Source: Thermoguttaceae bacterium
Lineage (GTDB): Bacteria > Planctomycetota > Planctomycetia > Pirellulales > Thermoguttaceae
Assembly (NCBI GenBank): GCA_017447745.1
Contig: JAFSMW010000041.1
Location: 1 to 64,000, forward strand
Length of the DNA stretch: 64,000 nt
Direction: 5' to 3'
In this document: positions 1 through 64,000 of the stretch, one piece after another
Numbering within the stretch: position 1 is the stretch's first letter
How the letters are laid out: every line of letters begins with the position of its first letter
The notes under the pieces: model-generated
What the model saw: the letters and a program-made list of their open reading frames with translations, nothing else
Told to the model about the DNA's origin: nothing
The model's database searches: none
Translations under genes and position numbers: made by a program

Positions 1-1
1 G

Positions 2-973
2 GCTTATCAGCAGATCCCAAACGTTCAGATTGTGGCGTTTTGCGAAAAGTACTGTCAGGATCGTCTGGCTGGCGACTGGACTAAAATCAAAGGCAACTTC
101 GGCCCGCAGGGCGAAATGATTGACATGTCTCCGTACGCGACCTATACGGAACTGGACGACATGATCGCCGACTCGAACGTTGACATGGTCGACATCTGCC
201 TGCCGCCCAATCAGCACGCTCAGGCGACAATCAAATGCCTTCAGGGCGGGAAAAACGTCTTTTGCGAAAAGCCCATCGCTCTGACCCCCGAAGACGGAAA
301 AGCCATGGTCGACGCCGCCGCGGCTGCCGGAAAACAGCTCAACATCGGGCACGTTCTCCCCTTCTTCCCGGCTTACGGATACATCTACAACGCCAAGCTG
401 GACGGTCGCTGGGGCAAGCTGCTGGGCGGGAACTTTGAACGCGTTATTTCAGACCCGACCTGGCTGAAGAATTACTGGGACATGGGCATCGTCGGCGGGC
501 CGCTGTTGGACTTGCACGTTCACGACGCTCATTTCATTCGCGCTCTGTTTGGACAGCCGCAAGCCGTTCAGGGAACCGGACGCTGCCGCGGCGACATTCC
601 CGAGTACTTCCAGAGCCAGTTCATTTACGACGACCCGGATCTGTGCGTTACCGCCACCAGCGGCATCATCAAACAGCAGGGACGTCCGTTCATGTGCGCT
701 TTTGAAGCCCATTTCGAAAAGGCGACGGTTCTGTTCGATTCCTACGCAGCATTGCCGCTGACCGTTCTTCACGAAGACGGCTCGACAGAAAAGCCGGAAC
801 TGGAAGACCGCGGCGACGTCGGTCCGTTCATTGCCGAACTGACCGAAGCCACTAGGGCCGTTATGGAAGGTCGCAAATCCGACCTGCTCGACGGCTCGTT
901 GGCGTCAGACGCCGTTAAACTCTGCTACGCCGAAATCGACGCCATTGTGAATCGGAAAAAAGTCGAATTATAA
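2..973 (+). CDS. Gfo/Idh/MocA-family NAD(P)-dependent oxidoreductase (5' partial)
   Basis: The frame is open from base 2, and the codons before the first GTG (32) read as the second beta strand of a Rossmann fold (IPNVQIVAFCEKY). The gene therefore starts upstream of the window and the nucleotide-binding GxGxxG is lost. The visible part has the family hallmark CEKPIAL (Glu-Lys-Pro, the conserved Lys near the cofactor) about residue 79 counted from the GTG. The substrate-side segment GGPLLDLHVHDAHFIRALFG fits the C-terminal alpha/beta domain of sugar or inositol dehydrogenases. Substrate cannot be told from sequence. The gene ends TTATAA and a heptad repeat array starts at the very next base. 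Confidence 0.85.
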   Translation, partial: AYQQIPNVQIVAFCEKYCQDRLAGDWTKIKGNFGPQGEMIDMSPYATYTELDDMIADSNVDMVDICLPPNQHAQATIKCLQGGKNVFCEKPIALTPEDGKAMVDAAAAAGKQLNIGHVLPFFPAYGYIYNAKLDGRWGKLLGGNFERVISDPTWLKNYWDMGIVGGPLLDLHVHDAHFIRALFGQPQAVQGTGRCRGDIPEYFQSQFIYDDPDLCVTATSGIIKQQGRPFMCAFEAHFEKATVLFDSYAALPLTVLHEDGSTEKPELEDRGDVGPFIAELTEATRAVMEGRKSDLLDGSLASDAVKLCYAEIDAIVNRKKVEL

Positions 974-1003
974 GGCAGTAGGCAGTAGACAGTAGGCAAT
1001 AGA
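974..1003 (+). repeat. heptanucleotide array, GGCAGTA type
   Basis: Imperfect 7-nt units GGCAGTA, GACAGTA and GGCAATA follow the stop codon of the oxidoreductase without a gap. A further partial unit lies near 1060-1070. This is one of many arrays of this class in the window. Confidence 0.85.
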
Positions 1004-1033
1004 TAAAAATTGTAGCGCGAAGCGCTTCTTTAA

Positions 1034-1050
1034 GAACCGCATAGCGGTTC
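1034..1050. repeat. REP-like palindrome GAACCGC-ata-GCGGTTC
   Basis: Perfect 7-bp arms around a 3-nt centre. Near-identical palindromes followed by CAATAT or CAATAA occur at 62484-62500 and 62680-62694, so this is a dispersed family. Confidence 0.7.
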
Positions 1051-1077
1051 AATATTAGGAGACAGTAGATAATAAAA

Positions 1078-1115
1078 GGGAGCAGGAAAATGATATTCCT
1101 GCTCCCAATTTTTTT
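1078..1115. terminator. Rho-independent terminator between convergent genes
   Basis: GGGAGCAGGA (1078-1087) pairs perfectly with TCCTGCTCCC (1097-1106) and is followed by a T-rich run to 1115. It lies between the oxidoreductase (+) and the hydrolase (-), so it probably serves the plus-strand gene and partly both. Confidence 0.8.
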
Positions 1116-1146
1116 GTTTATATTCCGCTAAAACCTGTTCTGTGGA

Positions 1147-2043
1147 CTATTTACCGGCAAAAGCGGTAAAGACGCCTGTAGATCCAAGATAGTCCGCCAA
1201 AGCGTGCGTTGCGCCAACCTGGTTGGTTACGTTGTAAATAACCACTTTTTCTTTTTGCGAAGCGGGAACGCCGGCGACGCCGTCTCGACCCATGGCTTCC
1301 GTCTGTCTGTCAGGCGTAACGAATCTGTACCATTTCAAACCGGTGTCCACGTCGTTTATCGTTAAAACGCATCGAGTCTGACATTCAAGAGCCTTCTCTC
1401 GACCGTAAACAAACGCGTAAGTCGGAACCGCCGGCGCGATAAGCAACGACTGAATCTTTCCCGACGTTCCCGGCTGAGTTCTGCCGTAAACTTGTCCGCC
1501 GGAAAGAAGCTGACAGGCGCCTAAAACGGTATTCGCTCCGAAGCTGTAGCCGATCAGGCGAATCTCAGCATTTTCAGGCGCGGACTGCAGGAATCGAGTC
1601 AGATAAAAGCTCTCCCACTGACTTCGATGTTCGGCGTTTGTCGCGTCCTGGCGCATTGTCCCTCCCATTCGGGCGGAATTCCAGAACCAAACTACCAGCT
1701 TGTAGTTTTTATCGGGAACGATTCTATTGAGATACTGGCGAATAAGGAAGCCGTCGTTGATTGCAGAATTCCTGTCCGCCAGATTTCCATGAACGTAAAT
1801 AAACGTCTTGCAGTCTTCGGAACCCTTCCAGATCGCGTCTTTATCAGCAGACGTCCAGCCGGTTGTCGTTTGAGCTGCAGCTTTAAAGCCCGCGTCCATC
1901 TGTTCTGGATCAAGACAGCCGTTGTGTCCACAGGAATCAACAACGTAAAACTCTTCCGCAAACGTCGAAAACGACGCAAAAATAAGCGTCAAAAACGCGA
2001 TGGAGTAAACCAGACGCTTGGCTATGGCAATATAATTTCGCAT
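1147..2043 (-). CDS. exported alpha/beta-hydrolase-fold protein
   Basis: A 298-residue protein with an N-terminal signal peptide (hydrophobic stretch about 10-28, then TFAEEF). The alpha/beta hydrolase features are an oxyanion-type motif YVHGN at 83-87 and the nucleophile elbow GYSFGA with Ser167. A late His in GATHALADYL could complete the triad. This suggests a periplasmic esterase, lipase or peptidase of unknown substrate. The start is supported by GAAAGGA about 6 nt upstream of ATG 2043. It is convergent with the oxidoreductase gene and divergent from the lipoprotein gene at 2403. Cys residues in the mature part (CGHNGC, CQTRC) may form disulfides. Confidence 0.75.
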   Translation of the reverse strand: MRNYIAIAKRLVYSIAFLTLIFASFSTFAEEFYVVDSCGHNGCLDPEQMDAGFKAAAQTTTGWTSADKDAIWKGSEDCKTFIYVHGNLADRNSAINDGFLIRQYLNRIVPDKNYKLVVWFWNSARMGGTMRQDATNAEHRSQWESFYLTRFLQSAPENAEIRLIGYSFGANTVLGACQLLSGGQVYGRTQPGTSGKIQSLLIAPAVPTYAFVYGREKALECQTRCVLTINDVDTGLKWYRFVTPDRQTEAMGRDGVAGVPASQKEKVVIYNVTNQVGATHALADYLGSTGVFTAFAGK

Positions 2044-2402
2044 GATTATTCCTTTCAGTAGGTTTAAACTTGTTGTACTGAATTATCAAACTACAGAGTA
2101 TTATACTCATTTCGACAATCAAAGCAACGTCGATTCATAATGATTTTAACGAATTTAATGATTATTCCGGCGCTTTTTATCAAAGACGTTTGTTATATTT
2201 CAAACGCGATTATGGCAATTCGGAAAAATATCGTTTTTTTTCAAAAAATCGGACGTTTTTTTCCACTTTTTCAGAATTGTAAGCTATAGATTAAATGTAA
2301 CGCATGAGCGGGGTAAAATATCCCGCCTGAATAAAAATACTTTTGGTTCTGGCGCAGTTCGTTTATCGTCTGACGCTGTACGTGAATAAGGAGTGTACCC
2401 CC
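2044..2402. other. divergent AT-rich intergenic region
   Basis: About 360 bp between the divergently read hydrolase and lipoprotein genes. It is AT-rich with poly-T/A tracts and contains the small hairpin GCGGG-taaaatat-CCCGC near 2309-2326. Promoters for both genes should lie here, but no -35/-10 pair is clear enough to call. Confidence 0.5.
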
Positions 2403-2732
2403 ATGAAAAAAGCCTTTTTACTTTTGTTCGTCGTTTTGACAGTTGCCTTAACGGTTGGCTGCACTAACGGTCTGCCGCGCAATTGCCTGCTGAGAAAATG
2501 GTTCTGCGGCAAAGAATGCTATCAGGAACCGGCGATGTCTTGCTATACGCCTGATGCGTGCTCAACCTGCCCGACATGCCCGACATGCCCGTCATATTCG
2601 TCTGGAGTTGTTGTTGGCGATCCCGTTGTTCCGGACACCGGCTGCAGTACCTGCTCCGCGCCGTCGCTTCCGCCGGCTGCCAGCCCCATTCTTACAACCC
2701 CGTCCCCCGCGCCAACGTCCTACGGCAACTAA
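2403..2732 (+). CDS. small cysteine/proline-rich lipoprotein
   Basis: A 109-residue protein starting at ATG 2403, which has AAGGAG about 10 nt upstream; an upstream in-frame start at 2343 lacks a ribosome site. The signal peptide ends in the lipobox LTVGC, with the lipidated Cys at 20. The mature part is rich in Cys (CSTCPTCPTCPS and others) and ends in a Pro/Ser/Thr tail. No domain is recognised. It resembles the short low-complexity lipoproteins common in planctomycetes. Multiple CxxC pairs could bind metal or form disulfides; this is inference. Confidence 0.7.
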   Translation: MKKAFLLLFVVLTVALTVGCTNGLPRNCLLRKWFCGKECYQEPAMSCYTPDACSTCPTCPTCPSYSSGVVVGDPVVPDTGCSTCSAPSLPPAASPILTTPSPAPTSYGN

Positions 2733-2776
2733 CGTAACGGGAATATCCAACATTTAACATCAGGGTAGATGTTAAC

Positions 2777-2853
2777 GGCGTCAGTTCTCAGACTGCTGTC
2801 AGATTGAATGCAATGCGTAGACTGGCAGTTACTGATCTGACGCCCCTTTTTTT
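2777..2853 (+). terminator. Rho-independent terminator after the lipoprotein gene
   Basis: GGCGTCAG (2777-2784) pairs with CTGACGCC (2837-2844). The inner part can pair imperfectly, and seven T follow at 2847-2853. Confidence 0.7.
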
Positions 2854-2882
2854 AAAATCAGACAGCTTCAGTTTCCACTGAA

Positions 2883-3749
2883 TTAAAAGCCCGTCAGAGC
2901 TTTTAATATCAATCTGAACTTGCTCCAACGAGAAATCGTCGGACGGTTCGACCAGATGTTGTAGTCAACGCGTCGAATCGCCTCGACGATTTTTTGTCCG
3001 CCCATTATAAAGAGTTTTATATCCGTTTGGAAACTGCGGGGAACCCGGTCAACAAGAGGGCTTCCTTCTATAAAGAACGAATCCGCCCAGCTGCAAAGCT
3101 GAGACATCGTTTCAACAAAAGACGGATTGTAAACCTCGTTTTGAAACTCTTCCAAAGAGTACCCGCAAGAGAGCATGTCGTTGAGAGGAACGTACCGTCT
3201 GGAATCGGCAGCGCCGCTTGACGTTGTACGGCGTTTATCTCTGGCGACGTCCTGCCAATGGTTTGCCAGCTGCAATCCGGTACAGATTTTATCAGACAGA
3301 ATCAGGCTTTCTTCGTCTGTCGTTTGAGCTAAATGGAGAACGATTCTTCCCACCGGATTGGCTGATAGCTTGCAGTAATCCAGCAACTCTTCTCTGGATT
3401 CGTACTCTTTTTTAGTTTGATCAAGACGAAAGGCGGCAATCAAGTCTGCAAAGAGATGTTTTGGAATGGAGAACTTGTCTACAATCGGTTTTAGAGCTAT
3501 AAAAATCGGGTGTTCCGTTTTGCCTTGATAGCAGTCATCCAACTGAGAATTCCAGTTGTTTAGCAATGAAAAAGCCGTTTCGTTATCCGGCGATTCGTCT
3601 CCTAAATCGTCCGCCCAGCGACAGAAAGAATAAACCGGATAGAACGCCTGTCTGACCTGTCGCGGGAGCAGAAAGCTGGCGACAGTAAAATTCTCGTAAT
3701 GCTGACGAGTGTATTGTCGGCAGAATTCCTGAGCGTCAGACAGGTTCAT
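2883..3749 (-). CDS. hpnC: squalene/phytoene synthase family enzyme, HpnC type
   Basis: A 288-residue trans-isoprenyl diphosphate synthase. It has the first aspartate-rich motif SFCRWADDLGDE (DDxxD at 47-51) and the second motif NHWQDVARD (Asp167, Asp171) that bind Mg-diphosphate. The wording around the first motif matches HpnC. In the HpnCDE route HpnC converts presqualene diphosphate to hydroxysqualene on the way to squalene and hopanoids or sterols. After the second motif the usual short GRxYLP loop is lengthened (KRRTTSSGAADSRRYVP). hpnD and hpnE are not in the window. It lies 62 bp downstream of lpxD on the same strand and is probably co-transcribed. Confidence 0.82.
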   Translation of the reverse strand: MNLSDAQEFCRQYTRQHYENFTVASFLLPRQVRQAFYPVYSFCRWADDLGDESPDNETAFSLLNNWNSQLDDCYQGKTEHPIFIALKPIVDKFSIPKHLFADLIAAFRLDQTKKEYESREELLDYCKLSANPVGRIVLHLAQTTDEESLILSDKICTGLQLANHWQDVARDKRRTTSSGAADSRRYVPLNDMLSCGYSLEEFQNEVYNPSFVETMSQLCSWADSFFIEGSPLVDRVPRSFQTDIKLFIMGGQKIVEAIRRVDYNIWSNRPTISRWSKFRLILKALTGF

Positions 3750-3811
3750 GACATAAACAACGTTGTAACAGCTTTACAATCCGATGCGTTTTATTGTTCG
3801 CAAAGCGGATT

Positions 3812-4864
3812 TCAATTGTTGTCATCCTTTTTATCCGCATTTTCTTTTTCCAGCTTTTTGAGTCGGTTTTCGATATCGCGAATTTGTTTTTTGAACTCTG
3901 GCAATTTGGAAATCAGAGCGAACTTGAGCAGCTGTTCCCGTTCCGGACAGGCGGGCGCGCCGAGCATTTTCGCTCCCGGATCAATGTTGTTCATAACGCC
4001 GCACTTGGCGCCTAAAATCGCCAAATCGCCAATCGTAACGTGATCCCGAACTCCAACTTGCCCCGCCATGACAACGTAGTCCCCGGTGGTAACGCTGCCG
4101 GCGATTCCAACCTGAGCGCAAAGGAGATTGTGTTTTCCAATCTGACAGTTATGTCCGATCATAACCTGATCGTCGATTTTTGTCCCGTCGCCGATTCGCG
4201 TCGGTCCGTACGCTCCGCGGTCAATGCAACTGTTAGCTCCGACGTCGACGTCGTCTCCCAGAATGACGTTGCCCAGCTGAGCCGCTAACGTGTGCTTGCC
4301 GTCAACCGGTTTGTATCCAAAGCCGTTTGCTCCAATTGACGCCCCTGCGCTGAGAATGCAGCGTTTTCCGACAATGCAGTCTTCATGAACCACGACGCCG
4401 GGATAGAGAACGGAGTTCTCGCCGATTTTAGCTCCAGCCATGACGCAGGAGTGCGGATGAAGAACGACGTTGTCGCCGATTTCCGCTTCCGCTCCAACGT
4501 AAGCAAACGGATAGATTGTTACATTCACGCCGATCTTGGCTGTTGGGTCTATGCTTGCCTGCAGGCTGACAAACGGTTGAGGCGCAATGCGCTGAGGGCG
4601 AAACAGCTTCACGATTTTCGTAAAAGCGTCGTGAACGTCATCAACCATCAACGCTGGAATTCCAACCGACAAGTCCGATTTCGGCATGACAACCGCCGAC
4701 GCCTGTGTGTTAAACAGCGTGTCGAGTCTGCTGACGTTGTCGATGAGCGTAATGTCGCCCGGACCAGCTTCAGAAAGAATAACGGCGTTCTCAATTATCG
4801 TTGAACCGTCTCCGACAACGGTCGCGTTAACCAGTTTTGCCAGTTGGGAAAGTGTTTGTGCCAT
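3812..4864 (-). CDS. lpxD: UDP-3-O-acylglucosamine N-acyltransferase LpxD
   Basis: A 350-residue protein, near the usual LpxD length. An N-terminal uridine-binding domain (1-100) is followed by a left-handed beta-helix of hexapeptide repeats (about 105-290). The catalytic His is in MIGHNCQIG (His238). A C-terminal charged helix or coiled coil (EIENRLKKLEKEN-like) ends in an acidic tail. It adds the second 3-hydroxyacyl chain in lipid A synthesis at the inner membrane, so the organism should make LPS. Other lpx genes are not in the window. The intergenic heptad array lies between its start and aspS. Confidence 0.93.
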   Translation of the reverse strand: MAQTLSQLAKLVNATVVGDGSTIIENAVILSEAGPGDITLIDNVSRLDTLFNTQASAVVMPKSDLSVGIPALMVDDVHDAFTKIVKLFRPQRIAPQPFVSLQASIDPTAKIGVNVTIYPFAYVGAEAEIGDNVVLHPHSCVMAGAKIGENSVLYPGVVVHEDCIVGKRCILSAGASIGANGFGYKPVDGKHTLAAQLGNVILGDDVDVGANSCIDRGAYGPTRIGDGTKIDDQVMIGHNCQIGKHNLLCAQVGIAGSVTTGDYVVMAGQVGVRDHVTIGDLAILGAKCGVMNNIDPGAKMLGAPACPEREQLLKFALISKLPEFKKQIRDIENRLKKLEKENADKKDDNN

Positions 4865-4868
4865 ATTG

Positions 4869-4973
4869 AGTGAGGAAATAGGGAGTAGGGAATAGGACGT
4901 AGAGGCAATAGGCAGTAGGCAGTAGGCAGTAGGAAAATTTTACTACTGCCTCTTGCCTACTCCCTACTGCCTA
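4869..4973. repeat. composite heptad array, two inverted halves
   Basis: The left half has units GGGAGTA, GGGAATA, GGCAATA and GGCAGTA (three in a row). After AAAATTTT the right half reads TACTGCC, TTGCC and TACTCCC, the inverted form, so the RNA can fold into a long imperfect hairpin. The last CTA supplies the stop codon (TAG) of aspS on the minus strand at 4971-4973. Confidence 0.85.
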
Positions 4974-6746
4974 ATTCTCCTCTTTTCTCGTATTCTGAAT
5001 GGACAGCTCGTCAAGCTGTTTGTCGTCGACAACGCCGGGGGCGCCGGTCATCAAGTCCGTAGCGCGGGCGGTCTTCGGGAACGCAATGACGTCGCGAATG
5101 TTGTCGTATCCGCCAAAGAGCATGACAAGACGGTCAACGCCCAAAGCAATGCCAGCGTGCGGCGGAGCGCCGAACTTCAACGCGTCGAGAAGGAACCCGA
5201 AACGTTCGTGAGCGGTCTGGTCGTCGATGTTGAGCAGCTTGAAAATCTTCGCCTGAAGGTTGGTGTCGTGAATACGAACCGTGCCGCCGCCCGCTTCAAA
5301 GCCGTTGATTACCAGGTCGTACGCAACTGCGTGAACCTTTTCCGGAGCGGTGTCCAGCAAATCCAGTTCCGCCGGCTGAGGCATGGTGAACGGGTGATGT
5401 TTGGCGTCCCATTTGTTGTCCTCTTCGTTCCATTCGAACATCGGGAAAGAGACGATCCAGGAGAAGCTCATCGACTTCGGGTCGTACAGCTTGAGTTCCT
5501 TCGCCAGGCGTCGGCGCAAACCGTCCAGAGCGGCGCAGGTGATGTCGAACGTGTCCGCAACAACCAGAATCATGTCGCCGTCTTTCGCGCCGGTGATTTC
5601 CAGAATCTTTTTGTGTTCCTCGTCCGTGAATTTTTTCGCTGTCGGAGAGGCAATGTCGCCGTTTTCCACCTTGAACCAGACAAGCCCTTTCGCCTTGAAA
5701 TCTTCCTTGACGTAAGTCGTCAGCTCGTCAATCGCCTTGCGGGAATACTTGTCGGCGCACTGCGGAACGACAATCGCTCGAACCCGATTTCCCGCTTCCG
5801 CCGGACCGCGAAAGACCTGGAAATCGACGGTTTTGGCAAACTCGGTCAGGTCGATAATTTCCATACCGAAACGGAGATCCGGCTTGTCAGAACCATAGCG
5901 TTCCATGGCTTCGTCATAGTCCATGCGCGACAGCGGCAGCTGGAGGTCAAGCCCGAGAATCTTCTTCGCCAGGTCGGCGATCATGCCGTCCATGAACGTG
6001 AGAATGTCTTCCATCTCGACAAACGACATCTCAATATCCAGTTGAGTGAATTCCGGTTGACGGTCGGCGCGGAGGTCTTCGTCACGGAAACAGCGCGCCA
6101 GCTGAACGTAACGGTCGTATCCGGCAATCATGAGCAACTGTTTGTACAGCTGCGGGGACTGGGGCAGGGCGTAGTATTTGCCCGGATGAACGCGGCTTGG
6201 AACCAGATAATCTCGAGCGCCTTCGGGAGTGGATCGTCCCAGCATCGGGGTTTCGACTTCGATAAACCCGTGAGCGTCTGTATAGTCGCGCAGCGTCTTA
6301 ATCATGCGATGGCGCAGCATCAACGCGTCCTGCATAGCGGTGCGGCGCAAGTCCAAATATCGATACTGCAATCGAACGTCTTCGCTGGGCAGTTCCGGAA
6401 TGCTCGGATAAACCGGCGGCTGATTGCATTTGTTGAGAAGCGTCATTTGAGTCGGACGGACTTCGATTTCTCCGGTCGCCATGTCAGGGTTCGCCTGACC
6501 AACGGGTCGAGCGCAAACCTTGCCCGTTACCTGAACGACGTACTCCATTTTCAGCCCTCGCGCCAGTTCGAGCAGGTCTTCGCCCGCTTCCGGGGCAAAT
6601 GCCGTTTGAGTAATCCCGTATCTGTCTCGGAGGTTGACGAAAACCAATCCGCCCTGATTGCGAATTCGGTCGACCCAACCGCAAATCGTTACTTCCTGTC
6701 CAATATGTTCCGCCCTCAGGGCGCCGCACGTGTGTGTTCTGTACAT
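4971..6746 (-). CDS. aspS: aspartyl-tRNA synthetase
   Basis: A 591-residue class II synthetase in the usual bacterial length. The N-terminal OB anticodon-binding domain starts MYRTHTCGALR and contains GWVDRIRNQGG. The catalytic domain has QSPQLYKQLLM and motif 2 FRDEDLRADRQPEFTQLD. A bacterial GAD insertion is followed by the HPFTMP block and motif 3 (GIALGVDRLVMLFGG). ATG 6746 is chosen because the family begins here; an upstream in-frame ATG at 6788 adds 14 residues and also lacks a clear Shine-Dalgarno. Whether it is discriminating or also charges tRNA-Asn cannot be decided. Confidence 0.95.
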   Translation of the reverse strand: MYRTHTCGALRAEHIGQEVTICGWVDRIRNQGGLVFVNLRDRYGITQTAFAPEAGEDLLELARGLKMEYVVQVTGKVCARPVGQANPDMATGEIEVRPTQMTLLNKCNQPPVYPSIPELPSEDVRLQYRYLDLRRTAMQDALMLRHRMIKTLRDYTDAHGFIEVETPMLGRSTPEGARDYLVPSRVHPGKYYALPQSPQLYKQLLMIAGYDRYVQLARCFRDEDLRADRQPEFTQLDIEMSFVEMEDILTFMDGMIADLAKKILGLDLQLPLSRMDYDEAMERYGSDKPDLRFGMEIIDLTEFAKTVDFQVFRGPAEAGNRVRAIVVPQCADKYSRKAIDELTTYVKEDFKAKGLVWFKVENGDIASPTAKKFTDEEHKKILEITGAKDGDMILVVADTFDITCAALDGLRRRLAKELKLYDPKSMSFSWIVSFPMFEWNEEDNKWDAKHHPFTMPQPAELDLLDTAPEKVHAVAYDLVINGFEAGGGTVRIHDTNLQAKIFKLLNIDDQTAHERFGFLLDALKFGAPPHAGIALGVDRLVMLFGGYDNIRDVIAFPKTARATDLMTGAPGVVDDKQLDELSIQNTRKEEN

Positions 6747-6818
6747 AATAGCTTTATAATCCTGTAATTCATAACCAGAAGCCGGCATAGAAGACGCCGC
6801 TTCTCACTTTAGATATAT

Positions 6819-6846
6819 ATAATACTATAATCGCCGATTATAGCAA
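6819..6846 (-). promoter_or_regulatory. putative aspS promoter with palindromic spacer
   Basis: On the minus strand TTGCTA (6841-6846) and TATTAT (6819-6824) are 16 bp apart. The spacer is filled by a perfect palindrome, CTATAATC-gcc-GATTATAG (6825-6843), which overlaps the -35 and could be an operator. No transcript evidence exists. Confidence 0.45.
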
Positions 6847-7160
6847 GGGGGGCGGGCGGCGAGGCTCCGCTCCCAATCCTCGCTGCCACGCGAAATGACT
6901 TATATCCGCTCCCGTTGGTCGCTTTGCGGCGTAAGTCTCACCAAAACATAAGAACACGTCCTGACGATAATCTTTAATTGTAGGTTAGATTAGGGGTGTA
7001 CGCAAATTTTACCGGCTCTCAATAGAGTTTTGTTTTTGCAAAAACGTCTGGGATAATATGTCGCGATAGCGAACGTGGTTCGCTTTAGTCCCGGCTCTCA
7101 TATTTCTCTATCTTTGTAAGAAAAATTTGCACGCACCCTTCGACTAATGTTTTTTCGTCC
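6847..7160. other. intergenic region with dispersed-repeat pieces
   Basis: No gene is seen. GGCGAGGCTCCGCTCCCA (from about 6857) and CGCTCCCGTTGGTCGCTTTG (from about 6908) both recur, inverted, at 56710-56780. The second also recurs inside the UvrA-like gene near 50315. The rest is AT-rich with no clear structure. Confidence 0.55.
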
Positions 7161-7165
7161 TGGGG

Positions 7166-7193
7166 TTGTTTTTTTCTTAAAAATCAATATAAT
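7166..7193 (+). promoter_or_regulatory. putative promoter for a leaderless rnhA mRNA
   Basis: TTGTTT (7166-7171) and TATAAT (7188-7193) are 16 bp apart. The -10 ends exactly 7 nt before the rnhA ATG, so the expected start of transcription is at or next to the start codon, and no Shine-Dalgarno is present. The flanking AT-richness weakens the call. Confidence 0.45.
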
Positions 7194-7200
7194 ATATGTT

Positions 7201-7650
7201 ATGTGTGAAGTAATATTATATACTGACGGAGCTTGCAGCGGAAATCCCGGACCGGGCGGCTGGGCGTATATTCTTCGACATAAAGCGACTGGGCGCGAAA
7301 AAGTCCGTTCTGGCGGAGAAGCAAATACCACCAACAACCGCATGGAACTCATGGCGGTTATCGAAGGATTGCAGGCGCTGACGCGTCCGGTTTCAGTAGA
7401 GCTGGTTTCTGACAGCTCCTACGTCGGCAACGGGTTGACAAGATGGATTTCCTCCTGGAAAAAGAAAGGCTGGAAACTCGCTGACGGAAAGCCGGTCAAA
7501 AACGTTGATTTGTGGCAAATTCTCGACGAACTAAACCAAATTCACAAGATTAAATACACGTACGTTCCCGGACATAAAGGACATCCGGAAAACGAAAAAT
7601 GCGACCAGCTCGCGGTTGCAGAATGGAAAAAGATTCGAGCGGGGGAGTGA
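7201..7650 (+). CDS. rnhA: ribonuclease HI
   Basis: A 149-residue enzyme that cuts the RNA strand of RNA:DNA hybrids (Okazaki primers, R-loops) with two Mg ions. The family start [15 protein letters not shown] is intact. The catalytic set is Asp9, Glu49 (in NNRMEL), Asp71 (SDSSYV) and Asp135 (ENEKCDQLA), with the mobile-loop His125 (VPGHKGH). The start is taken at ATG 7201, where the first beta strand begins; an upstream in-frame start at 7147 would add 18 unrelated hydrophobic residues. There is no ribosome site, see the promoter entry. Confidence 0.95.
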
Positions 7651-7682
7651 GAATGCAATAGGCAAGAGACAGTAGACAGTAG
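7651..7682 (+). repeat. heptad array after rnhA
   Basis: Units GCAATAG, GCAAGAG, ACAGTAG and ACAGTAG start one base after the TGA stop of rnhA. Same class as 974-1003. Confidence 0.8.
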
Positions 7683-7764
7683 TTTTTCTATTCCTTTTAT
7701 CTATCCTGATTCCCTTTTCCGAATCGCGCAATTTGAAAACTAACATATCTATATTGGTTACGAA

Positions 7765-8751
7765 ATGAAACGCTGTATTAATAAAACCGGTTTTACGTTA
7801 GTAGAACTGCTTGTCGTAATAGCGATTATTGCCGTCTTGGTTGGTTTGCTTTTGCCGGCAGTTCAGGCGGCGCGAGAGGCTGGACGGCGAATGCAATGCT
7901 CTAACAATGTCAAGCAGATTACTCTTGCCGTGATCAATTATGAATCCAAACATAAGGTTTACTGCTGCGGTTCGTATGGATATATCGATAACGAGAGCAA
8001 ACCGGAAGCGTGGATGCGGCGCAGCTGGTACTATCATATTTTGCCGTATATAGAACAGGAGCCGTTATACGACGTCTACAACGAACATTATCAACATCCA
8101 GAGGCGTCTTCCGGCGGACGAGGTAGTTTTGATTACACCAACCTGCCGGCTAAAACCACGATCGTTCCAACTCTGATGTGTCCGGACGATCAAAACAATC
8201 CGAAGGTGCATAACGGTTCTTCTCTCCAAAACCAGCAGGGATTTCATGGAAACTACGTTGGCAACGGCGGCAACACGTATTTCAACGTTGATGCGTCCGG
8301 AACGTGGAAGCAGGAATCGTGCACGGAACTCAACGGCATTTTCCCGCCGCTGAGGGCTATTAAACCAACGCAGGTAGTAGATGGAACGTCGAAGACGCTT
8401 ATGTTTAGCGAAATTCGTCTTGTTCCAGACGGAGCTCAAGGAACTGGAAAAGAAGACATTCGCGGTCGACTTATCAACGCTCGACACACCGGCGCGCTGT
8501 TTTCCACCTTATACGCTCCAAACACGATGGAGCCGGATAGACACCATTACTGTATTTCCACCGAATACGCTCCGTGTACCAATACCAACCAGAAGAACCT
8601 CGTTTCCGCCCGATCCTATCATGGCGGCGACGGCGTTGTCGCTTCTATGTGCGACGGTTCTATAACGTTTATTCGCTCAACCGTTAACATGGAAGTATAT
8701 CACGCTTTGGGAAGCCGCGATGGAGTAGAGACCGTTACTGATGAATTCTAG
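7765..8751 (+). CDS. DUF1559 (SBP_bac_10-type) pseudopilin-like protein
   Basis: A 328-residue protein with a type IV pilin-like N-terminus: prepilin peptidase site KTGFTLVELLVVIAIIAVLV followed by LLPAVQAAREAGRRMQCSNN, the hallmark opening of the planctomycete DUF1559 family. The C-terminal part has the family signature ARSYHGGDGVVASMCDGS (the H-x9-DG-type block) near 296-313. It is expected to be a membrane-anchored, surface or periplasmic protein of unknown role; these occur in dozens of copies per planctomycete genome. It is followed 68 bp later by a small lipoprotein gene, a common pairing for the family. Confidence 0.92.
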   Translation: MKRCINKTGFTLVELLVVIAIIAVLVGLLLPAVQAAREAGRRMQCSNNVKQITLAVINYESKHKVYCCGSYGYIDNESKPEAWMRRSWYYHILPYIEQEPLYDVYNEHYQHPEASSGGRGSFDYTNLPAKTTIVPTLMCPDDQNNPKVHNGSSLQNQQGFHGNYVGNGGNTYFNVDASGTWKQESCTELNGIFPPLRAIKPTQVVDGTSKTLMFSEIRLVPDGAQGTGKEDIRGRLINARHTGALFSTLYAPNTMEPDRHHYCISTEYAPCTNTNQKNLVSARSYHGGDGVVASMCDGSITFIRSTVNMEVYHALGSRDGVETVTDEF

Positions 8752-8819
8752 TTTTATAAACAAGGCTGCGCAAGTCTGAATTATTGACATTCAACAATTC
8801 CGCAAGAAATTAATCAATC

Positions 8820-9206
8820 ATGAAACACGCTTCGTTATTTTTTTGTTTCGTCTGTTTGACCGCCGCTGTTGTGTTTGTCGGTTGCAGCCAGAAAGAAAAA
8901 ACGTATACTGTCAGCGGAACCGTTACCTATAAAGGCGAACTGGTTCCAAACGGTTCGATTTCTTTTGTACCTGGGGATCCCAAATTGTCTTCTCAGGGAA
9001 CGGATATTCAAGACGGAAAGTATTCCGCCCAGGTTCGAAAAGGAACTATGACAGTCCGAATAACCGGTTCTAAACCGGATCCAAACCAAAAGATGCTGGA
9101 CGGAAGTCCGTTCTGGACGGACTTCGTACCGGAAAAATACGGCTCCCAGTCAACCCTGACGGTTGAGATTAAAGGAAACCAGACAGAAAATTTTGATCTG
9201 GATTAG
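8820..9206 (+). CDS. small lipoprotein with transthyretin-like (carboxypeptidase regulatory-like) fold
   Basis: A 128-residue lipoprotein. The signal peptide ends in the lipobox VFVGC (Cys22). The mature part reads YTVSGTVTYKGELVPNGSISFVPGD, then repeated beta strands (DGKYSAQVRKGTMTVRI). This is the pattern of the short lipoproteins that follow DUF1559 genes in planctomycetes. Its function is unknown; it may sit on the periplasmic or outer face beside the pseudopilin. Confidence 0.85.
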   Translation: MKHASLFFCFVCLTAAVVFVGCSQKEKTYTVSGTVTYKGELVPNGSISFVPGDPKLSSQGTDIQDGKYSAQVRKGTMTVRITGSKPDPNQKMLDGSPFWTDFVPEKYGSQSTLTVEIKGNQTENFDLD

Positions 9207-9221
9207 CCAGACGTTTCAAGC

Positions 9222-10463
9222 CTACTTTTTCCGTCTGAACGGTTTAATTACCGGTCCGGAAGGCGGAGCTTTACGTTGCTGCTGATTGTTTGTCGGATTT
9301 GTCGGTTCTTCCGCATCCGATTCGTCCTCTTGTTCCAGCGACGGATAAGACGATGGCGCTCCAGACTGCGAATCGTTTTGATTGATAAAATCAGACAGCG
9401 TTGGAGAAGGCGCATTGTCCTGTTCGCTTGTCTGGAATTCGCTTGTCTGAACCGGTTGTAACAGTTCCGATAAATCAGAATCCGATGCCGTTTCAGTTTC
9501 CTGTTGCGTTGATTCCGCGCCGTTTTCGGAAACGAGCTGTTCAATAACAGAATCCTCTGAGGGAAGGGCGTTTTGAGAAGTCGTTATCGCTGCAGATTCA
9601 TTTTGACCGTCATTTTGAGAAATTGACGTTTGCAAATTTGAAACGCCTTCCGCTTGATCGAAATTGTGACGGTTTTTGACTCGTTTTCGACCGTTTTCGT
9701 CAACGGTAATGATCTGTTGTTCGACATTTCCAAGATAGTCTCGCTGAACGATCGGGTCGTTAATCAGGTCGTCGACTTCTCCTTCGAAAACAACTTCTCC
9801 GCTGGAAATAACGTAACAGCGCTGAACCATCTGAATAATGTGCAAATAGTCGTGGTCTGTAATAAGAATTGCAATTCCCCAGTTTTTCCACAAGTCAAAG
9901 ACCAGATCAATAACGGACTGTGTAACTTTCGGGTCAACGCCGGCAAAAGGCTCGTCGAGAATGAGCATTTTAGGGCGGCTGGTTAAAGCGCGCGCCACTT
10001 CCAGACGTCGCTTTTCACCACCGGAAATGTTTCCCGCCAGATTGTTGCGAATATCATAGAGATTGAACAGCTCCATCAGCTCTCCGCAGCGAGTTTGACA
10101 TTCCTTCTGAGTGAACCCCTGCATCTGCATAATGCCGATGAGGTTGTTTTCGACCGTCAACTGCTTGAAAAGCGTGTTCTCCTGAGGCATGTAGCCCAGA
10201 CCGGCGCTGCAGCGTTTGTACATCGGCCATTCGGTGATGTCCTGACCGTTAAAAATCACTCGCCCTTCGTCCGGAGTGAGATCCCCGGTAATCATTTTCA
10301 AGCTGGTTGATTTCCCTGCGCCGTTTGGTCCAAGCAAGCCGACAATTTCTCCCTCGTGAACGCACAGAGAAACGTTCTTGACAGATAAATTACTTTCTCG
10401 CTTGAAGTTTTTAAACCGATACAGTCTCTTTTGAAGCGATTTCGCTTCCAACAGAATACCCAT
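9222..10463 (-). CDS. lptB: LPS export ABC ATPase LptB with long C-terminal extension
   Basis: A 413-residue protein. Residues 1 to about 255 are a complete LptB-type ABC ATPase: Walker A GPNGAGKST (45-53), the LptB-like GLGYMPQENTLFKQLTVENNL, signature SGGEKRRLEVARAL, Walker B ILDEPFAGVDP and switch His in ITDHDY. It powers LPS transfer from the inner membrane through LptFG. The remaining ~155 residues are Ser/Gln/Glu/Asp-rich, look disordered and end in a basic KPFRRKK tail; bacterial LptB normally stops near 240. It is 17 bp downstream of lepB and probably co-transcribed. Confidence 0.9.
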   Translation of the reverse strand: MGILLEAKSLQKRLYRFKNFKRESNLSVKNVSLCVHEGEIVGLLGPNGAGKSTSLKMITGDLTPDEGRVIFNGQDITEWPMYKRCSAGLGYMPQENTLFKQLTVENNLIGIMQMQGFTQKECQTRCGELMELFNLYDIRNNLAGNISGGEKRRLEVARALTSRPKMLILDEPFAGVDPKVTQSVIDLVFDLWKNWGIAILITDHDYLHIIQMVQRCYVISSGEVVFEGEVDDLINDPIVQRDYLGNVEQQIITVDENGRKRVKNRHNFDQAEGVSNLQTSISQNDGQNESAAITTSQNALPSEDSVIEQLVSENGAESTQQETETASDSDLSELLQPVQTSEFQTSEQDNAPSPTLSDFINQNDSQSGAPSSYPSLEQEDESDAEEPTNPTNNQQQRKAPPSGPVIKPFRRKK

Positions 10464-10480
10464 ATTGAACTAACCTGCCT

Positions 10481-12190
10481 TTATTTAACTTTTCTCATAT
10501 CAAACACATTAGGAATGAAACTATTATAGGGACGAGGCCAAAAGACGAACTGAGCCTTGCCGATTAAAAGTTCTTCCGAAACAAAAAAGTCTATGCCATC
10601 GTCCGGACGTCCCCACAAGCGGCTGTCTTCGCTGTGCGAGCTGTTGTCTCCCAGAGCAAAATACTGTCCGTCATGAAGATCAAATTGAACATATTGGCGT
10701 TCAACGCTTCCCCAGCGTTCCGGTTTACGGAAAAAGTTTTCCATGTCTTCTGTCGAATCTTCGTTAAACGGCAGGATTCCGTCTTTAAAGTCGGTAATAT
10801 GCCGATAAATCGGACGCTTGGCGGCAATGTAGTACAGGTCTCGAAACAGTTTGACATGTTCGACTTTTACCGCAGCGTTTTCTACGCCAATGCGGGCGGG
10901 GTTGAGATCGGCGTTGGTGGGCAAAGAGTTGTCCAGAGCGTCGTATTGCGTTGAGGAATCAAATGTAACAAGTTGATCGTTGATCCACAAATATAACGCT
11001 TGGTCGACGTTGGCAAATCGCAGAGACGTTTTTTCTCCGGCTTTAATGCGAATGGACGCTTTCGGTTTCCAGTCTTTTTGTCCGTTAATTGACAGGTAAG
11101 CCGTCTGGTTAGCCAGGTTAATCGTCGCAGTAAAAACGCTGCCGCCTTTGACCAGTTGCAAATACGCATTCCCGGACGCTGTCGATGGCGTCAGGTCGCA
11201 TTCGACGATCAGATCTCCCGTCCAGTGGAGTCCCAGTTGGTTAGCGTTAGGAGAAACCTGTCTGGGATCGAAGCTCTCGCTTTTCATCCTTGTGAAATTA
11301 TATGCATTCATATCGGTAATCAACGAAGGACGAGTGTCGGGAGTGTCGGCAGACTTGACGTCTTGATAATAATTTAGCAAAACTCTGAACGGTGGAACGA
11401 CGTGCTGATATACCAGCCAGTTTATGTTTGACGATGCCGAACAACGGTATTCAGAACGATCTTGTTCGCTTTCCCAAACGCTGTTTTTGTCGGCAATCCA
11501 GCGTCGCGGCCAGTTTGTTTTAAGTTCAAAATCGAGATTGCGCTTATCGTCGTCGTAGACGTTTTGCATGACTGCCAGAATTTTATCCGCCGGCTTTCGC
11601 ACGATTTGGAAGTCCGATTCTTCTGCGCTGTCAAGCGGTCTGGTAAAGACGTCGCCGTTTTGAATTCGCAGCGTTTCGTTGGGCATGCCAACCAGACGTT
11701 TGATATAATTGGTTTGCGTGTTGCCGGGAAACATAAAGACAAATACGTCCCAACGATCCGGCTTGTGCATTCGATAGGGATACTTCCCAACGATGATTCG
11801 GTCTCCGCTGTGAGAGGGCCAGTTTCGACCTGCAATCGCTTCTCGCGATAAATCTATTCCTACTCGACAGTTCGGACAGACAACGCCGTTAATATACGCG
11901 CCATTGATCTGACGTCCTGTGTTGCGGTCAACTTCTTCCGTCGCTCCGACTTTGAATCGGAATCCGCAACCAGAGCAGTAAATGTCTTTATGACGCCCCA
12001 TCAGCTCGTTCGCCATGCTCCCGGTGGGAATCATAAACGCTTCTGCGATATACGTTCTGAACGTCAGAGCCAATACGAACGCAATTACGATTGACTCGAC
12101 TGTTTCTCGAACGACTGTAAACGTACTTTTGGGTTCAGTTTCAGATTTTTTTTCGTTTATTGATGATTCAGCATCGTTTTTTGATTTCAT
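10481..12190 (-). CDS. lepB: signal peptidase I with large insertions
   Basis: A 569-residue type I leader peptidase. A TM helix at about 31-50 is followed by the catalytic Ser58 (IPTGSM) and Lys164 (NYIKRLVGMP). The late box ALGDNSSHSEDSRLWG is near the C-terminus. Between the Ser and Lys boxes is a C4 zinc-ribbon-like insert (C72xxC75, C105xxC108). Between the Lys box and the GDNS box are about 330 extra residues, part of which (GNAYLQLVKGGSVFTATI... to the INDQLV region) reads like a LamG/concanavalin-type beta sandwich. It cleaves signal peptides at the periplasmic face. Ordinary LepB is 200-330 residues. Confidence 0.9.
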   Translation of the reverse strand: MKSKNDAESSINEKKSETEPKSTFTVVRETVESIVIAFVLALTFRTYIAEAFMIPTGSMANELMGRHKDIYCSGCGFRFKVGATEEVDRNTGRQINGAYINGVVCPNCRVGIDLSREAIAGRNWPSHSGDRIIVGKYPYRMHKPDRWDVFVFMFPGNTQTNYIKRLVGMPNETLRIQNGDVFTRPLDSAEESDFQIVRKPADKILAVMQNVYDDDKRNLDFELKTNWPRRWIADKNSVWESEQDRSEYRCSASSNINWLVYQHVVPPFRVLLNYYQDVKSADTPDTRPSLITDMNAYNFTRMKSESFDPRQVSPNANQLGLHWTGDLIVECDLTPSTASGNAYLQLVKGGSVFTATINLANQTAYLSINGQKDWKPKASIRIKAGEKTSLRFANVDQALYLWINDQLVTFDSSTQYDALDNSLPTNADLNPARIGVENAAVKVEHVKLFRDLYYIAAKRPIYRHITDFKDGILPFNEDSTEDMENFFRKPERWGSVERQYVQFDLHDGQYFALGDNSSHSEDSRLWGRPDDGIDFFVSEELLIGKAQFVFWPRPYNSFIPNVFDMRKVK

Positions 12191-12377
12191 TGGCGGGGCG
12201 GACTGAAAGTTAAGGTTAAAGTTGAAAAAATAGCAAAACGAGATTATAGAATACTACGTTTATTTTCCGTTTCGGTTCATTTTTCCTATATTATAGCGTT
12301 TTCTTGATATTTGTAAATAGCAAAGAATATATAAAGGATTTCTTGGTCGGGCGGATGGCTTGGTCGCTCTAAGCGTA

Positions 12378-12412
12378 ATTCCGAATTCCGAATTAATAAT
12401 TCCGAATTATGA
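12378..12412 (+). repeat. heptad array, ATTCCGA type
   Basis: Units ATTCCGA, ATTCCGA, ATTAATA, ATTCCGA and ATTATGA after GCGTA. The inverted form GGAATTC/GGAATTA with the same GCGTAATTCC edge occurs at about 19600-19618. Confidence 0.75.
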
Positions 12413-12420
12413 TAATCCCT

Positions 12421-12449
12421 ATTTACAAATTTGTAAATTTATATATAAT
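12421..12449 (+). promoter_or_regulatory. putative promoter overlapped by an 18-bp perfect palindrome
   Basis: ATTTACAAATTTGTAAAT (12421-12438) is a perfect palindrome. It contains TTTACA (12422-12427), spaced 16 bp from TATAAT (12444-12449). It would drive the DUF2344-RNase E/G genes with a leader of about 125 nt. The palindrome is a candidate repressor site. Confidence 0.4.
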
Positions 12450-12579
12450 ATACTGTAATAAAAAGACGTATCCGTTCAGGACGGGGAAAGACGCCGTTTG
12501 TCTTTTATCGTCTTGAACTTAACATAAATCACATTTTTCAAGCTGACGTCTGCACGGCGCAGGCGTCAGGACGAGGTCT

Positions 12580-13341
12580 ATGGGAAACAAAAAGAAGAAA
12601 AGCTGGCAGAACAACGATTCCTCAGCGCCCGAGACTCGTCATCGAATTCGATTGAGATTTCAAAAAGACGGAGATTTGCGATTTCTGGGTCATCGCGATT
12701 TGATGAACTATATGCTGCGTCTGCTAAAAGTCGCCAAAGTTCAAGTCGCCATGAGTCAGGGATTTCATCCGAAGCCGAAAGTCAGTTTTCCCAGCGCGCT
12801 GCCGCTGGGCGTGGACGGTCTGAACGAAATCATGGAATTGGAAACCGCGATTGAATACAATCCGGTCGAATTGCAGGAGTCCTTAAATGCCTGTTCCGCA
12901 AGTGGGTTGCGGTTCCACTCCGCTCAGACGATTCCCGAAACAGGACGGAAAAAAGCCCGTCCCGTTTCCTATACATGGCGATTCCCTATCCCGGCTGGCA
13001 TGCGGTCGGACGTTCAGGGAAAGATCGCGCAAATTCAGAGTGGTCAGTTAAGCTGCGAAAATAAAAACGTACAGTCCGCCGTTTTGGACATGAGCGTTGT
13101 AACGCAGTTCAGCCCTTCAGAATCGGAGCAAAACGACGATTCCGAAGACGCCCCGCTGCTCAAAGAGGATTTCCTTCGCTTTACACTCAAGGCGGACGAA
13201 ACTCAGGGCGCGGTTACGTACAAAGACATCCTGAATTTAACCGGTTTGACGCCAGTCCCGGAAACGAGCGGTCCCGCCGCCGGTCTGACTCCTCTGCTTC
13301 GCGGAACAAGGGAGAAAATAGAAATCAGTGGCGAAGAGTAA
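12580..13341 (+). CDS. DUF2344 (TIGR03936) radical-SAM-linked protein
   Basis: A 253-residue protein. The N-terminal half carries the family sequence RIRLRFQKDGDLRFLGHRDLM...AMSQGFHPKPKVSFPSALPLG. This domain is usually found fused to, or encoded next to, a B12-binding radical SAM protein, and often sits before RNase E/G genes, as it does here. The role is unknown, perhaps RNA or ribosome modification. The radical SAM partner is not in the window. The C-terminal part is variable. A heptad array and a GC-rich palindrome separate it from the next gene. Confidence 0.85.
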   Translation: MGNKKKKSWQNNDSSAPETRHRIRLRFQKDGDLRFLGHRDLMNYMLRLLKVAKVQVAMSQGFHPKPKVSFPSALPLGVDGLNEIMELETAIEYNPVELQESLNACSASGLRFHSAQTIPETGRKKARPVSYTWRFPIPAGMRSDVQGKIAQIQSGQLSCENKNVQSAVLDMSVVTQFSPSESEQNDDSEDAPLLKEDFLRFTLKADETQGAVTYKDILNLTGLTPVPETSGPAAGLTPLLRGTREKIEISGEE

Positions 13342-13350
13342 GATTGTTGA

Positions 13351-13451
13351 GGCAATAGGCAAGAGGCAGTAGGAGATTTTTTCTCGCAACTCGCAACTAA
13401 GATGAACGCTTGCGTAACTCCTCACTCCTCACTCCTAACTCCTAACTCAAT
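13351..13451. repeat. composite heptad element
   Basis: GGCAATA/GGCAAGA/GGCAGTA units are followed by CGCAACT units, the linker GATGAACGCTTGCGTA (inverted copy at 34708-34723) and then CTCCTCA/CTCCTAA units. Four unit types share the 7-nt period in one element. It starts about 10 bp after the DUF2344 stop. Confidence 0.8.
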
Positions 13452-13468
13452 AGACTTTGCATCGTTGG

Positions 13469-13489
13469 TTAAGGCGGCGTCAAGCCGCC
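13469..13489. repeat. GC-rich palindrome GGCGGCG-tcaa-GCCGCC
   Basis: A hairpin of the same style as the palindromes at 19667, 35283 and 62484. A second weak inverted repeat (CTGACGGTAAGGCGTCAG) follows at about 13503-13520. Confidence 0.6.
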
Positions 13490-13592
13490 GCACTCCCCGG
13501 CTCACTGACGGTAAGGCGTCAGGTCTTTTGAAGCTTCGTTTCTTTCGGGTCGATCTTTTCGCCGACTATTCCCAATGAAAGGGGTTATTATC

Positions 13593-15143
<1,551 letters not shown>

Positions 15144-15168
15144 GCGGCAATCGTATTGACAAACAATA

Positions 15169-15218
15169 AGGGAACGGCTTTTCATCTCAACGGGAATAAA
15201 AAGCCGCTCCCTGTTTTT
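15169..15218 (+). terminator. Rho-independent terminator after RNase E/G
   Basis: AGGGAACGGCTTTT (15169-15182) pairs with AAAAGCCGCTCCCT (15199-15212) with one mismatch, and T5 follows at 15214-15218. Confidence 0.85.
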
Positions 15219-15236
15219 GTAACACTGCAATCGGAG

Positions 15237-16433
15237 TTACGATCTGGGATCAATCGGAATCAGACCTGCAACATCCATTGCAAACAGGAGTTCACGCAAG
15301 AGTGGGTTATTATCCATCTGTATATAATACGACCGTCCGTTAGGAGTGGTTGGAACGAGCATATTTTTTTCTCGTAACGATCTAATGATTCTGGTCGTTA
15401 ATTGCGAAGTGTTTGTAATTCCTTGATCAGCAAAGATGTCTTTAACGTCCGCCGCTTGAAACGGCTGTTTGTCAAGCGTATTCTCTAAAAGCCGATATTC
15501 ATTTGCCGAAATCGTTTTGTTCACCTTGGCTTGTTTTAACATGGGATGGAGCAAATTCGTTTTGACAAAATTATAATTTGTCAGACGACTGAGATTGTCC
15601 ATTTCTTTTTTCAAACCAGATAGCATGTATTCGCACCAATGCAGCATTCCTTCATCGTTGCCTGTATTAACGGATTCGTCCGCCTCTTCAAGATATTTAT
15701 AATATTCTTCACGAGTCGAACAAAACACAGCAGCAGGATTGACAATTCGTCCAGATTCCACGGCAAAGCCAGACCGAACCAGCATTGCATACGTAAACAG
15801 CCGCGCCGTTCGTCCGTTGCCGTTGGTAAACGGATGAATCCAAACAAAACGATGATGTGCAATCGCCGTTTTAAGCAGTTCATAACGAATCGGAACAGGC
15901 TTGGCAACGAAATCAAACAGATCAGTCATGTAATCGTTGACAGTAATCGCGTCTGGCGGACGATGTTCTGAATTTATAATTGCAACATTTTCTTTTCGGT
16001 ATTCGCCCGGGGTAAAATCACCCTCTTCGTCCAGCGGTACGCCATCCATCACTATTTTATGAAGTTGGCTGACAAACAGACGATTCAGGGGATAGGTTTT
16101 TCCGTTCTCTTCGATAAATTGAAGAGCGCTTAACAAATTATTGATTTCTCGGATGCCATAATTGTTTGAACGTTTGTTGTCAATTTTGGAATTGATGTAT
16201 TCCAGAATGGTTGTATGGTTGCCTTCAATTCTGGCGGTTGCAACGCTTTCGACCATAAACAGAACCGTTTGAAACTGCTTAAAAAGCGGTTCCGGCGTCG
16301 TTCCTTCCCAACGGTCTTGAGTTTGCAGCGAATTCAAACTAATAATCAATTCCGTCAATTCGGAATCGTAATTAGGCAAAACAAGTTTAATCGGCGTTCG
16401 AGATGGCACATTCTCCATGGAATTGGCAATCAT
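15237..16433 (-). CDS. class II Fic-domain protein with C-terminal winged helix
   Basis: A 398-residue protein. The Fic motif HPFTNGNGRTAR (His200 to Arg208) is complete, so it should transfer a nucleotide (usually AMP) to a hydroxyl side chain. The inhibitory helix motif [S/T]xxxE[G/N] is present upstream as TARIEG (Thr66, Glu70), making it class II and self-inhibited in cis. The C-terminal ~100 residues (SANEYRLLENTL to SREKNMLVP) look like a winged-helix DNA-binding domain, which suggests autoregulation. An alternative start at 16418 would remove five residues. No separate antitoxin gene is needed or seen. Confidence 0.9.
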   Translation of the reverse strand: MIANSMENVPSRTPIKLVLPNYDSELTELIISLNSLQTQDRWEGTTPEPLFKQFQTVLFMVESVATARIEGNHTTILEYINSKIDNKRSNNYGIREINNLLSALQFIEENGKTYPLNRLFVSQLHKIVMDGVPLDEEGDFTPGEYRKENVAIINSEHRPPDAITVNDYMTDLFDFVAKPVPIRYELLKTAIAHHRFVWIHPFTNGNGRTARLFTYAMLVRSGFAVESGRIVNPAAVFCSTREEYYKYLEEADESVNTGNDEGMLHWCEYMLSGLKKEMDNLSRLTNYNFVKTNLLHPMLKQAKVNKTISANEYRLLENTLDKQPFQAADVKDIFADQGITNTSQLTTRIIRSLREKNMLVPTTPNGRSYYIQMDNNPLLRELLFAMDVAGLIPIDPRS

Positions 16434-16483
16434 AGCTAAAATTCTTTTCAGAGAAAAATTTCTATAGAAACAACTATAGCTAT

Positions 16484-16510
16484 ATTATATATAAAAAATA
16501 ACGTTGTCAA
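16484..16510 (-). promoter_or_regulatory. putative fic promoter
   Basis: On the minus strand a perfect TTGACA (16505-16510) is followed by TATAAT (16484-16489) with a 15-bp spacer; TAATAT with a 17-bp spacer is the alternative. The expected transcript start is about 40 nt upstream of the fic start codon. Confidence 0.5.
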
Positions 16511-16513
16511 GTA

Positions 16514-16549
16514 CAATATCTATCATTTCGAAAAACAATATCTATCATT
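16514..16549. promoter_or_regulatory. two direct repeats upstream of the fic -35 box
   Basis: CAATATCTATCATT occurs at 16514-16527 and 16536-16549, start to start 22 bp (about two helical turns). A third partial copy (ATCTATCATT) is at 16628-16637. The position just upstream of the -35 fits a regulator binding side by side, perhaps the Fic winged helix itself. Confidence 0.5.
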
Positions 16550-16692
16550 GACAACTTACAAGACGTTTATTTATATAGGCTTATAAAATAAAAAATCTTA
16601 AAATAACTGACATAGAGAAAATCCAGCATCTATCATTTCCAGCGAGCGCAGACGTTAAAAAGACGTCAAACGCTCGTTGCCAATGGTCGTTT

Positions 16693-17154
16693 TTATTCTT
16701 CGGAGTCGGTCAGTCCGGCGTTGGCATCGAGCTGGCGGAAGGGTTCCAGCCATGAATTGAGCATATCGTCGATAATCGGGGCGACGTCGTCCAGATCGTC
16801 GGAATATGTCTGGTAATATAGAACGTAAATGGCAAACGGCGTTTTGAGCGTCTGTGCCTGAGCAACGCACGGAAAATCGAGGCAGTAGAAGTCAATTTCC
16901 CATGTCTCGAGAATAACGCCCGGGTTGATTTCCTCCAGCGTCTTTTCGATGTCGATGGACTTGTACTCCTCTTTAAGCGCCTCGGCAACTTCCTCAAGGA
17001 ACTCCTGTCCGTCGGTATGGGCGGGGAACCGGCGAATCGTCCACGTTATTTCCGTCGGAGACGTAACGCTGACGCCGTCGTCGTACGATTCGATTGTCCA
17101 GTCGTCTGGATATTCAAATTTGAAACCGTTTTTGTCGTATAATTTGTTTGCCAT
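16693..17154 (-). CDS. uncharacterised acidic protein, PsbP/DcrB-like
   Basis: A 153-residue soluble protein without a signal peptide. It opens LYDKNGFKFEYPDDWTIESYDDGVSV, the pattern of PsbP/DcrB (DUF1795-like) folds: a short strand, then YPxxW, then beta strands. It is acidic with an Asp/Glu-rich end. No catalytic motif is seen. It is the last gene of a minus-strand group after surE and the DAHP synthase, each separated by heptad arrays. The fold suggestion is weak. Confidence 0.55.
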   Translation of the reverse strand: MANKLYDKNGFKFEYPDDWTIESYDDGVSVTSPTEITWTIRRFPAHTDGQEFLEEVAEALKEEYKSIDIEKTLEEINPGVILETWEIDFYCLDFPCVAQAQTLKTPFAIYVLYYQTYSDDLDDVAPIIDDMLNSWLEPFRQLDANAGLTDSEE

Positions 17155-17234
17155 TGTTGAGTTGCGAGTTGCGAGTTGCGAGTTGCGAGAGGAGTAAACT
17201 TACTACTGCCTACTGCCTATTGCCTACTGCCTCA
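17155..17234. repeat. composite heptad element
   Basis: Four GAGTTGC units (17158-17185) are followed after a short linker by TACTGCC/TATTGCC units (17201-17232). It fills nearly all the space between the surE stop and the start of the next minus-strand gene. Confidence 0.85.
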
Positions 17235-17236
17235 AA

Positions 17237-18079
17237 TTACATTCTTTTCAAATACACGTCCGGATACGCTTTATCCGGATCTGGTTCAGCGGGCGGAACG
17301 TCGGTTGAAACTTTCAGCCCCCATTGCGCCATGGAATCCATATACCCGCGATCGGTCATATTGTAGTCCAGCGGGGTGAGAACGATCTTTCCCTCTTTGA
17401 GTTCTGTTATATCAGACCGGAATTCCGGCGGATCGTGCAGCCCGTTGGCGGCGCACCAGTAGTACGGCAGCCCAAAGGGACTCTCGCCGCGAATGAGCTT
17501 TTCTCCATACAGACGATTGTCCATCGGCGCAAAGGCGATTTCCGGCTCAACGCCGTCCAGGTACGCCTGAATCGTTCGGTTGGGCATGTTGAGGTTGTAC
17601 AGCCGCGGAGAGCCGGTTTGACGTTCCAGTGTCTGACGTATAATCTGAGCGGCGATTCGAGCGGCGGCAGCGTACAAGTCTGGAGCGTCTTTTTGAATCG
17701 AGACGGCAAACGAGGTCGCGCCGAAAAAGCGCCCTTCGATAGCGGCGGAACACGTCCCGCTGTAATGGACGTTGACGCCGGCGTTGAATCCGCTGTTGAT
17801 TCCGCTGACAACGACGTCGGGGCGCTCGTCGAGCAGGGCTTCAAACCCCATTCGGACGCAGTCGGCGGGAGAGCCTTCTATTCCCCAGCCCCAAAACTGA
17901 CCGTTGACGGAGACTTCACGATATTTTATCGGAGCCAGAAAGGTGATTGCATGTCCGACTCCGCTTTGTTCCATTAAAGGCGCGACGATTGCAAGGTCTC
18001 CCAGCGCAGCGAGTTCTTTTGCCATCGCCGCCAGACCGGGCGCGAGAATGCCGTCGTCGTTGGTTAATAGTATTTTCAT
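17237..18079 (-). CDS. surE: 5'/3'-nucleotidase SurE
   Basis: A 280-residue survival protein E. The N-terminal metal-binding sequence MKILLTNDDGILAPGL supplies the Asp8-Asp9 pair, followed by IVAPLMEQSGVGHAIT. The conserved VVSGINSGFNAGVNVHYSGTCSAAIEG holds the active-site Asn/Ser residues. It removes phosphate from nucleoside monophosphates and short polyphosphate. Length is slightly above the usual 250. The gene is enclosed by heptad arrays on both sides. Confidence 0.95.
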   Translation of the reverse strand: MKILLTNDDGILAPGLAAMAKELAALGDLAIVAPLMEQSGVGHAITFLAPIKYREVSVNGQFWGWGIEGSPADCVRMGFEALLDERPDVVVSGINSGFNAGVNVHYSGTCSAAIEGRFFGATSFAVSIQKDAPDLYAAAARIAAQIIRQTLERQTGSPRLYNLNMPNRTIQAYLDGVEPEIAFAPMDNRLYGEKLIRGESPFGLPYYWCAANGLHDPPEFRSDITELKEGKIVLTPLDYNMTDRGYMDSMAQWGLKVSTDVPPAEPDPDKAYPDVYLKRM

Positions 18080-18083
18080 AATT

Positions 18084-18130
18084 GGTAATTAGCGCAAGCG
18101 CGCATCTACTGCCTACTGCCTCTTGCCTCT
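18084..18130. repeat. heptad element with GCGCAAGCG linker
   Basis: GGTAATTAGCGCAAGCGCGC precedes CATCTACTGCCTACTGCCTCTTGCC. The array touches the stop codon (complement 18131-18133) of the DAHP synthase. Confidence 0.8.
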
Positions 18131-19483
18131 CTACTCCTTCGCATGCGATCTCGCCTGATTCATGTACTGAGCAATCTGGAGGCACATTTCGATGGATTGT
18201 TCGTAGTTCAGGCGCGGGTCGACGTCGGACTGGTAATCGTTTCCGAGTTCATCTTCCGTCGGACCGCAGCTTCCGCCGATGCATTCTGTAACGTTTTCGC
18301 CGGTGAGTTCAAAGTGAACGCCGCCCAGGTGGGCGCCTTCGCAATGGTGAATGACAAACGCCAGGCGGAGTTCGCCCAGAATGTCTTCAAAGTAACGCGT
18401 TTTGACGCCGGCGTTAGTCGTAATCGTGTTGCCGTGCATCGGGTCGCACGTCCAGACGACCGACAGGTTCGCCGCCTTAACCGCCTCGATTAACTGCGGG
18501 AGCTTGTCCTGAATCTTGTTGGCGCCAAATCGATGAATCAGCACGACTTTACCCGGCTCGTTTTCCGGATTGAGAATCTTGATCAAATCGACAAGCTCGT
18601 TCGGTTCCATCGTCGGACCGACTTTCATGCCGACCGGGTTGGCGATGCCGCGGAAGAATTCAACGTGTCCGCCGTCGATGTTGCGCGTTCTGTCTCCGAT
18701 CCAGGGCATGTGCGCTGTCAGGTCGTAGAACTGCGGACGGCGCGGAACCAGACGCGTCTGCGCCTGCTCGTAGTCCAGATGAAGCCCTTCGTGCGAGCAG
18801 TAAAACATCGTTCGTTTCAAATCGCTGATGCGCCCGACGGTAATTTCCATAAAGCGAATCGCGTCGGAAATGGTATTGATGAACTTCTTGTAATCTTCGT
18901 TTTGCTGGGTCAGGTCGAGGAAATCGAGATCCCACAGTTCCGGATGGTACATGTCGGCAAACCCGCCGTCAACCAGACCGCGAATGAAGTTCATCGTCAT
19001 GGCGGAATGCCAGTAGCCGTCCAGCAGCAGTTTCGGATCGCAGCGTCGGGCTTCCGGCGAAAATTCCGGGTGGTTAATCATGTTTCCGCGATAGGCGGGC
19101 AGGGTAACGCCGTCGCGCGTTTCCCATTCCTTGGAACGTGGTTTGGCGTACTGACCGCAAAAACGCCCGACGCGGATAATCTTCTTCTGGCATCCGTAGG
19201 TGAGAATCAGACTCATTTTGAGCAGAATCTTCAGCTTGCTGGCGATTTGCGCGCTCGTACAGCCGGCGAACGTCTCGGAGCAGTCGCCGCCCTGCAGAAG
19301 AAAAGCTTTCCCTTCCGCCGCCATAGCAAGCTCTTTTTTAAGCGTTTCGACTTCCCACGACGTTACCAGCGGCGGCAAGCTTTTCAGCTTAACCAACACT
19401 TCGTCCAGTTCAGCCTGATCCTCGTAGGGGAATCCCTGTTTAATCTTTTTTGTTTTCCACGAATCCGGAGTCCAGTTTTTCAT
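18131..19483 (-). CDS. class II (plant-type) DAHP synthase
   Basis: A 450-residue 3-deoxy-D-arabino-heptulosonate-7-phosphate synthase, the first shikimate-pathway step (PEP plus erythrose 4-phosphate). Family sequences visible are FLLQGGDCSETF, IIRVGRFCGQYAKPRS, PAYRGNMIN, TVGRISDLKRTMFYCSHEGLHLDYEQ, a metal-binding Cys/His set (including the late VIHHCEGAHLGGVHFE) and GPTEDEL near the end. It matches the class II type found in plants, mycobacteria and planctomycetes rather than E. coli AroFGH. Feedback regulation cannot be read. A heptad array touches its stop codon. Confidence 0.93.
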   Translation of the reverse strand: MKNWTPDSWKTKKIKQGFPYEDQAELDEVLVKLKSLPPLVTSWEVETLKKELAMAAEGKAFLLQGGDCSETFAGCTSAQIASKLKILLKMSLILTYGCQKKIIRVGRFCGQYAKPRSKEWETRDGVTLPAYRGNMINHPEFSPEARRCDPKLLLDGYWHSAMTMNFIRGLVDGGFADMYHPELWDLDFLDLTQQNEDYKKFINTISDAIRFMEITVGRISDLKRTMFYCSHEGLHLDYEQAQTRLVPRRPQFYDLTAHMPWIGDRTRNIDGGHVEFFRGIANPVGMKVGPTMEPNELVDLIKILNPENEPGKVVLIHRFGANKIQDKLPQLIEAVKAANLSVVWTCDPMHGNTITTNAGVKTRYFEDILGELRLAFVIHHCEGAHLGGVHFELTGENVTECIGGSCGPTEDELGNDYQSDVDPRLNYEQSIEMCLQIAQYMNQARSHAKE

Positions 19484-19666
19484 AATATTGTATTTCCTAA
19501 TTGGGGAGGGGGCGGGGGTCGAGACGGCAAAGCGCCGTCCCCATATTAATATATATCATACATTATTTACGGGGAATTACAAGGAGAGGCGAAAAGAATG
19601 CGGAATTCGGAATTACGCAAAGCGATGCTCAAAGGTTGATTTTTCCCAGAAAACCCGCCCGAACAT

Positions 19667-19691
19667 CCGGCTCGCGGCAGTCCCCTGCCGC
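19667..19691. repeat. dispersed hairpin CCGGCTCGCGGCAG-tccc-CTGCCGC
   Basis: GCGGCAG/CTGCCGC arms follow a fixed CCGGCTC prefix. Copies are at 35283-35307 and 62652-62676 (arm end changed). The first two are followed 50-60 bp later by a second hairpin preceded by CTGGATCGCGG. Confidence 0.75.
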
Positions 19692-19823
19692 TTGTATGCC
19701 CTGCACACGAACTGAGACGCAACCGAAAACGTTTCTGGATCGCGGACGTAAGTCCGCAAAATGAAAATTATACTGAAACGACTTGAGAATTTCTTACGCG
19801 ATAGGATATTTCACACTTCAAAC

Positions 19824-19869
19824 AAAGCGTAACTACGTTCGCTTCGCTCTCTCCGTTACCGCCTTTCAT
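19824..19869 (-). repeat. half copy of the GAAAGGCGGTAA inverted-repeat element
   Basis: AAAGCGTAACTACGTTCGC...GTTACCGCCTTTCAT matches the right ends at 35572 and 39358. No left terminal repeat is visible nearby, so this is a single end or truncated copy. Confidence 0.65.
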
Positions 19870-19955
19870 TTTTAAACAAAATCCGCGGAAATCCGTCTAA
19901 TCCGTAAAATCCGTGTGCTAGCTGACCTGCTCATAACCAAAGCGCCGCCCGCCCC

Positions 19956-19984
19956 TTGCAATTCTAAAGCCGATACAGTATAAT
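19956..19984 (+). promoter_or_regulatory. putative promoter for a leaderless polyferredoxin mRNA
   Basis: TTGCAA (19956-19961) and TATAAT (19979-19984) are 17 bp apart. The -10 ends 7 nt before ATG 19992 and there is no Shine-Dalgarno, the same geometry as at rnhA. Confidence 0.55.
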
Positions 19985-19991
19985 CGTCAGT

Positions 19992-21503
19992 ATGAATAAA
20001 AAACAAATATTGAAATTCGTTTTGAGAGTTGTCGGCGTTGCGGCGACGTGCGCTGCGATACTGGGCTGGGCTGGCTCGACGGTTGTCGTCAGTCCGCTGG
20101 CGGGAATTACGCTCTGGATAGCCGCCGGGACGTTATGTCTGACCCCGTTCGTTCTACTTTTGGCGAGCGCTTTCGTTCCTCGATTTTTCTGCCGGTTTCT
20201 CTGCCCGATGGGCGCGGCGTTTGACGTCGTCGGCTGGCTTGCAAAAAAGCTGGGCGTTTCCCGGATTTCCGCCCGATGGGTTCCCAACCTGCGATTCGTC
20301 TTTCTTATTGCGACGATAGCAGCGGCGTTTTTCGGCGTCGCCGGCGCGCTCATTCTCGACCCGACGGTTTTGGTTAAGGGGTTCGTTTTGCTCTCGCCGT
20401 ATTCGTGGGGTTTGATTCTCGTCCCGATACTGCTGGTTTTGACGCTGATGATTCCGAAATTCTGGTGCGTTCGCGGCTGTCCGCTCGGCGCGCTGCAGGA
20501 CGCCGCGTTCTTTCCGTTTCGATGGATTAAAAAGCTGTTGGGAAAAGAACAGAAAGAAGAGCAGCCGGACTTGCGCGGCATCGCTCAGCGTCGATACGCC
20601 TGGGCGGCGACGATTCTCGGTTTGACGGCGGCGGGCGCGTACGGCGCGTACAGCAAACAGGAAGAGTCGAAAAAGAGTTCCCAGCGCAATCCCCTGATCC
20701 TTCCGCCCGGCGCGGGAACGGAACTGCAAATGGCGTCGCAGTGCGCCCGATGCGGAGCGTGTTTCAAGTCCTGTCCGACCAAGCTAATTCAGCCGATCCC
20801 CTTTGAACAGTCCCCGATTCTCTGGGGCGCGCCCAACGTCGATTTCCAAACGGAATCCGACCATCCCGCGTACTGCGAGTATACGTGTAACAAATGCTCG
20901 GAAGTCTGCCCGACTGGCGCGATTGCCAAGCTGACGCTGGAAGAGAAGCAGAAGGTCGTTTTGCGTTTGAAGGAGGGAAACTATTCAAATAACCAGTTGG
21001 AACCGTTGTTATTGCCGCCTGGCGCGGGTACGGAAGAACAGATGTCGGAACAGTGCGTCCGCTGCGGAAGATGTATAAACGCATGTCCGACAAGCCTGAT
21101 TCAGCCGATTTCTTTGGAACAGTCCCCGGCGCTCTGGGGAGCGCCCAAAGTCGAATTTCAAACTCGCAGCGGGCAGTTGACTTTTTGCGAATATACGTGT
21201 AACAAATGCTCGGAAGTCTGCCCGACAGGCGCAATTGCCAAGCTGACACTGGAAGAAAAACAGAATGTCGTCCTGCGTCCTGTTACGCTGAACTATTCGG
21301 AATGTCGGCTCAATTTCGAGAAAGAATGTTCAATTTGCGTAAATGAATGTCCTGTTTCAGCAATAGAAAAACAGTGGTCAGAGGAACAATACCTGACGAT
21401 TTTAACCGTCAATTTGGACGTATGTGTCGGCTGCGGCAAATGCGCCGCCAACTGCCCGGAAAAAGCGCTGAGTTGTGATTTGACAATAGACAGTAGGCAG
21501 TAG
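19992..21503 (+). CDS. membrane polyferredoxin (NapH/NapG-like fusion) with internal duplication
   Basis: A 503-residue protein. Residues 1 to about 225 resemble NapH/YccM: several TM helices with CRFLCPMGAAFD and CVRGCPLGALQD loops that bind FeS ligands. Residues from about 230 carry NapG/MauM-like 4Fe-4S motifs: CARCGACFKSCP, CNKCSEVCP, CVRCGRCINACP, CNKCSEVCP, CSICVNECP and CVGCGKCAANCP. A ~94-residue block beginning LPPGAGTE occurs twice, offset 312 bp (from 20688 and 21000). It is likely an electron-transfer protein from the quinol pool; the partner is unknown. The last codons (DSRQ) and the TAG stop come from a heptad array, so the original C-terminus may have been replaced. Confidence 0.82.
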   Translation: MNKKQILKFVLRVVGVAATCAAILGWAGSTVVVSPLAGITLWIAAGTLCLTPFVLLLASAFVPRFFCRFLCPMGAAFDVVGWLAKKLGVSRISARWVPNLRFVFLIATIAAAFFGVAGALILDPTVLVKGFVLLSPYSWGLILVPILLVLTLMIPKFWCVRGCPLGALQDAAFFPFRWIKKLLGKEQKEEQPDLRGIAQRRYAWAATILGLTAAGAYGAYSKQEESKKSSQRNPLILPPGAGTELQMASQCARCGACFKSCPTKLIQPIPFEQSPILWGAPNVDFQTESDHPAYCEYTCNKCSEVCPTGAIAKLTLEEKQKVVLRLKEGNYSNNQLEPLLLPPGAGTEEQMSEQCVRCGRCINACPTSLIQPISLEQSPALWGAPKVEFQTRSGQLTFCEYTCNKCSEVCPTGAIAKLTLEEKQNVVLRPVTLNYSECRLNFEKECSICVNECPVSAIEKQWSEEQYLTILTVNLDVCVGCGKCAANCPEKALSCDLTIDSRQ

Positions 21504-21508
21504 GCAGC
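21485..21508 (+). repeat. heptad array overlapping the end of the polyferredoxin gene
   Basis: AATAGACAGTAGGCAGTAGG supplies codons Ser-Arg-Gln and the stop at 21501-21503. On this strand three perfect GGCAGTA units always give a TAG in every frame, so an insertion in this direction ends an open frame. Confidence 0.75.
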
Positions 21509-21521
21509 GCGCCCCCTTGCG

Positions 21522-22316
21522 TCAATTGCGAACTGGCACAAATTGCGCCGATTCGCTCAAATCGTACAGTTGAGAAACGAACTCGTCTGTAAGCAGATTT
21601 GAGGGAGCGCCGTCTGCAACGATGATTCCGTCTTTAATGGCAACGGCGCGAGAACAAAATTTTTTGACGGCTTCGAGGTCGTGAAAAACGCCAATGATCG
21701 TTTTCGGTTCCGTTGGACATTCCACCTGCTCCTGACAGATAAGCTGTAACATTCGCCAGGTTTGTCCTAAATCCAAAGACGATGTCGGTTCGTCGAGCAG
21801 CAGAATCGGGGCGGACTGCGCCAGACAGCTTGCCAGCCAAACCCGCTGACGCTGCCCGACGGACAGGGAGTCAAGCTCCCGGTTTGACAATTCAAGCAGT
21901 CCTGTTCTTTGTAAAACGGAATCGACAACAGCGTGGTCTTCAAGGGTTTCCCGTCCGAACAGACCGTAGTGGGGAAACCGCCCCATCAGAACCGCCTGAC
22001 GAACGGTCAAGTTGAACTCAACGCGAATTTCCTGGGGCAGATACGCGATCTTTTGAGCGCGTTGTAACAGAGTGTATTTGTCGATCGGGCGACCGTCCAA
22101 CAACATTTGTCCTGAAGTTAGACGGAGCAGACCGCTGACGACTTTTAAAAAGGTTGACTTCCCGCCCCCGTTTGGCCCGATTAAGGCGACGAATTCTCCC
22201 GGCTCAACAGTTAAAGAAATGTTGTGCAGTACATCTTTTGAACCGTATCCGGCAGAAACGTCGATGGCTTGTATGATTTTGAGCGGTAAGTGGTTAGGAC
22301 GCCTCCTAACAAGCAA
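21522..22316 (-). CDS. orphan ABC transporter ATPase, FecE/BtuD-like
   Basis: A 264-residue ABC ATPase of the metal-chelate/B12 import type. It has Walker A GPNGGGKST, Q-loop LPQEI, signature LSVGQRQRVWLASCLA, Walker B ILLLDEPTSSLD and switch His FHDLEA. The likely role is energising import of an iron chelate, zinc, manganese or cobalamin. No permease or binding-protein gene is nearby. The start is unresolved: the first in-frame start is TTG 22316, nine bases after the pyrE stop and without a ribosome site. AGGAGG lies inside the frame, and no ATG/GTG occurs before the conserved sequence IIQAIDVSAGYG. Confidence 0.8.
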   Translation of the reverse strand: MLVRRRPNHLPLKIIQAIDVSAGYGSKDVLHNISLTVEPGEFVALIGPNGGGKSTFLKVVSGLLRLTSGQMLLDGRPIDKYTLLQRAQKIAYLPQEIRVEFNLTVRQAVLMGRFPHYGLFGRETLEDHAVVDSVLQRTGLLELSNRELDSLSVGQRQRVWLASCLAQSAPILLLDEPTSSLDLGQTWRMLQLICQEQVECPTEPKTIIGVFHDLEAVKKFCSRAVAIKDGIIVADGAPSNLLTDEFVSQLYDLSESAQFVPVRN

Positions 22317-22325
22317 TTCGGAGAA

Positions 22326-22898
22326 TTACTCTTTGGGGGGGGTCAGACCGAAATCGAGGATGGTAAACAGACTGTAGAGCGGGTATCCGGCAGCTTCAAA
22401 GTTTTCGCGTCCGCCTTCCATACGGTCGAGAATGGCAATAACCGCCTTGACTTTGAGTCCGAACTCGTTGCAACGTTCAATCGCCTTGAGGGACGAACCG
22501 CCAGTCGTAACGACGTCTTCGACAATGACGACTTCGTCGCCGGGCTTGACGGGGCCTTCGAGGAATTTTTGTGTGCCGTGGTCTTTGGCTTCTTTCCGAA
22601 CCATAAACCCTTTAAGAGGTTTTTTCTCTCTGGCAGCGGCGCACAGCACTGACGCGGTAATCGGATCGGCTCCGATTGACATGCCGCCAACCGCCTGAAT
22701 CGGGAACGGCAGAGAGTTGACAATTTCCAGCATGCCTTCTCCGACCAGTCGCAGCCCCTCGGAATCGAGAGTTACCTGTTTGCTGTCGCAATAGTACGTG
22801 GCTTTCTTGCCGCTGGCGAGAATGAAATCGCCGAACTGTAACGCATTGTTTTTAATTAACTGCTTTAACGCAATCGGATCGTAGTTTATGGACGCCAT
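22326..22898 (-). CDS. pyrE: orotate phosphoribosyltransferase
   Basis: A 190-residue enzyme of pyrimidine synthesis (orotate plus PRPP to OMP). It has FGDFILASGKKATYYCDSKQVTLDSEG at the N-terminus, the catalytic flexible loop VRKEAKDHGTQKFLEG and the PRPP-binding VVIVEDVVTTGGSSLKAIE. ATG 22898 is chosen since the family starts here; the upstream in-frame TTG 22916 adds six residues. No clear ribosome site is seen. It overlaps nothing, and the ABC ATPase follows 9 bp later, suggesting coupling. Confidence 0.95.
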   Translation of the reverse strand: MASINYDPIALKQLIKNNALQFGDFILASGKKATYYCDSKQVTLDSEGLRLVGEGMLEIVNSLPFPIQAVGGMSIGADPITASVLCAAAREKKPLKGFMVRKEAKDHGTQKFLEGPVKPGDEVVIVEDVVTTGGSSLKAIERCNEFGLKVKAVIAILDRMEGGRENFEAAGYPLYSLFTILDFGLTPPKE

Positions 22899-23012
22899 GT
22901 TATATGTCTTGTACAAAGCTTTGATGAAAAAACGTAAACAGAACTATTCTGTTTTTCCTTCGCTGCCATTAATCATATCGCATTGGACAGTTTTGTCAAC
23001 GGGGCTTACAGA

Positions 23013-23040
23013 CAATTAGCAATTGACAATTATCAATTAT
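23013..23040 (+). repeat. heptad array, CAATTAN type
   Basis: Four units: CAATTAG, CAATTGA, CAATTAT, CAATTAT. Different sequence from the GGCAGTA arrays but the same 7-nt period. Confidence 0.7.
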
Positions 23041-23121
23041 TGACGCAAATTATCCAAGGGAATAAAGTTATTTCTCTTTCTTACCCGTTGACGTTTTCTT
23101 AAATTACCCGTTTCAATCAAA

Positions 23122-23187
23122 ATTCCCGTTCGGTAATATCCTCTTGACAAACTCAAGATTTTTGTTAAAATATTACCGTTCGGGAAT
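23122..23187 (+). promoter_or_regulatory. hipBA promoter with two operators
   Basis: TTGACA (23144-23149), 16-bp spacer, TAAAAT (23166-23171). The promoter is bracketed by ATTCCCGTTCGGTAATAT (23122-23139) and ATATTACCGTTCGGGAAT (23170-23187), each with a CCG-tt-CGG dyad. Two related half sites (TTACCCGTT) lie upstream at 23081 and 23104. The right operator overlaps the -10 and the start of transcription, as expected for HipB autorepression. A second copy of the whole 66 bp is at 32741-32806. Confidence 0.8.
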
Positions 23188-23195
23188 TTTTATTT

Positions 23196-23462
23196 ATGAG
23201 AATAGTCCCTGATGTTTTTCATTCAGCCATGACGAAAAAAGCGTTACTTACAGTAGAGGAAATCGGACAGCTGGTTTGCCAGACTCGAAAAGAGCAGGGT
23301 GTAACCCAGCGGGAATTGGCGATGCTGTCGCAGACCGGAACGCGATTTATTAGCGACCTGGAAAACGGCAAGGCAACCTGCCAGATCGGAAAACTGTTGT
23401 CCGTCGTTCAGGCGTTAGGCATGGACGTTCATATTTACAGCCCATGGGAGCGAGGTGAATGA
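23196..23462 (+). CDS. hipB: HipB-type XRE antitoxin/repressor
   Basis: An 88-residue helix-turn-helix protein. TVEEIGQLVCQTRKEQGVTQRELAMLSQTGTRFISDLENGKAT is a standard XRE/Cro-C1 HTH, followed by the HipB-like dimer strand GMDVHIYS. It should bind the flanking operators and neutralise HipA. The start could also be ATG 23229 (MTKKALL); neither start has a ribosome site. Its stop overlaps the hipA start by the ATGATG sequence, a typical toxin-antitoxin arrangement. Confidence 0.9.
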   Translation: MRIVPDVFHSAMTKKALLTVEEIGQLVCQTRKEQGVTQRELAMLSQTGTRFISDLENGKATCQIGKLLSVVQALGMDVHIYSPWERGE

Positions 23463-24700
23463 TGGAAACGTTGAACGTCTATTTGAACGGAATTCCAGCA
23501 GGAGTTCTCACTCAAGCCGATTCGGGACTGACTTTTTCCTATTTGCCGGAATACTTGCGAACCCGGAATGCCAGGGCGCTTTCAAACGTCTTTCCGTTGT
23601 CAGACGCCGTTTATTCCGGTTCAAAAACCGAGGCGTTTTTCTCAAATCTGCTGCCGGACGAACGCATTCGTCAGACGTTGGCTCAGATTCTGAAACTTTC
23701 TCCGGAAAATACGTTCGGAATGCTTCGCGAGTTGGGCGAAGACTGCGCCGGGGCGATTGCTCTTTATCGACCCGGTCGAGATTTTGAAACCCGATCCAAG
23801 CCGGAGTATCTGCCGTTGTCAGAAAAACAGACCAGTCGAATTTTGCGGCGCTTGGACGTCCAGCCGCTCAACGTAAGCGAGGAGGATACGGATTTTCGCC
23901 TTTCCGGCGCCGGGGCGCAAAACAAACTTATCGCTTGCGTTTTTGACGGTCGCGTTTCTCTCCCGCTGCATGGGACGCCGTCGACGCATATTATTAAACC
24001 TGGAATTCCAGCGTATCCCTACAGCGTTTTCAACGAATTTTTTTGTATGAAACTGGCAAAGAAATGCGGTTTGCCGGCGGCAGAGTGCGAAATTCTTCGC
24101 TTTGATTCCGTTCCGTATTATGTAACAACCCGGTATGACCGAGAGATTCGCGACGGGGTTTGGACGAGAATTCATCAAGAGGATTTTTGTCAGGCGATAG
24201 GAACAGCGCCGGAAAAGAAATACGAAAACGAGGGCGGACCCGGTCTGGTTGAATGCGCCAACAAGATTCTCGAAATGCGTCTTCGTTCGTCGGATTTTAT
24301 TGCCTTTATTCGTTTGGCGGTATTCAATTTTATAATTGGAAACGGCGACGCCCACGCTAAAAACTATTCGATTTTGTATCGAGACAACGGCGCGCAGCTG
24401 GCTCCAGCGTACGATTTGATTTCAACAGCCGTTTATCCGTCGCTGTCTAAAAAAATGGCGATGAAAATTGGCGAGGATTATTCCTTTGCCAGAATTACTT
24501 GCGGAAAGTTTACCCGGTTTGGAGAACGACTGGGAAAAGGACGTCAGACGCTTGTTTTGAATTGTCTGGACGAGGCTCTTGATACAGTAGAATCGCGCGC
24601 TCAACAGTTGGCAGAGGAACTCAATCAGACGGAACCGTCGCCAATCTATCAGGCGATTCTGGACGGCATCCGACGACGAACGAACAAGTTGCGTCGTTGA
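23459..24700 (+). CDS. hipA: HipA-type serine/threonine kinase toxin
   Basis: A 413-residue HipA. The N-terminal subdomain (couple_hipA) runs to about 105. The kinase core has RLSGAGAQNK (Ser149, matching the E. coli autophosphorylation Ser150 loop), THIIKPG, the catalytic GNGDAHAKNYS (Asp297) and the metal-binding AYDLIST (Asp319). E. coli HipA phosphorylates glutamyl-tRNA synthetase and causes growth arrest; the target here is not known. All key residues are present, so it should be active. It is translationally coupled to hipB and converges on the protease operon. Confidence 0.92.
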   Translation: MMETLNVYLNGIPAGVLTQADSGLTFSYLPEYLRTRNARALSNVFPLSDAVYSGSKTEAFFSNLLPDERIRQTLAQILKLSPENTFGMLRELGEDCAGAIALYRPGRDFETRSKPEYLPLSEKQTSRILRRLDVQPLNVSEEDTDFRLSGAGAQNKLIACVFDGRVSLPLHGTPSTHIIKPGIPAYPYSVFNEFFCMKLAKKCGLPAAECEILRFDSVPYYVTTRYDREIRDGVWTRIHQEDFCQAIGTAPEKKYENEGGPGLVECANKILEMRLRSSDFIAFIRLAVFNFIIGNGDAHAKNYSILYRDNGAQLAPAYDLISTAVYPSLSKKMAMKIGEDYSFARITCGKFTRFGERLGKGRQTLVLNCLDEALDTVESRAQQLAEELNQTEPSPIYQAILDGIRRRTNKLRR

Positions 24701-24749
24701 TTTGGGATTTTCTTCTTATTCTAAAAATCTATTATAGATATTCTCCGTG

Positions 24750-24778
24750 TCGAGGGACGATATTGAATCGTCCCTCGA
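24750..24778. terminator. perfect hairpin between convergent hipA and protease genes
   Basis: TCGAGGGACGAT (24750-24761), loop ATTGA, ATCGTCCCTCGA (24767-24778). A 12-bp perfect stem without a strong T tract on either side; it may act as a bidirectional terminator. Confidence 0.55.
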
Positions 24779-24850
24779 AAGAGAATAATATTTCAATCAA
24801 GCTGAACTGCTGAGTAATAGCCACGATAATCGTCATTTGTAGCGTTTGCT

Positions 24851-26167
24851 CTATTTTGATATTTTTGACGCTCTTGGAACTTTTTTAAGCAAAAGTTTTG
24901 TTTGCTCTTCTTTTTCATGAAAAGTCCATTGAGATTCGTCAAAAATAAAGTCTGCTGGCATGGCAAAAAAAAGACTATTGTAATTACGCTTAGTTGCCGA
25001 GAACAAAATTAAATTAATCAAAGCCTTAGGATCGCCTTTTATTATACCTTCACGCAGTTCTTCTGGAATAACATCACTCATAATTCCTGATGTATTGATT
25101 CCAACAACTTCTCCATTACTATTGAGCAAAGGTCCTCCACTATTGCCTGGATTAATTGGAGCTGTATGTTGAACCACCCAATGAGAAACATTATTACGTT
25201 TTGCGGAACAAACGCCTGCTGTAATTGTAAAGGGAAAATCTAGAGGGTGTCCAATAGCGTAGACGCTGTCTCCTTGTTCTACATTAGCCAAAGGAGCAAT
25301 TTTCCACTGTGTTGATAATTTCTTATCTGGGTCGCCAACATAAACAAGCGCCAAATCTACATTTTCATTTTTAGGTGTGGCAACAACAGTTGCTTCTTTG
25401 CTGGCGCCTTCGCGAATTTGTCCATCTTTTGCGTCCATGATGCCAACAGAAACTTTATCACAAATACTTGGAACGTCTGCGCCTTTAGAATCTTTAACAT
25501 TTTCCGAAATTACATGACGATTCGTTAGTATTAAAACAGAGTTGTCATCACGAGAAATTACAACGCCTGAACCATGACCTCCAGGGGTTTCAATCACAAC
25601 AACGCTTTTAGGCGCGTCTTTTGCTAACATTTTTATAACCGATTCACTGGAAGTTGCTCTTCTGTAAGGATCGCTACTCAGTCGAAATAATTGAATAGAC
25701 TGAAAAAAAACTATGCCAAACAACAATGCAATAAGAATATATACAATATTCCTGCTATGGTTAGAAGTATCTTGGTCCGATTGCGAATAATTTTGTTGTG
25801 GAATAGGTGGAACGTCTTGATAAACGTTATTGCTTTGCGTTGGCTTTCTTCGGAATAGTCCCATAACAGCGTTCCAAAAGGAATTGCCTTGAGTCAGTTG
25901 TGAATCATAAGATTCTTGCGTCTGTGAACCATTATCATATTGGGGTTGTGAAAACGCTTGCTGTTGTTGACTAACAGATTGTTGAATCTGTTGTCCCTGT
26001 CCTGCAATATTTGCGGTTAGTTCGGGAAATTGATACAGAGGCTTCCAAGAATGCTTATCCGTCGAAACTTCAGTTCCGGTAGTAACTCTCCCCGTTGCCA
26101 ACATCTGAGAGATTTTCTGTTCGTTAAATGGACCGAAAGGTTTGTTGTAAAGTTTTACGTAATACAT
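24851..26167 (-). CDS. GYF_2-TM-trypsin-like serine protease (second paralogue)
   Basis: A 438-residue protein, last gene of the five-gene operon. Residues 1-50 (YYVKLYNKPFGPFNEQKISQ) match the GYF_2 peptide-binding domain. A Gln/Ser-rich linker follows, then a TM helix about 141-161. The C-terminal S1C trypsin-like domain has His218 (LTNRHVIS), Asp271 (VDLALVYV) and Ser343 (GNSGGPLL), so the triad is intact. There is no PDZ domain, unlike DegP/HtrA. It is highly similar to the preceding gene but lacks its coiled coil. The likely job is signal-triggered proteolysis at the membrane. It lies 140 bp after its paralogue. Confidence 0.82.
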   Translation of the reverse strand: MYYVKLYNKPFGPFNEQKISQMLATGRVTTGTEVSTDKHSWKPLYQFPELTANIAGQGQQIQQSVSQQQQAFSQPQYDNGSQTQESYDSQLTQGNSFWNAVMGLFRRKPTQSNNVYQDVPPIPQQNYSQSDQDTSNHSRNIVYILIALLFGIVFFQSIQLFRLSSDPYRRATSSESVIKMLAKDAPKSVVVIETPGGHGSGVVISRDDNSVLILTNRHVISENVKDSKGADVPSICDKVSVGIMDAKDGQIREGASKEATVVATPKNENVDLALVYVGDPDKKLSTQWKIAPLANVEQGDSVYAIGHPLDFPFTITAGVCSAKRNNVSHWVVQHTAPINPGNSGGPLLNSNGEVVGINTSGIMSDVIPEELREGIIKGDPKALINLILFSATKRNYNSLFFAMPADFIFDESQWTFHEKEEQTKLLLKKVPRASKISK

Positions 26168-26307
26168 TATTTTGCTTTATTTGGATAATGTTAATAAAAG
26201 GAAACATCATTTATTTCCACGACCACTAGTATCGGATTGCTAACGCGATTCTAGAAGCCGCTGACACACTAACGTAATTTGTTTACTTCAATTAAGTGAT
26301 ATATTGT

Positions 26308-27720
26308 CTATTTTTTTGAAGTAACCCTTGGGACTTTTTCAAGTAACATTTTAGTTGTCATCTCTTTTTCGTGAAATTCCCACTGTGAATCGTCAAAAAT
26401 AAAATCTGCTGGCATGGCAAAAAATAAACTATTATATTTGTTTGATAATCCAACCATGAATGCCAATAATCCTCTTGGATCGCCTTTTGACATGGCTTCA
26501 AATACTTCATCTGGAATAGGATCTCTCACCCTTTCTGACGTATTAATTCCAACAATCTCTCCATTGCTATTGAGTAAAGGTCCACCGCTATTTCCTGGAT
26601 TTATTGAGGCCGTATGTTGAACTTCCCAATGTGTTCCTTTATTTCTTTTAGCAGAACAAATTCCGGAGGTAATAGTAAAAGGAAAATCTACTGGATGACC
26701 AATTGCATAAACATTGTCTCCCTGTTCAATATCAGCCATAGAGGCGATTTTCCATTGAGGCAACATTTTATTGTCTGGATCGCCAACGAATACTAATGCT
26801 AAATCAATACTGTTAAGAGAAGGTGTTGCAACAACAGTAGCATCTTTGATTGTACCATTATTAACATCACCGTCTTTTGCATTCAGAATGGCGACGCCTA
26901 CTTTTTTGCATCGACTTATGATTGTTTTTTTGCTGTCTTTAGGGTCTTCAATTTCTTCTGAAATAACATGACGATTGGTTAAAATGAGAGCCGATTTTTC
27001 ATCGTGTGCAATTACAACGCCAGAACCATGACCTTCACTTGTTACAATCACAACAACGCTTTTCGGAGCTTCTTTTGCTAATTTTTTTAAAATTGATTCA
27101 CTACTCTTTTTCTGATTTTCATTAATAACCTCAATTTGTTTTTGAACATCCGTTATTGAATCATTAAATGCTGTTTTTTGGTTTTCAATACTCAAAGTAA
27201 TTGATTCATTATTTTGTTTTTGCTTGTCGTCAATTTCCGCAATTTGTTTTTTAACGCCATTTATTGAATTATCAAATTCTATATTTTGACTTTCTATGCT
27301 AGCAATGTTCCTTTTAATTTTTGATAACTCCATTGATTGAAAAATAATCAATCCCAGTAGTACACCCGTAAAAATGAATAGAATAAAAAATGATATTATT
27401 ACGCCTTTTCCAATTTTACTTTTTGTAGGAAAAGTATTATATGATTTATTATATTGATTATTCTCGGCTTCTAATACATTTTGCGACTGAACGGTATTCT
27501 CAGTAGCAGGTACTGGCAATACATTATTAGTCCTCTGATTTTGAATCCCTGCCGGAACATTTTCAATCAATTCAGGAAACTGAGACAACGGCAACCACGA
27601 ACGTTTATCGGTTGATATATCGGTTTCTAATGTGATTTTACCCGATAGCATCATCTGAGCGATTTTTTGTTCATTAAACGGTCCAAACGATTTATCGCAA
27701 AGCCTTATATAGTATGCCAT
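26308..27720 (-). CDS. GYF_2-TM-coiled-coil-trypsin-like serine protease (first paralogue)
   Basis: A 470-residue protein. GYF_2-like domain at 1-51 (YYIRLCDKSFGPFNEQKIAQ), linker, TM helix about 106-129. Then a coiled coil built of two ~30-residue repeats (FDNSINGVKKQIAEI / FNDSITDVQKQIEVI, 149-205) and a trypsin-like domain with His251, Asp306 and Ser378. The coiled coil could assemble with the coiled coils of the upstream operon members. It starts 16 bp after the tail-anchored coiled-coil gene. Confidence 0.82.
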   Translation of the reverse strand: MAYYIRLCDKSFGPFNEQKIAQMMLSGKITLETDISTDKRSWLPLSQFPELIENVPAGIQNQRTNNVLPVPATENTVQSQNVLEAENNQYNKSYNTFPTKSKIGKGVIISFFILFIFTGVLLGLIIFQSMELSKIKRNIASIESQNIEFDNSINGVKKQIAEIDDKQKQNNESITLSIENQKTAFNDSITDVQKQIEVINENQKKSSESILKKLAKEAPKSVVVIVTSEGHGSGVVIAHDEKSALILTNRHVISEEIEDPKDSKKTIISRCKKVGVAILNAKDGDVNNGTIKDATVVATPSLNSIDLALVFVGDPDNKMLPQWKIASMADIEQGDNVYAIGHPVDFPFTITSGICSAKRNKGTHWEVQHTASINPGNSGGPLLNSNGEIVGINTSERVRDPIPDEVFEAMSKGDPRGLLAFMVGLSNKYNSLFFAMPADFIFDDSQWEFHEKEMTTKMLLEKVPRVTSKK

Positions 27721-27736
27721 TTAGTATTCCTTCTTC

Positions 27737-28894
27737 CTACTTTAATACACATTGCAGACCAATAATAACTCCAATAACAACTAAAGCAATAATCACGCAA
27801 ATTAAAATCGCAAATATTTTTGAGCTCTTTTCATTAGCGTTTAATTTTGCCATAACGTTGTTATATTTTCCAATAATTGGTGTAGGAATATTTTGATTTA
27901 CCGATTGTGCAATACGCCTCAATTCAGAATGCGCCATTATGAGTTGTTCTTTACTGGGATTTACAGATGACAATAAATCGTTAAATTTCTTGAGCGAATC
28001 ATTGTATGCTTGCATCCGTTTGAGATACTCCCGTTTTTGATTATAGGCGTTATATAAGTCATTGGCATATCCGACTATATCATCTTCAATAAAGCCGGCT
28101 ATTCCAATCATCTGCTCTTTAAGTTGGTTGTATTGTTGAAACAATGCTGGAACATTTTTTATGTCGTTATTTTCTAAGCTATTACGAATTTGTTCCAAAA
28201 TCGCTCTTATATCAAAATCTAAGCGTTCTTTTGCTGCATTTACTTTTTGTTCTGTGATAATATTCTGTAAATGACTTATTTTATTTGCCAATGTAGACGG
28301 AATTTGTATGTGCATACTCTCTGGAGACAATTCTTCCATAATAGAATTAAATTGATCTTCAGATACTACATTATCGATTTCGTTATCCAGAATTTCTTTA
28401 CATCGAACCGTTTCCCACTGTTTTAAATCTTCTAACCACCCTTCAATGTTGGGATTTAAGTCATACAAATTTCTTAAAATCTGCAGTCGGTCTTTTAGTG
28501 GATCTTTACGCCATGCCATAAGACGGTGTTTTTTCAGTAAACTATTTTGAGATTGCACCTCTTCTCGACAAAAAAACAATTCTTCCGCTAACCTTGAAAG
28601 CAATTCTGGAACAGGGATATCTAACACCATTTCAACGCTTGCAACCCATTCATCGCGGTTTTCCATATTTAGAAGCTGATAATTATCGAGCGTTTGGAGA
28701 TCTTCACAAAGTCGAATAGCTTCAGATGGGTTGCCTGAATGAAGTTCCTTTGCGCATAACTTTAGTTCTTCATTTATCGTATTGCACGCTTCGATATACT
28801 CTGTTGCAAGAGCTTCTACCGCCTCTTCTTCAAGGGAAGCTGTTGTATCTAACATCCCTTGTATGTCTTCGATTAATTTAGCGCAACTGTTCAT
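27737..28894 (-). CDS. tail-anchored coiled-coil protein of the GTPase-protease operon
   Basis: A 385-residue, mostly helical protein of unknown family. It is rich in Leu/Glu/Asn with long predicted helices and no enzyme motif. The last ~25 residues (IFAILICVIIALVVIGVIIG) form one hydrophobic helix, so the protein is anchored by its C-terminus with the bulk in the cytoplasm. The position between the GAP1-N-like gene and the first protease, with only 16 bp to the latter, argues for a shared complex. It may be an adaptor for GYF_2 domains; its Pro-containing stretches (for example NQNIPTPI) would be candidate ligands. This last point is inference. Confidence 0.65.
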   Translation of the reverse strand: MNSCAKLIEDIQGMLDTTASLEEEAVEALATEYIEACNTINEELKLCAKELHSGNPSEAIRLCEDLQTLDNYQLLNMENRDEWVASVEMVLDIPVPELLSRLAEELFFCREEVQSQNSLLKKHRLMAWRKDPLKDRLQILRNLYDLNPNIEGWLEDLKQWETVRCKEILDNEIDNVVSEDQFNSIMEELSPESMHIQIPSTLANKISHLQNIITEQKVNAAKERLDFDIRAILEQIRNSLENNDIKNVPALFQQYNQLKEQMIGIAGFIEDDIVGYANDLYNAYNQKREYLKRMQAYNDSLKKFNDLLSSVNPSKEQLIMAHSELRRIAQSVNQNIPTPIIGKYNNVMAKLNANEKSSKIFAILICVIIALVVIGVIIGLQCVLK

Positions 28895-28980
28895 GATTTA
28901 TGAATAAATACGTAAATAAAAATTACAATGTATTGTTATACTTTAATTCAATTATCAACTCGTCTTACACCTGTCATGTT

Positions 28981-30858
28981 TCAATAAAAATATATAGGAT
29001 CGCTTGACGCAACGCTAAATGGGTGCTGTTCAAGATAATTACGAGCATGATCATTATATATTCTAGCAATGAATTTTTTCTCTGCTGTAATATAAGTTAA
29101 CTCTATTTTAGCTTCATCAATGGTTACAGAAGTTTGAAATGTACCCATTTCTATTTCGATCCACTTTTCGCCTGTAATTTTTTGTACAATATTTTTAGTA
29201 GAACCATCGTAAAATGCACAGGCAACTTTTTTAATATCAAATGTTTTTTCAATACGTAAAACCGCGGTCAATTTACTCTTTTCCATCTGTTCTTCTAATT
29301 TTTTTACTTGATCTTCTAATTTTTTTACTCGCTCTTCACAGCTATTATCATTATTAGCGTTATTGCCATAATGACTTGGGGAATTTTTTTCATTTGTAGA
29401 TTCTTTATTTGTAGGTTCTTTATTTGTAGATTCTTTATTTGTAGATTCTTTATTTGTAGATTCTTTATTTGTAGATTCTTTATTTGTAGATTCTTTATGA
29501 GAACCCTGTTTGCTATTAATTTCATCAATTGAATTTTTCAAAGGATCGAATTTGTCATCAATTCGCTTATTAATATCTTCTTTCTGTTGTGTTAAGGCAC
29601 TAGAAAGCCTGTCAACTTTCTTTTTTAATTCATCCAAGGCGCCTTTTTGATTACCGCTGGTTTCCTTTGATTTTGAATCCATTTGATTTTTCCATGAATC
29701 TGTTTGCATTTTCCACGTACTGTAGTCTTTTTGAAATGAATTAAAAGCGTCTTGAACAGAACTTAATTCCTCACTAAGATTCTGATGGTTGGCTGCCAAA
29801 CTTTTATTAATCGCATCAATTGTGTAATACAGTCCTCCTCCCGTAGCACCGATCAACAGGAAGAGTAAAAACATGGTAATCCATACGCCTTTTAAAGAGG
29901 CTTTTTGTTTAATATATACGGGTTGAACTGGTTGTTTGGACATGGGAGAGTTGGTCATTGGATCTGGGATAGTTGATTCGACTGACGGTAACGGAGACAT
30001 TGAAATTGTACCAGAAGCGCCTTTGTTTACAACGCTATCCATTGAAGTGGGGCTAGGCTGAGAGATTGGATTTACGGCAGATCCTTTTCTCGCGAGAGTA
30101 ATCATATTTGATGTTTTGTTTAACGCCGGCAAAGGCTTTGTCAAATCAATAACAACATAGTCTCCTTGTGGAATGGCGTTAGCGCTTGGAGATCCTATAA
30201 CGATTCCACGCCATAAACAGTTGTATCGTTCCACTTGCGAGCTATAATAGGTGGAAAACGTCGCTTTCCAACGAAACGATGCTGGAATAAGATTAATTGC
30301 TTCTGCAAATAGTGGGAGTAGATCCGTTCCTGGATTATAAATAACGTATGCAGATTTATTGGACATTACAGATTCAGCCAGCAATCCCGCCCAACCGGCA
30401 TCGCCGGTCAATTGTTTCCAACGCTGACACACTTTAGGCGACTGTGCACTGTATGGTTTCAGAACCCGTTCTGGAACTTCGCGAGCTGAACCATTGTATG
30501 AACTAATAATCTCTCCACCTTGCATAATAGCCGCCGGACCGGCGCTGCAAGACGTCAATTCTCTTGATTGTAAAATGAGATGGGATGCCAAACGATTACT
30601 TCTGAGTGTATGATCAGCGCCAGAGTCTGCAATACGGGACAAAACATAATACGTTTTATTATCAGCACGGATTTGGAGATAAGACCAGCAAATTGGATTC
30701 TTTGGGTCTCCTGCTCCAAACAGGTGTGTGTACCCATTTAAACCGCTGACGGCGATGTCAATTGCTATGGGGAGTCGTTGTGTTTTAATGACTGTTCCGA
30801 AACCTGTTTTGCCTTCCAGATTATTCGGGCTTGACGTTGAAACAATTTCGTATGCCAT
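28981..30858 (-). CDS. GAP1-N-like / TM / coiled-coil protein
   Basis: A 625-residue protein. Residues 1 to about 230 resemble the N-terminal domain of GTPase-associated protein 1: GFGTVIKTQRLP, YYVLSRIADSGADHTLRSNRLASHLIL, and the later RWKATFSTYYSS. This domain is known from bacterial NTP-dependent conflict systems beside TRAFAC GTPases; recognition is from memory of the family. A Ser/Pro linker precedes a TM helix about 326-352 with basic residues on its N-side, so the C-part is probably outside. Then a long coiled coil, seven KESTN-type pentapeptides, a leucine-zipper-like helix (VKKLEDQVKKLEEQM) and an ~90-residue C-terminal domain of unknown type. Confidence 0.7.
   Translation of the reverse strand: MAYEIVSTSSPNNLEGKTGFGTVIKTQRLPIAIDIAVSGLNGYTHLFGAGDPKNPICWSYLQIRADNKTYYVLSRIADSGADHTLRSNRLASHLILQSRELTSCSAGPAAIMQGGEIISSYNGSAREVPERVLKPYSAQSPKVCQRWKQLTGDAGWAGLLAESVMSNKSAYVIYNPGTDLLPLFAEAINLIPASFRWKATFSTYYSSQVERYNCLWRGIVIGSPSANAIPQGDYVVIDLTKPLPALNKTSNMITLARKGSAVNPISQPSPTSMDSVVNKGASGTISMSPLPSVESTIPDPMTNSPMSKQPVQPVYIKQKASLKGVWITMFLLFLLIGATGGGLYYTIDAINKSLAANHQNLSEELSSVQDAFNSFQKDYSTWKMQTDSWKNQMDSKSKETSGNQKGALDELKKKVDRLSSALTQQKEDINKRIDDKFDPLKNSIDEINSKQGSHKESTNKESTNKESTNKESTNKESTNKEPTNKESTNEKNSPSHYGNNANNDNSCEERVKKLEDQVKKLEEQMEKSKLTAVLRIEKTFDIKKVACAFYDGSTKNIVQKITGEKWIEIEMGTFQTSVTIDEAKIELTYITAEKKFIARIYNDHARNYLEQHPFSVASSDPIYFY
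29391..29500 (-). repeat. 15-bp tandem repeat coding for KESTN
   Basis: The unit TTCTTTATTTGTAGA is repeated almost without change (six full copies from 29401 plus partial copies at each end), coding for KESTN x5, KEPTN and KESTN. Since 15 is a multiple of 3, copy-number change alters length without a frameshift. Confidence 0.9.
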
Positions 30859-30921
30859 TTTTATCTCCTATTTGTAAATATTAGTAAAGACGCTTTATAA
30901 TAACGACTTTATATGTTTGTG

Positions 30922-32241
30922 TTATCTTACGTTTGTATTATTAGTTTTGTGATTATTTTTGAGGCTTTTGCCAATGTTTGGAATTAGACTATATTCTTTC
31001 AAACAGTGAAGCATAGGAGCTTCATTCCAAACAGGTTTTAAATCGCATGGTCTAAAAGCTAATAAACCATGTTCGTTTTTGGTTGGGGCGCAACCTGTAG
31101 CGCTAACCGGGATAAAACAAGTATTATCTGAAAATTGTTGTATTGTTGCACAAAACGTAGGCATATATTTCTGAACCAATTTTTGAGTTTTTTCAGATAT
31201 ATCGCTAATCATATTAGGATTTACAATAGCGCGAGTTGAACCTGGTATATCTTTCCAACAAGTCGGGAAAGTTGATAAATCGTTTATTCCTAATAACGGC
31301 GCCCAAATGTCGAATTTCGTAACAACGATAACCAAAGGAATGCGTGTTTTTTGATTTGGCGGTAATTGCCTTAAAAAACGAAACCGTCTGACCATTTCTT
31401 GAAAAATGCCTTCCTGACGCTGCGTGGTTAAAAAACTGCTATTGTTGATTTGTCTTTGATTGCGTAAGTCAAGTTGTGGATCGTTTGAAACGGTTGTACA
31501 TGCTTTACGAAAGTTTGAATCTTGAAGTGGATCAAGCAAGAAAAAAATCGCATGACAATATTTCAGATGGCGAGTGAAGGGCGTGTCTTCTGAATCTTGA
31601 CCGGGGTCGTAACTCTCACCCGCGTTATCATACAGACAGATTGTACTACATGCAGCTTCCGTATTATATTTATGGTGCCCTTCCAGCGCTTGCAGCGTAA
31701 ATAAATATGGTTTTAGAAAACGAATTGGATGATCAAATTGCACTATATCATAATTATCGCCGTCTGGCTGAGTTTTTTCAATAGATGTTAGTTCATTTAT
31801 CGCATCGTTTTCAAACTGACGTGATTCATAAGAAATAATAGACGCATTCATTTGACTGTCAGAATCCGTAAAGGATAATTGGAACTTTTGCGGTAGTAAA
31901 GTTCGTAATTTATAAGTCATACTTGTAAGAAAATATGATTTCCCCGCCGCCTGTGCGCCTGCTATAGAAATAAAAATACTTGGCCCATAAAAAACATTTT
32001 CTGGAATAATTAGATGACAGTTTGGACAAGCTCGAAATTGGCATTTATAACCTCGCTCATCAATTGGAACCCCATTGACATCGAAACGAATTGGCAAAAA
32101 TCGTTTGAGTGCATTTGAACCAAGTCGTATATCGCCAACTAATTCTCGACATGCTGAAACTGATAACGTCATTTCAGGACTGAATTTATACCAGCAGTGA
32201 GGACACACGATTTTATTACGTAATAGCTTGTTTGTTTCCAT
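30922..32241 (-). CDS. zinc-ribbon TRAFAC-like GTPase
   Basis: A 439-residue protein, first gene of the operon. The N-terminal zinc ribbon is CPHC (13-16) with CPNC (72-75). The P-loop GAQAAGKS (95-102) is followed by FLTSMTYKL. A G3-like motif YDNAGES (Asp205, Gly208), a G4-like VTKFD (308-311) and a G5-like PVSATG indicate guanine binding. No TM helix is seen, so it is likely cytosolic. GAP1-type operons pair such GTPases with the GAP1-N domain. It could sense a signal and control the downstream membrane proteases. The next gene starts 63 bp later. The operon is visibly more AT-rich than its flanks. Confidence 0.75.
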   Translation of the reverse strand: METNKLLRNKIVCPHCWYKFSPEMTLSVSACRELVGDIRLGSNALKRFLPIRFDVNGVPIDERGYKCQFRACPNCHLIIPENVFYGPSIFISIAGAQAAGKSYFLTSMTYKLRTLLPQKFQLSFTDSDSQMNASIISYESRQFENDAINELTSIEKTQPDGDNYDIVQFDHPIRFLKPYLFTLQALEGHHKYNTEAACSTICLYDNAGESYDPGQDSEDTPFTRHLKYCHAIFFLLDPLQDSNFRKACTTVSNDPQLDLRNQRQINNSSFLTTQRQEGIFQEMVRRFRFLRQLPPNQKTRIPLVIVVTKFDIWAPLLGINDLSTFPTCWKDIPGSTRAIVNPNMISDISEKTQKLVQKYMPTFCATIQQFSDNTCFIPVSATGCAPTKNEHGLLAFRPCDLKPVWNEAPMLHCLKEYSLIPNIGKSLKNNHKTNNTNVR

Positions 32242-32261
32242 ATAATTACGAAAGTTATTAA

Positions 32262-32570
32262 AGATTATTAGGATTTTTCATTGCAATAGATGAATGCAAT
32301 GTTTGGGAAGAATTAGCCAATCCGAGTATTGAAGAATCTCACTCAAGAAAGAAGGGAGATTACTACACATACCACGGGATGAAGGCCTTCGACTGCCTAC
32401 TAAAATGGATACGCATAGAACCTCCCATAATGGAAGACTACACGCTTCATTTTAGTAAACAGGGGAAACTGGTTACGTGCGTACCCCAACACGTACATCA
32501 ATTCCAAAAAGAAATTGGTGTAAATCACTCGCAAAACGCGGTAGATTTGTCGAAGTTTTCATCCCGTTAA
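32262..32570 (+). pseudogene. possible remnant ORF at the island edge
   Basis: The frame is open from 32262 to the TAA at 32570; the first ATG in it is 32379, and no ribosome site or promoter is seen. The reading (for example FIAIDECNVWEEL and YYTYHGMKAFDCLLKW) looks protein-like rather than random, but no family is recognised. It could be the tail of a lost gene. Low certainty. Confidence 0.3.
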
Positions 32571-32740
32571 GCGAATTAAGGACTAATATTCCCAATACAT
32601 AAAGTATAACACAGATTATAAGAATGTCAAGTAAAATTATTATTATTTTTAAAAAATATCCATTATTTAATTATAACAGATGAAAGATTGTTATAGTTGT
32701 TACTATGTAAAAGCAATCTAATTATTATTTGGTTTAAGTT
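32571..32740. other. AT-rich intergenic stretch
   Basis: Very AT-rich with A/T runs and no coding signal. It separates the remnant ORF from the second hipBA-type operator. Confidence 0.4.
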
Positions 32741-32806
32741 ATTCCCGTTCAGTAATATTCTCTTGACAAACTTGAATAGTTTATGCGAATGTTACCGCTC
32801 GGGAAT
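32741..32806 (+). promoter_or_regulatory. second, solitary copy of the hipBA promoter/operator
   Basis: ATTCCCGTTCAGTAATAT (32741-32758), TTGACA (32763-32768) and ATGTTACCGCTCGGGAAT (32789-32806) have exactly the spacing of 23122-23187. By my count 52 of 66 positions agree. The -10 position reads GCGAAT instead of TAAAAT, so promoter strength is doubtful. No hipB or hipA follows; the VWA gene ends at 32833 on the other strand. It may be a relic or a HipB-bound site. Confidence 0.75.
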
Positions 32807-32832
32807 ATTTTTGTGAAAGCGCGTTGGCAGAA

Positions 32833-34554
32833 TTATTCTTTTTTCTCGGATGGCTTGATAGCGGTTCGCGATTCCCGCATTTCGCGCCATTGTTGCAGGA
32901 AATCGGCGCGGAAGACGTTGAGCTTTTCGATAAACGGCGTGTCTTTCAAGCTGGTTTCTTGCTGTTTTTTTACCGACGGGCGGCGTGCTGGTTTCTTTCC
33001 GGCGCCTTTTCCAACGGATTTGGCGGGTATGGATTTGACAAGCGGGACGAGGTCTTCGGTATTCTGCTTGAATTGTCGAAGAAGCGGTTCCGATTCCGGC
33101 ACGACGGGATGAAGAAGCTGGCGGTTAAGTGTAACAGTATGCTGTTTGAGCCTGTCGTTAATAACAGTCGCTAAACCTTGGCAGGCGTTGACGTATAGAT
33201 AGTCGTATGCCGCTACCTCGCAGCGAAGCCGACATTCGTTATAAAAATCTGGATTGATAATCGATTCTTTATCTTTCGAAAACGGAATGACAAGGCTGGC
33301 GCTTTCTGTACTGCGAGTCATGCGGGTCATATCCAGAAGGAAATCGTTGTCGTTCGGCTCCTGTTCTTCTAAAGCGTCTTCCTCTGAATCGTCTTTATAT
33401 TCAGCAGCATTGTTATCCGGCTGCCGTTTGATCTCCAGCTTTTGAAGAATGTCGTCCGCCATCGCGCCGACGTCCGGGTCAGCGTCGTCGTTGTTTGGCG
33501 CTTCATTGGGTTGAACTGCGGCGCCGTGCTCCTTTTCCTGCTTTTCTCGAGCCTCTTTCTTTTTCAGGTCGACTTCAACCGCGTCGATGTACGAAACCTG
33601 GATTTGAGCGATCGGGACGCCGGGCTTGAGCTGACGGGACACTTCCAGTTCAAACAGCTCTGAATAGACGCTCTTTTCGGGCAAGCTGAAGCGATAAAAA
33701 TAGTAAAGGGTTGATTTGTCCCGGAGCGTTTTGGAACCGAGGATTCTGGCGGTAGATTTAACCAGCGTTACGTTTGGTGGGAGCGTCAGGATGAACTTGT
33801 TGTCGAACGCGGCGGAAGCGGCGACGTTGGACTTTTCCAGAGCCGTCATGAGAATCATCGCCAGTTCGTTTGCCTGTCCGATATGATGGTACTGTCCTTG
33901 AGCGCCCTTCGCCAGCGATTCCAACAGCGGGTTGTCGTAGTCCAAGCCAATGCAAATAACCCGGACGTCCGCCTCGCGCAGCTTTTTCCCGACGTTGTTC
34001 ATGAATTCAGGCGTTTCTTCCGATTCCCCGTCGCTGATGATAATCAGACAGTTTTCGTAGTTCGTTCCGGCGTTTGCCATCAGGGCGGTTCCCCCCGCTT
34101 TGACGCCGGAGAATAAACAGGTTCCGCCCTCGGAAACGATGCTGTTGATTCCCTTTTGAAGCAGACCAGAATTGGCGCCGCCGATTTGAGCGAACGGCAA
34201 CACGGTTTTTGCCTGATCGCTGAAAACGGTTATCGAAACGACGTCGCCGGGATACAGGTTATTGAGAATCGTCAGCATCGCCTTTTTTGCGTCTTCCAAC
34301 GGCTGACCGGACATTGAACCTGAGTTGTCCAGAACAAAACTGACGTTGAGCGGTCGACGCTGAACGGGTTCGAGAACCGTCTTTTTCTTTTGATACGTTT
34401 CCGAGAACGCCGCTTCAACGAAGACGGTCTGTTTGCCCTGAACGCCCAGGCTTTTCGTTGGGGAAGACAATTCCACTTTGCACATCTGTCCAAAGAGCGG
34501 ACTGACTGCAAATAAAAACAACGTCGTTAGGAGAATTCGGCGGGCGCTTATCAT
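32833..34554 (-). CDS. exported von Willebrand factor A protein
   Basis: A 573-residue protein. ATG 34554 is chosen because a clean signal peptide follows (ISARRILLTTLFLFAVSPLFGQ); the longer frame from 34674 adds 40 residues read from a repeat-bearing intergenic region. A VIT-like strand region is followed by a VWA domain with an intact MIDAS DNSGS (76-80), ISDGESEE and GQYHHIGQANELAMI. The C-terminal half has an acidic low-complexity stretch and a Lys/Pro-rich segment. It is a periplasmic or surface adhesion/scaffold protein of unknown partner. Confidence 0.8.
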   Translation of the reverse strand: MISARRILLTTLFLFAVSPLFGQMCKVELSSPTKSLGVQGKQTVFVEAAFSETYQKKKTVLEPVQRRPLNVSFVLDNSGSMSGQPLEDAKKAMLTILNNLYPGDVVSITVFSDQAKTVLPFAQIGGANSGLLQKGINSIVSEGGTCLFSGVKAGGTALMANAGTNYENCLIIISDGESEETPEFMNNVGKKLREADVRVICIGLDYDNPLLESLAKGAQGQYHHIGQANELAMILMTALEKSNVAASAAFDNKFILTLPPNVTLVKSTARILGSKTLRDKSTLYYFYRFSLPEKSVYSELFELEVSRQLKPGVPIAQIQVSYIDAVEVDLKKKEAREKQEKEHGAAVQPNEAPNNDDADPDVGAMADDILQKLEIKRQPDNNAAEYKDDSEEDALEEQEPNDNDFLLDMTRMTRSTESASLVIPFSKDKESIINPDFYNECRLRCEVAAYDYLYVNACQGLATVINDRLKQHTVTLNRQLLHPVVPESEPLLRQFKQNTEDLVPLVKSIPAKSVGKGAGKKPARRPSVKKQQETSLKDTPFIEKLNVFRADFLQQWREMRESRTAIKPSEKKE

Positions 34555-34652
34555 TTTTTCTTCGATTTCCGATATAGGATATTGTAGCGTTATCCTAACG
34601 CTTTGACAAGGGGAGATATGCAATTTTTCGTAAAGAAAATTTGGATGTATCT

Positions 34653-34808
34653 GGGGAGTAGGGAGTAGTTTCATGTTTTTAGTGGTTAGTGATTAGTGGT
34701 TAGTACGCAAGCGTTCATCAAATTTTCAACTAACCACTTACAACTTACCACTCTCTAAACTATTCCCTATTCCCTGTTCCTTCCCATTCCCCATTCCCTA
34801 TTCCCTAA
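34653..34808. repeat. large composite heptad element
   Basis: GGGAGTA units, then TTAGTGG/TTAGTGA units, the linker TACGCAAGCGTTCATC, the inverse ACTAACCACTTAC units and finally TTCCCTA/TTCCCCA units up to the start of the next gene. The TTAGTGG arm and the later AACTAACCACT arm can pair. Confidence 0.85.
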
Positions 34809-34814
34809 TGACCC

Positions 34815-35162
34815 ATGAATCCCCTGTTTACCGTAATAGTACTGCTGATTATATCAAACCTGTTTATGACAATGGCGTGGTACGGACACCTAAAATTTCT
34901 TGGTAACTCGTCGTATATTATTGCGATTCTGGTTTCGTGGGGAATTGCTCTGTTTGAATACATGGTTCAAGTCCCGGCGAACAGAATCGGCGCCGCCAAC
35001 GGGTTAGAGGTGCCACAGCTGAAAATCATGCAGGAAGTTATTACGTTGGCAGTCTTTGCGCCGTTTTACATAATGGTTTTCCATAAAAACCTGGGGTGGA
35101 ACTACATCGGCGCATGCGCCTGTATGGTCGGGGCGGTTCTGTTTATTTTTCTGGGCAAATAA
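34815..35162 (+). CDS. DUF486 family small membrane protein (DMT superfamily)
   Basis: A 115-residue protein with four hydrophobic helices. The conserved features are MAWYGHLKF, SWGIALFEYMVQVPANRIG and LKIMQEVITLAVFAPFY, which fit the DUF486 proteins. The family resembles small multidrug-resistance/EamA-type half transporters, but no substrate is known. The start at ATG 34815 is directly preceded by a TTCCCTA heptad array and no ribosome site is visible. Confidence 0.88.
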   Translation: MNPLFTVIVLLIISNLFMTMAWYGHLKFLGNSSYIIAILVSWGIALFEYMVQVPANRIGAANGLEVPQLKIMQEVITLAVFAPFYIMVFHKNLGWNYIGACACMVGAVLFIFLGK

Positions 35163-35282
35163 AAAGAAAAACTCTTCTGCCGTTAAAGTCTCACGCGAAG
35201 TTCGCAAATTAATGAAAGGCGGTAACGGAGTTCGCGAAGCGAACGTAGTTACGCTTTGAACCTCGCACGTATATGGACAAGT

Positions 35283-35307
35283 CCGGCTCGCGGCAGTCCT
35301 CTGCCGC
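35283..35307. repeat. dispersed hairpin CCGGCTCGCGGCAG-tcct-CTGCCGC
   Basis: Same as 19667-19691 with one loop change. It is followed at about 35350 by the second module CTGGATCGCGGCTG-tat-CAGCCGCC. Confidence 0.75.
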
Positions 35308-35482
35308 ATTGCTGGTATGATAGATAAACTCTTTCGCAGAACAATCGCTTCAACCTGCTGGATCGCGGCTGTATCAGCCGCCGAAGAAACCTCACGCCAA
35401 GTTCGCGAAGATCGCGAAGTTTTAAAAACTATGCGATCTTTGCGGCTTAATGCCTGTCGTCGGACGATGTCCGCAAAACAAA

Positions 35483-35506
35483 AAAGCGGGAGTTTCCTCC
35501 CGCTTT
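35483..35506 (-). terminator. Rho-independent terminator of the autotransporter-repeat gene
   Basis: AAAGCGGGAG and CTCCCGCTTT form a perfect 10-bp stem with a 4-nt loop. On the minus strand it is followed by a T6 run and TTTT further on. It lies about 70 bp after the stop codon at 35573. Confidence 0.85.
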
Positions 35507-35572
35507 AGCGTTATTCTATTATGATTTAAGCGTAACTGCGCTCACTGCGTTTGCTCCGTTACCGCCTTTCAT

Positions 35573-38500
35573 TTAATTCTTGCGCTTACGCAGGAATAAC
35601 ACGACAACGCCAAGCGCCAGCAGCGCCCAAGTTGACGGTTCAGGAACGCCGGAGCCGGGGTCGGGAGATGGTCCCGGTCCAACGCCGAGACTGACCAGAT
35701 AAAGTCCGTCCGCTCTGCCTTGCAGACCAAACAAGTCTTGATAGTTCCCAAGTAAACTGTTAAAGCTGGTTTCTTCGCTGACAAATCCTGGGTCGGAAAC
35801 CAGCAGATATTCAGCGTTGTCTGCCGCCCAAACAGAGGCGTCGTTACCCTCAAAAAACAGTTTGACGATTGAACCCGTATCGAGAGAAAATTCATCGTCC
35901 GCGTTTGTAATAGCAAGCGTATCGTAATTCTGCGAAGTTGAGCCGTTGTTATATGACCCGAATTCAAAGAGAATCGTTCCGTTATCGTCGATTACAACGT
36001 TGCCGGAAACGGCTAAATCCCCAACGGAATTGCCGGGCGAAAGCGTTGCGCCGGATTTCACGTACAGATTGCCGCTATAGTTGCCTTTGAAATCCAGCTC
36101 GCCAGCCTCGACCGTGAATTGGCTCGACTGGAACAGGTTTTCAGTTGCGTCAATCTTGAGTTTGCCCGCTCCGGTCTTGGAAACGGTTCCCGTTCCAGAA
36201 ACAGCGTTATTAAACGTCTGATCGGAATCGTGAGCGAATACCAAAGTCGCGTTGTCAATAACCGCGCCAGTTCCCAGCGTACCGTTTTCAGAAAGAACCA
36301 GCGTTCCTGCTGAAATGGTCGTTCCGCCTTCATACGAATTGGCGTTGGTCAGCGACAGAGTTCCAGAACCCGTTTTAGTAACAGCGCCAGTTCCAGAAAC
36401 AGCGTTATTAAACGTTTGGTCTGAATCGTTAGCGAATACTAACGCCGCGTTGTTGACAACCGCGCCCGTTCCCAGCGCACCGTTTTCAGAAAGAACCAGC
36501 GTTCCCGCTGAAATCGTCGTTCCGCCGGTATACGAATTGGCGTTGGTCAAAGACAGCGTTCCAGCGCCGGTCTTTGTAACAGCGCCCGTTCCAGAAACAG
36601 CGTTATTAAACGTTTGGTCTGAATCGTGAGCGAATACTAACGCCGCGTTGTTGACAACCGCGCCCGTTCCCAACGCACCGTTTTCAGAAAGAACCAGCGT
36701 TCCCGCTGAAATCGTCGTTCCGCCGGTATACGAATTATTGGCGGTAAGCGTCAACTTCCCTGCGCCCGCTTTGGTCAATGCGCCGACGCCGTGGATGTCG
36801 CCAGTAAGAGTGAGTTCAACGCCCTCGGCAAGGTCGAGCGTTCCGCCGTTAGCCTGAAGTTCGATTTTACGAGCGATTGGCGAGACAAAGGATTCGGCAA
36901 TCTGAACAGCGCCGCCATTCAAATGGAAATTAGTTGAACCATTAGACGAATATGTCAGTCCGCCCAAACTTGAAGCGCCGCCTTCGGCATAGCCAAAGTT
37001 GTTGACTTTTAACGTTCCGCCGTCATTGACATAAACGTGGGCGTCGCTGATGTAACCTCCCGTATAAACCGCTCCGTTTGTCAGATCCAAAACTCCGCCA
37101 TTAATTGTGATATCCTTTTTAAACGTACTCTTTCCGGTCAGAACCAACTCGCCGACGCCGGCTTTGGTTAAAGCTCCGGTTCCAGATAAAACGCCTGACC
37201 ACGTAATTGTTTGATCCGCTTCCGGGGAGAATGTTATAGTGTTTGACGTTGTTGCGTTAAGACTGGATGACCAACTGGCGCCATTAGTTGCAAGCGTACC
37301 GCCAGAAAGATTGAACGTATACGCGCCAGCCGCTGTAATGCCGCCATTGCCCAATTTAATCGTGCCGCCGGAAACGTCAAGTTTTCCGCTTGCAGGAATA
37401 GCAATAGAACCAGCAGTAAGCGTTCCGCCTTTAACGTTAGTTGGAACGGCCAGCGCTCCGGTAATATTGGCAACGCCAGTTCCGGAAATTACAAACGAAG
37501 CGCTGGCAGGCGTATTTCTTCCGTATGTTATGGACGTTGTATTGAGCGTTCCAGCAGAAAGATTATAAACGCCTGTCCCGCGGTTGGCGAAATAATTCCC
37601 GTAAACGATGCCGGCATTAGCGTTAAATGTTCCGCCTGTCTGATTGACGGTTGTATTAGAAGTGGTTTCATAGCCAGGGGCAAGAATAACAATACCATCT
37701 GCATTGATTATGCCGGTTCCTGAAAGGTCAATAGTTGAAGCTCCACGTGTACCTGCCATCAAGGCTGTCCCAATATTAAATGTACCGCCAGAGATGTCAA
37801 TTATACCCTTTCCTGTTTCGAAATTTGCCAAAAAGACTGTACCGCTTGACGAATTGCCCGTCTTCAAATTAACGGTTCCGCCGCTTTGTTCAATTTTACC
37901 TGTACCGTAATTTCCCAATATAAAATCAACAGTTGGATTTGCCGTGAAAGTTGCATTGTCAGCTACCTTAATATTACCCGTTACGTTTGCGTTGTGGGTG
38001 GAACTATTTTTATAACCGTAGCCAACGTATAAGCCTTGTATTTGTTTTGCTTCAAACGATGAATTGCCGGAAAGATCAAGCGTATTTGTCCCGGCATAAT
38101 TACCAATATTTGAAACAGCGTCAGTTGTATTATCACCGTCTGGAGATATCGTAACTGAAGCGTAATCTTTGAGCGTCATATTACCAGAACCGTTGCTGCC
38201 GTAGTCAGTTCCAAGTTGAATACCTTTTTTAACGGTCAATTGTCCATGCCCAGAAAGCGTCATACTTCCTAAATTCGTTCCACGCTGACCAACATATAAA
38301 TTATTATTAACTGTAACCTCGCCGTAGTCTTGAATATTGATAAACGATTCTGCATTGCCCATATTGGCAATGCGAACCGTTCCTGTAAAAGAAAGTTTGC
38401 CATCGCCTGAAACCGTTATTTTACCAGAGCCGTTATTGCCAATTTCAGATTCGTCATAACCAGATGCACTTGAAGGCTTGCTGACAGTTACAACGCCGCC

Positions 38501-39016
38501 GGAGATATTGACAACGCCTTTTGAACTGGCATTGCGTCCCGGACGAAGCCAATAGGCATTAACCGTTCCTCCTGTAATATTGAGCGTTCCGTCTGAACCG
38601 CTGTCAAGACCAACATAAATAGCGCCGTTACTTGTTACCGTCGCGCCTGATTCAATAGTCATAGCAGCTGCAGCGTTCGAGCCGACTGTAATGTCTGAAC
38701 CAGCAATAACGCCGCCGTTTGTCAGCGTCAGACCGCCGCCGTTTATCGTTGTTGTTCCAGTATAAGTATTTGCGCCGGACAGCGTCAAAACGCCAGTCCC
38801 GGTTTTGGTAACGGTTGTCCCGGCGCCAGAAATAATCCCCGAATAACTTTGGGATTGATCAAAATTGAACGTTACACTCGATGTAATAGAACCAGGCAAT
38901 GCATCTCCATCGTTATAAATATCAGCCTGCGTGAAAGAGGCATCAAACAGGATCGCCAGAAAAGCTAACAGAGAAAAAATACCGCGTGTTAAAATGCGGG
39001 GGGGGGCAGAATACAA
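35573..39016 (-). CDS. PEP-CTERM protein with autotransporter-associated beta-strand repeats
   Basis: A 1147-residue exported protein as read from TTG 39016. Signal sequence GIFSLLAFLAILFDASFTQA is followed by many PATR-type repeats (GTGTVTKTGAGTLTLSGANTYTG style) forming a right-handed beta-helix. The C-terminus carries a PEP-CTERM signal: PEPSTWALL, a TM helix and RKRKN, for exosortase sorting and release to the surface or matrix. The start is doubtful: the only good ribosome site (AGGAG) precedes ATG 39035, which is one base out of frame because of a nine-C run at 38998-39006. With eight C the frame joins. Glycine/threonine-rich and repetitive. Confidence 0.85.
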   Translation of the reverse strand: MYSAPPRILTRGIFSLLAFLAILFDASFTQADIYNDGDALPGSITSSVTFNFDQSQSYSGIISGAGTTVTKTGTGVLTLSGANTYTGTTTINGGGLTLTNGGVIAGSDITVGSNAAAAMTIESGATVTSNGAIYVGLDSGSDGTLNITGGTVNAYWLRPGRNASSKGVVNISGGVVTVSKPSSASGYDESEIGNNGSGKITVSGDGKLSFTGTVRIANMGNAESFINIQDYGEVTVNNNLYVGQRGTNLGSMTLSGHGQLTVKKGIQLGTDYGSNGSGNMTLKDYASVTISPDGDNTTDAVSNIGNYAGTNTLDLSGNSSFEAKQIQGLYVGYGYKNSSTHNANVTGNIKVADNATFTANPTVDFILGNYGTGKIEQSGGTVNLKTGNSSSGTVFLANFETGKGIIDISGGTFNIGTALMAGTRGASTIDLSGTGIINADGIVILAPGYETTSNTTVNQTGGTFNANAGIVYGNYFANRGTGVYNLSAGTLNTTSITYGRNTPASASFVISGTGVANITGALAVPTNVKGGTLTAGSIAIPASGKLDVSGGTIKLGNGGITAAGAYTFNLSGGTLATNGASWSSSLNATTSNTITFSPEADQTITWSGVLSGTGALTKAGVGELVLTGKSTFKKDITINGGVLDLTNGAVYTGGYISDAHVYVNDGGTLKVNNFGYAEGGASSLGGLTYSSNGSTNFHLNGGAVQIAESFVSPIARKIELQANGGTLDLAEGVELTLTGDIHGVGALTKAGAGKLTLTANNSYTGGTTISAGTLVLSENGALGTGAVVNNAALVFAHDSDQTFNNAVSGTGAVTKTGAGTLSLTNANSYTGGTTISAGTLVLSENGALGTGAVVNNAALVFANDSDQTFNNAVSGTGAVTKTGSGTLSLTNANSYEGGTTISAGTLVLSENGTLGTGAVIDNATLVFAHDSDQTFNNAVSGTGTVSKTGAGKLKIDATENLFQSSQFTVEAGELDFKGNYSGNLYVKSGATLSPGNSVGDLAVSGNVVIDDNGTILFEFGSYNNGSTSQNYDTLAITNADDEFSLDTGSIVKLFFEGNDASVWAADNAEYLLVSDPGFVSEETSFNSLLGNYQDLFGLQGRADGLYLVSLGVGPGPSPDPGSGVPEPSTWALLALGVVVLFLRKRKN
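36155..36750 (-). repeat. three 198-bp tandem repeats inside the PEP-CTERM gene
   Basis: The block coding for NSYTGGTTISAGTLVLSENG through VTKTGAGTLSLTNA occurs three times; the marker AGCGTTATTA is at 36203, 36401 and 36599, exactly 198 bp (66 residues) apart. Copies are nearly identical, so the duplication is recent or homogenised. Confidence 0.88.
38998..39006 (-). repeat. homopolymer run of nine C in the 5' end of the PEP-CTERM gene
   Basis: Nine G on the plus strand (nine C in the gene). It lies 10 codons after ATG 39035. Loss of one C would put that ATG in frame with the signal peptide. Confidence 0.9.
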
Positions 39017-39035
39017 AAGATCTAGATTTAGCCAT

Positions 39036-39242
39036 TATTTTACTCCTTCTGTTGGGTAAAACTGGTAAACGGTTACTGAAACGACTTTTGCGCCGGTACG
39101 CCCGGGCGCAAAATGGAATATCGCTTATATACTTCATAATTATTATACACTCAATTTGGCGTTTGCAAAGCGGTAAATGGGAAAGTTTTTGAAAAAAAGT
39201 GAAAAATCTTGAGGAAATGGGGAATATAGGACGTAAAAAACG
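39036..39242. other. upstream region of the PEP-CTERM gene
   Basis: Contains AGGAG about 7 nt before ATG 39035 (minus strand) and an AT-rich stretch (about 39120-39160) likely to hold the promoter. No other gene is seen. Confidence 0.4.
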
Positions 39243-39358
39243 ATGAAAGGCGGTAATGAAGCGATAATTCAGGCGAGCCACGGGTGTAAACCCGTGTGCG
39301 TGAGCGATTCAAAGCGTAACTACGTTCGCCGTTGGCGAACTCCGTTACCGCCTTTCAT
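39243..39358. mobile_element. inverted-repeat element (116 bp)
   Basis: ATGAAAGGCGGTAA (39243-39256) and TTACCGCCTTTCAT (39345-39358) are perfect 14-bp inverted ends. Inside are the palindrome CACGGGTGTAAACCCGTG (39279-39296) and AAAGCGTAACTACGTTCGCC. This is the most compact full copy of the family. No coding capacity. Confidence 0.7.
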
Positions 39359-39432
39359 TAAGCAACGGCAAGCCGTCGCTTTCTGTGGTTTTACGCACCC
39401 TGACTCGCCAAAATCCGTATTCAAAAAGAATA

Positions 39433-39465
39433 CCTGCGGTCAGAAATGAGTTTTCAAACCGCAGG
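39433..39465 (-). terminator. terminator after the PaaK-like gene
   Basis: CCTGCGGT (39433-39440) pairs with ACCGCAGG (39458-39465); on the minus strand a T-rich run (TATTCTTTTTG) follows. About 30 bp after the stop at 39497. Confidence 0.65.
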
Positions 39466-39496
39466 CTGTGATTAAATTAAATCTGTAAATCCTGAA

Positions 39497-40765
39497 TCAG
39501 TTCTTATCTTCAAAGAAGACGCGTTGGGCTTTGCCCGCCTGACGCGGAAGTTCTCCCGGCTTGAAGACGTCGCCTTTGGGCGAGAATCCCAGCGTTTCCT
39601 TGAGTTTCTTTTCGACCATGTAGCCGGTAACGCCTTCTTCCGCCTCGACGTTGATGTGAACGTCTTTGACGCCGTGATTGTTCTCGATAATAATCTGATA
39701 CTGCGGGTGAACGCCCGGGATTTCCAGCAGGGCCTGTTCCACCTGAGACGGGAAGAAGTTGACGCCCTTAACGATGAGCATGTCGTCCAGACGACCGGTA
39801 ATCGGAGCGATACGGATATGAGAACGACCGCAGGCGCATTTTTCTCTGCTGAGAACGCGCGACAGGTCGCCGGTGCGGAATCGAATAACCGGCAGCGCTT
39901 CTCTGGTCAAAGACGTTACAACGACTTCGCCCTGTTCGCCGTCCGGGCACTGTTCGTTAGAACCCGGTTTGAGGATTTCCACAATGTAATGGTCTTCCCA
40001 AACGTGAATGCCGGAGTGATCCGGGCAGTCCTGCCCCAGTGTGCCGACGCCGCCGGTTTCCGTCATGCCGTAGATGTCGAACGCGTCGATTCCGAAGCCT
40101 TCAGAAATTGTCTTTTTCATGTTCGGTGAGAACATTTCCGCGCCGAAGATGCCGATTTTCAGATCCGGCAGCGTTTCGTTCATTTGCGCCAGGACTTCCA
40201 GAATTCGAGGTCCGTAGGAGACGACCGCCGTCAGAATTTTTGTATTGAACGCCTTGGCAAGACGAATCTGTCGTTCGGTGTTTCCAGAACTGGCGGGAAC
40301 GATAAACAGTTCCGCCTGACGTGCGCCGTGATACATGCCGAAGCCGCCGTTAAACAGACCAAAAGTTGGGGTGATCTGGCAGACGTCGCCCGGCTGAGCG
40401 CCAGCCATTTTGTAACAGCGCGCCATGCATTCTCCCCACTGGTGAATGTCGTTGTTGGTGTACGGCATGACAACCGGCGTCCCGGACGTCCCGGACGACT
40501 GGTGCATTTCTCGAATCTGATCTTTCGGAACGCAGCACATTCCCAGCGGGAAGTATTCTCTGAATTCCTTTTTGTTCATCGTTGGCAGGGCGGTAAGATC
40601 GTCCAGACCGCGGAACGTATCGGGATTGACGTTGGCTTCGTCAAGGCGCTGCTTGAAAACGTCGTTATGCGTGTAAATCCATTTGACAACCTTCTTTAAG
40701 CGTTCGTCTTGCAGTTGAGTTAATTCAGAACGGGTTAAAGTTTCTTCTTTTTCGTTATGAAACAT
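39497..40765 (-). CDS. paaK: phenylacetate-CoA ligase family enzyme
   Basis: A 422-residue ANL-superfamily acyl-CoA ligase of PaaK length. Motifs include the phosphate loop HQSSGTSGTPVV, IYGMTETGG, the adenine/ribose region VIRFRTGDLS with a CACGRSHIRI Cys pair, and GRLDDMLIVKGVNFFP, then the small C-terminal domain. It activates an aryl or acyl carboxylate to its CoA thioester with ATP. Other phenylacetate genes are absent, so the substrate could be another aromatic acid. ATG 40765 has no obvious ribosome site. Confidence 0.88.
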   Translation of the reverse strand: MFHNEKEETLTRSELTQLQDERLKKVVKWIYTHNDVFKQRLDEANVNPDTFRGLDDLTALPTMNKKEFREYFPLGMCCVPKDQIREMHQSSGTSGTPVVMPYTNNDIHQWGECMARCYKMAGAQPGDVCQITPTFGLFNGGFGMYHGARQAELFIVPASSGNTERQIRLAKAFNTKILTAVVSYGPRILEVLAQMNETLPDLKIGIFGAEMFSPNMKKTISEGFGIDAFDIYGMTETGGVGTLGQDCPDHSGIHVWEDHYIVEILKPGSNEQCPDGEQGEVVVTSLTREALPVIRFRTGDLSRVLSREKCACGRSHIRIAPITGRLDDMLIVKGVNFFPSQVEQALLEIPGVHPQYQIIIENNHGVKDVHINVEAEEGVTGYMVEKKLKETLGFSPKGDVFKPGELPRQAGKAQRVFFEDKN

Positions 40766-40790
40766 AATTAAACAGGGGGAAGGGTGAAAA

Positions 40791-40863
40791 TGAAAAAAAG
40801 TTAGCTGTCAGCAACAGGTCTTCAAAACGAAAGACGTAACGAATAACCTCCTGCTAACAGCTA
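40791..40863 (-). terminator. large terminator hairpin after the VWA/STN gene
   Basis: On the minus strand TAGCTGTTAGCAGG and CCTGTTGCTGACAGCTA form an imperfect long stem followed by a T7 run (40791-40801). A second perfect hairpin, TGTTGACGT-tatg-ACGTCAACA, lies just before it at 40872-40893. Confidence 0.7.
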
Positions 40864-40900
40864 ACGACCAATGTTGACGTTATGACGTCAACAGTAAATA

Positions 40901-43900
40901 TTAATAACTCGTGCTGGAACCGGATGGAACGGAACCTTCAGTTTCTTCTCCAGTAACGTAGTTGAAAATACGAACGTTAGCAATGTAGGAGAACATCGGA
41001 ACGCTGGTAATTCGGACGTAACGTCGGTCAGCGGAAACAACCGCCTGAGCCATGAGGTTTGTACCTGTCGGCAGGGTGATAATCTGCGGCTGGTATCCAA
41101 CAGCGCCCTGACGGAAGTAAGGATTGTAATAACGTCCTTCTTCTGCCGCCTGATCGGCGTTAACGAAACCATCGAGTTTTGCCATTGCGTTGGGATCAAA
41201 CGCCTGAGCCAGTTGCTGAGCCAAAATCGCTCTGTTGACCTGATTGTTGACAGCATTGGCAATAACCTGCTGAGATGCCGCCGTACGGCGACCGTCGTGC
41301 AGCGTGAACATCATGCCAGCAGCGTCGTCTTTGAGCTGAATGTAGCCAACCATGGGCTTTTTACCCTTAATGGAGTTCAGATCGTCAGCGTTGACGTGAG
41401 TAAAGAGTTCAACTTTGACTTTACCGCCGATGACGTTGCCCCAAAGCTTTTTAATCGCCAGACGATAATCGCCGTTGAATCCCTTTGGGCAAACGTAGGT
41501 TTCGGACATCAACTTGTTATTTTTGCCAAGCTGTCCAGCATGAGCGTCGCCCATGAAGAAACCGCCAGCCGGGGTTTGAATGTTTTTCATTGAGCAAACC
41601 GTTCCGCCGGGTTCTTCAACGGCAATGTCAATATCAGCCTGACCAGCCCAGGAAACGCGAATGATGCAGTCGCGCTGTTTGGCTTTATTGATTTCTTCCT
41701 GGAATTCCTTGGCTTCCTGTTTCTTGTTTTCCGCCATCAGGTCTGAAACAACGCTGTTGGCGACGTCGTTGGCTTTGTCGTACAGATAGAGCTTGTCTTC
41801 CGACCACGCCAGTGAAAGGATGCCCAAAGACGCCCATTTTTTCGCTTCGCGATTGTTAATAATGGAAGCAATCGGCAGAGCTTTTTCGTATGGTTCCGCC
41901 ATTTCCGGATTGTTCTTTGCAATTTCGTGCAGCACTTGCAGAGCTCTTTCATGCAGACCAATTCGTTGCATGTATGTGGCGATTAAAATCATCGTTTGAG
42001 CGTCGTCGCTGAATTCTACCGCCGACATGAGCGTACGTTCGTATTCAGACTGCGGACGTCCAGCGCAAAGCTGCGCCAGCGCCAAGGCTTCGTACATCCA
42101 GGGCTGAGTCTTTCCAGCCAGCATGGCGGACTTAAGCGCAACGATGATGTCATTGTACTTGTTTTCGTGCTTGTAGTGAAGCATTGTTCGGCGAACCAGA
42201 CCGTCGTTGACGTCTTCGCGCTGGAAGTATTCTTTCCAGAATTCCTTTTTGTCAGCGTCAGCCGGAACAACGATCACGGAACCGTCAGGAGTGAGTTCCA
42301 GTTTAATTCCAACCGGTTTGGACAAATCGTCTTTCATATTGAACGCTTGGAAATTTCCATTTTCCATCGCCTGTCTGGCTGCGTTCAAACGAAGTCTTTC
42401 AGCCGGGAGATTGAACTGACCGCCGCCGAAATTGTTATTGTTGCTTCCACCCGAACCAGAGTTGCTCATGCTGGTTGTATTGTTGCCCATGCTGGTAAAG
42501 ACGTTGCTCATATCAGGCATACGCGGTGGCAATACGAGGTCAGCAACGGGATAAACTTTTGTAATGCACTTTTCTTTCGCTTTGGTGAGCGTTGTAATAT
42601 AAAGACATTCGTTTTCGATAACGTATGACAGGCTGTGAGCGCTCAAAGCGATCTTCAAAGCCGCTTTAAGAGACATGCCGTTTCCATCAACGGAGAGTTT
42701 AACTTCTTCCAGATCGATCATTTCTTCTTTGAAAGCCGCTTCGTCAATCTGAATGTTGATATGATGCTGATCGTGGATTTCCTGGATGGCTTCTTTCAAA
42801 GGACTTTCGGACAATTCAATGTTTGTCGCTTCTTTGAGAGCCTTCATGATCTGCTTTTCTTTTTCTCCCGCTTGAGCCAAGTCCATGGAGCTGTACTTTG
42901 CCCGACGGCTTGCCGTCAGACGCTGCCAGACGGTCGAATCCGGATAGGTAATCGGCGGTTCGTCCGGGAACGGAGTAGCGGATTTGTCGCTTTGATAAAG
43001 CGTATCGCAAACTTTGCGCTGCTTGAGCGAACGAAGCTGAACCTGCTTGACGTAATTGTCGAGGTTGCGAGTCCACTGAATGCCAGCAATCGCAGTAGGC
43101 ATACGGTTGTCTAAATCGCTCATGTCGTTAGACATGTCAACCATGATGTCCTGAGCTTGTTCGTATTTCTTTTCCTTGCAGGTGGATTCGAATCGTTTTC
43201 CCATCTGGTTCATTTTTTCCATTTGGCTCATCATCTGCTCAGCGAGAATCTTTCTGTCCTGAGCTTCAGCCATTCTTTTAGCCGCTTCAGCGTTTCTCTG
43301 AGCGTATTGATCGCCATATTGCTGAGCTTCGCGAATGGCGGCTTCGAGGTTTCGAACCAACGAATCTCGATCCGCCGCTTTGAGGTCTGCATTGCGTCGA
43401 ACCGATTCACGCATGTTCTTCAGGTTTTGAATGGCCGCTTCCGGGTCAATTCTCAGCGTAGCGCGAGAGTCGTTGATTGTTCGGGTAACTTCGGCAACCT
43501 GTTGTTGCGTGATAGCTCCCATTGAACTGTCAGCCAAATTGAGCAGATTTGAACTGTCAAGCAGGTCGAAATCAGTTGGTCCGTCGTCTCCCGTTACGTC
43601 TGCCTGACCATTGTTGTCTGCCATAAGCTTTTCGAGATTGTCAATATCGACGTTCTGCGGATCTAACGCTTTTAATTCGTTGACCAGGTTTTGAGCGTCC
43701 TGAATATCGCCGGTGTTGATAGCAGAATTAGCCAAACGAACCAATTCGTTAACGCGATCAATCTTGGCGTTTTCCGCTTTGTACATGTCGTCTTTGGAAA
43801 CCAGTGGAACCAGACCGTTGGAACTATTAGCCATCGAAACAAGCTGTTTAATATAGTCAAATTTTTCAGCGGTGTTATCAGGTTGAGCAGACCAAGACTG

Positions 43901-44809
43901 TGCGCCGTCTGTAGTATTGACGGTTAAATCGAGCGAAGCGTCTCCCTGATACGTTCCGACGATCATTGAATCGCGGTCAGTACGCAGCGGCGGGAAATCC
44001 ATTGCCGGTTTGAACGAACCAGACCATTTGACGGTCGCCTGATCAGGCCAAATGACTTCGGCTGAAGTCGCGCTGTCCATAGCGGCAACGGTGTCTTTGT
44101 TGGAATCTTCAGCGTCTTCCGAAGGAACGATTGCCATTCCACCCGTTTTCGCTGCCAGGCAGGAAAGAACGCGAGCGTCCGGATTGGGACCAATTTGTAC
44201 GCTGTTTACCGGAAGCTTTTTGGTTGCCAAATCTTTGCAAATACCATCGAACTGAGCCGGAGTGAGCGTTTTGGCTCGGCTGGTTCCAGAACCGATAAAC
44301 ATAATCGAATTGTTACCGGCTGGGAAAGGCTGGCTGCTGGCAGTTTTCATGGCGGTTTCGATGTTCATGGCTCCCAAAGGAACTCGATCTTCCAAAGCCG
44401 TGAAGGCGTTATTGAATTCTTCGCTGTCAGGAGAAACAAAGCCTTGAGTTAACGGCGTGGAATCAACGTCGCTGGCAACAAGGCAAACCTTGTCTGTTGT
44501 CGGGTTAAGAGAACCGACAAACGATTTAATGGCGTCAAGCTGCTGTTGACGATAATTTGCGGCAATTGAGGCGGAAGTGTCTGCAACAATAACGACATTG
44601 CGTTCAGCAACAGGCGTTTCGCTTGGGGTTGGAGAAACGCTCAAAGCAAAATAAGATTCTCCGGACGACGCGTCTTGAAATGTGTACAATTCTGCAGCCC
44701 CCGCGATATTGGAGGACTCAACCGGGTCATCTGCCAGAACAGTTGACGCGAATAATGCGGACGCCATGACGGCGAGAATCGCAACTGGGTTAATTCGTTT
44801 AGTAAACAT
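40901..44809 (-). CDS. giant exported VWA / helical-repeat / STN-domain protein
   Basis: A 1302-residue protein with a signal peptide (residues 1-26, ending STVLA). VWA domain about 70-240 with a DTSAS MIDAS-like motif (77-81). Next are TPR-like helical stretches (about 350-600, with many Gln/Ala/Met heptads). A secretin/TonB short N-terminal (STN-like) domain follows about 680-770 (SPLKEAIQEIHDQHHINIQID... LKAALKIAL...YVIENECLYI). Then a Ser/Asn/Gly linker, more TPR-like repeats and a C-terminal beta region with TWAGQADIDIAVEEPGG-like strands. Probably a periplasmic scaffold; function unknown. It lies 129 bp after the second TM-coiled-coil gene and is likely in the same operon. Confidence 0.7.
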   Translation of the reverse strand: MFTKRINPVAILAVMASALFASTVLADDPVESSNIAGAAELYTFQDASSGESYFALSVSPTPSETPVAERNVVIVADTSASIAANYRQQQLDAIKSFVGSLNPTTDKVCLVASDVDSTPLTQGFVSPDSEEFNNAFTALEDRVPLGAMNIETAMKTASSQPFPAGNNSIMFIGSGTSRAKTLTPAQFDGICKDLATKKLPVNSVQIGPNPDARVLSCLAAKTGGMAIVPSEDAEDSNKDTVAAMDSATSAEVIWPDQATVKWSGSFKPAMDFPPLRTDRDSMIVGTYQGDASLDLTVNTTDGAQSWSAQPDNTAEKFDYIKQLVSMANSSNGLVPLVSKDDMYKAENAKIDRVNELVRLANSAINTGDIQDAQNLVNELKALDPQNVDIDNLEKLMADNNGQADVTGDDGPTDFDLLDSSNLLNLADSSMGAITQQQVAEVTRTINDSRATLRIDPEAAIQNLKNMRESVRRNADLKAADRDSLVRNLEAAIREAQQYGDQYAQRNAEAAKRMAEAQDRKILAEQMMSQMEKMNQMGKRFESTCKEKKYEQAQDIMVDMSNDMSDLDNRMPTAIAGIQWTRNLDNYVKQVQLRSLKQRKVCDTLYQSDKSATPFPDEPPITYPDSTVWQRLTASRRAKYSSMDLAQAGEKEKQIMKALKEATNIELSESPLKEAIQEIHDQHHINIQIDEAAFKEEMIDLEEVKLSVDGNGMSLKAALKIALSAHSLSYVIENECLYITTLTKAKEKCITKVYPVADLVLPPRMPDMSNVFTSMGNNTTSMSNSGSGGSNNNNFGGGQFNLPAERLRLNAARQAMENGNFQAFNMKDDLSKPVGIKLELTPDGSVIVVPADADKKEFWKEYFQREDVNDGLVRRTMLHYKHENKYNDIIVALKSAMLAGKTQPWMYEALALAQLCAGRPQSEYERTLMSAVEFSDDAQTMILIATYMQRIGLHERALQVLHEIAKNNPEMAEPYEKALPIASIINNREAKKWASLGILSLAWSEDKLYLYDKANDVANSVVSDLMAENKKQEAKEFQEEINKAKQRDCIIRVSWAGQADIDIAVEEPGGTVCSMKNIQTPAGGFFMGDAHAGQLGKNNKLMSETYVCPKGFNGDYRLAIKKLWGNVIGGKVKVELFTHVNADDLNSIKGKKPMVGYIQLKDDAAGMMFTLHDGRRTAASQQVIANAVNNQVNRAILAQQLAQAFDPNAMAKLDGFVNADQAAEEGRYYNPYFRQGAVGYQPQIITLPTGTNLMAQAVVSADRRYVRITSVPMFSYIANVRIFNYVTGEETEGSVPSGSSTSY

Positions 44810-44938
44810 GTGTAATACTCCAAAGGGTAGTAGGAAAACGTCAATATAATTGACGAACCTGATTATTTATTCAAAAAACTTTTAAAATCTGTTTTATTCT
44901 CCGGATGTGTTAAACGCTAAGTATTGAATTTCAATAAA

Positions 44939-46327
44939 TCAGTCGTTATTGTTTTGTTGATTGTTTTGGTCTTCCATATACAAACGGCTAACGGAACCGC
45001 CAGAGTAATTGCCCTTGGTATATGGAATCGGTTGTGTATCAACGCCGCCTTGGACAACTGAGGCTCTGTTAGCACTAACGCCCATTTCCTGCAAGAGCTG
45101 TTCAAGGCTGATTTGCGGCGTATTAAATTCATAAGCGGCTTTGGTGAAGTTGGTAAACGTCATACGCACGTCTTCACTGGCGCTTTCGTCTGGTCTTTTA
45201 CCAATAATGAGGAAGTTGGTTGTTTCTTCCAAACGTCGAATCTGTTTGCCTTCGTTTTGATAACCGTCAACAACGCCGCCGTTGGATTCCAGCAGTTTGA
45301 CGAGTTTTTCAACGTCGTTAATGCCGTTGTTGTCCATATCAATAAAACCGGCAATGGCAAAATGACGATCGCCAATAACCGGCGAATAAATCTTATCGCC
45401 CGGAAGAATCGGATTTGACGGAATGTCTGATGTTACAACGCATTCAGCAGAATGCGGCCCTGTTACCTGAGTAACATAAACGCTTCCCTTTTTCTTGCCG
45501 CTTTTCATGTCGGTTTCCGAATTGGAATAAACGGAAAATGAAGCGTTTAAAGGAAGATTGTCTGCGCTTCCCAAGTTAATCGTTGCCTTTCCCTGAGCGG
45601 CAGAAATATAAAGAATCTTTCCATTGGGAACTTCTGAAACCCTGGTGTTGTTTTTTGCAAGTTGCTGACGGGTTCTGATATTGCTTCCCATTTGGACTTT
45701 GATTTCTTCATTTGTTTTAGCCAAATCGTTATTGAGCTTTTTGATAATGGTGTCGTTTGACGTTCCAGCAGCCTTGACAAGCCTTTCCAAATCGCCTTTT
45801 TGTTTATTGAGATCAGCTTCAATTTCAGCCAAAACTTTGGAGTATCGGTTTTTGTCTTCCGTAAATACTTCTGAACTCTTTTTTACAGCGTCAAGGGAAA
45901 CCGTGTTGTATTTTGTTCTGTTGTCGTTAAACGCTTTGAGGTCGTTGGCGTCTTGCTGGTTTGCGTCCAGAGTAAAGTTTTGAACCTGGATCTGATTGTA
46001 CAGATAGGCGAGAACGCTCGAATATGACTGGTTGCTTTTGGCAAAGTTGGTTGCATACTTTTCCATAACAGTTCTGTGCTCGTCAGCCAAATCCTGAACG
46101 GTCATCTTGGTTTCTTCGCCGGCAATTTTTTTCTTGTATTCATCCCGCTCGTTCTCCATTACCATAAGCTCGCCGTTTTTAATGACCTGCTGTTCTGACA
46201 GTTCTTGGAGATGCATTTCTGTTTCCATATTCATTTGATAGAATACGTAAAGCGTAACACCGAGCGAAACCGTAATCAAAAAGAATACGATTAATGCGAA
46301 ATTCCACCAGAAAGTAGCTTTAAACAT
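44939..46327 (-). CDS. TM-coiled-coil protein, paralogue 2
   Basis: A 462-residue protein: one N-terminal TM helix (ALIVFFLITVSLGVTLYVFY), a long coiled coil (about 35-235), then a beta-rich C-terminal domain (GKATINLGSADNLPLNASFSVY; ILPGDKIYSPV; a FDMDNNGINDVEKL-like stretch). The INLGS..NL..F.VY and PGDKI pattern resembles FlgT-C-like or SH3-type barrels, and the FIDMDNNGINDV part looks like a Ca-binding or toprim-like loop; both are tentative. Paralogous to the gene just upstream (62 bp gap). Probably periplasmic, anchored in the inner membrane. Confidence 0.6.
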   Translation of the reverse strand: MFKATFWWNFALIVFFLITVSLGVTLYVFYQMNMETEMHLQELSEQQVIKNGELMVMENERDEYKKKIAGEETKMTVQDLADEHRTVMEKYATNFAKSNQSYSSVLAYLYNQIQVQNFTLDANQQDANDLKAFNDNRTKYNTVSLDAVKKSSEVFTEDKNRYSKVLAEIEADLNKQKGDLERLVKAAGTSNDTIIKKLNNDLAKTNEEIKVQMGSNIRTRQQLAKNNTRVSEVPNGKILYISAAQGKATINLGSADNLPLNASFSVYSNSETDMKSGKKKGSVYVTQVTGPHSAECVVTSDIPSNPILPGDKIYSPVIGDRHFAIAGFIDMDNNGINDVEKLVKLLESNGGVVDGYQNEGKQIRRLEETTNFLIIGKRPDESASEDVRMTFTNFTKAAYEFNTPQISLEQLLQEMGVSANRASVVQGGVDTQPIPYTKGNYSGGSVSRLYMEDQNNQQNNND

Positions 46328-46389
46328 TTGGGTTTCTCCCTCAAACCATATATAATATACTGTTTGTTTACATGAAAGTGATTAAATCG

Positions 46390-47784
46390 TTATCGCGGCA
46401 TGACTCTGTTTCCGTTACGACTGCGGAAAGTATTGTCTTTTGAACGAGTAACGCCATAGGAAGGCTGGGAGTTTTGCGGCTCCGCGCCATTTGATCTGAC
46501 TTGCGACAATTCTTTTGTTTCCAAACGACTCATTAAATTCTGAAGCGTTATGGCGGGAATGCTGTAACGTTTTGCCTGAGAAACAAAGTTTTTGAATGCT
46601 GCTGCTTCTGCGGGATTCTTGTCTTCATCCGGCGGAGTTCCGACTACGTAAAACTGGGTTTCTGCAACGATTTTCCCGTGAGTGGTCGTTCCGTCGAGGT
46701 AAGCGTCGCAAACGTCTCCGTGTTGCTGAATATACGTCAAAATGCGGTCGATGTCGTTTTTGCCATCGCCGGTTACGTCGAGCGTTCCGCACAGAGCGTA
46801 CCGAACGTGTTCGCCAGCAGTCCATCCTTTGGTGAAAATTTTATCTCCAGGCGTAATCGGATCGCTTGATGAAAACTCGTTGGCGTAACAAAGCGCCTGA
46901 TTGCTGTTGACCTGGAACACCTGTAAGGTTCCTTTAGGACTGGTTGTGCTGGAGGTTGTATTGGCGGGATAAATGCTGAAAGTTTGCTGATCCCGAAGAT
47001 TGTTAACCGACCCGAGGTTAATAATCGCAACTTTTGATGCGGGGTTATACGACAAAATCAAACCGTCTGGACGATTGACAGACTTGTTTGTTTTCGCCTT
47101 TGAAACGCGTTGCAAATCTTCCCGGACAATGTTGAGTTCCTTGATGCTGTCGTTAGCTTTAGCGATTTTGTCGTTAGCTTCGACGAACTGCTCTTCGTTG
47201 TCTCTGAAAATTTTATCCAGTTCTGCGTAAATCTCTGACTTGGCGTTATTGATTTTATCTCTTTGAGCAGAACTGGTATTGATAGCGGCAAGCAGCGTTT
47301 GCTGATCTTTTTTGGAGCTTTCAATAATTGAAAGAATATTTTTATGGTTGGTTTTCTCTTGGGAGAGGTTGTTAACCTTAAGCTCTTCCAGTTCTTTCTG
47401 ACGTTGAGCCAGAGTTGCTTTTTGCTCCTGGATTTTATTGAACATTTTAGCGATGATTTTGGAATAAACCCTTTCGCCTTCTTCCAGTTCAATTCCGGAT
47501 GATGGACCGGCGTATTTTTCCATGTCTTTATCAATAAAGTCGAAAACGTAATCTCGACGCATGGATTCCGGACAACCGATAAGTTCTTTAAGCTGTTTAA
47601 TTTCCTTTTGAACTCCAACGATGTCTTTTTCCTGTTGATTAAGCTTTTTGACAGCTTCCGGGATTTTGGCTTTATTTTCGTCCCATTGTTGATAAAGCAT
47701 GTAAACTCCAACGCCCAAACCTATGGACGCCAGTACAAAAAATATAATAAATCCGATGGTTACTGCTTGCTTACGAAGCTTCAT
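46390..47784 (-). CDS. TM-coiled-coil protein, paralogue 1
   Basis: A 464-residue protein of the same design as the gene at 44939: TM helix (IGFIIFFVLASIGLGVGVYMLY), coiled coil (about 38-240) and C-terminal domain (AIINLGSVNNLRDQQTFSIY; ITPGDKIFTKG; TLDVTGDGKNDIDRILTYI). The shared blocks show tandem duplication, though the linkers and tails differ (here basic, RSRNGNRVMPR). No enzyme motif. It is first in the probable operon with paralogue 2 and the giant VWA/STN protein. Confidence 0.6.
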   Translation of the reverse strand: MKLRKQAVTIGFIIFFVLASIGLGVGVYMLYQQWDENKAKIPEAVKKLNQQEKDIVGVQKEIKQLKELIGCPESMRRDYVFDFIDKDMEKYAGPSSGIELEEGERVYSKIIAKMFNKIQEQKATLAQRQKELEELKVNNLSQEKTNHKNILSIIESSKKDQQTLLAAINTSSAQRDKINNAKSEIYAELDKIFRDNEEQFVEANDKIAKANDSIKELNIVREDLQRVSKAKTNKSVNRPDGLILSYNPASKVAIINLGSVNNLRDQQTFSIYPANTTSSTTSPKGTLQVFQVNSNQALCYANEFSSSDPITPGDKIFTKGWTAGEHVRYALCGTLDVTGDGKNDIDRILTYIQQHGDVCDAYLDGTTTHGKIVAETQFYVVGTPPDEDKNPAEAAAFKNFVSQAKRYSIPAITLQNLMSRLETKELSQVRSNGAEPQNSQPSYGVTRSKDNTFRSRNGNRVMPR

Positions 47785-47995
47785 GGAGAGTCTCCTTTAG
47801 GTATAATGGTTAAAACTATCTATCTTAACATTATAATAGATAATTTATATTTTGCAACTCTTTTATAAGAATTTTTCAAAATACTTTTTTACCAATAATA
47901 TATTAAGCTCTTTTTTATATTCTGTCAAGCAATTTTTATTGATTTCCTCAAAAAACTCGCTTTTTTATGGGATAGTTACTACGAATGTAGGAATT
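47785..47995. other. AT-rich gap upstream of the TM-coiled-coil genes
   Basis: A 211-bp AT-rich stretch between the rhomboid stop and the next start. GGAGACTC lies close upstream of ATG 47784 on the minus strand as a ribosome site. No structure is convincing enough to call. Confidence 0.4.
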
Positions 47996-49012
47996 TTAAC
48001 GCTTTTTTCTCTGTAAAAGTTCACTGTAGGTCTGAAGCGTACGCTCTTCATCGTACGTGAGGCTGTTTCTTCCAGTCTGAGAAATTTTCCGTAAAATTCG
48101 GTCAGCTTCGTCAGCCAGTTCCGCTTCCAGCCGCGCGTCTCTTTCTCTCTGAGCGTAGTTGTTGGAGTCTTCTATGAACGAGTTGTTGTTTTCAATGCGA
48201 GAACGAAACGTGAAATCATCCTCGTCATTTCTGTAGGACCCATCATTATGAAAACGGACGCGGGGATCGGCTCTGAAGTGAAGCGCGGTTTGAAAATCGC
48301 CCATGAACAAGGCGCCCAGACGCGTCAGATTCCAGTTGAAGAAGAAATATAACGCTGCAAATGCCGCCGCGCCCAAGTGGACAGTGTACGCTACGTTGCC
48401 GCCCATGAGTCCTTTGCCAGTTATTGCGCCGTACATATCCTGACCGACCAAAAGCAACCCTAAAAGCCAAGCGGGGATTGGAATTGGCGGGAAGAGCAGA
48501 ATAAGCGTAACTCTCGGGTACGTTAGAGAAAACAGAATAACTGTTGCAGTAACGCCGCCGGAAGCTCCCAACAGGCAAATTGGCAAATTGGATGAAAGAT
48601 CGCCGTTCATCCAGGAGCAGAAAACCCAGAATATGTTTCCAAAAATGATGGAAGCAAGATAAAATCCGAGGAACTGCTTTGATCCGTATCGATCTTCAAC
48701 GAATCGACCCAAAAAGAACAAACCGAGCATGTTTCCGATTAAATGCCAGGCGCTTTCGGAGGAATGAGCGAATCCGCAGGTAAGAAATTTCCAATACAGC
48801 CAGGGTTTGTAAATGTCCTGAAGATGTAGTGAGAGGATGTCGGTAATAGTTCCAGAAGTTACCATCATGCCATCCATGTATTTCGGCGGTGTGATAAAGG
48901 CGTTCGCCAGCCATAAAACGACATTCAGGATAATAATTATGGTTACGATTTTCATCGGTTCCCGCTGTGCGGAGTAGGATTCTCGGTAGTAGTCTCGGTC
49001 TTGGTAGCCCAT
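47996..49012 (-). CDS. rhomboid intramembrane serine protease
   Basis: A 338-residue protein with six or more TM helices. The rhomboid features are HLIGN (His90, Asn94), the catalytic GASGG (Ser151) and the partner His212 (VHLGAAA), all intact. A cytoplasmic C-terminal tail ends in the DEADRILRKISQTGRNSLTYDEERTL type helix pair seen in many planctomycete and Bacteroidetes rhomboids. It cleaves single-pass membrane proteins inside the bilayer; the nearby TM-anchored coiled-coil proteins are possible but unproven substrates. Confidence 0.92.
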   Translation of the reverse strand: MGYQDRDYYRESYSAQREPMKIVTIIIILNVVLWLANAFITPPKYMDGMMVTSGTITDILSLHLQDIYKPWLYWKFLTCGFAHSSESAWHLIGNMLGLFFLGRFVEDRYGSKQFLGFYLASIIFGNIFWVFCSWMNGDLSSNLPICLLGASGGVTATVILFSLTYPRVTLILLFPPIPIPAWLLGLLLVGQDMYGAITGKGLMGGNVAYTVHLGAAAFAALYFFFNWNLTRLGALFMGDFQTALHFRADPRVRFHNDGSYRNDEDDFTFRSRIENNNSFIEDSNNYAQRERDARLEAELADEADRILRKISQTGRNSLTYDEERTLQTYSELLQRKKR

Positions 49013-49046
49013 AGTAGTATATTGATTATCAATTAAAGGAATTGGA

Positions 49047-49107
49047 AATAGTTAGGAGTTAGGAATGAGGAGTGAGGAGTTGAGTTCTCGCCACTCCTTA
49101 CTCAATT
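49047..49107. repeat. heptad element, TTAGGAG/TGAGGAG type with inverse ACTCCTT
   Basis: TTAGGAG, TTAGGAA, TGAGGAG, TGAGGAG and TTGAG are followed by CTCGCCACTCCTTACTC. It lies between the divergent rhomboid and UvrA-like genes. Confidence 0.75.
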
Positions 49108-49132
49108 ATATATTATATCAAAATTGTGGGGA

Positions 49133-49160
49133 TTGCAAGCGGACGCAAATTCGATATAAT
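49133..49160 (+). promoter_or_regulatory. putative promoter of the UvrA-like gene
   Basis: TTGCAA (49133-49138), 16 bp, TATAAT (49155-49160). The -35 sequence is the same as that of the polyferredoxin promoter. The coding start at 49180 gives a short leader with a ribosome site. Confidence 0.55.
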
Positions 49161-49179
49161 AAAAAATGGAGAAAGTAAG

Positions 49180-51531
<2,352 letters not shown>

Positions 51532-51548
51532 AACTTTGTGATAAAAAA

Positions 51549-51578
51549 AGAAACGAGAGCTTTTCGCGCCCTCGTTTC
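51549..51578 (-). terminator. terminator of porin gene 1
   Basis: AGAAACGAG (51549-51557) pairs with CTCGTTTC (51571-51578); on the minus strand a T-rich run (T7-T8) follows. It may also stop the UvrA-like transcript. Confidence 0.8.
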
Positions 51579-51609
51579 TCGCTTAAATCTTCTAAAATCG
51601 CGCTTTTGA

Positions 51610-52998
51610 CTAGAACGTCAGCATGACGTCAAAGCCGATGGTAAACTGGTCGGGGCGTCCGTTGAGAGGCTGGTTCTTCCAAACGCCGGTTGCGCGGTCG
51701 TATCGCAGTTCTGGTCGAATGTACAGGTTTTGATTTCCTCCCGGATGCCAGTTCAAACCGAGGGTGAAGGAGGTAACTTCGGTATCTTGCGAGCTTCCAC
51801 CAATATAATCTGTGTTTTTCAGCCACTCCGCTCTGAATCCGGCTTTCCAGCAGCTGTTAATCGTGTAATACAGATGTTCTCCCACTACGAGGACGCGAGT
51901 GCCGTTTTCGGAATAGGTCGCCTGACCGAAGTCTGTATAGTTCACAATTGTTACAGATTCCAGGGACTTGTCAAGATAAACGTCTAAAATAGCGGTGTGG
52001 AGGGAGCCAACGCCTTTTGTGTGTCCCCAGTTATACGGTCCCCAAAAAGCAAATATGGCAGCCATGTCAGCCGTTCCCGCCTGAAACGAGTATTGGATAG
52101 ACGCTGCCGGGTTCATGCGGTAGGTGAACGAGCCGGACGCCATGCCGTCGTTAAATCTGCTGTTGTCGAATCCGTTGTTCCAGCCGTTGACCCAGCCGAG
52201 AGTAATGTCGAGGTTTTCAAATCCGTTGTATGTTGCTAAAACGCCGGTTTGGCTGACGGGCGACGCAGCGCAGGTCAAACCTTTCGTATAGAAAAATCTG
52301 CTCGGGGCGGTTGCGCCTTCGTAGCCCAACAGTCCGTAAAAATGACCGAGCTTGACAGACCAGTTATTGATAGCGGCTTCCATATACAGCTGAGGCATGG
52401 CAAAGCCGTAGGAAGGACGATCGTATGCGCCTGTAGCCGGATTGTACATGTGACCGGTGAACCAGTTCTGATCCAGACCGCGAGCGGAACGGAAAATCCT
52501 GGAATCTTCGCCGAACATAAAATCAACGCCAAAACCGAATGCGGCGCCGTAACCGCCAGTAAATGCTTTTTTGACTGCGGAAATATAAACAGCGTTGAGC
52601 GCCGGAGTTGTGTTATTCCAGGCGTCGACAAGACCGTTGCTTCGATCTCCGGCAAAGTTGGTATCGTATCCAGCGTTCACGTAGCCAGACCAGCAAATGT
52701 TTTCGCAAAGGGATTTTTTGAGGTTTCCCAGAGCAAATTCCAGACATCCCTGAGGTTGGCAAAGATTACTGCATAAAGGCTCTGCTGAGCAAGCCTCAGA
52801 CTGGCAGCCCGTATTGCAATTTGCAGCGGAATCTGGCGCGGCGGCAGCGGCAGCCGGTTCGCAAGCTGTAGCAGCAGCGACAACCGGGTCGCATGCGGCA
52901 GAAACGCAACCTGACGCCGCAAATCCCTGACTCGTAAACAGGGCGGAAATGATTGCTAATTCAGCTAAGAGTGAACTTTTTCTCATGATAATACCCAT
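51610..52998 (-). CDS. BBP2-type outer-membrane beta-barrel porin, paralogue 1
   Basis: A 462-residue protein with a signal peptide (LAIISALFTSQGFAASG) and an Ala/Cys/Asp/Pro-rich linker (about 28-75). The barrel starts near CENICWSGYVNAGYDTNFAGDRSN. Family blocks are QLYMEAAINNWSVKLGHFYGLLGYEGATAPSRFFYTKGL, FENLDITLGWVNGWNNGFDN and a final strand GFDVMLTF with terminal Phe as used by Bam. Putative porin-2/OmpL-like (BBP2). Start is ATG 52998 or ATG 52986 (MRKSS); neither has a classical ribosome site. First by coordinate but most divergent of the four. Confidence 0.85.
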   Translation of the reverse strand: MGIIMRKSSLLAELAIISALFTSQGFAASGCVSAACDPVVAAATACEPAAAAAAPDSAANCNTGCQSEACSAEPLCSNLCQPQGCLEFALGNLKKSLCENICWSGYVNAGYDTNFAGDRSNGLVDAWNNTTPALNAVYISAVKKAFTGGYGAAFGFGVDFMFGEDSRIFRSARGLDQNWFTGHMYNPATGAYDRPSYGFAMPQLYMEAAINNWSVKLGHFYGLLGYEGATAPSRFFYTKGLTCAASPVSQTGVLATYNGFENLDITLGWVNGWNNGFDNSRFNDGMASGSFTYRMNPAASIQYSFQAGTADMAAIFAFWGPYNWGHTKGVGSLHTAILDVYLDKSLESVTIVNYTDFGQATYSENGTRVLVVGEHLYYTINSCWKAGFRAEWLKNTDYIGGSSQDTEVTSFTLGLNWHPGGNQNLYIRPELRYDRATGVWKNQPLNGRPDQFTIGFDVMLTF

Positions 52999-53021
52999 TT
53001 ACCATAAAAACATTGTATGTG

Positions 53022-53042
53022 CGACGCCTCTTATATCACGTA
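53022..53042 (-). promoter_or_regulatory. 5' leader motif of porin gene 1
   Basis: GCGACGCC about 24 nt upstream of ATG 52998 matches the position of the CGACGC hairpins ahead of the other three porin genes, though here the second arm is weak. Confidence 0.35.
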
Positions 53043-53202
53043 TTGTTTTAAATCGGTTAAAGGTACAATTTTATAGATATTTTTGCGTTTAATTTCGGTT
53101 GTAACGATTGTAACGAATTTACCGGTTGGATAAAATGGATAAAATTAGAAATGGCGGATGTCAGATGAGTGGTAAGAAACCTGATAATAAAAGACAAAAA
53201 AA

Positions 53203-53231
53203 GAAGTGAGAGTTTTTTACGCCCTCACTTC
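53203..53231 (-). terminator. terminator of porin gene 2
   Basis: GAAGTGAG (53203-53210) pairs with CTCACTTC (53224-53231); a T7 run follows on the minus strand. Confidence 0.8.
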
Positions 53232-53262
53232 CTGCTTTAATAATCGCTATTCTGCAAGGCGC

Positions 53263-54738
53263 CTAGAACGTCAGCATAACGTCGAATCCGATGGTGAACT
53301 GATCAGGTCGACCGTTAAGTATATAAATATCTTTATCGGAAAGTTTATCATACCGAAGTTCAGGTCGGATGTACAGGTTTTGGAGACCTGCTGGATGATA
53401 GTTCAATCCGATGCCGAAGGTTGTCATTTCAAAGTTGTTTAATCCAGATAGCTTCAACCATTCCGCACGAAAACCGACTTTTGTACAGCCGTTGAGATCA
53501 TAGTATAAATGCTGTCCCAGAATTAACGTGCGAACACAGACGTCAGGATTATCTGACTGATCGAAGTCTGAATAATGCAGAATTGAAACGGATTCCAAAC
53601 GTCCTGTAAGCTGCAAATCTAATACGACGTCATGTGCTGATCCTACGCCTTTTCCGTCCGCAAACCAATACGGTCCAACAAATCCGCTTACACCGCCATG
53701 TTCGCCTCCAATTTCAGCAGTTCCAGCCAGAAATGCATATTTGATGGATGCATATTTATTCATTCGGTAGGTAAACGCGCCAGTAACCATTCCTTCGCCA
53801 TATTCGCTGTTGTCAAAGCCGTTGTTCCAGCCGTTGACCCAGCCAAGGGTTATGTCGAGGTTTTCAAAACCGCGGTACGTTGCCAAAACGCCCGTCTGAC
53901 TTACCGGACTAACCTGGCAAAGCAAACCCTTGGTATAGAAGAAACGGCTGTTAGCGGTAGCTCCTTCGTATCCCATTACTCCATAAAAATGACCCAATTT
54001 AACTGACCAGTTGTTAATAGCCATTTCCATGTACAATTGCGGCATGGCAAATCCGTAGGAATCAATATCGTAGGCTTCAGAACCAGGATCGTACATGTGT
54101 CCAGTTACCCATGAGTCATCCCAACCGCGAGCGGAACGGAAGATACGGGCGTCTTCGCCGAACATGAAGTCAATGCCAAAGCCGAAATCATATCCACAGC
54201 CGCCGGTGTACGCTTTTTTCTCTGCTGCAACGTACAGGGCGTTAAACGCTGGCGTTGTATTGCTCCAGCAGTCTGTATATCCGTTGCTTCTATCGCCGGC
54301 AAAGTTGGTGAAGTATCCAGCATTCATATAGCCAGACCAGCAAACGCCTTCGCAGAGAGATTTCTTCAGTTTTCCAAAGAATAAGTCAGCGCAGCCGTGA
54401 GGAGCGCAGGAACCGCAAAGACCGTTGCAGCCGGCATTGCCGCAAGCGGAGCAGAAACCGCAGCCCGGAGCGGCAGAAAGAGCGCCTGAATTGCAGGCTG
54501 CTGGTGAGCAAGACGCTGGCGCGGCGCTGTCTGTGCTTGGGTTGTTGGAATTGCAATCCGCTGCAGGAGTGGAAACGGGATCAGCTGCGGCGGCAGGATC
54601 GCAAGCTGCCGCTGCTGCGGCTGGATCGCAGGCTGCGGCGATGCTGCCGGAAGCTGCAAATGTTTGACTCGCAAACAGACCGAAAACAGCTATTGCTATT
54701 CCGGTTAAAAGCGCTATTTTTTTCATGATAATACCCAT
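53263..54738 (-). CDS. BBP2-type outer-membrane porin, paralogue 2
   Basis: A 491-residue paralogue of the neighbouring porins. Signal peptide ends TFAASG; the linker carries repeated CDPAAAA-like units and several Cys pairs (CGFCSACGNAGCNGLCGSCAPHGC). The barrel has the same blocks (GHFYGVMGYEGATANSRFFYTKGL; LDITLGWVNGWNNGFDNSEYGEGM) and the final GFDVMLTF. It likely forms a diffusion channel of unknown specificity. Start ATG 54738 (MGIIMKK) or inner ATG 54726. Confidence 0.88.
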   Translation of the reverse strand: MGIIMKKIALLTGIAIAVFGLFASQTFAASGSIAAACDPAAAAAACDPAAAADPVSTPAADCNSNNPSTDSAAPASCSPAACNSGALSAAPGCGFCSACGNAGCNGLCGSCAPHGCADLFFGKLKKSLCEGVCWSGYMNAGYFTNFAGDRSNGYTDCWSNTTPAFNALYVAAEKKAYTGGCGYDFGFGIDFMFGEDARIFRSARGWDDSWVTGHMYDPGSEAYDIDSYGFAMPQLYMEMAINNWSVKLGHFYGVMGYEGATANSRFFYTKGLLCQVSPVSQTGVLATYRGFENLDITLGWVNGWNNGFDNSEYGEGMVTGAFTYRMNKYASIKYAFLAGTAEIGGEHGGVSGFVGPYWFADGKGVGSAHDVVLDLQLTGRLESVSILHYSDFDQSDNPDVCVRTLILGQHLYYDLNGCTKVGFRAEWLKLSGLNNFEMTTFGIGLNYHPAGLQNLYIRPELRYDKLSDKDIYILNGRPDQFTIGFDVMLTF

Positions 54739-54762
54739 TGACCATAAAAATCATTGATAATT

Positions 54763-54779
54763 CGACGCCCTTGGTGTCG
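54763..54779 (-). promoter_or_regulatory. 5' leader hairpin of porin gene 2
   Basis: CGACGCC/GGTGTCG forms a hairpin 25 nt upstream of the start codon, aligned with those of paralogues 3 and 4. Confidence 0.5.
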
Positions 54780-54953
54780 CATACTGTTTTTAATCGGAAT
54801 AAAGTGTAACAGGATAAAACATTCTGCCTTTTTTGCGGGTTATTCTGTTTGTAGCGGTTATCCTGGTTAGATAAAATAGATAAATTTGATTGAAGGCATA
54901 AAATGCTATATGAATATTACTTTGTAACTTGTCGATTGCTGTTAATTAAAAAA
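54780..54953. other. porin 2-3 spacer
   Basis: AT-rich sequence with no gene, probably including the promoter of porin gene 2. No clear -35/-10 pair. Confidence 0.4.
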
Positions 54954-54983
54954 TCCCCGTGAGAATTTTGCTTCCTCCGGGGA
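54954..54983 (-). terminator. terminator of porin gene 3
   Basis: TCCCCG (54954-54959) pairs with CGGGGA (54978-54983), with T-rich sequence following on the minus strand. The same hairpin design ends paralogue 4. Confidence 0.7.
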
Positions 54984-55062
54984 CTTTGTTATTTGATAGG
55001 TCAATAGACCACAAGCGTTTAGTGGTTCAAAGCTTCTTCGCGGTTTGCTAACCGCTTGTTTT

Positions 55063-56469
55063 TTAGAACGTCAGCATGACGTCGAATCCGATGGTGAACT
55101 GGTCTGGACGTCCGTTAAGCATAGCTGTATTTGTGGATTTGTCGTATCTCAGTTCCGGTCGGATGTACAGATTCTGATATCCAGCCGGGTGGTAGTTCAA
55201 TCCAATTCCCAGAGTTGTCAGTTCGGTATCGTCAATCGAGGTCTTCAGCCATTCAGCGCGGAAGCCCAATTTGGTGCAGCAGTTGAGGTCTCGATACAGG
55301 TGTTCACCCCAGACGAGGACGGTGTCGCCGTCGAAATCGCCGTAGTAAAAGAGGGTAACTGATTCCAGGTATCTTGTCAGCTGCAGGTCAAAGACGACGT
55401 TGTGAACGGATGCGTCGCCTTTTGCCGAAGCTGGCGCAATCGGTCCGAGAGCTCCCAGCGGAACTGCAACGTCGCATGTGCCAGCCAGGAAGGCGTATTT
55501 GATAGACGCGCATTCAGTTATATGATAAGTGAACGCGCCTTCGACCATGTTTTCGCCGTATTCGTTATCGAAGCCGTTGCCCCAACCGTTGATCCAACCG
55601 AGGGTAATGTCGAGGTTCTCGAATCCGTTATAACTTGCCAAAATGCCTGTCTGAGCTACCGGACTGACCGAGCAGAGCAGACCTTTAGTATAGAAGAAGC
55701 GGCTGTTGGCTGTAGCTCCTTCGTATCCAAGCAAGCCATAAAAATGACCTGCCTTGATAGTCCAGTTATTGATAGCGGCTTCAACATACAATTGCGGCAT
55801 GGCAAAGCCGTAGGACGGACGACCGTCGGACATGTGTCCTGTATACCAGTTTTCATCTAAACCGTGAACGGAACGGAGGATTCGGGCGTCTTCGCCGAAC
55901 ATGAAGTCTACTCCAAAGCCGACGTCGTAGCCGCAGCCGCCGGTATAAGCCTTTTTCGTAGCGGATACGTACAGCGCATTGAAAGCCGGGGTCGTTTCGC
56001 TCCAGCAATCTGTATAGCCATTGCTGCGGTCGCCGGCGAAGTTGGTGAAGTAACCAGCGTTCATGTAGCCAGACCAGCAAATTCCTTCGCAAATGGATTT
56101 CTTCAGTTTTCCGAAGAATGGATCAGCGCAGCCATGACGTCCGCAAAGCCCGTTGCAGCCGAAATCGCCACAGGCGGAGCAGGTTCCGCAGCTCGGAGCT
56201 GCTGAGAGGCAACCAGGATTGCACGCAACAGCCGCTGCTGGATCGCATGAGGCTGGCGCTGCGCAGGTGGCAGGCGCGGGATCGCATGCGACAGGCGCCG
56301 GGTCGCACGCTGAAACCGCCGGATCGCAGGCGGCTGCAGCGGCTGCTGGATCGCATGCCGTGGAGGTGCAGGCAGATGCTGCAAATGTTTGACTGGCAAA
56401 CAGACCGGAAATAGCCAGCGCTATTCCCAAAAAAAGTTTGGTTTGGTTTCGGTTCATGATAATACCCAT
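55063..56469 (-). CDS. BBP2-type outer-membrane porin, paralogue 3
   Basis: A 468-residue porin as read from ATG 56469 (MGIIMNRNQ); an upstream in-frame TTG at 56475 adds two residues and ATG 56457 would remove four. Signal peptide ends TFAASA. The linker is built from CDPA-type repeats (ACDPAAAAAACDPAVSACDP). Barrel blocks and final GFDVMLTF are as in the paralogues, including KLKKSICEGICWSGYMNAGYF and FGEDARILRS. Closest to paralogue 4. Confidence 0.88.
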   Translation of the reverse strand: MGIIMNRNQTKLFLGIALAISGLFASQTFAASACTSTACDPAAAAAACDPAVSACDPAPVACDPAPATCAAPASCDPAAAVACNPGCLSAAPSCGTCSACGDFGCNGLCGRHGCADPFFGKLKKSICEGICWSGYMNAGYFTNFAGDRSNGYTDCWSETTPAFNALYVSATKKAYTGGCGYDVGFGVDFMFGEDARILRSVHGLDENWYTGHMSDGRPSYGFAMPQLYVEAAINNWTIKAGHFYGLLGYEGATANSRFFYTKGLLCSVSPVAQTGILASYNGFENLDITLGWINGWGNGFDNEYGENMVEGAFTYHITECASIKYAFLAGTCDVAVPLGALGPIAPASAKGDASVHNVVFDLQLTRYLESVTLFYYGDFDGDTVLVWGEHLYRDLNCCTKLGFRAEWLKTSIDDTELTTLGIGLNYHPAGYQNLYIRPELRYDKSTNTAMLNGRPDQFTIGFDVMLTF

Positions 56470-56493
56470 TAACAATAAAGAATGTTGTATGTA

Positions 56494-56511
56494 CGACGCA
56501 TCCTCGCGTCG
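56494..56511 (-). promoter_or_regulatory. 5' leader hairpin of porin gene 3
   Basis: CGACGC-atcctc-GCGTCG, perfect 6-bp arms, 25 nt upstream of ATG 56469. In the mRNA the loop reads GAGGAT, a Shine-Dalgarno-like sequence. Confidence 0.6.
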
Positions 56512-56806
56512 ATCGATATATAAATCGGGTAGAAAGCCTGGAATTATCGATTATTTGAAATAATTTATTATTGTACCGATTGTTCCGATATTCCAGCTCG
56601 GATTATGCCGGATATAACGAAATGAATGGCGAAGAAGAGAGCGGAAAGAGAGACGGTTCGGGCTGGTCAGTATCCCCAAAAGCTACGAGTAGTGAGAATA
56701 AACAAAGCGACCAACGGGAGCGATTTTAATATGTTTCGCGCGGGAACGCAGACTGGGAGCGGCGCCTCGCCGCCTCGCAACTCGCAACTCGCAACTAAAT
56801 TAAAAA
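56512..56806. other. repeat-bearing intergenic region
   Basis: Contains AAAGCGACCAACGGGAGCG (about 56713-56732), TGGGAGCGGCGCCTCGCC (about 56754-56772) and CGCAACT x3 heptads (56776-56797). The first two are inverted copies of parts of 6857-6930. No gene is seen. Confidence 0.6.
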
Positions 56807-56834
56807 TCCCCGGGAGAATTGCTTCTTCCGGGGA
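56807..56834 (-). terminator. terminator of porin gene 4
   Basis: TCCCCGGG...CCGGGGA pair (56807-56834) with T-rich sequence after it on the minus strand, about 100 bp past the stop codon at 56941. Confidence 0.7.
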
Positions 56835-56940
56835 CTTTATTATTTGAAGATTATCCGAATCTTCAGAGGAGTTTTGGTCAACAGGCAGTGAGTTTTATGC
56901 GTTCAAATCCTTTTTTACGCAATGTTTACACTGTTTGTTT

Positions 56941-58383
56941 TTAGAACGTCAGCATGACGTCGAATCCGATGGTGAACTGGTCAACTCGTCCGTTGAGCAA
57001 ATCCGTATTTAAGGATTTGTCGTATCGCAGTTCCGGTCTGATGTACAGGTTCTGGTATCCAGCTGGGTGATAGTTCAATCCGATTCCGTAGGTGGTCAGT
57101 TCGGATTCAGTAATGGATTCTTTCAACCATTCAGCTCGGAATCCCAGTTTGGTGCAGCAGTTGAGGTCGTAGTACAGGTGTTCTCCCAAGGCGAGGACCG
57201 TGTTGCCATCGAAATCGCCGTAGTACAGGAGAGAAACCGATTCAAAGCGACCAGTCAGTTGCAGGTCAAGGACAACGTTGTGAACGGAAGCATCGCCTTT
57301 GCCTGCCAAGGCGTTGTCAACTCCGAGGAAGCCGGTCGGTCCAGCCAGGTCGGTTGTGCCAGCCATGAAGGCGTATTTGATAGACGCATATTCATTCATG
57401 TGGTAGGTGAATGCGCCTTCGATCATGCCTTCGCCGTATTCGCTGTTGTCGAAACCGTTGCCCCAACCATTGACCCAACCGAGGGTTACGTCGAGGTTCT
57501 GGAGTCCGCTGTAGGTCGCCAAAACGCCAGTCTGAGCAACCGGGCTAACCGAGCAAATCAGACCTTTGGTGTAGAAGAAGCGGCTGGGGGCGGTAGCTCC
57601 TTCGTATCCGAGTACTCCATAAAAATGCCCCATCTTAACTGACCAGTTGTTGATCGCCATTTCCATGTACAACTGCGGCATGGCAAATCCGTAGGAATCG
57701 CGTCCATCGGACATGTGTCCGGTTGTCCAGCTTTGATCCCAACCGCGAGCGGAACGCAGGATTCGGGCGTCTTCGCCGAACATGAAGTCCATTCCGAAGC
57801 CAATGTCGTAGCCACAGCCGCCGGTATAAGCCTTTTTAGTTGCGGATAAGTACAGGGCGTTGAAAGCCGGGGTCGTTTCGCTCCAGCAATCAGTATAGCC
57901 ATTGCTGCGATCGCCTTTGAAGTTGGTGAAGTAACCAGCGTTCATGTATCCAGACCAGCAAGTGCCTTCGCAAATGGATTTCTTCAGTTTCCCGAAGAAA
58001 GGATCAGCGCATCCATGACGCTTGCAAAAACCGTTGCAGCCAAAGCGACCGCAGTCCGAGCAGGCTCCGCAGCCCGGGGCGGCAGAAAGGCAACCGGATT
58101 TGCAACCGGAATTGCAGGCCGCAGCGGCTGCCGGGTCGCAAGATGGCGACGAGGCGCAAGTTGCAGAGAGAGCTCCGGCGCAGTCTGCTTCTGCTGGGGG
58201 AACAGGCGCGTCAGGCGCGGAATCGGCGGCGGCAGCAGCCGGATCGCATGCCGCAGCGGCAGCAGCCGGATCGCATGCCGCAGTAGTGCAGCCAGACGCT
58301 GCAAATGTTTGACTCGCAAACAGACCGGAAATCGCCACAGCTATTCCGGCGAAAAGATTGAGCTTTTTCATAATCATACCCAT
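56941..58383 (-). CDS. BBP2-type outer-membrane porin, paralogue 4
   Basis: A 480-residue porin. ATG 58383 (MGMIMKKLNLFAG) is chosen by alignment with the paralogues; the frame is open 85 codons further upstream but that part is basic and unlike a signal peptide. Linker repeats CDPAAAA occur twice before a Cys-rich stretch (CNSGCKSGCLSAAPGCGACSDCG). Barrel blocks and the final GFDVMLTF strand are conserved. It is probably the first transcribed of the four, each with its own terminator. Confidence 0.88.
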   Translation of the reverse strand: MGMIMKKLNLFAGIAVAISGLFASQTFAASGCTTAACDPAAAAAACDPAAAAADSAPDAPVPPAEADCAGALSATCASSPSCDPAAAAACNSGCKSGCLSAAPGCGACSDCGRFGCNGFCKRHGCADPFFGKLKKSICEGTCWSGYMNAGYFTNFKGDRSNGYTDCWSETTPAFNALYLSATKKAYTGGCGYDIGFGMDFMFGEDARILRSARGWDQSWTTGHMSDGRDSYGFAMPQLYMEMAINNWSVKMGHFYGVLGYEGATAPSRFFYTKGLICSVSPVAQTGVLATYSGLQNLDVTLGWVNGWGNGFDNSEYGEGMIEGAFTYHMNEYASIKYAFMAGTTDLAGPTGFLGVDNALAGKGDASVHNVVLDLQLTGRFESVSLLYYGDFDGNTVLALGEHLYYDLNCCTKLGFRAEWLKESITESELTTYGIGLNYHPAGYQNLYIRPELRYDKSLNTDLLNGRVDQFTIGFDVMLTF

Positions 58384-58577
58384 TGTCCAAAAAATTTGTT
58401 TGCGTTCCCGACGCTTCCTGCGTCTGACAGAACAAATGTCATTTACAAATATTTTTGCCCTTTTTTTCTTAGGCTTTAGGGGTATCGGAATCTTTCTGTA
58501 TCGAATCTGAAAGAAAATGTAAAAATATCTGTTGTACAGGTTGTATCGGTTGTTTCGATTAAGTAAAATGGGTAAAT
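58384..58577. other. divergent region between porin gene 4 and the glycoside hydrolase
   Basis: Holds the leader hairpin of porin 4 and otherwise AT-rich sequence. No gene. Confidence 0.4.
58410..58424 (-). promoter_or_regulatory. 5' leader hairpin of porin gene 4
   Basis: GACGC-ttcct-GCGTC, 27 nt upstream of ATG 58383. The loop in the mRNA is AGGAA. Confidence 0.6.
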
Positions 58578-58605
58578 TTGACTCTGAAAGTAGTGATATT
58601 ATAGT
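58578..58605 (+). promoter_or_regulatory. putative promoter of the glycoside hydrolase gene
   Basis: TTGACT (58578-58583), 16 bp, TATAGT (58600-58605). Leader of about 100 nt to ATG 58711. Confidence 0.4.
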
Positions 58606-58710
58606 ACTATTCCTTACTCCCTTAATCCCGTGTTGCATTTAATTATTTCATCTGGTATAATCAGTAGAAGCCATAAATCATTTATAACCTTAATCAAAAG
58701 GAGATTTAAG

Positions 58711-61700
58711 ATGAAAAGAACGACCCTGATTCTGTTTGCGGCGTTGACTGCGATTTGCAGTTTGACGTTCGCTCAGAACACAAAACTGAATCCGGCGATG
58801 CATCCGTCGATTGACGAGATGAAGTCGCGCTTTGTTAATCCGGGGCGGGATTACGCGACCGCGCCGTTGTGGGTTTGGAACGATTTGCTCACAGACGATC
58901 AAATTCGTCACACTATGCAGGATTTGGCGGCGCAGGACGTCAAGCAGGTTTTCGTTCATCCGCGCCCGGGGCTGATGACGCCGTATTTGTCGGAAGACTG
59001 GTTCCATTTATGGAAAACGGCTTTTGACGAGGCGGAAAAGCTCGACATGAACGTCTGGATTTACGACGAGAACTCGTATCCAACCGGGTTTGCCGGCGGT
59101 CTGGTTCCAGAAGCGATGCCGGATTCCCGCGGCAAGGGATTGATCGTCTTTCGTCGGGACGCTGTAACAGACGCTAACGGAAACTGGACGGCTGGCGCGG
59201 ACGTCGTCTACGTTGTTCAGGTTCTTTCAGACGGCTCCAAAAAGGATTTGTCACAGCTGTACCATCAAACCAAAACCGGCAAGCTGGACGGCGAGTTCTT
59301 AAAGAAAAAAGCGGACGACGTAAGTTGGATTTTGGGTAAGTACAACTGGGCGGGCGCGTCTCAGTGGTTTGGCGGAAAGTATTACGTCGACTTGATGAAG
59401 CCCGGCGTTACCCAGAAGTTTATCGAAGTTACTCACGAAGCGTATCGAAAGCATATCGGCGATCAGTTTGGAAAGCGATGCCCAGGAATTTTCTCGGACG
59501 AAGCGCAGATCACCCCAGGCGGGAATTTGTCCTGGACGGACGATCTGCCGGAAGTCTTTGAAACGCAGCATGGATACAGCATCGTCGACAATTTAACCTC
59601 TTTGACGGAAGAAACCGGCGACTGGCGCCGCGTTCGTCACGATTATTATCAAACCCTGTGTTTCCTGTTTACGGAACGCTGGTCAAAGCCGGTTCACGAC
59701 TGGTGCGAAGCCAACGGTATGCAATGGACGGGGCATTATTGGGAACACGGCTGGCCTAACGCCGGGCACGTTCCAGACAACATGGCGATGTACTACTGGC
59801 ATCAGCGTCCGGCAATCGACATGTTGATGAACACGTACAGCCGCGACGGCGGGCAGTTTGGGAACTCTCGAGCGGGGCGCGAGCTGTCGTCGGTCGCTCA
59901 TCAAAACGGGTTGTCCAGAACTCTGTCGGAAAACTACGGAGCTGGCGGCTGGGATATCCGCTTTGAAGACCTCAAACGATTGGGCGACTGGTCGTACGCC
60001 GTCGGCGTCAATACGACGGACGAGCATTTGTCGTACATCTCCATTCGCGGGGCGCGAAAGCACGACCATCCGCAGTCCTTCTCGTATCACGCTCCCTGCT
60101 TTGAACAGTACAAACATCTGGCGGACTACTGGACTCGTCTGTCCTATATGCTGTCGTCGGGCGAGTTGACCCAACAGCGATTCCTGTTGATTGAACCGAC
60201 GACAACCGCCTGGATGTATCAGCGTCACGGTAATCTTGGCAGAATCGGAAACGTTTTTAGAGATACCGTCAAACGCCTGGAAGAGCTTCAGGCGGACTAC
60301 GACATCGGCTCTGAATACATCATTGAAAAGATCGGGCGCGTTTCCGAGTCCGGCAAATTCGTCGTCGGCAAGGCGCAGTACGATTACGTCGTCCTGCCGG
60401 ATACGCTGGAAAATATCGACGTCCCGACGCTCAAACTGCTGGATCAGTACGTTAAGCAGAACGGTAAAGTCGTCTCGTTGGGCGGAAAGATTGCGTTTGT
60501 AGAAGGCGCTGCGCTTGACAAACAGTCTGAGGACATTCAAAAAATGGCGGAAAATGTAACAGCCGCCATGCAGGTCAAAACGATTGACGAACTCGACTTG
60601 AACAATCAGCCGATTCGTCTGGTTCCTGAAACGGCTCCGACTGACACGTTCCACATGCTGCGTCAAACGGAGAACGCGTATATTCTCTTTGTCTGCAACG
60701 CCAGCATGGACGCATACGCCAAAGGCGCGATTCAGCTTGGAATAGGCAGTAGGCAAGAGGCAGTAGGCAGTAGTGAGGACGCTTCGCGTAATTCTCGCAA
60801 CACGCAACTCGCAACTCTCAACTTTAACGACGTCTGCGTTGAACAGTTCGACCCGTTTACCGGCAAGATCAGCGCGTATTCCAGCCCGAATTATGACATC
60901 CCGCCATGCGGTTCGCTCCTGCTGACCTTTACGCTTGGCAAGAAGCCCGCTGCGGCAGAAAAGACGGAAGAAGCCAGCCGCGTTATCGTTCCAACGAAGG
61001 ATTGGACGACCAAACGTCTTGACGACAACGTTTTGCTCATTGACTACATGGACGTTCAAATTGGAAACGAGACGCATAAAAACCAGTACTTCTATCCCGC
61101 CAACGCTTGGCTGTGGCAGAAGAACGGGTTCCCCAAGTCTCCGTGGGACAACGGCGTTCAGCTTCGCGACACGCTGCTCAAGCACGAGTTTGCTGACAAC
61201 TCCGGGTTTACTCAGACGTACCGGTTTACCGTTGCAGACGGGTTCAAGCCGGGCAAGCTGCAGTTCGTCTGCGAGAACCCGACGGGATACCATGTAACAG
61301 TCAACGGTACCCCGGTTGACCCGATTCCCGGCGCGTGGAAGTTCGACCGTTCTTTTGGCGTTTACGACATAGCCTCGCTCGTTAAGGCGGGAGAAAACGT
61401 CGTTACGCTGACGGCGGACAAGATGACCGTTTTTCATGAGATCATGCCGGCGTGGGTTTTGGGCGAATTCTCGCTCGAATCGGCGGCGCAGGGCTTTGTT
61501 ATCGTTCCTGACCGCGGCTTGCAGGCGCCCAACGGCGAGGAGGAAGAACCCCAGCTGATTCATACCAGCGCTCTGGAGGGCGTTTCCTGGCTCAATTCCG
61601 GATTCGATTTCCAGCCCGGCGTTCGCGACTTCGCCCCGGCGATTACGTTCTCTCTGCCGACGAAACAGACTGTTACAGGAATTCGCGTTTGGAACTACTG

Positions 61701-62484
61701 CGAAGCCAACCTGTCGCAGCGCGGCGTTAAACAGACGGAACTGTTTGCTGACGGTGTCAGCATCGGAACTTTTACGTTCAAACAGGGCGACACAACGTCA
61801 GAAACGATTCTCTTTGACAAACCCGTCGCCTGCAAGGATTTGACGTTCAAGATTCTGTCGAACTGGAAGGGAATTACGTACCCGCTGGACGAATCGTTTA
61901 AGGGAACGACTCGCGAAGGGAACGGAAATGACAACGCCTTTGTCGGCTTGGCGGAAGTTCAGCTTCTGACCAGCGTCGACGGGAAACAGACGGTTCTTCC
62001 CGGCGTTTCCGCCAAAGCGACGTCCGAACTGAAGTACCGAAACCATAACCGTCAGGCGCAGTTCGCCGCCAACGGAGCAGGGCTGGAAACCGCGACCGCC
62101 AACGGCTGGGCGGGATTAGGCGCGCCGTTCTATTCCGGAGCGGTTGACTATACTCAGACGATTACGAAAACCGCCGGCAAGACGCTTGTTCAGCTTCCCC
62201 CGATTCGCGAGGGCTGGAACGGCGCTGTTGCAGTCGTCCTGGTCAACGGAGAGAAAGTCGGAACGATTGCTCTGAAGTACGATTCCGTCGATATTACTTC
62301 CGCCTTGAAAGACGGGGAGAACGACGTAACCGTTCGCATTTACGGAACGCCGAAAAACCTGTACGGCCCGCATCATGCCGGACGCCTTCGCGGCTCCGCC
62401 TGGCCCGGCAGTTTCCACGGCGCCCCGGCAACCATGCCTGCCGGCGTCCGTTACGACGTCATTCCGTACGGACTGTTCCGGTAG
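58711..62484 (+). CDS. exported GH106-like glycoside hydrolase
   Basis: A 1257-residue protein; ATG 58711 follows AAAGGAGAT and opens a clean signal peptide (MKRTTLILFAALTAICSLTFAQ). The catalytic part starts ATAPLWVWNDLLTDDQIRHTMQDL and contains KQVFVHPRPGLMTPYLSEDWF and NVWIYDENSYPTGFAGG, the TIM-barrel pattern of GH106 alpha-L-rhamnosidase-like enzymes. IFSDEAQITPGG and WTGHYWEHGWPN hold further acidic and aromatic residues. The C-terminal third reads as beta-sandwich carbohydrate-binding domains. The likely task is degrading rhamnose-containing polysaccharide. About 30 residues near 677-706 are a translated heptad element. Exact substrate unknown. Confidence 0.78.
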   Translation: MKRTTLILFAALTAICSLTFAQNTKLNPAMHPSIDEMKSRFVNPGRDYATAPLWVWNDLLTDDQIRHTMQDLAAQDVKQVFVHPRPGLMTPYLSEDWFHLWKTAFDEAEKLDMNVWIYDENSYPTGFAGGLVPEAMPDSRGKGLIVFRRDAVTDANGNWTAGADVVYVVQVLSDGSKKDLSQLYHQTKTGKLDGEFLKKKADDVSWILGKYNWAGASQWFGGKYYVDLMKPGVTQKFIEVTHEAYRKHIGDQFGKRCPGIFSDEAQITPGGNLSWTDDLPEVFETQHGYSIVDNLTSLTEETGDWRRVRHDYYQTLCFLFTERWSKPVHDWCEANGMQWTGHYWEHGWPNAGHVPDNMAMYYWHQRPAIDMLMNTYSRDGGQFGNSRAGRELSSVAHQNGLSRTLSENYGAGGWDIRFEDLKRLGDWSYAVGVNTTDEHLSYISIRGARKHDHPQSFSYHAPCFEQYKHLADYWTRLSYMLSSGELTQQRFLLIEPTTTAWMYQRHGNLGRIGNVFRDTVKRLEELQADYDIGSEYIIEKIGRVSESGKFVVGKAQYDYVVLPDTLENIDVPTLKLLDQYVKQNGKVVSLGGKIAFVEGAALDKQSEDIQKMAENVTAAMQVKTIDELDLNNQPIRLVPETAPTDTFHMLRQTENAYILFVCNASMDAYAKGAIQLGIGSRQEAVGSSEDASRNSRNTQLATLNFNDVCVEQFDPFTGKISAYSSPNYDIPPCGSLLLTFTLGKKPAAAEKTEEASRVIVPTKDWTTKRLDDNVLLIDYMDVQIGNETHKNQYFYPANAWLWQKNGFPKSPWDNGVQLRDTLLKHEFADNSGFTQTYRFTVADGFKPGKLQFVCENPTGYHVTVNGTPVDPIPGAWKFDRSFGVYDIASLVKAGENVVTLTADKMTVFHEIMPAWVLGEFSLESAAQGFVIVPDRGLQAPNGEEEEPQLIHTSALEGVSWLNSGFDFQPGVRDFAPAITFSLPTKQTVTGIRVWNYCEANLSQRGVKQTELFADGVSIGTFTFKQGDTTSETILFDKPVACKDLTFKILSNWKGITYPLDESFKGTTREGNGNDNAFVGLAEVQLLTSVDGKQTVLPGVSAKATSELKYRNHNRQAQFAANGAGLETATANGWAGLGAPFYSGAVDYTQTITKTAGKTLVQLPPIREGWNGAVAVVLVNGEKVGTIALKYDSVDITSALKDGENDVTVRIYGTPKNLYGPHHAGRLRGSAWPGSFHGAPATMPAGVRYDVIPYGLFR
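60739..60828 (+). repeat. composite heptad element translated inside the glycoside hydrolase
   Basis: GGCAGTA/GGCAAGA units, the linker ACGCTTCGCGTAATTC, then CGCAACA/CGCAACT units. Translated as GIGSRQEAVGSSEDA and following residues. One GGCAAGA unit replaces GGCAGTA in the frame where TAG would arise. Confidence 0.85.
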
Positions 62485-62531
62485 AACCGCGTAGCGGTTC
62501 AATATTTCTAGCCGTGGGTTTTAACCCACGG
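62484..62531. repeat. paired palindromes after the glycoside hydrolase
   Basis: GAACCGC-gta-GCGGTTC (62484-62500) begins on the last base of the TAG stop. It is followed by CCGTGGGTT-TTAACCCACGG (62512-62531). A diverged copy of the pair is at 62680-62726. Confidence 0.75.
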
Positions 62532-62768
62532 ACGGCGGAAAACGAATGAAAAGAATATCGTCAAATAACCTTTTCCTTTCGTCCTCGAAGGAGGACGGGA
62601 GGAAAAGGAACTGTAACGATTAAGCGGTCCTGCCGATACCACTTGCTTGAACCCGGCTCGCGGCAGTCCCCTGCCACACAACCGCGAAGCGGTTCAATAA
62701 TTTTAGCCGTGAGGGAAATCCCACGGAAGCAAGCGTCTCAATAACTCACAACCTAAACAGAGGTATAA
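62532..62768. other. intergenic region before the Sel1 gene
   Basis: Contains the CCGGCTCGCGGCAG hairpin (62652-62676), the second palindrome pair (62680-62694 and 62707-62726) and AGAGG just before ATG 62769. An inverted stretch CCTTTTCC...GGAAAAGG at about 62569-62608 could be a terminator without a T run. Confidence 0.5.
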
Positions 62769-64000
62769 ATGGATTCCTTTAATAATTTATTTTCAAGAAT
62801 AATAAACCCTGAGAATGAAATCATAACCTTTGCCGCTCAACAGGGCGATGCTGATGCTCAGTATCTTTTAGGTCTATTCTTTTTTAAAGGTGAAGAGTGC
62901 GTTCCGAATTTCAAAGAGGCTGTAAAGTGGTTCCGCAAAGCTGCAGAGCAAGGACATTCGGATGCTCAGAATAATCTTGGCGTTTGTTATTCTAATGGCG
63001 ACGGCGTTTCTCAAAATTTTAAAGAGGCTATAAAGTGGTATCGTAAAGCTGCTGAACAGGGAAATGTAAGCGCTCAACTCAATCTCGCCATTTGTTATAC
63101 GGATGATCAAAACGTTATTCCTGATTATCAAGAAGCGGTAAAATGGTATCGCAAAGCAGCTCAACAGGGACATCCCGACGCACAATTTCGTCTTGGTCTT
63201 TGTTATGCTAACGGCGATGGCGTCTCTAAAGATGGTAAAGAAGCTGTAAAGTGGTTTCGTAAAGCGGCTGATCAGGGACTGGATGATGCACAATTCTACC
63301 TTGGATTATGTTATGATAACAAAAAGAATGCAAGCGATAAAGATTATGAAGAAGCGGTAAAATGGTATCGCAAAGCGGCGGAGCAGGGGCATGGACAGGC
63401 TCAACTCAATCTTGCCAGTTGTTATGCTGATGTTTCGTTAAGCGTTCATAATTACCATGAAGCGGCAAAATGGTACCGCGAAGCGGCTAAACAAGGGATT
63501 GTAGAGGCGCAGTATAATCTTGGCGTTTGCTATATTTTTGGCTATGGAGTTACTCCCAATCAGAAAGAAGCTGCAAAATGGTTTCGCGAAGCGGCTGAGC
63601 AAGGGTTTGCCGAGGCACAAAACTGCCTTGCTAAATGCTATTATGACGGCGAAGGCGTTAAACAAAATTATAAAGAAGCCGCGGCATGGTACCGTAAAGC
63701 GGCTGAACAAGGACATGCCATAGCTCAATTTAATCTTGCCGGTTGCTATTATAGCGGCATAGGAATTGCTCAAAATAATGAAGAGGCGATAAAATGGTGG
63801 CATAAAGCGGCTGAGCAAGGACATGCTACAGCGCAATTCAATCTTGGTAACAGTTATTACAGAGGCGAAGGCGTTACTCAGAATTTTGAAGAAGCGGTAG
63901 AATGGTATTACAAAGCGGCTCAACAAGAGCTGCCAGAGGCGCAATTCTGCCTTGGCAATTGCTATTACTATGGCGAAGGCGTTAAGCAAAATTATAAAGA
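62769..64000 (+). CDS. Sel1-like repeat protein (3' partial)
   Basis: The frame is open from ATG 62769 (AGAGG 6 nt upstream) to the end of the window, at least 410 codons. No signal peptide. From about residue 22 there are at least ten tandem ~36-residue Sel1-like repeats of the form AEQGHxDAQxNLGxCYxxGxGVxQNxKEAVKWYRKA, forming an alpha-solenoid. Such proteins act as adaptors in signalling or protein complexes, often cytoplasmic or periplasmic. Copies are similar enough to suggest recent expansion. The C-terminus is not visible. Confidence 0.9.
   Translation, partial: MDSFNNLFSRIINPENEIITFAAQQGDADAQYLLGLFFFKGEECVPNFKEAVKWFRKAAEQGHSDAQNNLGVCYSNGDGVSQNFKEAIKWYRKAAEQGNVSAQLNLAICYTDDQNVIPDYQEAVKWYRKAAQQGHPDAQFRLGLCYANGDGVSKDGKEAVKWFRKAADQGLDDAQFYLGLCYDNKKNASDKDYEEAVKWYRKAAEQGHGQAQLNLASCYADVSLSVHNYHEAAKWYREAAKQGIVEAQYNLGVCYIFGYGVTPNQKEAAKWFREAAEQGFAEAQNCLAKCYYDGEGVKQNYKEAAAWYRKAAEQGHAIAQFNLAGCYYSGIGIAQNNEEAIKWWHKAAEQGHATAQFNLGNSYYRGEGVTQNFEEAVEWYYKAAQQELPEAQFCLGNCYYYGEGVKQNYK

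Follow-up and report, generated by a model that had tools for sequence, protein, structure and literature searches.

Direct-repeat boxes at shared spacings upstream of CccR-like fic genes: a putative self-operator

A fic gene in a 64,000-nt stretch of DNA from a Thermoguttaceae bacterium (contig JAFSMW010000041.1, positions 1 to 64,000; hereafter the window) is preceded by direct repeats set beside its promoter, which raises the question of which protein reads these repeats and with what effect on the gene. The intergenic region upstream of fic spans 259 bp at 29% GC and contains two identical 15-bp boxes, AATGATAGATATTGT, both on the minus (coding) strand, at 16513-16527 (box D) and 16535-16549 (box C), 22 bp apart from start to start. 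The initial annotation had described two exact 14-bp direct repeats at this spacing; exactness and spacing stood, and the length was corrected to 15 bp. The third, partial copy that it had placed about 80 bp beyond was recovered as box A, AATGATAGATGCTGG (16623-16637, minus strand), which matches 12 of the 15 bases and lies 88 bp from box C start to start (a gap of 73 bp) and 110 bp from box D. Boxes A, C, and D were kept across the genus and are regarded as putative operator boxes. A weak candidate for a further box, B, was located at 16600-16614 (minus strand), with 10 of 15 bases matching at a distance of 23 bp from A; relatives with four boxes have one at this place, and the match may be due to chance. 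In the 259-bp region, exact direct repeats reached 15 bp, as compared with a mean of 7.9 bp and a maximum of 13 bp in 300 dinucleotide-preserving shuffles.

On the coding strand, the elements follow in the order box A, gap, box C, box D, TTGACA, TATAAT, and the fic start codon at 16433. The −35 hexamer TTGACA (16505-16510, minus strand) is perfect, is the same in three same-genus relatives, and is separated from box D by two bases, in agreement with the earlier placement of the repeats directly upstream of a perfect −35. The −10 TATAAT (16484-16489, minus strand) follows at a 15-bp spacing, with TAATAT at 16482-16487 as an alternative at 17 bp. The promoter is near consensus; a sigma-70 scan alone was not significant in 15100-17300 (6 sites vs 4.6 expected). 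No inverted box pair (at least 10 of 11 bases) was present in the 280 bp around this promoter. An imperfect inverted repeat of 25 nt (76% complementary, 2-nt gap) occupies the stretch from the promoter to the fic start codon (16432-16483).

The gene on the other side of the fic intergenic region (16693-17154, minus strand) had no Pfam or NCBIfam match, and a pair of tandem arrays of 7-bp units (17159-17189 and 17203-17232) lies just upstream of it. Further short arrays of 7-bp units occur in the window at 4903-4933, 13415-13448, 34760-34807, and 50693-50722, with the unit CTACTGC shared by those at 17203 and 50693 and found on the other strand at 4903. The window also holds about seven copies of a 15-bp unit, ATTTGTAGATTCTTT, at 29392-29498 (97% matches), and 108-bp repeats at 62907-63279 and 63636-64000, the letters of which resemble what we take to be Sel1-type protein repeats.

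The fic gene itself (15237-16433, minus strand, stop included) is an open reading frame of 398 aa with an ATG start. Its product contained a Fic domain (Pfam Fic, E 3.9e-16), with the catalytic motif HPFTNGNGR intact at residues 200-208 (15810-15836, minus strand; alignment columns mostly invariant) and a class II inhibitory motif, TARIEG, at residues 66-71 (16221-16238, minus strand), where CccR of Yersinia has SARIEG. CccR (PDB 7xux) was the closest solved structure by sequence, aligned over residues 15-393 with the HTH included (phmmer E 6.7e-79), and also the top structural match of the predicted fold (Foldseek TM 0.80 by query and 0.88 by target, 34-35% identity; model pLDDT 83.6). This full-length match, in sequence and in predicted fold, bears out the C-terminal winged helix that the initial annotation had assigned to the protein. 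The domain aligns with the CccR HTH and spans approximately residues 308-376 (15306-15512, minus strand; limits approximate), with modeled helices at 310-318, 327-330, and 342-355 followed by strands at 359-361 and 368-371; of these, the helix at residues 342-355, TSQLTTRIIRSLRE (15369-15410, minus strand), is the likely DNA-recognition helix. Of the residues named for the dimer interface of CccR, in a sequence alignment counted by hand, the places of the salt bridge D22-K175 are taken by E28 and R183, and that of N13 by L19. By sequence and modeled fold, the window protein belongs with the class II, winged-helix Fic proteins and is a near relative of Yersinia CccR.

In each of four genomes of the genus, one box pair was found upstream of fic when up to two mismatches were allowed. 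One sister, with 68% identity in its Fic protein, shows the same change in every one of the three boxes, from AATGATAGAT to AATGATAAAT, with the spacing and TTGACA kept. In the window genome (4.35 Mb, 87% complete), the 15-mer had no other site within one mismatch, and 13 sites at two mismatches vs 6 for a reversed control pattern. A wider regulon was considered and rejected: outside fic, the four genus genomes contained a single two-mismatch box pair (in G003), and the reversed control pattern also matched once (in G002). Two further Fic-domain genes above the Pfam cut-off are present in the window genome, on contigs C147 (L010) and C198 (L071 and L073 being our entries for these two genes), and the boxes were absent at the C147 fic, which served as a control locus.

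CccR-like genes were patchily distributed: in the family of the window, 13 of 119 genomes had one at E 1e-30 (the window's own included), and of 392 genomes drawn from the phylum, the window's own alone had one at E 1e-50. Two of the same-genus relatives are public MAGs, one a Thermoguttaceae bacterium from goat duodenum and the other an uncultured planctomycete. Further CccR-like loci came from viral contigs, a Pasteurella plasmid, and one E. coli chromosome (one of 5,426 genomes), in which the gene lies beside phage terminase genes and encodes a Fic 39% identical to that of the window. With L053 as query at E 1e-30, three plasmid records and no phage were matched; with the window protein as query at E 1e-5, 17 phage records were matched, all carrying distant Fic genes. 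On a Photobacterium damselae plasmid (L042, 2471-3444), a CccR-like gene is annotated as two fragments and flanked on either side by transposase genes.

The upstream regions of 24 CccR-like loci were compared, reduced to 21 non-redundant ones by removal of three near neighbors (L011, L012, and L048) and of no others; many of these loci are unnamed or metagenomic, the IMG/VR contigs among them may hold host DNA, and related loci are not independent. Second copies were left out (L039 and L040, on the contigs of L011 and L012; L058-L063, L065, and L068-L070), as were L042, with its gene in two pieces, and L057, of a distant Fic clade. Controls were 23 of 24 fic loci of other clades, L036 being dropped for want of a suitable open reading frame, and as start codon we used the earliest ATG, or other start, in each open frame.

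Boxes upstream of CccR-like fic genes recur at 0, 22, 88, and 110 bp with letters that differ by lineage, and this geometry is what is new here. Counted as distinct loci, repeated boxes were found at 22±1 bp in 10 of the 21 non-redundant loci and none of the 23 controls, at 88±1 bp in 8/21 vs 0/23, and at 110±1 bp in 10/21 vs 1/23, while the intermediate spacings gave 0/21 vs 0/23 (44±1 bp) and 4/21 vs 0/23 (66±1 bp); in 200 dinucleotide-preserving shuffled sets, no spacing bin held more than three loci. Pairs at 22, 88, or 110 bp occurred in 14 of 21 upstream segments vs 11 of 331 other 280-bp segments of the same loci. On a four-box score with offsets near 22, 88, and 110, 15 of the 24 loci, or 13 of the 21 non-redundant ones, ranked above all of their 100 shuffles, as did none of the 23 controls, the geometry having been derived from a repeat scan of part of these same loci. 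The loci added after the geometry was seen (L064, L066, and L067) all exceeded their shuffles on this score. Four clear boxes are present in L064 (AAAAGTGAGATA three times and AAAATGAGATA once), in L066 (TGCAAAT four times), and in L050, which belonged to the original scan. As box letters, the window and two sisters carry AATGATAGAT, the third sister AATGATAAAT, L014 TGGCAGATAAT, L043 GTCAAATG, L044 TGGCGGATAAT, and L050 ATGCAAATA; GATAAT is contained in the boxes of several relatives and also in the CccR box AGATAATCAT.

In 9 of the 24 loci (8 of 21 non-redundant), the four-box score did not exceed all shuffles, specifically in L015, L041 (where 2 of 100 shuffles reach the score), L045, L046, L047, L048, L049, L051, and L056. 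Among them are the full sets from two genera, one of the window's family with four loci (L046-L049) and another with two (L015 and L045). Partial patterns were seen in several: a box pair 65 bp apart in L015, GATAAT twice at 65 bp in L046 and L048, pairs at 110 bp in L041 and 109 bp in L047, and in L056 GGCGCAAGTTT twice at 22 bp with reversed copies upstream; none of these patterns was found in L045, L049, or L051. Boxes in the weak loci may be due to chance.

We consider it probable that the repeats are operator half-sites for the winged helix of the Fic protein itself, bound as an oligomer at fixed distances and repressing its own promoter. Predicted self-binding is well supported by homology, because the close homolog CccR (YPK_0951) of Yersinia pseudotuberculosis is reported to repress its own promoter through the HTH (accessible text of PMC9755527). 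The earlier suggestion that the Fic protein may bind here itself thus gains ground, as predicted binding, from CccR autorepression, from the lack of a wider site set in the genus, and from a geometry seen at CccR-like fic genes and not at 23 other fic loci. From these comparisons, we infer that the boxes are bound by this protein to repressive effect, with A and C/D bridged by one oligomer. In the proposed mechanism, a class II Fic of the CccR type, dimeric or of higher order, would dock on boxes at 0, 22, 88, and 110 bp, the one at 22 being degenerate in the window genome; dimers, or a dimer of dimers, would fill the boxes and shut the fic promoter; and the promoter would be freed once the bound form, probably a dimer in an inhibited or deAMPylating state, has been titrated off or has come apart. 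By arithmetic, 22 bp of B-DNA measures ∼75 Å, near the 70.2 Å between the recognition helices in the CccR dimer, a mutant of which fails to restore repression (PMC9755527, accessible text). Since a twofold dimer alone does not explain direct repeats, either a flexible wHTH or bridging of A with C and of B with D by looping would be needed.

Box letters change between lineages at a constant spacing, which hints at a rigid protein assembly on the DNA. A bolder reading, which we put forward tentatively and hold to be on the improbable side, is that a rigid ruler of four sites (0/22/88/110 bp) is common to the promoters of CccR-like fic genes in several bacterial lineages, and that on it a Fic tetramer would loop or wrap the DNA and lock the safe dimeric form, the operator acting as both antidote and sensor of free active enzyme. 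The geometry yields simple quantitative predictions, concerning stoichiometry, spacing changes, and looping, for how an AMPylating enzyme may be tied to its own expression.

The position of the promoter bears on whether the bound protein would repress or activate. Among the 16 loci scanned, the window, L013, L014, and L043 have promoter-like hexamers downstream of the array; in L044 these stand at its upstream edge (the −10 touching box A), in L015, L046, and L066 between boxes, and in L054 over the start codon region; the simple scan found no promoter site in the remaining seven (L041, L050, L052, L053, L055, L064, and L067). A role in which bound Fic activates, or alternates between activating and repressing in the manner of AraC, is suggested by the pair just upstream of TTGACA in the first four of these loci, a usual position for an activator, and by the likeness of a direct-repeat pair plus a remote box to the AraC arrangement; yet the window promoter is already near consensus, the homolog CccR is a repressor, and the sites at the array edge in L044 and between boxes in L046 and L066 fit occlusion better than activation from a fixed place, such that activation appears unlikely. 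As the promoter varies in place against a fixed array, repression would be the easier explanation.

Whether the winged helix is the reader of the boxes was approached from the covariation of boxes and proteins. Box similarity was correlated with protein similarity at a Mantel rho of 0.41 for the catalytic domain and 0.32 for the HTH (15 boxes picked by eye); box similarity tracks the catalytic domain as well as it does the HTH, so the HTH is not singled out as the reader, and no covariation with the boxes specific to the HTH emerged. A search from DNA to protein recovered TGAGATAAT twice at 22 bp from seven loci in viral contigs, with a Fic motif nearby in one (L081, on the contig of L064); the pairs in L079, L082, and L084 belong to tandem arrays of 11 or 22 bp, and no Fic motif was found on the scanned strand in L080, L083, or L085, of which the pairs in L083 and L085 are perhaps targets of a similar regulator or chance occurrences. 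The same reverse search with a GGCRGATAAT pair gave no match. Box turnover that follows the HTH no more closely than the catalytic domain, along with TGAGATAAT pairs away from fic genes, would suit boxes read by another regulator with Fic not the binder. This seems quite unlikely: CccR binds its own operator, the genus has few if any further sites, and the geometry recurs at CccR-like fic genes of the window's family, viral contigs, and E. coli and not in other fic clades. An origin by chance, as an AT-rich artifact, or as a decayed tandem repeat, for which the low GC content of the intergenic region might speak, is very improbable in the face of the dinucleotide-keeping shuffles, the boxes kept in four same-genus genomes with concerted change, and the distant loci with the same spacing and different letters.

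Autorepression from a fixed array, the reading preferred here, can be set beside several known systems. At araBAD, AraC occupies direct half-sites about two turns apart beside the −35 and a remote half-site joined to them by a loop; AraC is an unrelated protein and a sugar-responsive activator. SoFic (PDB 3eqx) resembles the window protein in combining a Fic domain with a C-terminal wHTH, and the PADLOC SoFic defense model matches the window protein (residues 33-372, E 4.5e-48), but the protein scores 42.9 bits against the cut-off of 550 bits for the NCBIfam SoFic equivalog (NF046030), and DNA binding by SoFic is given as not shown in the accessible text of PMC10628234. A class II Fic system is reported to be active against phage T5 (PMC11514479, accessible text). 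CbFic2 of Coxiella burnetii (PDB 8cil) is likewise a class II Fic with a C-terminal wHTH that binds DNA, but is distant (19-20% identity in the fold match); in the accessible parts of PMC10628234, its specific binding sequence is stated as not known, its dimer state and DNA binding are tied to AMPylation and deAMPylation, and the same is speculated for CccR. The initial annotation had suggested for the window protein, too, that its enzymatic state may be linked to its own expression.

The closest comparison is with CccR, a T6SS effector, and the accessible text of PMC9755527 describes Fic proteins with a DNA-binding tail as widespread. CccR is the one Fic protein with a mapped self-operator that we found in the open-licence literature, and earlier mention elsewhere is possible. 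Both systems combine a class II Fic domain with a C-terminal HTH and have repeated boxes at their own promoter, with GATAAT shared by the CccR half-site and the boxes of several relatives. They differ in the layout of the operator: the CccR footprint, AGATAATCAT-N26-ATGATAATCT, is one inverted repeat with a 26-bp spacer (PMC9755527, accessible text), whereas the window has three clear boxes (four in some relatives), all direct and placed on the 0/22/88/110 grid.
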